From a virus: a DNA stretch of 29,773 bases. Below, piece after piece: positions 1 to 29,773 of this stretch (the first letter of the stretch is position 1; every line of letters begins with the position of its first letter). The stretch covers positions 1 to 29,773 of the IMG/VR virus record IMGVR_UViG_3300006802_000361; one strand, given 5' to 3'. The position numbers and the translations under genes were made by a program. The notes under the pieces are model-generated. The model had not been told where the DNA came from. It ran no database searches and was given only the letters and a program-made list of their open reading frames with translations.

Positions 1-14
1 AGACCGCCCGCCCC

Positions 15-43
15 TTGACTTCCGCGCCCGGCTATGCTAGGCG
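15..43 (+). promoter_or_regulatory. weak candidate promoter upstream of the terminase genes
   Basis: TTGACT at 15-20 is followed after 17 nt by TAGGCG at 38-43. The -35 is good and the -10 is poor. The position, upstream of the packaging and head genes, would suit a late promoter. No other promoter-like pair was noticed in the leader, but the match is weak enough to be chance. Confidence 0.22.
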
Positions 44-148
44 TAATCTTGCTGCTTATGGTGTGACCGACGCTCGCCGCCACCACGGCTAGTAGCGCGA
101 CACCGCAGCCGGGGCCGCCCGAAGTGCGGCGCATTGGTTAATCCCCAT

Positions 149-224
149 CCCTCCCGCCTTCTCCGGGCCAACAGCGACGGCAGCGGACGTATCACACGCG
201 ACCCGGCCAGCAAGAGCGGGAGGG
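149..224. repeat. 9-bp inverted repeat in the terminase leader
   Basis: CCCTCCCGC at 149-157 is perfectly complementary to GCGGGAGGG at 216-224, with 58 nt between. It lies in the 253-nt gene-free leader just before the small terminase gene. It could fold in the leader RNA or belong to a packaging recognition region, because pac or cos sites often lie in or near the small terminase gene. Nothing else recognisable was seen in 1-253. Confidence 0.4.
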
Positions 225-253
225 GCCTACCTTCCCAAACAGGAGCCTTCACC

Positions 254-544
254 ATGGACGACCAAGCCTCGCCGGCAGTCGCGCCAGAGCCGAAACGTGG
301 CCGTGGCCGTTCACCCTATCGCATGTCAGAGGAACACCGGGATAAAATCCGAAACAGTAACATCCTCAATGCCCTATTAGAGCACGTCGAAGGCAGGCGG
401 GAAATGTCGGCTTCCCAGGTATCGGCGGGCTTAGGATTGCTCAAAAAGGCCCTGCCCGATCTTCAATCGGTCACTGTTTCTGGCGACGATGAGGCCGATC
501 CGATCAATGTCCTCACACGCATTGAGCGCGTTTTGGTCAAGTGA
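254..544 (+). CDS. terminase small subunit (96 aa)
   Basis: Probable small terminase, which recognises phage DNA and recruits the large subunit for packaging. The start at 254 is chosen because AGGAG at 241-245 sits 8 nt upstream; longer readings have no ribosome site. The N-terminus is basic and probably disordered (RGRGRSPYR, residues 16-23). It is followed by a helical stretch (residues 35-70) with MSASQVSAGLGLLKKALPDL, the pattern common in small phage terminase subunits. The gene overlaps the large terminase start by 4 nt (GTGA), which supports the pairing. The function rests on position and this motif rather than on a catalytic signature. The protein is short for the family. Confidence 0.75.
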   Translation: MDDQASPAVAPEPKRGRGRSPYRMSEEHRDKIRNSNILNALLEHVEGRREMSASQVSAGLGLLKKALPDLQSVTVSGDDEADPINVLTRIERVLVK

Positions 545-1833
545 CCGCCGGCAGAACGCTCCGCATCGACACGGCCAAGATATTCGAGCCGCTTCTGTAT
601 CCGGCGAGATACAAAGGCGCTCACGGCGGACGCGGCTCCGGCAAGTCTCACCTTTTCGCCGGCATGATCGTTGAGCAGTCGCTCATAAAGCCCGGCCTTC
701 GGTCTGTGTGTATCCGCGAGGTGCAGAAATCCCTAAAGGAAAGCGCCAAGCGGCTGATCGAGGACAAGATCACGGCATTCGGCCTGGGCGAGCGCGACGG
801 CTTTCGCATTCTGGTGGATCGGATCGAGACGCCGGGCGGCGGGCTAATCAGCTTCCAGGGTATGCAAGACCATACCGCCGAAAGCGTCAAGTCGCTTGAG
901 AATTACTCGGTTGCCTGGGTTGAAGAAGCGCAGACGCTTTCCGCCCGGTCCCTAAATCTCCTCCGGCCCACGATCCGTTCCGATGACAGCGAGTTGTGGT
1001 TTAGCTGGAACCCGACGCGGAAGAGCGACCCGGTTGATATGATGTTTCGCGGCGACCAACGCCCTACCGGCGCCGTGGTAGTCGAAGCGAATTGGAGCGA
1101 CAATCCGTGGTTCCCGGCGGTTCTCGAAATCGAACGCCAGGACTGCATGGTCAAGCAGCCGGATCAATATCGGCACATTTGGGAAGGCGATTATGCCACC
1201 GTTCTAGCCGGTGCCTATTACGCCAGCGCCATCGCCAAGGCCCGCGAAGAGGGCCGAATTGGCAAGGTAGCCGCCGACCCGCTTATTGAGGCGAAAGCGT
1301 TCTGGGACATAGGAATTTCGGATGCCACGTCCATATGGGTTGCACAGTTTGTCGGGCGGGAAATCCGCGTCCTTGATTACTACGAAGCGCAAGGGCAACC
1401 GCTCGCGGCGCACCTGGAGTGGTTACGATCTCGGGGATGGGGCCGCGTTCTATGCGTATTGCCCCACGATTCGGCCCAGCGGGATAGACTTACTGCTAGC
1501 CGCTATTCTGATCATGTCAGTTCCGCCGGCTTCGCCGTTGAAACAGTAGAGAACATGGGCCGAGGCGCGGCCATGAAGCGCGTTGAGGCTGCAAGGCGCC
1601 TTTTCCCGGCCATTTGGTTCAACGCCGACACGACGCAAGCCGGGCTCGATGCCCTGGGCTGGTATCACGAGAACATCGACCCGAGCCGGGGCATTGGATT
1701 AGGCCCCGAACACGATTGGTCCTCACACGCCGCCGACGCTTTCGGCATGATGTGCGTTGCCTATGAGGCGCCGCGCGAGAAAAAAACAATCACCCGCCGC
1801 GTCATCGCCGGCCAGGGCTCATGGATGGGATAG
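541..1833 (+). CDS. terminase large subunit (430 aa)
   Basis: Packaging motor ATPase and nuclease that pumps DNA through the portal and cuts the concatemer. Walker A is GGRGSGKS (residues 29-36). Walker B is SVAWVEE (123-129), with the catalytic Glu after the hydrophobic strand. A coupling motif, WFSWNPT, lies at 153-159. The C-terminal RNase H-like nuclease shows acidic residues in the expected order: FWDIG (D256), LPHD (D310) and HAADAF (D399). Length is normal for the PBSX/Terminase_3-like type. The start is GTG at 541, overlapping the small subunit by 4 nt. The portal gene follows 3 nt after the stop. The assignment is secure at the family level. Confidence 0.95.
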   Translation: MTAGRTLRIDTAKIFEPLLYPARYKGAHGGRGSGKSHLFAGMIVEQSLIKPGLRSVCIREVQKSLKESAKRLIEDKITAFGLGERDGFRILVDRIETPGGGLISFQGMQDHTAESVKSLENYSVAWVEEAQTLSARSLNLLRPTIRSDDSELWFSWNPTRKSDPVDMMFRGDQRPTGAVVVEANWSDNPWFPAVLEIERQDCMVKQPDQYRHIWEGDYATVLAGAYYASAIAKAREEGRIGKVAADPLIEAKAFWDIGISDATSIWVAQFVGREIRVLDYYEAQGQPLAAHLEWLRSRGWGRVLCVLPHDSAQRDRLTASRYSDHVSSAGFAVETVENMGRGAAMKRVEAARRLFPAIWFNADTTQAGLDALGWYHENIDPSRGIGLGPEHDWSSHAADAFGMMCVAYEAPREKKTITRRVIAGQGSWMG

Positions 1834-1836
1834 CTG

Positions 1837-3996
1837 ATGGCTGATCGGGACATTCTGGCCGAGGAGAAAGAAGCGTTTGAGGTCGCGGCGGATGCCGAGG
1901 CCGAAAACCGCGCCATGGCCCTTGATGATTTGCGCTTCGCCCGCCTCGGCGAGCAATGGCCGGACAAGATCAAGCAGGAGCGCGAGCGCGAGGGCCGCCC
2001 GATCCTGACCATCAACAAATGCTTGCCGTTCATTCGGCAGGTGGTCAACGACGCTAGGCAGAACAGGCCGCAGATCAAGGTCAAGCCGGTCGATGATCAC
2101 GCCGACCGCGACACGGCTAACGTTTTGGAAGGCCTCGTTCGGAATATCGAGCGCACCAGCAAGGCCGACGTGGCCTATGATACGGCTGTCGATTACGCGG
2201 TTTCGTGCGGGATCGGGTACATCCGCGTCAACATCGACTACGAATACGACGACACCTTCGACAAGTGCCTGAAGATCGAGCGCATCGACAATCCTTTCAG
2301 CGTCTACGGCGACCCGTTCGCCCATTCCATGGACGGTTCCGATTGGAACCGGGCCTGGGTCACTGAATTGATGACCAAGAAAGAGTTTGAGGCCAAGTAT
2401 CGCGGGGCGCAGGATAGCGGATGGGAGGCGCTTGGATATGAAGCCCTCAAATCGCCTTGGCGCGACGGCGAGGAAATCCTGTTGTGCGAGAGCTGGTCGC
2501 GTGAGCCGGCGGAACGGGAAATCTACCAATTGAGCAACGGTCAGGTTGTCGGGCGGGCCGAATACGAGGCCGCCGCCGACATCATGCAGATGGCCGGGGT
2601 CGTGCCGGTCAATAGCCGCATGACCAAAGCCTACAAGATCACGCAGCGCATCATGACCGGCGCGGAGGTGCTGGAAGAAAACGAATGGGCCGGGCAATAT
2701 CTGCCAATCATCCCGGTCTATGGCGAGGAGTTCACGGTTGAGGGCAAGCGGTATCATCGCTCGCTTATCAATGGCGCTAAAGACGCCCAGCGCATGTTCA
2801 ACTATTGGAGGACGACCGCCACCGAGCTTGTGGCGCTGGCGCCGCGAGTGCCGTACATTGGCGAGGAAGGCACGTTTGACGCCGACCCTAACTGGCTGAC
2901 GGCCAACACGCAGAGCCATGCCTATTTGCAGTTTTCCAGAGGCAAGCAGCCGCCAATCCGGCAACCGCTCGATAGCGGCACGGCGGCGGGCGCGATGACC
3001 GAGGCTCTTGCCGCGTCCGATGACATGAAGGCCATCATCGGCATGTACGACGCGAGCCTAGGCCAGCGGTCGAATGAAACCAGCGGGCGGGCCATCATGG
3101 CCAGGCAACGCGAGGGCGATGTTTCGACGTTTCATTTCATTGACAACTTGGCTAGGTCGATTCGGCATGTGGGGTGCGTCTTGCTGGACATGATCCCTAA
3201 AGTTTACAACGGCCAGCGCGTCATTCGTATCATCGGCGCGGATGAAACCGAGAGAACCGCCCGCGTCGGCAAGCCGGACGAAAACGGGCCTTTGCCCGAT
3301 GGGGCCGAGCGCATCTATGACTTGAGCCTTGGCCGCTATGACGTGGCCGTCGATACGGGACCGTCATTCACCACGCGCCGTGAGGAAACGGCCATGCAGA
3401 TGACGGAATTGATCCGCGCCTATCCGCCCGCTGCGCCGTTGATCGGCGATTTGCTGGTGAAGGCGCTGGATTGGCCGAACGCCGACGAAATTGCAGAGCG
3501 CATCAAATCCATGATGCCGCCCCAGGCGAACGGTGGCCTGCCGCCCGAACTGCAAAAGATGATGGCGGACGGCAAGCAGATGATTGACCGCTTGCAGGCC
3601 GAGAACATGCAGCTCAAATCCGGCGCCCAGTCCGACGCCGTGCGGGCCGAGATCGACCGTATGAAGGTCGAGCTTGACCGCCAGAAAGTGCAGATCGAGG
3701 CCTACAAGGCCGAGACGGAGCGAATGCAGGCAGAACAGGCCATGGCGGCGCCGCTTCCTCCCGTACAGCCCGCAGCTTCGCCGGTCAGTGTCAGCATCCC
3801 GGAGACGCTTGGCGAGAGCGTTCTTAACAGCATCGGCCCGGCGGTCGCCCAGGCGGTTTCCCAGGCGGTTGGCCAGTTGCCGCCGCTTCAGGTTAACATG
3901 CCGCCTCCGGTTAGGATGAGGCGAAGGCCGGTTAGAGACAAAAACGGGTTGATTGTTGAAACGATTGACGAGCCGATTAACGAGATGGTGAACTAA
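1837..3996 (+). CDS. P22-like portal protein (719 aa)
   Basis: Portal protein forming the dodecameric channel at one capsid vertex through which DNA enters and leaves. The length is nearly that of P22 gp1 (725 aa). The N-terminal half has the family pattern RPILTINKCLPFIRQVVND (residues 54-72), then DYAVSCGIGYIRVN and a later FNYWRTTATELVALAPR segment. A helical, charged coiled-coil region at about 575-635 resembles the C-terminal barrel helices of P22 portals. The tail is Pro/Gln-rich and then basic (PPPVRMRRRPVRDK). It is packed tightly between terminase (3 nt) and the next gene (1 nt). A 381-codon opposite-strand frame lies across it and is not a gene. Confidence 0.92.
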   Translation: MADRDILAEEKEAFEVAADAEAENRAMALDDLRFARLGEQWPDKIKQEREREGRPILTINKCLPFIRQVVNDARQNRPQIKVKPVDDHADRDTANVLEGLVRNIERTSKADVAYDTAVDYAVSCGIGYIRVNIDYEYDDTFDKCLKIERIDNPFSVYGDPFAHSMDGSDWNRAWVTELMTKKEFEAKYRGAQDSGWEALGYEALKSPWRDGEEILLCESWSREPAEREIYQLSNGQVVGRAEYEAAADIMQMAGVVPVNSRMTKAYKITQRIMTGAEVLEENEWAGQYLPIIPVYGEEFTVEGKRYHRSLINGAKDAQRMFNYWRTTATELVALAPRVPYIGEEGTFDADPNWLTANTQSHAYLQFSRGKQPPIRQPLDSGTAAGAMTEALAASDDMKAIIGMYDASLGQRSNETSGRAIMARQREGDVSTFHFIDNLARSIRHVGCVLLDMIPKVYNGQRVIRIIGADETERTARVGKPDENGPLPDGAERIYDLSLGRYDVAVDTGPSFTTRREETAMQMTELIRAYPPAAPLIGDLLVKALDWPNADEIAERIKSMMPPQANGGLPPELQKMMADGKQMIDRLQAENMQLKSGAQSDAVRAEIDRMKVELDRQKVQIEAYKAETERMQAEQAMAAPLPPVQPAASPVSVSIPETLGESVLNSIGPAVAQAVSQAVGQLPPLQVNMPPPVRMRRRPVRDKNGLIVETIDEPINEMVN

Positions 3997-3997
3997 A

Positions 3998-4426
3998 ATG
4001 GCCACCTATACCAAGTACGAAACCGCGATTGAAAAGCTGTGCAACAAGCTGATCGACGCCTTCGGCACAACCGACACATGGAAGGTTGTGATCCACACCG
4101 ACGCGCCGGTCACGGCCACCGACAGCGTGTTGACCGACCTGACGCAGATTTCCGGCTCGAACGGCTACACGACGGGCGGTGACAACGCCACGTTCAACAG
4201 CACAAGATCGAGCGGCACCGTCACGGCGACGGGAACCGATATTGTTTGGACCGCATCTGGCGGCAACCTCGGCAACTCGACAACGGGCCGATATTTCACG
4301 CTGTACGATGACACGGCGACGAATGACGATCTATGGTGTTCCTGGGATTACGGCACCACCTTCACCGTAGCGAGCGGCGAGACGATGACACTGGATTTCG
4401 GCGCGAGCATCTTCACAATCGCATGA
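3998..4426 (+). CDS. small phage structural protein, beta-rich (142 aa)
   Basis: Not assignable to a named family. The sequence is Thr/Gly/Asp-rich and looks all-beta: a short helical start (YTKYETAIEKLCNKLIDAF), then strands including WTASGGNLGNSTTGRYFTLY and a C-terminal LDFGASIFTIA. Similar short proteins occur in the structural blocks of many tailed phages, which suggests a virion role such as capsid decoration; this is inference. P22 has no gene here between portal and scaffold. The stop overlaps the next start (ATGA at 4423-4426), so expression is probably coupled. No signal peptide is seen. Confidence 0.7.
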   Translation: MATYTKYETAIEKLCNKLIDAFGTTDTWKVVIHTDAPVTATDSVLTDLTQISGSNGYTTGGDNATFNSTRSSGTVTATGTDIVWTASGGNLGNSTTGRYFTLYDDTATNDDLWCSWDYGTTFTVASGETMTLDFGASIFTIA

Positions 4427-4695
4427 GACACATTCCAGCATGTAACCGCGTCAAGGCGCAATCGGTGTGGGCTTTGCTCCCGGCCAAATATTACGAGGCA
4501 TTGGAGCAGAACCAAAAGATTGCCTCTTGTTGTCGGCACCCTGAGAACCATGACATCGAGGCGCTCTATTCGTCCGAAATCGAACGCGACAAGGGAACGC
4601 CTGACGTTTACGTTTTCCACTGCACATGCGGTCGCAAGCACACGAGGTTTTGCGTCGGCGGAGGCGACATTAGGCCGGTCTGGGAAGTCCGTTAA
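4423..4695 (+). CDS. small Cys/His-rich hypothetical protein (90 aa)
   Basis: The start at 4423 is chosen because its ATG overlaps the upstream TGA by 4 nt. The protein has a Cys/His cluster that could bind zinc: C8, then SCCRHPENH in the middle, then FHCTCGRKH near the C-terminus and a last Cys in RFCVGG. The paired Cys-Cys and Cys-x-Cys arrangement resembles a zinc ribbon, but no named family was recognised. It sits inside the head block between two probable virion genes. It may be a virion component or an assembly factor, which the sequence does not decide. Confidence 0.65.
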   Translation: MRHIPACNRVKAQSVWALLPAKYYEALEQNQKIASCCRHPENHDIEALYSSEIERDKGTPDVYVFHCTCGRKHTRFCVGGGDIRPVWEVR

Positions 4696-4716
4696 CGGCG
4701 GACGGGAGGAGCCTCC

Positions 4717-6156
4717 ATGGCCGTCTCAATAAGCAGAACAGCGGACCCGGCAGGCGTAAGCGCATCCAGCAACGTCGTCACATATAGCACCCAAAGCATC
4801 GGAACTGCGGCTGAGGACCGCGTTATTTTCCTGCTTGTCGGCTCGGAACTCGCCAGCGCCAGCCCGAACAGCGCGACGATAGACTACGGAACCGGCGCGG
4901 TGGCGATGAGCGCCGGAACGCAGGGCAACTTTGGCGCGGTCTACTCAAGAATATTCTACGCCAAGGCCCCAACCGGAACGACTGCTGATTTTGCAGTTAC
5001 ATTTGGTGCCAACCCGAGCAACACCCAAAACCACGTTTCGGTCTATCGTGTTGTCGGGGCGCGGTTCTCTCTAACCTCGGGCGGCAACGGTTCCACCGAT
5101 ATGGACGCGACCGCGCCGCTCACTACCGGCTCGATCACGATCCCATCGAACGGAGGATTTATTGCGACCGCTGCCGGCGCAAACAATAATAGCACCAAAA
5201 CTTGGGCGAACGCGACCGAAGATTTGGACGCCGACGTTACGGGTTTTCGGCATACAACGGCGACTAGGACAACAAGCGGCACGGTAACGGTAACGTGTAC
5301 CGGTACCGTCAATGCCGAAGATGGCGCTATGTCATGGGTCATTCTGACCCCCGGCACATTCGTCAACCCAAACGCCGGGAGCTACAGCCTCACCGGCACC
5401 GACGCAACGCCAAAGCTCGGGAAGGTCATAACGGCAGAAGCTGGAAGCTACACGCTCACCGGCACCGCAGCGACCCAGAAAAAGGGACAGGTCATCGCGG
5501 CTGGGGCGGGGAGCTATTTCCTCGCTGGCACTGATGCAACGCCGAAGCAGGCTAGGGTCGTCACGGCAAGCGGCGGTTCTTATGCGCTGACCGGCACCGA
5601 CGCGAGCCCAAAACGCGGGTTTGTGGTAGCTGCTGGGGCCGGTTCCTACGTCCTGACCGGCACGGATGCCGACCTGATCTATACGTCGGCCGGCGGGTAT
5701 ACGATTGTTGCCGGGGGTGGCGTCTATACCCTAAGCGGCACCAATGCCGGGATTGTGCATGGATGGCGCGTCGCGGGCTCGTCCGGTTCCTATTTGTTGA
5801 CCGGGACCGATGCGGCATTAACCGCCGCCACGGTTACCGCCCAAACACAGACAGCCGGCGGCGGATGGGAGTGGTTGAACAACCTAAACCCGCCTATCAG
5901 GCGGCCCTCAGATGAAGCCGATGAGACGGAACAACCAAGGCGCAAGAGAAAGCGCAAAAGCCGGAAACAAAAACCCGCCGCCCAGATTATCCTTGAGACT
6001 GACGCCGGCGATGTTGAAACAGGAATTGTGCCAATCCGCCCCGCCAATGACGTTCTGGCGCGGCTTGGTCGGCAGATGAAATTCGCAGAGGCGGCGCGGG
6101 CCGAAAGGTTCCGCCGCATGGCAATCGCAGATGATGAATGGATGATGACGGCGTGA
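4717..6156 (+). CDS. repeat-containing virion protein with beta-sandwich-like N-domain (479 aa)
   Basis: Large probable structural protein with three parts. Residues 1-215 form a Ser/Thr/Ala-rich, apparently all-beta domain that resembles the whole protein encoded at 20306-20998 (shared cues: SIG..xxDR, SVYRVVG/SVYTVTG, closing hydrophobic strand). Residues 221-378 carry seven tandem units of about 22 residues, with consensus GSYxLTGTDAxxxxGxVxxA; the fifth unit is 4 residues longer. The C-terminal part has [13 protein letters not shown], a very basic patch ([13 protein letters not shown]) and a charged helical end. A strong ribosome site, GGGAGGAG, precedes the ATG. It may be a capsid-bound decoration or host-surface-binding protein. 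No enzyme motif was seen. Confidence 0.8.
5377..5850 (+). repeat. seven in-frame repeats of about 66 bp coding for GSYxLTGTDA units
   Basis: Units begin at 5377, 5443, 5509, 5575, 5641, 5719 and 5785. All are 66 bp except the fifth, which is 78 bp. At DNA level they have diverged considerably, while the residues Gly-[Ser/Val]-Tyr-x-Leu-[Thr/Ala/Ser]-Gly-Thr stay conserved. The repeat is therefore old and kept by protein-level selection rather than a recent slippage product. Confidence 0.88.
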
Positions 6157-6160
6157 ACAC

Positions 6161-6385
6161 ATGGCTACACTGACTTTTAACGTCAACGTTCCCGATGCCG
6201 AGGTGCCGCGCGTAGTCGCGGCGCTTCGGTATGGTTTCGGCCAGCCGGCTGCAACACAGGCTCAACTTGTTGAGCTTGTCCGCCAGGACGTGCGCGACAA
6301 GCTGATTTCCATGGTCCGAACCTACGAAACACTGAAAAAGCGCGAGACGGCAAACGATCCCGTTTCCGCGCTTCCCGCAACCTAA
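6161..6385 (+). CDS. small hypothetical phage protein (74 aa)
   Basis: Starts with a strand-like segment, [19 protein letters not shown], followed by helical sequence with the pattern [18 protein letters not shown]. It ends in a short polar tail. No family was recognised. It is cytosolic or virion-associated, with no signal peptide or membrane segment. The gene lies 4 nt after the repeat protein and before two hairpins leading to the scaffold gene. Codon use is like its neighbours, and the conserved tight packing argues that it is real. Confidence 0.68.
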
Positions 6386-6386
6386 T

Positions 6387-6404
6387 TCCGGCAATAACGC
6401 CGGA
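6387..6404 (+). other. RNA hairpin upstream of scaffold gene
   Basis: TCCGGC (6387-6392) pairs with GCCGGA (6399-6404) around a 6-nt loop, just after the stop of the 74-aa gene. No T-run follows, so it is not a standard terminator. It may act as an attenuator or an mRNA stabiliser. Confidence 0.4.
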
Positions 6405-6409
6405 TTGCA

Positions 6410-6423
6410 GCGCCGTGAGGCGC
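6410..6423 (+). other. second RNA hairpin upstream of scaffold gene
   Basis: GCGCC (6410-6414) pairs with GGCGC (6419-6423) around the GNRA-like tetraloop GTGA. It lies only 5 nt after the first hairpin and about 36 nt before the scaffold start. Tetraloops of this class are unusually stable. Confidence 0.4.
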
Positions 6424-6459
6424 CGCCCCTCCCAGCGAGCAAGCTGAAAGGCACTCCAG

Positions 6460-7344
6460 ATGGAAACTACCGACCAGACCGCTCCGACACCGGAAACCGT
6501 TGCTGAAACCAACGCCCAGACGCCGGAGGTCGGAAACACCGAAGAACCGAACCAGGCCGAAACGCCCGAAGAAGGCGACGAGCAGGAAGGCCAGGAAGAG
6601 TTCATCGACATTGAGCAGAACGGGAAAACCTACAAGGTCCCCAAGTCGCTCGAAAGCCTTCTTATGTTCCAGAAGGACTACACGCAGAAAACGCAAACCC
6701 TAGCAGAGCAGCGCCGTGATCTTGAAGCCACGCGCCAAGCGACGGAATGGGAAGCGGGAACAAAGGCCGCGCTGTTCAGGGAGGAAGCCCAGGCTTTTGC
6801 CCTGGATCAAAGGCTGGAACAGTTCGCTAACGTGAACTGGCCGGCCCTGGCCCAGCAGGACATGCAGCGTTATGCGTCGTTGCAGGCCGAATATACGCAG
6901 TTAAGGGATGCCCGCTCCAAGATCGGAGAAGCCATCGACGGGCGTCGAGCCGAATTGATTGAGAACCGCGAGCGCCAGACCGCCACCGCGCTTCACAAGG
7001 CAATGGAGCACCTAAGCAAACCCAAGCCCGATATGGGCTGGGATGGCAAGTTTGACATGGCCAAGCGAGAAAGTCTGACCAAGTTTGGTCTGCAACTCGG
7101 GTTCACGGACGAGGAACTTTCCAACACGTCCCATCCCTTGATGGTGCAGACCCTGAACCTCGCTAGGATTGGCTATGAGAGCTTGAAGGCAAAATCCGCA
7201 AGCCTCAAACAGCAGCAGGAGGCGAAGCCCATTACCGTAGTTGCCAGCGGCAAGACACGGACAGGGCCGGCAAACCCCGACAAGCTGCCCATGAACGAGT
7301 GGATCAAATGGCGCGAAAAGCAAGTCAGCAATTCGCGCAAATGA
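6460..7344 (+). CDS. scaffolding protein (294 aa)
   Basis: Probable capsid scaffold that directs coat subunits into a procapsid and then leaves. The evidence is position (between portal and coat, as P22 gene 8), length close to P22 gp8 (303 aa) and composition. The N-terminus of about 55 residues is very acidic and Pro/Thr/Glu-rich. It is followed by long charged helices (for example YTQKTQTLAEQRRDLEATRQ) and a basic C-terminal end (NEWIKWREKQVSNSRK). In P22 the basic C-terminal helix-turn-helix binds coat protein, so the basic end here fits. No protease motif was seen, so no self-cleaving fusion is suggested. AAAGG precedes the start. Confidence 0.82.
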   Translation: METTDQTAPTPETVAETNAQTPEVGNTEEPNQAETPEEGDEQEGQEEFIDIEQNGKTYKVPKSLESLLMFQKDYTQKTQTLAEQRRDLEATRQATEWEAGTKAALFREEAQAFALDQRLEQFANVNWPALAQQDMQRYASLQAEYTQLRDARSKIGEAIDGRRAELIENRERQTATALHKAMEHLSKPKPDMGWDGKFDMAKRESLTKFGLQLGFTDEELSNTSHPLMVQTLNLARIGYESLKAKSASLKQQQEAKPITVVASGKTRTGPANPDKLPMNEWIKWREKQVSNSRK

Positions 7345-7365
7345 CCCGCTAAAACTCAATCTGGA

Positions 7366-7380
7366 CCGCCGTGATGGCGG
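7366..7380 (+). other. RNA hairpin upstream of coat gene
   Basis: CCGCC (7366-7370) pairs with GGCGG (7376-7380) around GTGAT in the 62-nt scaffold-coat gap. It could separate or stabilise the coat message. A purine-rich ribosome site, AAGGAAAGAAGAA, follows directly before the coat start. Confidence 0.35.
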
Positions 7381-7406
7381 ACCTATCCCAATGAAGGAAA
7401 GAAGAA

Positions 7407-8603
7407 ATGGCTAACACCATTCTGACGCCGACTGCGGTGACGCGTGAAGCTCTCCGCATTCTGCACAATAAGGCGATGTTCATCGGCACGATCAACCGCC
7501 AGTATGACGATTCTTTCGCCAAATCCGGCGCGAAGATCGGCAACTCGCTGAAGGTCAGGCTCCCGAACCAGTATACCGTCCGCACGGGCGCGACCCTGAA
7601 TGTTCAGGACACGACCGAATCCTCGACGACCCTGACCGTCAGCACCCAGAAGGGCGTTGACTTCAAGTTTACGTCCGAGGAATTGACCATGGACTTGCAG
7701 GACTTCTCGGATCGCATCCTTGAGCCTGCCATGTCCGTTCTCGCCGCCAACATCGAGGCCGACGCCTATTCGATGTACAAGGACGTATACAACTTCGTTG
7801 ACAGCGATGGTGCTGCCCTCGATCTGTATGACATTCTCGACGGCCGCCGTTACCTCAACGACAACTTGACGCCGATTGACGACAACCGGACGGCGATGCT
7901 GTCCACCGTCCATTCGGCCAAGCTCGTCAATGACGTGAAGGCCCTGTTCCACGATAGCGCCGCCATCAAGCAGCAGTATCGTGTGGGCAAGATCGGCCGT
8001 ACTGCCGGGTTCGATTTCTACGAAAACCCGATCCTTGGCAAGCATACGACCGGCACGGCCGCTTCCGGCGATACCGGGTACAACGTCAACGGGGCGAGCC
8101 AGTCCGGCGCGGCCCTGACTGTTGACACGGGCTCGACCACGTTCCTCATCGGCGACGTTATCACCATCGCCGGCTGCAACGCGGTTCACCCGGAAACCAA
8201 GGCGGACCTGGGGTATCTCCAGCGTTTCGTCATCACGGCGAACAGCGGAGCGAGCGCAACCACGCTCAACATCTCGCCGGCCATCGTCACGTCCGGGGCG
8301 ACCCAGAACGTGTCGGCGGCTCCGACGAACGGCGGCGCGATTTCCAAGCTGGGCGGCGGCAACGCGGCCACGCTCGACAACTCGATGCTGTATCACAAGA
8401 ACGCCTTCACGTTTGCGACGGCTGACCTTGTGATGCCGCAGGGTGTCGATTTCGCCGCCCGCGAGGTCATGGACGGCATCTCGATCCGCGTGGTTCGGGC
8501 CTACGACATCAACAACGATGCGTTCCCGTGCCGTCTCGACGTTCTCTATGGCTACAAGACGCTTCGGCCCGAAATGGCCGTTCGCGTCCACGCCGACGGC
8601 TAA
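7407..8603 (+). CDS. major capsid (coat) protein, P22 gp5-like (398 aa)
   Basis: Main shell protein with the HK97-type fold, of the P22 coat family. The N-terminus ANTILTPTAVTREALRIL and the following NKAMFIGTINRQYDDSFAK are typical of this family. So are GDSLxV-like IGNSLKVRLPNQY and the later FTSEELTMDLQDFSDRIL. Residues of about 200-310 are Gly/Ala/Thr-rich and probably hold the inserted I-domain-like region. Length is 398 aa against 430 in P22. Context is correct, directly after the scaffold. It has its own strong ribosome site and flanking hairpins, consistent with very high expression. An opposite-strand frame of 419 codons spans the gene and is not real. Confidence 0.93.
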   Translation: MANTILTPTAVTREALRILHNKAMFIGTINRQYDDSFAKSGAKIGNSLKVRLPNQYTVRTGATLNVQDTTESSTTLTVSTQKGVDFKFTSEELTMDLQDFSDRILEPAMSVLAANIEADAYSMYKDVYNFVDSDGAALDLYDILDGRRYLNDNLTPIDDNRTAMLSTVHSAKLVNDVKALFHDSAAIKQQYRVGKIGRTAGFDFYENPILGKHTTGTAASGDTGYNVNGASQSGAALTVDTGSTTFLIGDVITIAGCNAVHPETKADLGYLQRFVITANSGASATTLNISPAIVTSGATQNVSAAPTNGGAISKLGGGNAATLDNSMLYHKNAFTFATADLVMPQGVDFAAREVMDGISIRVVRAYDINNDAFPCRLDVLYGYKTLRPEMAVRVHADG

Positions 8604-8611
8604 CGTCACCG

Positions 8612-8636
8612 GCCCCGCCGCATAACGTGGCGGGGC
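8612..8636 (+). terminator. terminator- or attenuator-like hairpin after coat gene
   Basis: GCCCCGCC (8612-8619) pairs perfectly with GGCGGGGC (8629-8636) around a 9-nt loop, 9 nt after the coat stop. Only TT follows, so termination would be partial at best. It would suit lowering transcription after the abundant coat message. Confidence 0.45.
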
Positions 8637-8667
8637 TTCCATCTAACGAAACCAAAGGAGAAGTACC

Positions 8668-8928
8668 ATGGCAGTTGGCCAGTACCTCGGCGACGGAAAC
8701 ACCGACGGCTCGTCCTTCGGCTCCGCCACGACCGAGAAGATTTCGTTCTACGGCGTCACGCCTGTTGTTCAGCCGTCCGTGACCGCCATCGGCACCACGA
8801 CCATTTCCCAGGTTGCGACCTCGGGCAAGTGGGCGTTTGCGTCCTCGACCGCCGCGCAGGCTTTCGTGGCCAGCGTCCGGTCCATCCAGGACAAGCTGGA
8901 AACCCTGGGCTTGATCGCCCAGTCGTAA
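8668..8928 (+). CDS. small capsid decoration / head-fibre-like protein (86 aa)
   Basis: Short protein with a Gly/Ser/Thr-rich start, then TTEKISFYGVTPVVQPS, a motif widely repeated in small virion proteins next to phage coat genes. It ends in a helix, VASVRSIQDKLETLGLI, typical of the same group. The helical end could trimerise. The likely role is decorating the capsid surface, inferred from the motif and from its place immediately after the coat gene. A strong AAAGGAGAAG site precedes the start. Its stop overlaps the next gene's start (TAATG), so the downstream glycosyltransferase-like gene is translationally coupled to it. Confidence 0.72.
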   Translation: MAVGQYLGDGNTDGSSFGSATTEKISFYGVTPVVQPSVTAIGTTTISQVATSGKWAFASSTAAQAFVASVRSIQDKLETLGLIAQS

Positions 8929-10250
8929 TGCCGACAACGCACCTGATAAGCACGGGGCGGGCTCATGGTCCGCTCCGTGTCCTCATCGCCCTGCCGGTCT
9001 ATTCCGGCGCACTTGGGGCGCAAACAATGAAATCCCTATTTCCTGCCATGCAACGGCTTGATGACGCCGGCATTGGCTGGGAGGTTGCCATCGAGGAGGG
9101 CAATTGCCACGTCGATGACGCGCGAAACAGCCTTGTGAGGCGGCTTTTGCTGGGAGAATGTACTGATCTTGTGTTCATTGATGCCGATGTCGGGTTCGAT
9201 GCGTCGGCCTTGGTGGAACTTGTCAATCTTGACCGCGACATTGTGGCCGGCGTCTATCCAAAAAAGAGCTTTTCCGAGGGCTTCCCTGTCATGGGGCTGC
9301 CCGGCGAGCGGTGGAGCGACGCCGAGGGGCTTGTCGAGGTTCAGGGAGCCCCAACCGGGTTCATGAAGATCAAGCGGCGGGTTCTGGAAAGCCTCCGCGA
9401 CAGGGAAAAGGCCCGCGCTTTCATCGGGGCGGGCGGGAACATGGGCGATGAGCCCTATCATCCTATTTTCGAGCGCACAATTGCCAATGGCCGCAGATGG
9501 TCCGGCGATTATGCGTTCTGCATCAAGGCCCGCAATGCCGGGTTCAAGGTTTGGGTCAACCCGGAATGGCGCTTCACCCATGAGGGGAACCACGTCTGGG
9601 AGGGAACGCTAGGCGATTTCTGGCGCAAGGAAGCCAGGATCGAAAGCCCGAAACTGATGGCGGCCATTCGGCGCCTGCGGGGCGGCGATGCGTCGTTTGA
9701 GGCGTTTGTTGCCCTGGCTCAAGCATGGGCGAACCCGTCTGCGGCTCTTCCCGACATGCTTCAGGCCGTTTGGGCGGCTTCCGTGGCCGCCAATGGCTGG
9801 GCAATTGAGGCTGGTTCCGGTCTGACAACAATCGTCGCAGGAATTGCGGCGGAAAGGACCGGCAATCTCCGCATTATCGCCCTCGAAAGCGACATGCGCT
9901 GGCATGACCGGCTTACCGGCCTGCTGAAAGTGGCGGAAATCGGCACGGTTGAACTTCTATATGCCCCTCTCAAGCGGGCCGATGGGTTTGTCTGGTACAA
10001 TGCGGATGCGGCGTTCCCCGGCAAGTTCGCGCTTGCCATCTGCGACGGCCCGAACCGCGACTATGGCCGGGCCGGGCTCTGGAACGTCCTCGGCGACAGC
10101 ATTCGCCACGCGACGTGGATCGTTGACGACGTTCAGGACAAGACACAACTCGATATGGTCAATGATTTTGCCGACGCCTACGGGCGCAAGATCAAGGTTC
10201 TCGGCGACGCCGGGAACAAGCAATTCGCCATCTGCATGGGTGACCAATGA
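8928..10250 (+). CDS. glycosyltransferase (GT-A-like) fused to a methyltransferase-like domain (440 aa)
   Basis: Start at 8928 chosen because its ATG overlaps the upstream TAA by one base; a longer reading from 8829 would run through the decoration gene. Residues 15-240 look like a GT-A glycosyltransferase: strand RVLIALPVYS, metal-binding DAD (85-87) after LVFI, SGDYAFCIKARNAGFKVWV (192-210) resembling the acceptor-side motif, and FTHEGNH (217-222) as a possible metal ligand. Residues 275-440 look like a Rossmann methyltransferase: EAGSGLTT (294-301, motif I), IIALESD (316-322, acidic motif II) and LAICDGP (369-375). The fusion sits inside the capsid block, where P22 has nothing. Substrate unknown; it may modify virion proteins or host surface sugars. 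Confidence 0.78.
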   Translation: MPTTHLISTGRAHGPLRVLIALPVYSGALGAQTMKSLFPAMQRLDDAGIGWEVAIEEGNCHVDDARNSLVRRLLLGECTDLVFIDADVGFDASALVELVNLDRDIVAGVYPKKSFSEGFPVMGLPGERWSDAEGLVEVQGAPTGFMKIKRRVLESLRDREKARAFIGAGGNMGDEPYHPIFERTIANGRRWSGDYAFCIKARNAGFKVWVNPEWRFTHEGNHVWEGTLGDFWRKEARIESPKLMAAIRRLRGGDASFEAFVALAQAWANPSAALPDMLQAVWAASVAANGWAIEAGSGLTTIVAGIAAERTGNLRIIALESDMRWHDRLTGLLKVAEIGTVELLYAPLKRADGFVWYNADAAFPGKFALAICDGPNRDYGRAGLWNVLGDSIRHATWIVDDVQDKTQLDMVNDFADAYGRKIKVLGDAGNKQFAICMGDQ

Positions 10251-10909
10251 CGACATATGCGACAATGCGGACGCGGATCGCCGACGAACTCGCCAACGAC
10301 GGCGACATTACCTCGGCGCAGATCAACTACGCCATTCTTGACACAATCAAGCAGTACGAGCGGACGCCGTGGTGGTGGAACGAGAAAACCGCCACGATGT
10401 CGACCGTCAACGCCCAGGAATACTATTCATCGTCCGACCTGTCCGACATTCCCGACATCGTGCGGATCGTGTCGGCGCTTGTGACCGAGAACAGCCTTAA
10501 GCGGCCGTTGATTCCGTATGAGTTCAGCCAGATTGACGACGTGCAGGACGGGTCGATGACCGGGTGCCCGGAAGCCTACGCCCTGTTCAAGGAAAACATC
10601 CGCCTGTATCCGATCCCGGATGCCGTATACACTGTGACGCTGGCGTATATCTATCGGTTGACGGCGCTTTCCGCCGACGGCGACAGCAACGCATGGACAA
10701 CGGACGCCGAGGAACTGATCCGGCAAGGGGCAAAGCGCCGGATTGCGCTTAACTATCTCCACGCCGATGACCTCGCCGGCCGGTGCGCTGTCATGGAGCG
10801 GGAGGCGTTTGCGGAATTGCAGGCCGAAAACCGCCGCCGCCGGCCCAACACAAGATTGAAAATCCCGGCGATGTTGTCGCGCGGCGGTTTCAACATCAAC
10901 GCAGGATAG
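10247..10909 (+). CDS. head-tail adaptor, P22 gp4-like (220 aa)
   Basis: Probable ring protein that binds below the portal and seals the packaged head. The N-terminal helices follow the pattern of the gp4 / tail accessory family: MTTYATMRTRIADELANDG, then ILDTIKQYERTPWWWNEK with the aromatic cluster. The beta-like middle, with PLIPYEFSQID and ENIRLYPIPD, is also seen in head-to-tail adaptor proteins. At 220 aa it is longer than P22 gp4 (166 aa). The order coat, adaptor, gp10-like matches P22. It starts with a 4-nt ATGA overlap with the upstream fusion gene. Muramidase activity, reported for P22 gp4, cannot be judged from this sequence. Confidence 0.8.
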   Translation: MTTYATMRTRIADELANDGDITSAQINYAILDTIKQYERTPWWWNEKTATMSTVNAQEYYSSSDLSDIPDIVRIVSALVTENSLKRPLIPYEFSQIDDVQDGSMTGCPEAYALFKENIRLYPIPDAVYTVTLAYIYRLTALSADGDSNAWTTDAEELIRQGAKRRIALNYLHADDLAGRCAVMEREAFAELQAENRRRRPNTRLKIPAMLSRGGFNINAG

Positions 10910-10912
10910 CCG

Positions 10913-12382
10913 ATGATTCCGTTCGCACCATGGCTTCCCGATATTGCGGCGTTTGACACGCGGGCCTCGCACGAGGCCCAGAACGTCATCCCGTCCGCGT
11001 CCGGGTTTCGTCCGTTCGCCGGGTTTCAGAATGTTGCCTCCGCCATTACGGCGCGGGCGCAGGGTGCGGTTTCTGTTCGGTCTATCTCCGGGACGATTTA
11101 CAATTTCTGCGGCGACGCGACGAAACTGTATCTCATGGATTCGAACGGGCTTGCATGGTCCGACGTGTCGAGGGTTTCGGGGGGCGCCTATAGCACGGCC
11201 ACGGACGCCGCGTGGCGGTTTTCCCAATATGGGAACTACATCACCGCCTTGAACGGCAACGACGCCGCGCAGGTTTTTGAACTTGGCACCTCAACGAATT
11301 TCGCCGCCTTGGGCGGATCGGCGCCTGCCGGCAAGTTCCCCGGCACCATTCGTGAGTTCGGCGTGATCGCCAGCACGTCCGTTGCCAACAACCGCATCAC
11401 ATGGTCCGCCATTGGCGACATTTCCGATTGGGTGGCGAGCGCCACGACGCTTTCGGACAGCCAGGACTTCCCCGAGGGCGGCTCGATCATGGGCTTTGTC
11501 GGCGGCGAGTATGGTATCGTTTTTCAGGAACGCGCAATTCAGCGCATGACGTTTGAAGGACCGCCCACGGCCTTTCGGTTTGACAAGATCACGGCTGCCT
11601 TGGGTTGCCGCGCCGAAGGCTCCATCGCGGCCTACGAAAGCATGACCTTCTTTCTCGCCGATGACGGCTTTTATATGCTTCGAGGCGGCGCCGAACTTGT
11701 GCCAATCGGGTCCGAAAAGGTTGACCGCTGGATCGAAACCAATCTCGACGCTTCGCAGCTCTATCGTGTCTCATCGGCCATTGATCCGATCAACAAGATT
11801 TACGTCATGGGTTTCCCGTCAGTCGGAGCCGGGAACCCGGATAGCCTTATCGTGTATCACTGGCCAACCGGCCAATGGGCGCGGGCGAGCGTTGACCACG
11901 AGATCGTCTATACGGCTTCGACGCAAAGCACGTACACGATTGATGGAATGGATGCCGTGTCGGCCACCATCGACGGCCTGCCATTCCCGGTCGATAGCCG
12001 GTTCTGGACCGGATCGGGGAGGTTGTTGCTTTCCGGTTTCGACACTTCACATAGGCAAGGGTTCTTTTCCGGCAGCAATCTCGCCGCCGCGATTGAAACC
12101 GGCGACAACCAGGCAGCGGAAGGCCGCAGGAGCCTTTTCCGAGGGCTTCGGCCAATCGTGGAAGGCTCGTCTGTCACGCCATCTCTCACCGTTGGAAGTC
12201 GTGACCACCTGACCGAATCCGTCACTTATGGCTCGCCGGTTCCCATCAATTCCTACGGCTGGTGCAATGCACGGACGCAGGCCCGCTATCACCGGGCGAA
12301 GATTACAATTCCCGCCGCCTCCGCATGGAATTTTGCGCGGGGCGTCGACGATCTGAAACTGTCCCTCATGGGGAGACGATAA
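10913..12382 (+). CDS. tail hub / packaged-DNA stabilisation protein, P22 gp10-like (489 aa)
   Basis: Probable tail hub that closes the neck after packaging. Length 489 aa is close to P22 gp10 (472 aa), and the gene directly follows the adaptor as in P22. The sequence is beta-rich with spaced aromatic and Gly motifs (TIYNFCGDATKLYLMD, FSQYGNYITALNGNDAAQVF, NRITWSAIGDISDW), suggesting propeller blades. The middle has GSIMGFVGGEYGIVFQERAI and MTFFLADDGFYMLRGG, which are characteristic of gp10-like hubs. The C-terminal third is a separate beta region that may bind the fibre or needle. It starts 3 nt after the adaptor stop, and the next gene begins on the base after its TAA. Confidence 0.85.
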   Translation: MIPFAPWLPDIAAFDTRASHEAQNVIPSASGFRPFAGFQNVASAITARAQGAVSVRSISGTIYNFCGDATKLYLMDSNGLAWSDVSRVSGGAYSTATDAAWRFSQYGNYITALNGNDAAQVFELGTSTNFAALGGSAPAGKFPGTIREFGVIASTSVANNRITWSAIGDISDWVASATTLSDSQDFPEGGSIMGFVGGEYGIVFQERAIQRMTFEGPPTAFRFDKITAALGCRAEGSIAAYESMTFFLADDGFYMLRGGAELVPIGSEKVDRWIETNLDASQLYRVSSAIDPINKIYVMGFPSVGAGNPDSLIVYHWPTGQWARASVDHEIVYTASTQSTYTIDGMDAVSATIDGLPFPVDSRFWTGSGRLLLSGFDTSHRQGFFSGSNLAAAIETGDNQAAEGRRSLFRGLRPIVEGSSVTPSLTVGSRDHLTESVTYGSPVPINSYGWCNARTQARYHRAKITIPAASAWNFARGVDDLKLSLMGRR

Positions 12383-14083
12383 ATGGCGAAGAAGATGCGA
12401 AAGAAACCGCGCAAGGCCCCCGGCCTTCTGGGCCACGTCACGGCCCCAAGGTATTACGACCCGCCCGGCCCCGCTCCACGTGAAACATTGGCCTATTTGA
12501 GCGCCGCCGAAAAAATGGCGCTTCTGGGCATGACGGATGGAAGGGCCAATCGCGGCCCTCGGGGCATCCCGTCTTTCGCCGACGACAGCGCGTCGAGCAT
12601 GGGGGTTTCTCGTGGTGACGCTTCGCAGGGAACGATAGGCTCTGGTTCAGACCCTGGACCGAATGGCGGGTCTATCAGCAGATCGTCCGGCGGCAGCTCT
12701 CCTAGCAATGCCGGGGGCGGCGGAAGTCCAAGTGGGATGAGTGGCGGCGCTCTCAATTCGCGCCTTGGCGGGTCGCTCGCCGCGAACTTCGGCATGAACT
12801 TCAACCCAGGCTCGCCAGGCTACGGGTCAACATTGCCTGGTTCCTTCGGCTATCCGGCCTCCGGCCCGTCGCAGTTTTCAAAGGACAACGCCGCCCAAAT
12901 GGCGGCGATGAAGGCCGAGCGCGAGGCATTGCAGAGAATGGTTGGATTTACAAATGCCGGCGCGTTCCCGTCCGTTCCTCTCGGCGGGTTCCCGGCGGCC
13001 TCGACCACACCATCCGCGTTTGCAGGCGCGTTCCCATCGGACCCGAGGCTTGGAATTGACCCGAAGGGGATTTCCAACCTTCCCGGACTATCTGGTCCAA
13101 ACATGGGATTAGGGGAAAATCCGGCGCAACCCGGAAACTACACCGACCCAACAAACCGCATTAGCGGGGTTTATTCTGCGTTTGGCACTATGCCGGGGAG
13201 CGCGTTTTCAAACACGGATTACACGGGTCTGAACGTCAACCCGACATTGGGGGCAATGAACCCACCGGCCCAAAGCACCGGTCCGGTTGTTCAGGTTGGG
13301 CCGGGGGGGTTGGTTTTTAACGGCGGGCGGCTGGCAATGGATATGCCGGGGCAGGGGATGCTCGACGTCCCGGTATCGAATAAAGCGGCCCAAATAGTTG
13401 CGGCGGCCCCAACAAGGGAGGCCGCAATCAATGGGCTGGTTGGGCTTGGCATGGCCAGAGACACGGCGGAACAGTATGTAGGCCCGGGAAGTGTTGCTGG
13501 CCCCCCGGAATATGGGCCACTGAAGTCTACCAAATATCAAGACAGAGTTCCTCCAGAAAGACTGGCAATAGACATGCCGGGCCTTGGCCCGCTTGATGTT
13601 CCTGGCGGAATAACCGATCCAACCTCAATGCCGTCATATAGCGGCCCATTTACGCCAGACGAGAGGCAAGGGACAAGTTTCCCATCGACGCCGGCAAGCC
13701 CACCCATCGATGCGCCCCGAGGTGGTTTCGCAGGGGATTATTCTCCATCTTCGCCTTCTCCCGAAGGCGGGCGGGATGCCCCACCGGACCAAAATATTGA
13801 CATGAACAAAGTGGTAAATGATCTTGACAGGCTAAACAATTTCGCCAGAATGAATTACGAGCGTGTGCAACGAGCCATTGGCAATCGTGACCCGAACGGC
13901 GCATTTGGCGGACAGTTTGCCGGCGGCGGTAGCGGATTAAACCGTGGGCGACGGCCAATTCAGCCGCCAACGCCGCCCACAATGCCAAGCACGGAAGAGT
14001 TAAACTCAATCTATCTGGCGTTGCAAGCAGCGGGGGCAACCCCAGACGAGCTTGCCGCCGTTCTCGCAATGATGAACAGGTGA
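12383..14083 (+). CDS. Gly/Pro/Ser-rich probable virion protein (566 aa)
   Basis: Unrecognised protein. It has a basic start (AKKMRKKPRKAPG) and then hundreds of residues of low-complexity Gly, Ser, Pro and Asn sequence that is probably disordered. A short motif occurs twice, 77 residues apart: RLAMDMPGQGMLDVP (316-330) and RLAIDMPGLGPLDVP (393-407). The last 40 residues return to helix (NSIYLALQAAGATPDELAAV). Position after the hub gene suggests a tail or ejected virion component. In P22 this is where the tail needle and assembly genes lie, but no needle-like coiled coil is visible here. Codon third positions look less G+C-rich than in the coat gene. Confidence 0.7.
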   Translation: MAKKMRKKPRKAPGLLGHVTAPRYYDPPGPAPRETLAYLSAAEKMALLGMTDGRANRGPRGIPSFADDSASSMGVSRGDASQGTIGSGSDPGPNGGSISRSSGGSSPSNAGGGGSPSGMSGGALNSRLGGSLAANFGMNFNPGSPGYGSTLPGSFGYPASGPSQFSKDNAAQMAAMKAEREALQRMVGFTNAGAFPSVPLGGFPAASTTPSAFAGAFPSDPRLGIDPKGISNLPGLSGPNMGLGENPAQPGNYTDPTNRISGVYSAFGTMPGSAFSNTDYTGLNVNPTLGAMNPPAQSTGPVVQVGPGGLVFNGGRLAMDMPGQGMLDVPVSNKAAQIVAAAPTREAAINGLVGLGMARDTAEQYVGPGSVAGPPEYGPLKSTKYQDRVPPERLAIDMPGLGPLDVPGGITDPTSMPSYSGPFTPDERQGTSFPSTPASPPIDAPRGGFAGDYSPSSPSPEGGRDAPPDQNIDMNKVVNDLDRLNNFARMNYERVQRAIGNRDPNGAFGGQFAGGGSGLNRGRRPIQPPTPPTMPSTEELNSIYLALQAAGATPDELAAVLAMMNR

Positions 14084-14086
14084 CAC

Positions 14087-14542
14087 ATGGGCGGAAGCGC
14101 GACAGGAGCCAGTGACAGAATGTCGGCGATGAGCGGGATGCGCGACCCAAGCGGAAAATGGGGTGGCGTCATGCCGTATGGGGGCGGCCGGCCGGATAGA
14201 AATTCCGCCGGCAGGCCACCGGGTTTTGCCGGCGACGACCCGCCCGCGCCGGGGACGGGCGGCAATTCAGGAGGGGAGCAATCCCACGATCTGGACTGGC
14301 TAAAGGCCCTCGCCGAGAAATATGGGATTCCATGGCCCGGCGGCGGGTCAGGGGGGGCCGGGGGGACCGGCGGAACGGGAGGAACGGCCCCACAGACGCT
14401 TGCATGGTCATTCCCGCAATACAGCCAGACGTGGGCTTTCACTCCGCCGGCCCCGGTCTATCCATCATTGCCACCCCCGTTCAACAAGGACACATACGCG
14501 GCCGACCCGAAGAAAAAAAAGAAATACGGGCAGGAAACATGA
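14087..14542 (+). CDS. small Gly-rich hypothetical virion protein (151 aa)
   Basis: Begins MGGSATGASDRMSAMSG and is mostly Gly and Pro. It has a helix-like segment, DLDWLKALAEKYGIPWP, a poly-Gly stretch (GGAGGTGGTGG), an aromatic part (WSFPQYSQTWAF) and a Lys-rich tail (DPKKKKKYGQET). No family was recognised. It is probably disordered and virion-associated, by analogy with the preceding Gly-rich protein. Its start shares the 12-nt string ATGGGCGGAAGC with the gene at 15637. The stop overlaps the next ATG by 3 nt (ATGA), supporting both reading frames. Confidence 0.62.
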   Translation: MGGSATGASDRMSAMSGMRDPSGKWGGVMPYGGGRPDRNSAGRPPGFAGDDPPAPGTGGNSGGEQSHDLDWLKALAEKYGIPWPGGGSGGAGGTGGTGGTAPQTLAWSFPQYSQTWAFTPPAPVYPSLPPPFNKDTYAADPKKKKKYGQET

Positions 14543-14892
14543 ACATAGACCGCCGTCTGATAGAGCCGCTTCTAGCCGAGATTTTCCCATCGGTTGTAGG
14601 GGCATCGAGTGACGAATGGCACTTCTTCCTCGACAAGCTGACCAAAATGGAAACGCCTATTTCCATGTCCAATGGCGAGGCTTTCGACCGATGGCGGGCC
14701 GCTCTTTCCGGGCTTGGCTATCCGGTCAACGCCCATTCCGAACGTCGGGCAGCAACGGCCAAACAGGCCGCCAAGAGGATGCTTGAGGACGAAAGAAAGC
14801 GGGCGGCCTCTCTTTCCGTGACCCTTGATGCGTCACGCCGGGAGGCACCGGACTGGCCGGTTGCGGAAGTTTTGGCCAGCGTGAACGGGTGA
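14539..14892 (+). CDS. hypothetical helical protein (117 aa)
   Basis: The start at 14539 is chosen for the ATGA overlap with the upstream gene; longer readings overlap that gene heavily. The sequence is soluble and helical, with DRRLIEPLLAEIFPSVVG, EWHFFLDKLTKMETP and a charged middle helix (AAKRMLEDERKRAASL). No family was recognised. It lies among small virion or assembly genes and may be a minor virion protein or assembly chaperone. It has no signal peptide, membrane segment or metal motif. The next gene starts 6 nt downstream. Confidence 0.62.
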   Translation: MNIDRRLIEPLLAEIFPSVVGASSDEWHFFLDKLTKMETPISMSNGEAFDRWRAALSGLGYPVNAHSERRAATAKQAAKRMLEDERKRAASLSVTLDASRREAPDWPVAEVLASVNG

Positions 14893-14898
14893 CGACCA

Positions 14899-15234
14899 AT
14901 GGCCGTTCGCCCGTTCCTACATCTTCCGCCGCCACCGCGCGACCCAGAGGGAAGAAGGCTATGGGAGGTTGTCGCCCAGACAAGGCGCGGCAAGATCGAC
15001 GCCGTAACTACGCTAACGCTCACGGCGGGGGCGGCTTCCAGCGTCCTGAACTTCAAGGGCCTGTCCCCGCAATCGGTTGTCGTCTTTGACCCCAAGACGG
15101 CCAACGCGGCAGCGGAGTTGTACGGCGGGACCATGTATGCGCTGACGGCGAACAGAGGAAACGACCAGTGGACAATAACCCACGCGAACAACGGCCAGAC
15201 GGACAGGACATTCCAGGTTCTGATAATGGGTTGA
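14899..15234 (+). CDS. small beta-rich phage virion protein (111 aa)
   Basis: The N-terminus is Pro-rich (RPFLHLPPPPRDPEG). It is followed by a compact beta domain with TLTLTAGAASSVLNFKG, VVFDPKTANAAAELYGG and WTITHANNGQTDRTFQVLI. The sequence HANNxQTDRTF is a recurring motif in small phage proteins found near fibre and ejection genes. The function of that group is not firmly known, and a virion role is likely. A competing frame at 14889-15089 is a shadow. The stop overlaps the next start by one base (TGATG), so the two are coupled. Confidence 0.75.
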   Translation: MAVRPFLHLPPPPRDPEGRRLWEVVAQTRRGKIDAVTTLTLTAGAASSVLNFKGLSPQSVVVFDPKTANAAAELYGGTMYALTANRGNDQWTITHANNGQTDRTFQVLIMG

Positions 15235-15635
15235 TGCAGGTCAAATGCTCTGGTGTTCCGATTGAAAAGATCGGCATGGTTTGGAGCCAGGCAATGCCGC
15301 TTTTGGTTCCCGCTCTTGGCGAGGGAGAGTTAATTGAAACTGTCATTCACCGATTGTTTCTTGGTTCTGCGCAATTATGGGTGGCCGCCGACGGAAACAG
15401 GCTTTGCGCCGCCTGTGTGACAGAAATTCCGATTCGTAACAAGCGGAAATATTGCAACATCTGGCTTGCCGGTGGTTCCGGCCTCAATAATTGGCTTTCG
15501 TACCTTCCAAGGGTCGAAGAATGGGCTAGGGCGAACGGATGCCACGCAATGCTGATTGAAAAGGCAAGGATCGGCTGGAAGCGGATTTTGCCTGACTACA
15601 AGACAAAGACCATTCAGATGGTCAAGGAGTTGTGA
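15234..15635 (+). CDS. GNAT-like small phage protein (133 aa)
   Basis: The start at 15234 is chosen for the TGATG junction. The order of segments is like a degenerate GNAT acyltransferase fold: LWVAADGNRLCAACVTEI (strand), YCNIWLAGG (strand), LPRVEEWARANGCHAMLI (helix then strand), RIGWKRILPDYKTKTIQMVKEL (final helix and strand). Proteins of this type sit among virion genes in many podovirus-like phages. The acetyl-CoA loop Q/RxxGxG/A is not obvious, so activity is uncertain. It may be a structural derivative of the fold. It is followed after 1 nt by the first ejection-like gene. Confidence 0.68.
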   Translation: MQVKCSGVPIEKIGMVWSQAMPLLVPALGEGELIETVIHRLFLGSAQLWVAADGNRLCAACVTEIPIRNKRKYCNIWLAGGSGLNNWLSYLPRVEEWARANGCHAMLIEKARIGWKRILPDYKTKTIQMVKEL

Positions 15636-15636
15636 C

Positions 15637-16380
15637 ATGGGCGGAAGCACCACGCAAAAAACGACACAGACAAGTTCTCCGTGGGACGAGCAGGTTCCGT
15701 ATCTGAAGTACGGATTTGATGAGGCCGCCAGGCTCTATCAGACGCCGGGTCCGCAATACTATCCCGGCTCGACGGTCGCGCCGTTTTCGGCGGAACAGAA
15801 CCAGTCGTTCGAGCTTGGCTCGCAGAGGGCGCTTGCCGGAAACCAGACAATGAAGGGCGCGGAACAATTCACGCAGAACGTTCTCGGCGGAAACTATCTT
15901 AACAACAACCCCTACAACGATCAGGTGTTCCAGAACATCCAATCCAAGGTCATGCCGGCCGTCAACAGCAATTTCATGGGTGCCGGCCGCTATGGTTCCG
16001 GACTTCACGGCGACACGATGACAAGGGCATTGACTGAAAGCTATGCGCCGTTTGCTGCGTCTCAATACGAAAGCGGGCTCAACCGCATGGGGCAGGCCGC
16101 CGCCATGGCGCCGACTTTCGCGGCGAACGATTACGCCGATCTTTCCGTGCTTGAGGGCATTGGCAGGTCCAAGCAGGGCCTTGCGCAGCAGGAGCTCGAC
16201 GACGCCAAGGCAAGATGGGATTACTACGGGCAACTCCCATACAACAAGATGGGCCAGTTCCTGAACAACATCGGCGGGAACTATGGCGGCACGGTTGTTG
16301 GAAGCCAGCCGGGACCAAGCATGTTCCAGCAGGTTGCCGGCGCCGGTCTTGGCCTTCTCGGCCTTTACATGGGCCTCTAG
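15637..16380 (+). CDS. probable DNA ejection / internal virion protein, small member (247 aa)
   Basis: The start at 15637 follows the upstream stop by 1 nt; a longer reading would run inside the GNAT-like gene. The N-terminus GGSTTQKTTQTSSPWDEQ, with YLKYGFDEAARLYQTPGPQYYPG, is a pattern common to a family of phage virion proteins near ejection genes. The centre is Gly/Asn-rich and amphipathic (GAGRYGSGLHGDTMTRAL), and the end is hydrophobic (VAGAGLGLLGLYMGL), which could insert in membrane. By size and order it matches P22 gp7 (229 aa). This is positional inference, as direct similarity to gp7 was not seen. Confidence 0.7.
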   Translation: MGGSTTQKTTQTSSPWDEQVPYLKYGFDEAARLYQTPGPQYYPGSTVAPFSAEQNQSFELGSQRALAGNQTMKGAEQFTQNVLGGNYLNNNPYNDQVFQNIQSKVMPAVNSNFMGAGRYGSGLHGDTMTRALTESYAPFAASQYESGLNRMGQAAAMAPTFAANDYADLSVLEGIGRSKQGLAQQELDDAKARWDYYGQLPYNKMGQFLNNIGGNYGGTVVGSQPGPSMFQQVAGAGLGLLGLYMGL

Positions 16381-16392
16381 GAGACATCCACG

Positions 16393-17571
16393 ATGGCTAA
16401 CAATATTTTGACCAGCCTTCTCGGGCAAACTTCGTCATCTCCAACGTCGGCATTTTTGGGCGATATGTATGACCCAGAGGCCGCCCGCAAGCGTCGGATT
16501 GGCGATTTTCTCGCTGCCCTCGGCGCTGGGCTTATGACCAATAAGCAAATTGGCCCATCGCTTGGCCAGGCTTTCGAGGCATCTCGACAGGCCGGACAGG
16601 ATTATCGGCAAGAGGCAATGGACGCCTATCGGATGCGTCTTGCCCAACAGGAGCGGACCCGCGATGACCAGCGGTGGCAGTGGGAACAGGACAAGATAAG
16701 GGCCGAACAGGAACAGCAGGACAAGCTGCGCAATGTCGTTGCCGGCGCTTTTGCCAATTCCAGCGCCGGCGCTCCGGGCGCTCCGAACTATGCCGGCGCA
16801 TCGAGCGGATACAACCCGCAAACGGCTGCCGCGAAGCCGTACTATGACGCTGGCATGTATCCAGAGGCGTTTGATGTTCTGTATGGTTCCAAGGCCAATC
16901 AACAGGCCCCGAACGTCCAGAAGTTCTATGACGACAAGGGCCAGGAATATTACGCGCAATGGACCAACGGCAAATGGCAACAGGTCGGCGGGGCGAAGCC
17001 GCAGTCTGGCGGGATCACATATACCGACGCGCAGGGCAACACGTTCCAGATCGGCGGGACCGGCAAGCCATTGACGGAAGGCCAGTCGAAAGACACGGGC
17101 TTTGCCGTTCGCGCTGAGGGGGCCAATAAGATATTGACCCAATATCAGAACAACTTGACAGATTTCGGGAAATCAAATCTCGGAGAACTTCCTCTAGTTG
17201 GAAACTACATCAAAGGAGCAGGCGGGCCTGAATATCAAATGGCCGAACAGGCGGGGAATGAATTTCTGACCGCCTTTCTCCGCAAGGATTCTGGCGCGAC
17301 GATTACACCGGCAGAAGAGGCGTTGTACGGCAGAATATTTTTGCCGCGCCCTGGGGATACAAAGGAAGTGATCGCTCAAAAAGAAGTTGCTCGTATTCGA
17401 GCCCTCGCCGGTATCAATGCCGGGCTTCCTCCGCTTGCCATCCTTGAAAAGGAAAAGGCCCTCGCCTCTGTCCCGCAATCTCAAACCGCAGAACAGCCAA
17501 ACCAACCGGCACAACAAAACATCGGTGGGTCTGTGGAATTTAACTGGACGCCAGATGGGGGACTCCAATGA
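16393..17571 (+). CDS. probable DNA ejection / internal virion protein, middle member (392 aa)
   Basis: The protein has an N-terminal hydrophobic stretch (IGDFLAALGAGLMTNKQIG) and a charged coiled-coil region at about residues 70-112 (RTRDDQRWQWEQDKIRAEQE). An Ala/Gly/Tyr/Gln-rich middle follows. Residues 289-340 carry the motif FLTAFLRKDSGATITPAEE and FLPRPGDTKEVIAQKEVAR, recurrent in phage internal virion proteins. Position and length parallel P22 gp20 (471 aa), so a role in the channel that carries DNA across the envelope is inferred. AGGAG at 16379-16383 gives the ribosome site. The 3' end overlaps the next gene by 4 nt (ATGA). Confidence 0.74.
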   Translation: MANNILTSLLGQTSSSPTSAFLGDMYDPEAARKRRIGDFLAALGAGLMTNKQIGPSLGQAFEASRQAGQDYRQEAMDAYRMRLAQQERTRDDQRWQWEQDKIRAEQEQQDKLRNVVAGAFANSSAGAPGAPNYAGASSGYNPQTAAAKPYYDAGMYPEAFDVLYGSKANQQAPNVQKFYDDKGQEYYAQWTNGKWQQVGGAKPQSGGITYTDAQGNTFQIGGTGKPLTEGQSKDTGFAVRAEGANKILTQYQNNLTDFGKSNLGELPLVGNYIKGAGGPEYQMAEQAGNEFLTAFLRKDSGATITPAEEALYGRIFLPRPGDTKEVIAQKEVARIRALAGINAGLPPLAILEKEKALASVPQSQTAEQPNQPAQQNIGGSVEFNWTPDGGLQ

Positions 17572-19163
17572 CGGTAAAGGTCAACGGGCCAGACGGTTTG
17601 GTTGTGAATTTCCCGGACGGAACCGACCGGGAGACGATCAACCGCGTTATGTCGGAAGCCTATGCCAAAATGAAACAGGGCAACGCAAAAGGCATTCCGC
17701 TTTCAGAAGTGCCGCGAATGGCATTGCAAAATGCGCCGGCCAGCGCGAGGCAGTTTGTCGGCGGAATGGTCGATATGGTCGTTCACCCCGTAGAAACGAT
17801 CCAAGGGGCGCAGCGCACCGTGGGCGATCTTGCCGACAGGTGGTTAAACTTGCCGGCGGCCAACGCCTGGCTTGCCGATCGCGGCCTTGCGACAAAGCGT
17901 GACCCCGCCGAAGTTCAGGCGTCCGCCGAACGCGGCGAGGCGGTCACTGGGCTTTTAAAAGACCGCTGGGGCGGCTGGGAGAATATCAAGCGCACCCTTG
18001 CAACCGACCCCGTCGGCGCCGCTGCGGACGCCTCAATGATCCTGACAGGAGGTGGCGGAGCTCTTGCTCGCGCTCCCGGCATATTGGGAAGGACTGGCCG
18101 TGCCGTGGCCGCAACTGGACGCGCCCTTGATCCTGTTGTGGCCACCGGGAAAGTGGCAAAGGGTGCGCTTGCAACAGCGTCACTTCCTGTTGGGCTTCTG
18201 ACTGGAACCGGCCCGCAGACACTCATCGAGGCGTACAAGGCGGGAAGTACCGGAGGAGAACGCGGTCGCATTTTCCGGGGCAACATGCGCGGGAAAATCC
18301 CGCAAACCGATGTTGTCGATGAGGCGCGAGGGGCTATTCAGAACATAAGCGACGCGAGAAACGCAAGATACGTACAGAAAATGACCGACGTAAAGGCATC
18401 GCAAAAGATCGTCGATGTTTCCCCCATCATTACCGAGTTCAACAATCAGGTCGCGTCTCTAAAGCAAGGCGGTTTCGTTGTGAGCCCGGATGGCATCAAG
18501 GCCCTCGACAAGGTTGCCGGGGTTATCATTGAACGCCTCAAGACGCCGGATGGGCGTTCTCCTGCGGCGATGGATGCCTTGAAAAGGCGAATTGACGACA
18601 TGATGCCGCCAATCACCGAAGCAAACAAAAATGTCGTTCGTGTTTTGACGGCCATGCGGAACAAAGTCAAATCCGAAATCATCCGGCAGGTTCCTGAATA
18701 CAAGGAAATTATGGCCAACTATGAAGCCAGCAAGGCGGCGCAGACAGAAATCGAACGCAGCCTTTCGCTCGGCAAGAAAAACACAAAAGACACCGCACTT
18801 AGAAATTTGCAGTCCATTACACGAAACAATGCAAACACGAATTATGGTTCCCGTCTTTCATCCGCCGAGATACTTGCGCGTGAGGGTGCCAGAGAATTAT
18901 TTCCGGCCCTTGCCGGGCAAAGTCTATCCAGCATCTATCCACGCGACCTAGCAAAAACCGTTGTAACTGCCGCCACAGTCGGCGGGGCTCCGGCCGCGCT
19001 TCTTAATCCGGCGGCTGCGGCGACGGCCATCCCGGCTATTTTGCTTTCATCACCCAGGTTTTCCGGCGAACTGGCGCACAAGTTGGGGCAGGGGGCAAGA
19101 TGGGGCCGCCCCGTCGGCAAGGGCTTGCTTGGCTCTTATCTACTCAATCGCGGACAAGAATAG
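17568..19163 (+). CDS. probable DNA ejection protein, large member (531 aa)
   Basis: Residues 4-27 carry a small N-terminal domain, VNGPDGLVVNFPDGTDRETI, that is repeatedly found at the start of phage internal virion proteins and virion transglycosylases. No SLT catalytic motif was seen. It has hydrophobic Gly/Ala segments (ASMILTGGGGALARAPGIL; near the C-terminus TAATVGGAPAALLNPAAAA) and long charged helices between, suited to membrane-associated assembly. Size and order fit P22 gp16 (609 aa), completing a trio with the two preceding genes. It is translationally coupled to the upstream gene by ATGA. The role is inferred from composition, domain and order. Confidence 0.74.
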   Translation: MTVKVNGPDGLVVNFPDGTDRETINRVMSEAYAKMKQGNAKGIPLSEVPRMALQNAPASARQFVGGMVDMVVHPVETIQGAQRTVGDLADRWLNLPAANAWLADRGLATKRDPAEVQASAERGEAVTGLLKDRWGGWENIKRTLATDPVGAAADASMILTGGGGALARAPGILGRTGRAVAATGRALDPVVATGKVAKGALATASLPVGLLTGTGPQTLIEAYKAGSTGGERGRIFRGNMRGKIPQTDVVDEARGAIQNISDARNARYVQKMTDVKASQKIVDVSPIITEFNNQVASLKQGGFVVSPDGIKALDKVAGVIIERLKTPDGRSPAAMDALKRRIDDMMPPITEANKNVVRVLTAMRNKVKSEIIRQVPEYKEIMANYEASKAAQTEIERSLSLGKKNTKDTALRNLQSITRNNANTNYGSRLSSAEILAREGARELFPALAGQSLSSIYPRDLAKTVVTAATVGGAPAALLNPAAAATAIPAILLSSPRFSGELAHKLGQGARWGRPVGKGLLGSYLLNRGQE

Positions 19164-19172
19164 GAAACGGCC

Positions 19173-20303
19173 ATGCCCGAGATCGGCAACACAAGCGTCT
19201 TTTCGCAGACCGACGCAAACAACAACAGCGGCACCGCGCCTTCGTGGTCCGGTTCCGCCGCGCCGTCAACACTCGACGACGCTGGCCGCGCCATCCAGGG
19301 CGCAATCACGCGCGAATGGAACTGGCGCAACTTCACCCTCACGGCGGCGGGGACGGCAGACGTCAAGACGCTGACCTATTCCGTCGCGCCAGCAGCTTAC
19401 TACAACGGCCAGCGGTTCGCCTTCATCGCCAATACCACGAATACCGGGTCGGCCACGCTCAACGTCAACTCGGTGGGCGCCAAGACGATCAAATCCATGA
19501 TGACCGGTTCGCTTGTCAATCTGGCGGCGTCCGACATGGTTTCCGGCATGTATGTCGAAGTCGCCTATAACACAGCAAACGACTGTTTTGTCTGGATCAA
19601 CCAAAAACCTGTAACGGTTCCGTTCACGGCGGCTTCCGCATCCGGCGCGGCATCGCTTGCTTTTGCCGAGGACACAGACAACGGAACGAATGTTGCCACG
19701 CTCCAGGGGGCGGCGAGCCTTTCCGGCGACATTACCCTGACCCTGCCCTCCGCTGCTGGCACCATCGCCAACACTTCGGATTTCATCGGGCAGCAGACAA
19801 TATGGGTTCCCGCCGCCGCAATGACGGCCAGGACCACAAACGGCGCCGCTTCCGGGTCCGTCGAGACGACGACAAACAAGGTCATGTTGTCAACGCTCGA
19901 CTTCGACGCAACGACTGCGGAATACGCCCAGTTTGCAATTCAGATACCCAAGGGATGGGATGAATCGACAATCATCTGCCAATTCGTTTGGTCGCATCCA
20001 TCCACCACCACCAACTTTGGAGTTGCCTTTGAGCTTGCCGCCGTTGCCTTTGCCGACGATGACGCTGCCGACACGGCATTCGGAACCGCCGTCACCGTAA
20101 CCGATACGGGCGGAACGACGGATGATATTTACATTTCAGCAGAAAGTTCGGCTATGACCGTGGCCGGTTCTCCGGGGGCGGAAGAATATGTTGTGTTTCA
20201 GGTAAACCGCGCCCCGGCCAATGGCAGCGACACAATGGCCGTTGACGCCCGCTTGCACGGCGTGAAGGTTCATTATACCATCAATGCCGCTAAGGACGAC
20301 TAA
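19173..20303 (+). CDS. tail fibre-like protein (376 aa)
   Basis: The N-terminal region resembles the virion-attachment part of podovirus fibres: DDAGRAIQGAITREWNWRN, then TFTLTAAGT-like sequence and YYNGQRFAFIANTTNTGSA with LNVNSVGAKTIKS. A middle repeat-like region with LPSAAGTIANTSD is typical of fibre stalks. Residues 208-376 form a beta-rich C-domain starting IWVPAAAMTARTTNGAASG, of a kind found at the ends of phage fibres. It probably binds the host surface. No polysaccharide-degrading active site or intramolecular chaperone was recognised. AGGAAA lies before the start, and the fibre-region partner follows 2 nt downstream. Confidence 0.8.
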   Translation: MPEIGNTSVFSQTDANNNSGTAPSWSGSAAPSTLDDAGRAIQGAITREWNWRNFTLTAAGTADVKTLTYSVAPAAYYNGQRFAFIANTTNTGSATLNVNSVGAKTIKSMMTGSLVNLAASDMVSGMYVEVAYNTANDCFVWINQKPVTVPFTAASASGAASLAFAEDTDNGTNVATLQGAASLSGDITLTLPSAAGTIANTSDFIGQQTIWVPAAAMTARTTNGAASGSVETTTNKVMLSTLDFDATTAEYAQFAIQIPKGWDESTIICQFVWSHPSTTTNFGVAFELAAVAFADDDAADTAFGTAVTVTDTGGTTDDIYISAESSAMTVAGSPGAEEYVVFQVNRAPANGSDTMAVDARLHGVKVHYTINAAKDD

Positions 20304-20305
20304 CG

Positions 20306-20998
20306 ATGCTCAGGGCAACGCAATTGATTGGGTTTGTGGCGAAAAAAAGAACTCCACCAACAATAAACTACGTTACAAAATCCTTCGATACATCCAACGC
20401 CACAAGTTACTCCTATTCGTCCCTGTCTATCGGCGCTGAGAGTTCTGACAGATTAGTCATTGCAGTTATGACCAATCACAACGGCTCAAGCACGGCAGTC
20501 AGGACTTTGAGTTCCTGCACGATTGGCGGAGTTTCAGCAACGGTTGCAGGAACGGATGGGCATGGCGCCGCTGGCGGCGCTTCTGTCGGTTGGGGGGTGG
20601 CGTATCTATTGGTGGCGTCAGGAACCACCGCGACAATCGACTTTACTTTAAGTGGGGGAGTGTCAAACTGTTTGTGTTCTGTATATACCGTCACAGGCTG
20701 GTCCTCTCAAGCTCCGACAGTTTATTCAGACACGGCCAGAGTGATTGAAATTGCTCTTGGCAGCCATCCTAACGGCGCGGCACTTGGCGCCGCTGTCCAC
20801 AATACCTCCGACCAGACTTACACAACGAGTTCCACTGGTTCTGTTCAACCTACCATTGTCGCAACAGATGCGCATGGTTCAGAAGCCGGGTACTCCGCAT
20901 TGATTAGCCTGACAAATGCGTCTGGCTCTCCAACCGTTTCGATTACCTCCTCCTCGTCGACCACCAACGAAGCCGGGTTTGTGGCAGTTTGGGAGTAA
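20306..20998 (+). CDS. fibre-region beta-sandwich-like virion protein (230 aa)
   Basis: An all-beta, Ser/Thr/Gly-rich protein. After a short basic start (RATQLIGFVAKKRTPP) comes one domain. Its strands YSYSSLSIGAESSDRLVIAV, TIDFTLSGGVSNCLCSVY with TVTGWSS, and closing NEAGFVAVWE match in order the N-terminal domain of the 479-aa protein at 4717-6156. Its place after the fibre gene suggests a second receptor-binding or fibre-tip component, or a decoration. No enzymatic motif was seen. Base composition is somewhat less G+C-rich than the head genes, which could mean recent exchange. Function is inferred. Confidence 0.7.
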   Translation: MLRATQLIGFVAKKRTPPTINYVTKSFDTSNATSYSYSSLSIGAESSDRLVIAVMTNHNGSSTAVRTLSSCTIGGVSATVAGTDGHGAAGGASVGWGVAYLLVASGTTATIDFTLSGGVSNCLCSVYTVTGWSSQAPTVYSDTARVIEIALGSHPNGAALGAAVHNTSDQTYTTSSTGSVQPTIVATDAHGSEAGYSALISLTNASGSPTVSITSSSSTTNEAGFVAVWE

Positions 20999-21291
20999 TG
21001 ACAATGTGGACCTGGAAATCCCGTTCACACCTCGTCGACGCTCATTTCCACATCCCACTGTTTGCGGCCTATGGCGCGGCGGCATGGCTGTCGATTGTAT
21101 TGCTCCCGCCGCTGATTGCCTCCGCCTGCATCGCGTTTCTCGTGGGCTACATCCGCGAGGTCACGCAGGTTCAACAGAAGCACTATGACAACGTGATATT
21201 CTACGGCTGGTTCGCGGCGTTCAATTTCGAGTGCCTATATCCGGGTGCAATCCTGATTATCGCGGCAATCGCCAGCGAAATCGCTGGTTAG
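20998..21291 (+). CDS. small membrane protein, holin-like (97 aa)
   Basis: Start at 20998 (TAATG overlap) or 21004, the latter better spaced from GGGAG at 20991-20995. It has two to three hydrophobic helices: IPLFAAYGAAAWLSIVLLPP with LIASACIAFLVGYI, and a C-terminal VIFYGWFAAFNF with AILIIAAIAS. A charged loop with REVTQVQQKHYD lies between. It opens the lysis region and may be a holin or antiholin. No named holin family was recognised. Several other small membrane proteins follow, so which one forms the lethal hole cannot be told from sequence. Confidence 0.68.
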   Translation: MTMWTWKSRSHLVDAHFHIPLFAAYGAAAWLSIVLLPPLIASACIAFLVGYIREVTQVQQKHYDNVIFYGWFAAFNFECLYPGAILIIAAIASEIAG

Positions 21292-21321
21292 GGCTTAACA
21301 ACAACTCCACAAGGTTTTCAG

Positions 21322-21543
21322 ATGACAAGCGATGGCGAGCGAATTGCGGTTCTTGAGGCGAATCAAAGGCACATGCACGATAAAATAGACGCCATGGCCG
21401 AACAACTGCAGGAGGTTCATGACCTTTTGTTGAAGGCCAAAGGAGCCAAATGGGCAATCATCGGACTTGCCACTTTGGGCGGTTTCGTGTCGGCGAAGAT
21501 CGGGGCCGCCGCAGCATTATTTGGAATGTCGTTCGGAAAATGA
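21322..21543 (+). CDS. XhlA-like lysis membrane protein (73 aa)
   Basis: An amphipathic, heptad-like N-terminal helix (ERIAVLEANQRHMHDKIDAM, with LQEVHDLLLK) is followed by one hydrophobic segment at 43-68 (KWAIIGLATLGGFVSAKIGA). This layout of an N-terminal coiled coil and one C-terminal membrane helix is that of the XhlA / haemolysin-like family, which works with holin and endolysin in cell lysis. The N-terminus is probably cytoplasmic. The assignment is by architecture and local sequence style. It has only a weak ribosome site (AAGG) 30 nt after the preceding gene. Confidence 0.72.
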   Translation: MTSDGERIAVLEANQRHMHDKIDAMAEQLQEVHDLLLKAKGAKWAIIGLATLGGFVSAKIGAAAALFGMSFGK

Positions 21544-21557
21544 TATAGGAGGCCACC

Positions 21558-21962
21558 ATGCGCCGTTTTCTCGCCGCCGTGCTTTTTTTCGCATTTGCCG
21601 GAACGGCCATCGCCGCCGACAAGACCTGCCTTCTCGGCGACCGGCAGGAGTTCTTCGATTCCGTCAAGACGCTCAACCCGAAAATCTACCGCGCCACGCC
21701 AAAGGCGCTGGCCACGATCCTCGACAAGATCAACGCTCCCCGCCTCGCTGCCAAGTCCTACGCGTTGGAAGCCGACGAATTGTATCTAGGCGTTTTCACA
21801 ACGAAACAGGGAACCGTCATGGCCGGCATTGTCATGTTCAAGGATGGGTGCATCGTGCCGGGGACCGTCACGAGTATGAACATCGAACAGTGGGCCGCCT
21901 TCATGGAAATGATCGGCCTGAAGCGCGAGGATTTCTATGACCTCAAGGAGGCGACCTCGTGA
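21558..21962 (+). CDS. secreted protein in the lysis region (134 aa)
   Basis: Clear signal peptide: basic start MRRF, hydrophobic core LAAVLFFAFAG, and a signal peptidase I site after AIA (about residue 19). There is no lipobox Cys, so it is not an outer-membrane spanin lipoprotein. The mature part, of about 115 residues, has two Cys (CLLGD near its start, DGCIVPG later) that could form a periplasmic disulfide. No family was recognised. TAGGAGG gives a strong ribosome site. It overlaps the endolysin start by 4 nt, so it is made with it. It may modulate lysis or block superinfection, which is inference. Confidence 0.7.
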   Translation: MRRFLAAVLFFAFAGTAIAADKTCLLGDRQEFFDSVKTLNPKIYRATPKALATILDKINAPRLAAKSYALEADELYLGVFTTKQGTVMAGIVMFKDGCIVPGTVTSMNIEQWAAFMEMIGLKREDFYDLKEATS

Positions 21963-22411
21963 AAACCTCGATTGCCGGAATTGAGGCCATCGCCAAGCAC
22001 GAAGGCTTGAGGCTCCGGGCCTATCCAGACCCGGCAACGGGCGGCGAGCCGTGGACGATTGGCTACGGCCATACCAGCGCCGCTGGGCTTCCAAAGGTCT
22101 TGCGGGGCATGGTCATCACCAAGGAACGGGCGCGGGAAATCCTCGCCAATGATCTGGTGAAATTTGAGAACGCCGTCGAGAAGGCGCTGACGGTCAATCC
22201 GACGCAGAACCAGTTCGACGCCATGGTGAGCCTCTGTTTCAACATTGGGCCGGCGAATTTCGGCAAGTCCAGCGTTCTGAAATTCCACAATGGCCGCCAG
22301 TTTGAGAAGGCCGCCGGGGCATTTGCGCTCTGGAACAAGGCCGCCGGCAAGGTCATGGCCGGGCTGACCGCCCGCCGCGCCGCCGAGCGGGCGCTCTACC
22401 TCAAGAAATGA
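21959..22411 (+). CDS. endolysin, GH24 lysozyme (150 aa)
   Basis: Muramidase that cuts the glycan strands of peptidoglycan at lysis. The catalytic triad is visible in family order: E15 (KHEGLRLRAY), D24 (YPDPATGG) and T33 in PWTIGYGHT. The later conserved segment is NQFDAMVSLCFNIGPANFG, followed by GLTARRAAERALYL near the end. Length is normal for a single-domain T4/P22-type enzyme. There is no signal peptide or N-terminal membrane anchor, so it should need a holin to reach the wall. The start is GTG at 21959 with a perfect AAGGAGG at 21945-21951 and a 4-nt overlap with the upstream secreted protein. Confidence 0.95.
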   Translation: MKTSIAGIEAIAKHEGLRLRAYPDPATGGEPWTIGYGHTSAAGLPKVLRGMVITKERAREILANDLVKFENAVEKALTVNPTQNQFDAMVSLCFNIGPANFGKSSVLKFHNGRQFEKAAGAFALWNKAAGKVMAGLTARRAAERALYLKK

Positions 22412-22452
22412 CTGCCGCGCCGGGCGGCTCCCGGCAACCAAAGGAGACTACC

Positions 22453-22620
22453 ATGACCAAAGAAGCAGTAGGCGGCATCGTCCGCGCCATTCTCGCCGCC
22501 GGGGCCGGCTATCTCGCTGGCAAAGGTTTTATTGACGCCGGAATGGTTGATCAGCTCGTCGGTGCCGGCGTTCTGATCGTCACGGCCATCTGGTCCGTGC
22601 TGTCAAAGAAGGCCGCCTGA
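22453..22620 (+). CDS. Pam3-gp28-like putative holin (55 aa)
   Basis: The start at 22453 is chosen because AAGGAG at 22441-22446 is correctly spaced; an upstream in-frame start at 22408 has none. It contains two hydrophobic helices, GGIVRAILAAGAGYLAGKGF and QLVGAGVLIVTAIWSVLS, separated by a short turn (IDAGMVD), and a Lys-rich end (SKKAA). Size and pattern fit the small two-helix holins of the Pam3 gp28 type. It lies just after the endolysin gene and its stop overlaps the next start (TGATG). Together this makes it the best holin candidate in the window. Confidence 0.8.
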   Translation: MTKEAVGGIVRAILAAGAGYLAGKGFIDAGMVDQLVGAGVLIVTAIWSVLSKKAA

Positions 22621-22889
22621 TGAGCTGGCTGTGGCCCTCTATTCTGGGCGTCATCCTGACCGCCCTGGGCGGCGGGGCTTTCCTCGCCATCCAGCGGCCC
22701 GGATTTCTGGCCGGGCTTGTCGGCATTGCGGCAAAAAAGGCTTGGGCCATGGCCTGGCCCTACCTGCTTTATGCCTTCACGGCTTCCCCGGAGACGATTG
22801 AGCGGTCCAAGAAGGAGGCCCGCGAGGGCTTGAAGCCGGGCGAGGGACGCACAGGGAAGCCCTCCAGGGGCGGCGGCAAGAATGGCTGA
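22620..22889 (+). CDS. small membrane protein in lysis region (89 aa)
   Basis: Has an N-terminal hydrophobic helix (WLWPSILGVILTALGGGAFL), a second weaker one (AWAMAWPYLLYAFTA) and a soluble basic tail rich in Lys, Gly and Arg (KKEAREGLKPGEGRTGKP). No lipobox is present. It might stand in the place of an inner-membrane spanin, but it lacks the long periplasmic coiled coil expected of one. It is coupled to the upstream holin-like gene by TGATG and overlaps the next gene by 8 nt. No family was recognised. Confidence 0.65.
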   Translation: MSWLWPSILGVILTALGGGAFLAIQRPGFLAGLVGIAAKKAWAMAWPYLLYAFTASPETIERSKKEAREGLKPGEGRTGKPSRGGGKNG

Positions 22890-23178
22890 CAAACCCCTAG
22901 ACTGGTTCGACATCGGCCTCCACGCCCTTCCTAGCGCGTTCTGGGCTGGCATGTGCGGCTGGATGGCCGCTCTCGGGGCGGCGAGCAGCATTCCGGCTGG
23001 CACCCTGTTGATGATAATTGCCGTTATCGCCTGGGCCGGGGGGTTAATGTTCTGGATCGCCCGCGAACTCGACCAGCACGGCGGGAAATTCGGCGGGATA
23101 CAATCACAGCTAGAATGGCTGATCCCGTTTCTTGTACAACTCGCCGCCGGCCCGGCTGTGTTCCTGATCATGGCATGA
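22882..23178 (+). CDS. small membrane protein in lysis region (98 aa)
   Basis: Has three hydrophobic stretches: LPSAFWAGMCGWMAALGAAS, AGTLLMIIAVIAWAGGLMFW and LIPFLVQLAAGPAVFLIMA. The connecting segment is charged (ARELDQHGGKFGGIQSQ). The pattern of an amphipathic start followed by membrane helices suits an additional holin, antiholin or membrane anchor. No named family was recognised. It overlaps the preceding gene by 8 nt. The metallopeptidase-like gene begins 3 nt after its stop, so the lysis genes and the enzyme cassette form one transcript. Confidence 0.65.
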   Translation: MADKPLDWFDIGLHALPSAFWAGMCGWMAALGAASSIPAGTLLMIIAVIAWAGGLMFWIARELDQHGGKFGGIQSQLEWLIPFLVQLAAGPAVFLIMA

Positions 23179-23181
23179 CCC

Positions 23182-23430
23182 ATGGCTCCGCGCATTCGGA
23201 TCAAGTGGATCAAATCGGACAAGGCGTGGGGCTACGCCGACACGGCCAAGCGAACAATCGAGCTTGACCGTCGCCTAGACGACAAGACGATGCTAGAAAT
23301 AGCGGTTCACGAGACGGCGCACATTTGCCTCCCCGTTCTGGACGACGCCGCCGTCGAGACGCTAGGCAAGCAGGCCGCCGATGTTCTCTGGCGGCTGGGC
23401 TTCCGACGCGCACATGATGGCGATGAATGA
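23182..23430 (+). CDS. mini zinc-metallopeptidase-like protein (82 aa)
   Basis: The core is EIAVHETAHICLPVLDD: HETAH at residues 43-47 is a complete HExxH zinc motif with Glu as general base. The helix after it (DDAAVETLGKQAADVLWRLG) holds candidate third ligands, for example E59 or D54. The N-terminus is a short beta-like sheet (RIRIKWIKSDKAWGYAD). At 82 aa it is close to the minimum for a metallopeptidase domain. Similar small HExxH proteins occur in other phages, with no established function I can name. Its stop overlaps the phosphoesterase start (ATGATG at 23427-23432). Activity is unproven. Confidence 0.72.
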   Translation: MAPRIRIKWIKSDKAWGYADTAKRTIELDRRLDDKTMLEIAVHETAHICLPVLDDAAVETLGKQAADVLWRLGFRRAHDGDE

Positions 23431-24389
23431 TGCCAAGAACTGGCCTTTCCGAAGATGAGTTTGTTGCAACCTGGATGAAGTTCGGCGGTCATGTGGTCAA
23501 CATTTCCAAGGCCCTTGGCGTCAACGAAAGGTCGGTCCACCAGCGACGAAAATCAATTGAGGACCGCCGGGCGATTGTTCTCCCCAGCAACCCGACGGCC
23601 CAATATTCGACCCGGCCCAAGGAGTACGTCGAGAAAATCGGCCACCGGATCACGCTCACGGCGAAAGATGCGGTGGCCGTTGTTTTTTCCGACGCCCATT
23701 ATTGGCCAAGCGACAAGCCAACCGCCCATGCCGCGCTTGTCCGGTTCATCAAGAAACACAAGCCGCAATTCGTAATTTGCGCCGGGGATGCTTTCGACGG
23801 TGCGAGTATTTCCCGGCACCCGGCAACCGAATGGGCCAACCTTCCCCGCGTCGATGAAGAACTTTCGTATTGTCAGCAGATGATGGCCGAGATCGAGGAG
23901 GCATCCCCGAAGGGCGCCAAACTATGCTGGACGATGGGCAATCATGATAGCAGGTTTTCCGCCCGTCTCGCCCAGATGGCCCCTGAATATGTCCGGGTCC
24001 ATGGCGTCGATCTTCCTGACCACTTCCCGGCGTGGAACCATTCATGGTCGGTGTTCATTAACGGCGTCGTGATAAAACATCGTTTCAAGGGGGGCGTTCA
24101 CGCAGCGTGGAATAACACGCTTTATACCGGGCGAACAATTGTTACCGGCCATCTGCATAGACTGGCAATTTCGCCATTCACGGACAGCAACGGCCGTCGC
24201 TATGGCATCGACTGCGGCACCCTGTCAGACTTCGGCCCCGATCAAAAAAAATTCGGTTATGCCGAAGATAACCCATTCAATTGGGCGTCCGGGTTCGCCG
24301 TTCTCACATGGCGCAATGGAGAGCTGCTCCCGCCGGAACTGGCAATCGTTCAAAACGCGGTGACTTGGTTCAGAGGCAAGCCACTATGA
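23427..24389 (+). CDS. HTH - calcineurin-like metallophosphoesterase (320 aa)
   Basis: Residues 8-43 look like a helix-turn-helix (DEFVATWMKFGGHVVNISKA with LGVNERSVHQRRKS). The remainder is a calcineurin-type phosphoesterase with all metal motifs in order: SDAH (D89, H91), GDAFD (D121, D124), GNHD (171-174), a His at 218 (IKHRF) and GHLH (241-244). The two-metal site should therefore be intact. Substrate is unknown; such enzymes can act on nucleic acid ends, cyclic nucleotides or phosphoproteins. The HTH suggests DNA or RNA targeting. It is coupled at both ends by 4-nt overlaps to the HExxH protein and the deoxyribosyltransferase-like protein. Confidence 0.88.
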   Translation: MMPRTGLSEDEFVATWMKFGGHVVNISKALGVNERSVHQRRKSIEDRRAIVLPSNPTAQYSTRPKEYVEKIGHRITLTAKDAVAVVFSDAHYWPSDKPTAHAALVRFIKKHKPQFVICAGDAFDGASISRHPATEWANLPRVDEELSYCQQMMAEIEEASPKGAKLCWTMGNHDSRFSARLAQMAPEYVRVHGVDLPDHFPAWNHSWSVFINGVVIKHRFKGGVHAAWNNTLYTGRTIVTGHLHRLAISPFTDSNGRRYGIDCGTLSDFGPDQKKFGYAEDNPFNWASGFAVLTWRNGELLPPELAIVQNAVTWFRGKPL

Positions 24390-24742
24390 AGATGGTCATT
24401 GTCGAAAGCCCGTTCCGCGCCACGGCGGAACGGAGCCAGGAACTTCACTTGACATATCTTAACCACTGCATCGCCGACAGCATCGAACGCGGCGAGGCGC
24501 CCTACGCAAGCCACGCAATCATGCCGCTGGTTCTCAATGACGATGACCCCGCCGACAGGCTCCGGGGCATCATGGCCGGCTGGCGATGGGGCGATCATGC
24601 CGACTTGGTCGCCGTTTACCGCGACCTAGGGATCAGCGAGGGGATGAAACTGTCAATTCAGCACTACGAAGCGATAGGAAAGCCGGTCGAATGGCGAACC
24701 TTGCCGCCGGCTCTTGTCAAATCTATTCTAGATGACGCCTAA
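24386..24742 (+). CDS. DUF7768-like / nucleoside 2-deoxyribosyltransferase-like protein (118 aa)
   Basis: The start at 24386 is chosen for the ATGA overlap; a reading from 24281 lies inside the phosphoesterase gene. The opening strand VIVESPFRA, then RGEAPYASHAIMPLVLND, GWRWGDHADLVAVYRDLGIS and GMKLSIQHYEAIGKPVEWR are the conserved blocks of a small phage family (DUF7768 to my recollection). That family resembles nucleoside 2-deoxyribosyltransferases or DUF4406 proteins, which bind nucleotides or NAD-like ligands. The catalytic Glu of true transferases cannot be placed with certainty, so activity is open. It is the last gene of the rightward block, 4 nt before a strong terminator. Confidence 0.78.
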   Translation: MKMVIVESPFRATAERSQELHLTYLNHCIADSIERGEAPYASHAIMPLVLNDDDPADRLRGIMAGWRWGDHADLVAVYRDLGISEGMKLSIQHYEAIGKPVEWRTLPPALVKSILDDA

Positions 24743-24746
24743 CCCC

Positions 24747-24778
24747 AGCCCGTCGCTTCCTCGGAGGCGGCGGGCTTT
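24747..24778 (+). terminator. Rho-independent terminator of the rightward late block
   Basis: AGCCCGTCGC pairs with GCGGCGGGCT (one T-G wobble) and the stem continues with C-G, T-G and T-A pairs to a small loop. TTTATAGTTTT follows. It lies 4 nt after the last rightward stop and separates the late block from the convergent leftward operon. The opposite strand has no T-run beyond the stem, so it probably works rightward only. The rest of the gap to 24857 is A+T-rich with no gene; a weak AGGCT/AGCCT repeat near 24805-24830 is not convincing. Confidence 0.82.
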
Positions 24779-24857
24779 ATAGTTTTGGGGACAATTTTTA
24801 ATTCAGGCTGATAAGTTGTAATTTAAGCCTCGAAATTTTAACTGGCGGGCCGGGGCG

Positions 24858-25451
24858 CTACTTCGGCTTCCACGCGCACATCGGCATCGTTTTGCCGCCA
24901 TTGTCATGTTTGCGCCAGTTTCCCCATTCGTGCTGGCAGCGGCCACCGCCGCTCAATCTGCCCGAACCACCGCCGCTCGTGCCGCTCGATCCACCGTCAT
25001 CGCTACCACCATCATCGCTACCGCCGTCATCGCTACCGCCGTCATTGCCACCGCCGTCATCATTGCCGCCGTCATCGCCGCCACCGCCGTCGCCACCGCC
25101 GTCGCCACCGCTCGATCCGCCGTCATCGCCGCCATCGTCATTGCTACCGCCACCGTCATCGCCACCATTGCCGTTGCCGTTTCCGTTGCCGTTGCCGTTG
25201 CCGTTTCCGTTGCCGTTGCCGTTGCCGTTTCCGTTGCCGTTGCCGTTTCCGTTGCCACCGCCGTCATCGCCACCGTCATCGCCACCGTCATCGCCTCCTC
25301 CTGAAGAACCTGTTGAGCCACTGGTGCCGCTTGACCCGCCCGAGCCGCTGCCAGACGAGGTTTCGGCCTTGCTGATGCCGACGACGGCCGGCACCACATA
25401 GGCGGCGGTGGCCAGAAATCCAAACTTCTTGATCAGTTGACGACGATCCAT
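24858..25451 (-). CDS. Tat-signal, Gly-Asn/Gly-Asp-rich exported protein (197 aa)
   Basis: Begins MDRRQLIKKFGFLATAAYVV, a twin-arginine-like signal (RRQLIKK plus hydrophobic core), with cleavage possible after SKA near residue 29. The mature part is nearly all low complexity: Ser/Gly, then DDGG units, about 15 consecutive Gly-Asn dipeptides, then more DDGG, GSDDGG units. It ends in a short folded-looking tail (GRCQHEWGNWRKHDNGGK) with two Cys. AAAGGAG lies 8 nt before the start. The acidic runs could bind calcium, which is inference. As the last leftward gene, unrelated to DNA metabolism, it looks like a lysogenic-conversion (moron) gene. Opposite-strand frames here are Pro/Ser repeats and are rejected. 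Confidence 0.72.
   Translation of the reverse strand: MDRRQLIKKFGFLATAAYVVPAVVGISKAETSSGSGSGGSSGTSGSTGSSGGGDDGGDDGGDDGGGNGNGNGNGNGNGNGNGNGNGNGNGNGNGNGGDDGGGSNDDGGDDGGSSGGDGGGDGGGGDDGGNDDGGGNDGGSDDGGSDDGGSDDGGSSGTSGGGSGRLSGGGRCQHEWGNWRKHDNGGKTMPMCAWKPK
25168..25254 (-). repeat. hexanucleotide tract coding for about 15 Gly-Asn pairs
   Basis: On the - strand the tract is a run of GGCAAC and GGAAAC hexamers (GCCGTT/TCCGTT on +), 14 near-identical units plus one variant. The unit is a multiple of three, so gain or loss by replication slippage changes protein length without a frameshift. Confidence 0.9.
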
Positions 25452-25506
25452 CCGGTTTTCTCCTTTCGTAAACTTGATTGGCGATTCTACACTTCTTACG
25501 AGTTTC

Positions 25507-25590
25507 TTAACCTAACGGCGCTGACAGAACGCCTACAATCAGCGCGGACATCTGCGAGGTGATCTCGCCGACGATTGTTCTAATAATCAT
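25507..25590 (-). CDS. mini-gene, 27-aa hydrophobic peptide
   Basis: Reads MIIRTIVGEITSQMSALIVG followed by VLSAPLG and TAA. The ATG (25590-25588) overlaps the upstream TGA by 4 nt, the same ATGA junction used by its operon neighbours. GGGAGG lies 5 nt upstream. The peptide is hydrophobic with one charged stretch and could lie in or on the membrane. It is too short for any family call. Start signals and coupling are the evidence; coding by chance is possible. Confidence 0.45.
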   Translation of the reverse strand: MIIRTIVGEITSQMSALIVGVLSAPLG

Positions 25591-25973
25591 CTCCGCCTCC
25601 CGCAAATTTCATATTTGTTCCTTGTCCGCCCACGCTTGCAGCCGGCGGCGTTCTTGCCGGGCGCCGCGCTCGCCACACGGGGCTGGTCCTGTTCCGGCAC
25701 TCGGTCATAGTAGACCTTCACAGGATGCGCCCTGGGCCGCTGCCACGGCAACTTGCCGATGGTATTGCCCGGCGGCGGGACGATGGCCGCCGACAATTCG
25801 CAGTCCATCCAGAGCCGCGCCCTGCCGCCGTTCTTGTCGGGCAACGCAACCTCGGTGTAGCACCTGGGCGACGGCTCGGGCGGCGGCGTCCAGTCGATCC
25901 CACGCATGGTGCCGCTGGCATAGGCCAGACCGACAATCAGCGGCAGCGCAACAATGGTGGCGCGGATGGTCAT
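25587..25973 (-). CDS. membrane-anchored or secreted hypothetical protein (128 aa)
   Basis: The N-terminus TIRATIVALPLIVGLAYASG is a signal peptide or signal anchor. The mature part is Pro-rich (DWTPPPEPSPRCYTEV) with four Cys spread along it. The end is strongly basic (GCKRGRTRNKYEICGRRR) with two of the Cys. It should lie in the periplasm or face it. No family was recognised. It overlaps the HNH gene upstream by 4 nt and the mini-gene downstream by 3 nt. An exported protein behind DNA-metabolism genes suggests host-envelope modification or exclusion, which is inference. Confidence 0.65.
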   Translation of the reverse strand: MTIRATIVALPLIVGLAYASGTMRGIDWTPPPEPSPRCYTEVALPDKNGGRARLWMDCELSAAIVPPPGNTIGKLPWQRPRAHPVKVYYDRVPEQDQPRVASAAPGKNAAGCKRGRTRNKYEICGRRR

Positions 25974-26398
25974 GTGACAATTCTCCTCTTTTCCAGAAAC
26001 GCCAAGTGCTTCGTCCTGATCCGGGCTTCCTTTCCCGGATCGGACGGCTTGGCAAAGCCGCGAGACGCGATCCGCTTCACTGGAAGCGGTTTAGCGCCGA
26101 TATGCTTGGCCCTTGCGCGATTGACCTTGGCCTTGGTCCGCGCTTCATCGGCTGACTTGCCACGGTGGGCGGATTCGAGAACGGGCCGCATATTGCTTTC
26201 CCTGTTCTCTCCGCCGGCATGGAGAGGCTTGATGTGGTCCAGGTGCCATTTCTCGCCCGCCGCGATTCGGCGCATCGTGATCTGGCAGATGCCGGCGTAG
26301 CGGTTGAAAATGCGAAGCCTGACCCGAGGCGGGGGCATGGTGTCTTGGGTCTTGCCGACCCATTCCTCAACCGACCGGCCAATGGTGGCGATCTTCAT
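25970..26398 (-). CDS. HNH endonuclease (142 aa)
   Basis: The start at 26398 is chosen for the ATGA overlap with the upstream stop; a GTG at 26407 is an alternative. The HNH core is visible: C38, then WHLDHIKPLHAGG with H52, D54 and H55, then NRESNMRPVLESAH with N69 and H78. It makes metal-dependent DNA cuts. The C-terminal half is Lys/Arg-rich and suits DNA binding. HNH enzymes in phages assist packaging or recombination, or are homing nucleases. Here the early operon context with a PD-(D/E)XK nuclease and an SSB-like protein favours DNA processing. Confidence 0.85.
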   Translation of the reverse strand: MKIATIGRSVEEWVGKTQDTMPPPRVRLRIFNRYAGICQITMRRIAAGEKWHLDHIKPLHAGGENRESNMRPVLESAHRGKSADEARTKAKVNRARAKHIGAKPLPVKRIASRGFAKPSDPGKEARIRTKHLAFLEKRRIVT

Positions 26399-26829
26399 GC
26401 GGCGCACTCTGAGAGTGTCGGGTCAACGCCCGTCGTTGAAAAAATCCAATCAAACGCCTTTGATGAAACATCGTGGAATTGCGCTTTCGGCAGCGCCCGC
26501 CGCGACATCGACCGCGCCGTATAGACGAGCAGGACATCGCCACGCACGTCTACCAGGCAATATTGGTCCTTCGTTTTGAACGCGGCGGCAATTTTTGGCG
26601 CCGCCGCCTTCGACCCCGCAACAACGGTCATCGTGTCGCACCAGCCGGCGGCGATCAGGGCGTGTTTTCGCAGCGTTTCCGAACTCGGAAACCTGCTGCG
26701 CATCTCGTCGCCGAGGTTTTCGTAAACGTCGCGCAGGATGGCGAAGAACCGGCGGCGCTGCGGGTCTGCCGTCGCCAGATCGGACGAAATCACGCAGCCG
26801 CATTCAGGGCAGGTGCGGTCATCTTTCAT
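26395..26829 (-). CDS. zinc-knuckle phage protein, early operon (144 aa)
   Basis: Begins with a zinc-binding-looking CPECGC (residues 7-12), then a helical domain (RRRFFAILRDVYENLGDEM, ETLRKHALIAAGWCDTM) and a beta part (KDQYCLVDVRGDVLLVYTAR). Related proteins occur beside phage recombination genes, to my recollection, without a firm function. Its place between the SSB-like protein and the HNH nuclease suggests a DNA-binding role in recombination or junction processing. It overlaps the SSB-like gene by 1 nt and the HNH gene by 4 nt. No catalytic motif was recognised. It could be the missing annealing function of the module, but nothing in the sequence proves that. Confidence 0.7.
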   Translation of the reverse strand: MKDDRTCPECGCVISSDLATADPQRRRFFAILRDVYENLGDEMRSRFPSSETLRKHALIAAGWCDTMTVVAGSKAAAPKIAAAFKTKDQYCLVDVRGDVLLVYTARSMSRRALPKAQFHDVSSKAFDWIFSTTGVDPTLSECAA

Positions 26830-27464
26830 TAAAACGGAACCTCGTCATCAAGATGGTGAGCATCTTCCGGGCCATCGGTCGGACGTCTGTAATTGGCGTC
26901 GATCAGTTCCCGGTATTCTGGCGATCCCTTGATGGTTTCCTTGAGTTTGTCGCTCAGGCCCTCGAGCGTGCCGGCGTCGAAGAACTCGCGGTCGAGCGAA
27001 AAATAGACTGGGGGATTGATGGCCGCTGGAACCGCCATGCCCTTCGGCACCGCCGACACGCTCTTGAGGTTCGCATAGACCTTGCCGTCTTTCGCCTCGT
27101 GAATGATCGTGACGAGACAGGGCTTGCCGACGATGTTCCGAATGTTGAACCTGTTCGGGCCTGAAAAATCGGAACCGACGAACGCTTTTCCGCGCCAGGC
27201 TTCGAGGTCGCGGCGCAATCCCGCCTTCTCGTGCATCGACAGCGTGTAGCGCCGACCGATGCTGAACGGCTGGCCGGCCTTTTCGCCCTCGGTCATCAGT
27301 TCGGTGGGCAGCTCCCAGGAGACGAGGATTTTACGCTGCGTTTTTTGCGTTCCCTGCCACTCAACGGCCTGTGTGCCGAGATCAATCAGGCGATAGCAGA
27401 TGGCGATGTGCGTTCCTGACGGGGGCGGTTGAAAGTCGCCGCCGGTCGGCTGCGGAAGATACAT
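26829..27464 (-). CDS. SSB-like single-stranded-DNA-binding phage protein (211 aa)
   Basis: The last residues, HHLDDEVPF, form an acidic tip ending in Pro-Phe like the DDDIPF tail of bacterial SSB, used to recruit partner enzymes. The body is beta-rich with YLPQPTGGDFQPPPSGTH, QRKILVSWELPTELM, IGRRYTLSMHEKAGLRRDL and VGKPCLVTIIHE. This pattern is known in a family of phage early proteins, often annotated only as conserved phage protein. The inferred role is coating ssDNA and helping the nuclease encoded just upstream. The start has a weak ribosome site. Its neighbour upstream is the PD-(D/E)XK gene, 3 nt away. Confidence 0.72.
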   Translation of the reverse strand: MYLPQPTGGDFQPPPSGTHIAICYRLIDLGTQAVEWQGTQKTQRKILVSWELPTELMTEGEKAGQPFSIGRRYTLSMHEKAGLRRDLEAWRGKAFVGSDFSGPNRFNIRNIVGKPCLVTIIHEAKDGKVYANLKSVSAVPKGMAVPAAINPPVYFSLDREFFDAGTLEGLSDKLKETIKGSPEYRELIDANYRRPTDGPEDAHHLDDEVPF

Positions 27465-27467
27465 GGG

Positions 27468-28226
27468 TCAGTCCTTTCTCTCTGTTGAATGCGTAAGTGC
27501 GAAGGCCCTGGCTTCGTCCGACCACATGAAATGGTCGAAGTCGGCGGGCAGAATGTTGATGGCGTCCTTGCCGTCATCGACGCGGGCCAGAAACCGTTGC
27601 AGCGCCATGGCATCGCGGCGGATTTCGTTGATGAGCGCCGGCACTTCATCCCGGCCAACCGTGAATGATGCCGATTTTTTGGCGGTAACGTAGAGCAGCC
27701 GGCCATCTTCCTTGCAGCCGCGCCCATGGAGATAAAGAGCGATCTGGCGCCTGTGATCCGGCCTTGCCTCCGATGGGCAGGCCTTCGTCGTCTTGAGGTC
27801 GGTCAGCAGGCCGTCGTTAAGAAAATCGGCATAGCCGATAAACGGACAGGCCACGCCGTCGATCCATGTCTCTATCTTGACCTGCTTGGCGGTCGGCACG
27901 GCGCGGTCGGGAATGGCCCGCACGGCCTGCGAGAGCATCGGCGCGATGTTCGCGGCTTCGGCCTCGATTTCGTCGGAAACCTCGCCCTGCGCATTGGCAC
28001 CGAACGCGCTCATCGCGGTTGCGAGGCAATCAATCTCTGATGCGTTGGGTTCATAGAGCCAGCGCATCAGACCGGCTTCAACGGCGCTGCCGCGCCAGGC
28101 CGCCGGACCTGCGTTGTCTCGATAGTTCAGCATGTATTTCAGAACCCACAGGGCGGGTTGACTGCGAAACAAGTTCAGCGATGACGCCGACAGGTGCTGG
28201 ATGCCGTGCTTTTCAAACGGCGTCAT
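27468..28226 (-). CDS. PD-(D/E)XK nuclease, RecB/Cas4-like (252 aa)
   Basis: N-terminal SASSLNLFRSQPALW (residues 13-27) is the conserved lead helix of RecB-type phage nucleases. The active site is GYADF (D134), DLKTT (D143, K145) and the helix RRQIALYL (Q161, Y165), a complete PD-(D/E)XK set with QxxxY. A four-Cys iron-sulfur cluster of Cas4 type was not seen. It is likely a 5'-3' exonuclease that makes ssDNA for recombination, acting with the SSB-like protein downstream. It starts with an ATGA overlap after a 63-aa gene. Length is normal for the phage version. Confidence 0.85.
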   Translation of the reverse strand: MTPFEKHGIQHLSASSLNLFRSQPALWVLKYMLNYRDNAGPAAWRGSAVEAGLMRWLYEPNASEIDCLATAMSAFGANAQGEVSDEIEAEAANIAPMLSQAVRAIPDRAVPTAKQVKIETWIDGVACPFIGYADFLNDGLLTDLKTTKACPSEARPDHRRQIALYLHGRGCKEDGRLLYVTAKKSASFTVGRDEVPALINEIRRDAMALQRFLARVDDGKDAINILPADFDHFMWSDEARAFALTHSTERKD

Positions 28227-28414
28227 GGTGTGGCCTCGGATTTGCGCTTTTTGTAGAACAGCTCATCGGCGCGGCGGGACAGGGCCGGGTCCATGCAGAC
28301 GGCATCGAATGCTTCGTCGTCACTCCCGCCGGGGTTCGCATCGTGCCAGGCTTTCATCAATTCGCCGGCAGCGTCGTCCAAGCACTCGGAATATTCGCGC
28401 CATACGCGGCTCAT
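28223..28414 (-). CDS. small acidic hypothetical protein (63 aa)
   Basis: The start at 28414 is chosen because GGAG lies at a good distance upstream and longer readings cross a strong hairpin. The sequence is helical and charged: SRVWREYSECLDDAAGELMK, then acidic GGSDDEAFDAVCMD and a basic end (KKRKSEATP). No family was recognised. It overlaps the PD-(D/E)XK gene by 4 nt (ATGA), so it is translated with it and may bind or regulate it. Function cannot be given. Confidence 0.6.
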   Translation of the reverse strand: MSRVWREYSECLDDAAGELMKAWHDANPGGSDDEAFDAVCMDPALSRRADELFYKKRKSEATP

Positions 28415-28461
28415 CGTTCGGCTCTCCTCACATTGGTTGTAATAGAGTTTATCTGATTGAT

Positions 28462-28488
28462 CGGGAGGGGCTAGGGGAACCCCTCCCG
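28462..28488 (-). other. strong hairpin in the leftward operon
   Basis: CGGGAGGGG (28462-28470) pairs with CCCCTCCCG (28480-28488), 9 bp around a 9-nt loop. It lies between the stop of the 53-aa gene and the start of the 63-aa gene. No T-run follows on the - strand. It could stabilise or attenuate the message between the small early genes and the nuclease. Confidence 0.5.
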
Positions 28489-28496
28489 CCTGGTCC

Positions 28497-28658
28497 TCAA
28501 AAAGGTGCCTTCTGTGTAGTTGCATTTGACCGGAACGCCTCCGGCCCTGGCTTCCCCGGAGAACCGGGAAACTGTTCATCCATGCGGGCGAGAGTGGCAA
28601 AAGCGGCGGCCTCGATGCGGGCGGCCTCAGCTCGCAGGGCAGAAATAAAATCCGTCAT
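28497..28658 (-). CDS. small hypothetical protein (53 aa)
   Basis: The start at 28658 has GGAG about 10 nt upstream. It begins MTDFISALRAEAARIEAAAF, an Ala-rich helix, and continues with a disordered Pro/Gly part (QFPGSPGKPGPEAF). No family was recognised. It is the second gene of the leftward operon, 22 nt after the first. Small helical proteins at the start of phage early operons are often host-takeover or anti-defence factors, but nothing in this sequence shows such a role. Confidence 0.55.
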   Translation of the reverse strand: MTDFISALRAEAARIEAAAFATLARMDEQFPGSPGKPGPEAFRSNATTQKAPF

Positions 28659-28680
28659 CCGACGATCTCCAAGAAATGCT

Positions 28681-28968
28681 TCACCCCATCCTCCTGATCT
28701 GGACAGCCACATGAAGCAGGCAATCTTCGACGTAGGTCTTTGCCGCTTCCGCCACGTCCTCAAGGCCGCAGGGCCGTTCCTGCCAGTGACCGATGTTCGC
28801 CAGATCAGATTTCAAGAACGCGGCCTGAGCCTCTTTCAGCAGGTCGGCGACCTTCTGGCCCCATTCGGCGGCGAACGCCTCAACGTCGCCCTGCCGCAAG
28901 CCGGGGATAGCATCGGACCAGTAGGCGTCACATGCGCGACCGGAGAAGTTGTCTGGATAGTTGCTCAC
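28681..28968 (-). CDS. first gene of leftward operon, hypothetical (95 aa)
   Basis: Starts at GTG (28968) with a perfect GGAGGT 6 nt upstream. The protein is soluble and helical: SNYPDNFSGRACDAYWSD, then VEAFAAEWGQKVADLLKEAQ and EDVAEAAKTYVEDCLLHVAV. Three Cys are scattered, with no clear metal motif. No family was recognised. It is the first gene after the leftward promoter and has the best ribosome site of that operon, so it should be an abundant early product. Acidic helical proteins of this size are common in such positions, including inhibitors of host enzymes, but no role is shown. Confidence 0.65.
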   Translation of the reverse strand: MSNYPDNFSGRACDAYWSDAIPGLRQGDVEAFAAEWGQKVADLLKEAQAAFLKSDLANIGHWQERPCGLEDVAEAAKTYVEDCLLHVAVQIRRMG

Positions 28969-28990
28969 TTGGTGACCTCCACCTGTAAAG

Positions 28991-29104
28991 TAGCCGTCCG
29001 TTGTGGGGTTGTATATAGAACGGCTAAAAGCATGTCAATAGAAAAATCACCCGGCCTAAAATTTTTTTGCCGCCCCCTTGCTTCATCAATTTAGCCGTGC
29101 TATA
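28991..29104. promoter_or_regulatory. operator cluster, TAGCCGT boxes between divergent promoters
   Basis: A 15-nt box, TTTAGCCGTTCTATA, lies on the - strand at 29028-29014. TTTAGCCGTGCTATA, one base different, lies on the + strand at 29090-29104. Each runs from the spacer into the -10 of its own promoter at the same offset. A third TAGCCGT core at 28991-28997 faces the second one as an inverted repeat with 22 nt between. The likely binder is the YdaS/Cro-like protein at 29113 or a CI-type partner outside the window. Confidence 0.65.
29010..29038 (-). promoter_or_regulatory. leftward early promoter
   Basis: On the - strand a consensus TTGACA (29038-29033) is followed after exactly 17 nt by TATACA (29015-29010). 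It points at the leftward DNA-metabolism operon, whose first start codon is at 28968, giving a leader of about 35 nt. A 15-nt box shared with the rightward promoter runs from its spacer into the -10 (29014-29028), so a bound repressor would block it. Confidence 0.78.
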
Positions 29105-29106
29105 GG
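29078..29106 (+). promoter_or_regulatory. rightward promoter for the Cro-like gene
   Basis: TTGCTT (29078-29083) and TATAGG (29101-29106) are separated by 17 nt. Only 6 nt lie between the -10 and the ATG at 29113, so transcription should begin at or within a base or two of the start codon, giving a leaderless message like lambda cI from PRM. The shared operator box overlaps the spacer and -10. Confidence 0.65.
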
Positions 29107-29112
29107 CGGGGC

Positions 29113-29304
29113 ATGGAAAAGCTCATTTCATACTTCAACGAAAAACATGGCCGGCGGCTCGCGTTAGCGCGGGAACTTTCGGTGACGCCAGGAGCCATCT
29201 CTCAATGGGAGAGGGTTCCCGCCGAGCGAGTTCTCGACGTTGAGAAGGCAACGGGGATTTCCCGTCACGATCTGCGCCCGGACCTCTATCCACGGGATTT
29301 TTGA
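29113..29304 (+). CDS. YdaS/Cro-like HTH repressor (63 aa)
   Basis: Small DNA-binding protein of the YdaS/Cro type. The helix-turn-helix reads RLALARELSVTPGAISQWER (about residues 15-34). It is followed by the family tail VPAERVLDVEKATGISRHDL and a closing RPDLYP. These proteins act as Cro-like regulators in lambdoid and related phages. It sits between divergent promoters with repeated operator boxes, so it probably represses both the leftward operon and itself. No ribosome site is present; the promoter position predicts leaderless translation. No CI-type repressor is encoded on the other side, where the DNA-metabolism operon lies instead. Confidence 0.88.
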   Translation: MEKLISYFNEKHGRRLALARELSVTPGAISQWERVPAERVLDVEKATGISRHDLRPDLYPRDF

Positions 29305-29305
29305 T

Positions 29306-29569
29306 ATGGGCCGGACCCGGATTATTTCGCGCCGCCTTTTGATGAGCTTCGCCCGCCACTGCTTCGCCCTCGGAACTTGGGCGACCAAGAAGGCGACTAA
29401 AAGTTACCGTGACGCATGTCCTCCCACAGGGGAGGCCCGGCCTCTGACTGACGAAACGGACGATGCGCGATGCGTCACGGTTGTTTCTTCATCGAGCGTT
29501 AAATCGTCCGATCCGGGCCACTTCTTATCTTCTTACCGATCTTATCGGGGGAACCATGAACCAGCCTGA
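29306..29569 (+). CDS. doubtful ORF after the Cro-like gene (87 aa)
   Basis: ATG at 29306 follows the Cro-like stop by 1 nt, and the frame runs into the next gene by 14 nt. The product has a basic start (MGRTRIISRRLLMSFARH) and a Ser-rich end. No family was recognised, its composition is not typical of a folded protein, and a 12-bp inverted repeat lies inside it. The stretch may instead be non-coding regulatory DNA. If so, 29305-29555 is a 251-nt gap. Confidence 0.28.
   Translation: MGRTRIISRRLLMSFARHCFALGTWATKKATKSYRDACPPTGEARPLTDETDDARCVTVVSSSSVKSSDPGHFLSSYRSYRGNHEPA
29406..29481. repeat. 12-bp perfect inverted repeat enclosing a hairpin
   Basis: ACCGTGACGCAT (29406-29417) is complementary to ATGCGTCACGGT (29470-29481). 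Inside, CCTCCC (29420-29425) pairs with GGGAGG (29430-29435) around ACAG. It lies between the Cro-like gene and the next early gene. It may be an operator pair, an RNA leader structure or an origin-like element. Confidence 0.55.
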
Positions 29570-29773
29570 CCTGTTCTCATATCCCCGCGCCGCCGGCTGG
29601 AAAGAGCCGACGACAAGCCGGGGTGCCGCCGAGGCGCTTGAGGCTAAAGGCATCGCCGCCACTGTCCGTTCCGCTGTCCTGGGCCTGTTCGAGGCGGGTG
29701 TTCAAGACACGGCCGACGGCATTGCCGCCCGCCTGGGGTTTAGCATCCTGACCGTTCGACCGCGCGTTTCCGA
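29556..29773 (+). CDS. winged-helix phage protein, partial (at least 72 aa)
   Basis: Starts at 29556 after GGGGGA and runs off the window. It reads MNQPDLFSYPRAAGWKEP, then AAEALEAKGIAATVRSAVLG, then TADGIAARLGFSILTVRPRV. The last segment is a helix-turn-helix of the type seen in small phage proteins annotated as winged-helix or MarR-like DNA-binding proteins near replication genes. It would be the second rightward early gene after the Cro-like regulator, perhaps a replication-initiation accessory or a regulator. The missing 3' end prevents a firmer call. Confidence 0.75.
   Translation, partial: MNQPDLFSYPRAAGWKEPTTSRGAAEALEAKGIAATVRSAVLGLFEAGVQDTADGIAARLGFSILTVRPRVS

Follow-up and report, generated by a model that had tools for sequence, protein, structure and literature searches.

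The window, which is the whole stretch of DNA analysed here, is a 29,773-base virus record from IMG/VR; its left end carries terminase, portal and major head genes, and genes then run rightward up to a terminator-like stem. The features at the end of this run, the first two given as context, are as follows:

21959..22411, + strand, endolysin (phage lysozyme; Phage_lysozyme PF00959, E 1e-41)
22453..22620, + strand, holin of the Pam3 gp28 type (PF23987, E 1e-13)
23182..23430, + strand, minimal zincin-like protein with HETAH, 82 aa, class a (ORF list and motif)
23427..24389, + strand, helix-turn-helix (HTH) plus calcineurin-like metallophosphoesterase (MPE), 320 aa (PF00149, 33.1 bits; phrog_221, E 1e-29)
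24386..24742, + strand, DUF7768 protein, 118 aa with the ATG start at 24386 (PF24963, 77.4 bits)
24747..24776, + strand, terminator-like stem-loop at the end of the late genes (13 pairs, 9 of them G-C, loop of 4, T-rich tail)

Between the holin and the HExxH gene are two small ORFs that gave no significant family match. The HExxH/MPE and MPE/DUF7768 joints are each an ATGA with a 4-nt overlap, and the DUF7768 ORF has an alternative TTG start at 24281. The stem at 24747-24776 is the longest of seven terminator-like sites in the window, where shuffles predict 4.5. An earlier note on this DNA had described three motif-complete genes joined by 4-nt overlaps between the lysis genes and a terminator, and the ORFs and Pfam matches bore this description out. 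Past the terminator, on the minus strand, 24858-25451 encodes a 197-aa protein that matched no family; it contains a long repeat of Gly, Asn and Asp and has a start that we take to resemble a twin-arginine signal. In the close relative L007 nothing matching it was found, and there the counterpart of 25587-25973 comes after DUF7768 instead.

The HETAH motif occupies residues 43-47 of the 82-aa protein, which fell below the Pfam cut-offs of both DUF6782 (22.8 against 27 bits) and SprT-like (PF10263; 14.5 against 25.6 bits). In a 5-row alignment of this class, H43, E44, H47, P51, L53 and D54 were invariant, and no conserved His followed the HExxH. Thus, the protein has the HExxH in common with SprT/Spartan but differs in scoring under the Pfam cut-off, in belonging to a class without the further conserved His and in being nearer to the phrog_1233-type mini-zincins, to which class a was matched at 95% by hhalign. 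No match to the protein turned up in 50,697 phage records searched by tblastn, and a PDB sequence search with its profile returned only matches taken for chance. For a conceivable role as a lysis protease, which was also considered, the protein likewise showed no family match.

The MPE passed the Metallophos cut-off of 21.5 bits and carries D89xH91, G120D121xxD124, GNHD (171-174), H218 and GHLH (241-244). The metal-site residues D89, H91, D121, D124, N172, H173, H218 and H244 were kept in 47/47 rows, and H242 in 46/47. In the AF2 model (pLDDT 89), helices 9-18, 23-30 and 34-48 precede the catalytic domain, and the linker between the HTH and that domain, residues 51-60, is poorly ordered (mean pLDDT 56) and differs in length and sequence among relatives. 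The best fold match of the model was the proof-reading exonuclease PolD DP1 at Z 14.9, tied with others, and Vps29, LpxH and YfcE matched at nearly the same Z; a PDB sequence search with the MPE profile found no match. The window MPE therefore shares its fold and full metal site with the Mre11/SbcD and PolD DP1 nucleases, from which its N-terminal HTH sets it apart. Ten loci with a trio-type MPE were found in cellular-organism genomes, all of them in MAGs. Endolysins were the commonest neighbours of the MPE family, phrog_7 matching 10 of the 124 neighbour proteins scanned (out of 187, some being left out for space or length). The late, lysis-adjacent placement that the earlier note had pointed out is thus common for this family.

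The DUF7768 protein is a full member of PF24963, whose cut-off is 26 bits. Its AF2 model (pLDDT 95.9) matched 1t1j, which we take to be PA1492, at Z 12.2 and NDT, DNPH1 and MilB at Z about 9-10, each over about 100 residues; neither a PDB sequence search with the profile nor a literature search on DUF7768 returned a match or a paper. The fold is accordingly one held in common with the nucleoside 2'-deoxyribosyltransferase/DNPH1/MilB enzymes (Z 9-12), but the position of their catalytic Glu differs. By motif spacing and fold match, this position, in the helix after the S-x-G motif, corresponds to residue 90, which was G, A or S in 72/72 rows and Glu in 0/72, whereas Glu 7, at the end of strand 1, was invariant in the 72 rows. 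Only 34 columns align to the canonical motif in L246, with weak statistics, and the absence of the usual catalytic Glu is therefore graded as likely, not proven. With this Glu apparently missing, an assignment as an ordinary deoxyribosyltransferase is doubtful. None of the three window proteins matched an anti-defence Pfam family, all matches up to an E of 1 being counted.

The trio occurs in the same order in L007, with proteins 83-95% identical, and at about 45-55% protein identity in L176/L177/L182, L179, L185 and L192. Being kept in near and diverged relatives, the three-gene arrangement exceeds chance. In L176, the trio precedes methylase, amidase-like and holin-like genes (recognised by eye) instead of following lysis genes, which shows that its position can vary. 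In L185, an extra ORF (6242-6733), whose start presumably resembles NUMOD4/HNH homing endonucleases, lies between the MPE and DUF7768 and overlaps the MPE by 4 nt.

The third gene was found to be the loose one. Among the 12 class-a loci, DUF7768 followed the MPE in six, was absent in four and could have been cut off by the locus end in two; after dereplication by MPE sequence, it was present in 5 of the 8 class-a loci with this MPE family. Across the wider survey, DUF7768 adjoined the MPE in 5/143 distinct MPE rows, all class a. Conversely, PF00149 was present in 6/50 DUF7768 virus records, with the MPE within about 1 kb in three (L105, L106 and L165), so that only a minority of PF24963 members is coupled to an HTH-MPE. 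DUF7768 nevertheless adjoins an HTH-MPE in Vibrio phage MGD2 (phrog_221) and in Salmonella phage St162 and Vibrio phage 1222 (phrog_704). Given this recurrence in unrelated named phages and the few records with PF00149, the MPE-DUF7768 link recurs but is loose. Other neighbours of DUF7768 were each rare among the 132 proteins scanned (of 156, five being left out for space or length): N6_N4_Mtase 8, UDG 2, DNMK 2 and Acb1 1. The counts of 5/143 and 6/50 rule out the trio as an obligatory three-gene system. The conserved core is the HExxH zincin plus the MPE, and DUF7768 is an add-on. The earlier note's three-gene unit, for which it had proposed a neighbourhood survey, thus held within one lineage and, as a tight zincin-MPE pair, beyond it, whereas DUF7768 and the MPE each usually occurred without the other, which goes part of the way to refuting the note's unit.

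Two further arrangements were seen around DUF7768. In Salmonella phage St162 (L094), the tail, head and spanin genes nearby lie on one strand and the MPE and DUF7768, as a pair of genes, on the other. In the Gordonia phages L091 and L095, DUF7768 lies near a gene annotated 'phosphofructokinase', which matches DUF6378 in L091; the same annotation also overlaps the mycobacteriophage MPE matches. These observations suggest that MPE, DUF7768 and DUF6378 may form a loose network.

The pairing of zincin and MPE was examined from both sides. Starting from the window's HExxH protein, an HTH-MPE lay directly downstream in 12/12 class-a relatives, one of these MPEs being cut by the locus end and one belonging to another family, phrog_7339 'DNA repair exonuclease', with which the class-a protein is paired in L180/L189. 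Starting from the MPE alone and ignoring zincins, an HExxH ORF was found just upstream in 17/63 distinct loci compared with 7/472 control ORFs. A wider count gave 33/76 beside a loose downstream control of 23/514; 17/63 is the less biased figure, because 33/76 includes the chance-like match L003 and loci first reached through zincins. Same-strand HExxH ORFs were also concentrated near the MPE, at 24/216 within 500 bp upstream versus 4/936 further off, and at 11/241 within 500 bp downstream versus 7/1051 further off. Most of these loci are metagenomic fragments, related ones being counted repeatedly unless stated. The remaining 46/63 MPE-first loci had no HExxH ORF just upstream, and therefore the MPE can work alone.

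The HExxH ORFs near MPEs fell into four sequence classes: class a, that of the window; class b, of about 120 aa and, in the example L002, without a family match; class c, SprT-like, with the Pfam cut-off passed by L042, L038, L244 and L325; and class d, phrog_1233-like (L050, L087 and L236). Profile comparison gave a kinship of 95% for a-d, 80% for c-d, 68% for a-b and 9% for a-c, which suggests that some of the classes may be distantly related. Zincins of several classes lie upstream or downstream of the MPE, and they sit in several separate parts of a FastTree phylogeny of 126 MPEs, an approximate tree with long branches. On it, the zincin labels need 17 changes in all, and a class-c zincin downstream of the MPE needs four, at least three of which are forced by well-supported branches.

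The class-c zincins, which pass the SprT/Spartan Pfam cut-off (PF10263) and carry both the HExxH and a further conserved His, H93, were surveyed in reverse by taking the best 80 of at least 129 relatives, picked without reference to MPEs. Three of these loci begin at a contig end, and all 77 that hold flanking sequence (77/77, from the best 80 of at least 129) have an adjacent nuclease-fold gene; after removal of proteins more than 90% identical, 41/41 loci in this sample were paired. Within the same best 80 of at least 129, the partners were 64 MPE1 (63 upstream, 1 downstream), 8 phrog_284-type proteins, which are HTH-MPEs of a family labelled 'exonuclease', and 5 DEDD proteins; by fold, 72 are MPEs of two families and 5 are DnaQ/DEDD-type exonucleases. 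The gap between the two genes was exactly -4 in 46 of these 77 pairs and 538 in one. The DEDD profile was built, after reading, from 3 of the 5 class-c loci without an MPE. Four DEDD partners scanned against Pfam matched RNase_H_2 (E 1.5e-13 to 5e-16) and four scanned against PHROGs matched phrog_403 (E about 1e-90), the two scans together covering all five; their Pfam matches were to exonuclease models of the RNase H fold and, weakly, to zinc-ribbon models, with no HTH model among them.

The nucleases are less bound to the zincins than the zincins are to them. No HExxH ORF was found within 1.5 kb of the three relatives of the DEDD family viewed, and this family is mostly found away from zincins; a Bacteroides phage carries a phrog_284-type MPE relative between an ssDNA-annealing protein and a DNA polymerase. 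With nucleases found in zincin-free settings too, it is the zincin that depends on the nuclease and not the reverse. A counter-example is MW202481, in which another gene comes after the SprT-like one (31% identity) and a DEDD gene annotated polB about 1 kb beyond. In MW202713, no annotation covers the SprT-like ORF, and its partner bears the label 'archeal DNA polymerase iI'; this gene (L247, 3324-4562 of MW202713.1), which the SprT-like ORF precedes, is an HTH-metallophosphoesterase of phrog_284.

Recognisable homologues of the window MPE, at about 25-29% identity, occur in mycobacteriophages such as SWU1 and Severus, which we presume to be cluster A phages. The cluster A MPEs A10ZJ24 Gp48, D29 Gp66 and Bxb1 Gp47 are distant homologues that differ from the window in having no mini-zincin partner among the matches listed and in having 'phosphofructokinase' genes under the matches. 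Gp48 reportedly degraded DNA in vitro, was toxic and helped the phage counter host defence, and it is expressed early, in contrast to the presumably late window MPE; Bxb1 Gp47 is described as a directionality factor without phosphoesterase activity, and monoesters, diesters or cAMP are given as substrates of D29 Gp66 (PMC12287305). As the activities of Gp47 and Gp66 differ, the substrate of an MPE is unreadable from its family. Phage SprT-like proteins are mentioned for jumbo phages, for the replication module of Acinetobacter phage Loki and for mycobacteriophages (PMC7824862, PMC5313236, PMC12363180), and in the open-licence literature, as far as its text was available, no description of a zincin-nuclease pair was found.

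Several explanations of the locus were weighed against these data. The earlier note had suggested a nucleotide-signal or anti-defence unit. In this reading, the unit would remove an immune signal of cyclic-nucleotide or NAD-derived type, with the MPE hydrolysing the signal and DUF7768 acting on the nucleotide part. The nucleotide-enzyme fold of DUF7768, its adjacency to an MPE in MGD2, St162 and 1222 as well, the single Acb1 among its 132 neighbours and the name 2',3'-cyclic nucleotide phosphodiesterase, given to the relative D29 Gp66 (reference title in PMC12287305), are in its favour. Nevertheless, it leaves the zincin partner and the DEDD replacement of the MPE unexplained, and DUF7768 is seemingly without its catalytic Glu and is mostly found apart from the MPE. 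We regard it as improbable: a zincin found beside DNA-exonuclease-class MPEs and a DEDD exonuclease points to DNA/RNA processing, and the MPE, being replaceable by a DEDD exonuclease, is more probably a nuclease than an enzyme that hydrolyses cyclic nucleotides. An anti-defence role of another kind would still fit the distant relative Gp48, which degrades DNA and is reported to counter host defence (PMC12287305). Host take-over, with the zincin removing nucleoid proteins, the MPE degrading host DNA and DUF7768 recycling nucleotides, also seems unlikely, if somewhat less so. It would fit the disruption of host genomic DNA by A10ZJ24 Gp48 reported in PMC12287305, the dNMP-kinase-like gene (recognised by eye) beside DUF7768 in Vibrio MGD2 and the DNMK matches of 2/132 DUF7768 neighbours; a lysis-adjacent place, however, suggests expression that is late for scavenging, whereas Gp48 is an early protein (PMC12287305).

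The adjacency itself could be read in two other ways. It might be mere synteny in a late, moron-collecting region without functional coupling, as the frequent endolysins and other late genes nearby and the many loci from related environmental phages would allow; that the position next to the zincin is filled by three partner families, one of another fold, in most cases sharing the 4-nt overlap, and that zincins of several classes are found on either side, make this a rather unlikely account, intermediate between the two above. Least probable of all, in our judgement, is that the zincin switches its partner on or off by cutting the HTH-MPE linker at residues 51-60. ImmA/IrrE-type proteases do cut HTH regulators, the adjacency and overlap are fixed and the linker is of low confidence in the model, but the DEDD partner is a different protein with no HTH Pfam match, and the linker is variable in length and sequence.

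Our preferred reading, to which we give a probability of about 0.45, is a phage protease-nuclease module with the HExxH protein as one half and the HTH-MPE as the other, which would act late on protein-bound nucleic acid. Building on what was observed (coupled genes, folds, metal-site residues and a different nuclease in the MPE's place), the activities, substrate and timing might be pictured as follows. The HTH domain would bring the MPE, a predicted two-metal phosphodiesterase, to DNA; the mini-zincin would cleave proteins covalently or tightly bound there; and the MPE would then cut or trim the strand thus exposed, much like Spartan-type proteases and Mre11-type nucleases in cells. The module would most likely act on the phage's own DNA, late and ready for packaging, or on host nucleoprotein, and in the window's lineage DUF7768 may handle the released or damaged nucleotide. 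The strongest hint of nuclease action by the MPE is the DEDD exonuclease in its place. The PolD DP1 fold match, the phrog_284-type relative in the Bacteroides phage and the DNA degradation by Gp48 also speak for the reading; the sub-cut-off SprT-like score of the window zincin, the MPE loci lacking an upstream HExxH ORF, the near-equal fold matches, the name given to D29 Gp66 and the DEDD relatives viewed without a zincin speak against it. Where the partner is SprT-like, the cellular process that comes closest is the one in which Spartan takes off DNA-bound protein and Mre11 trims.

A more specific form of the protease-nuclease reading can be put forward only tentatively: the mini-Spartan zincin and an interchangeable nuclease, which can be a DEDD exonuclease or an HTH-MPE from any of three or more families, may make up a compact phage system for processing DNA-protein crosslinks or nucleoprotein ends, which would clean genomes late, before packaging, and to which some phages would add a DUF7768 with its catalytic Glu moved to E7. 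Many phage genes have no assigned function, those of the mini-HExxH proteins and these MPEs included. The strict partner rule, 77/77 for class c among the best 80 of at least 129 relatives and 12/12 for class a, joins two anonymous families into one system and offers a testable function. If the reading is true, phages own a crosslink or nucleoprotein-end processing activity of their own, and the system would show when infection needs it.
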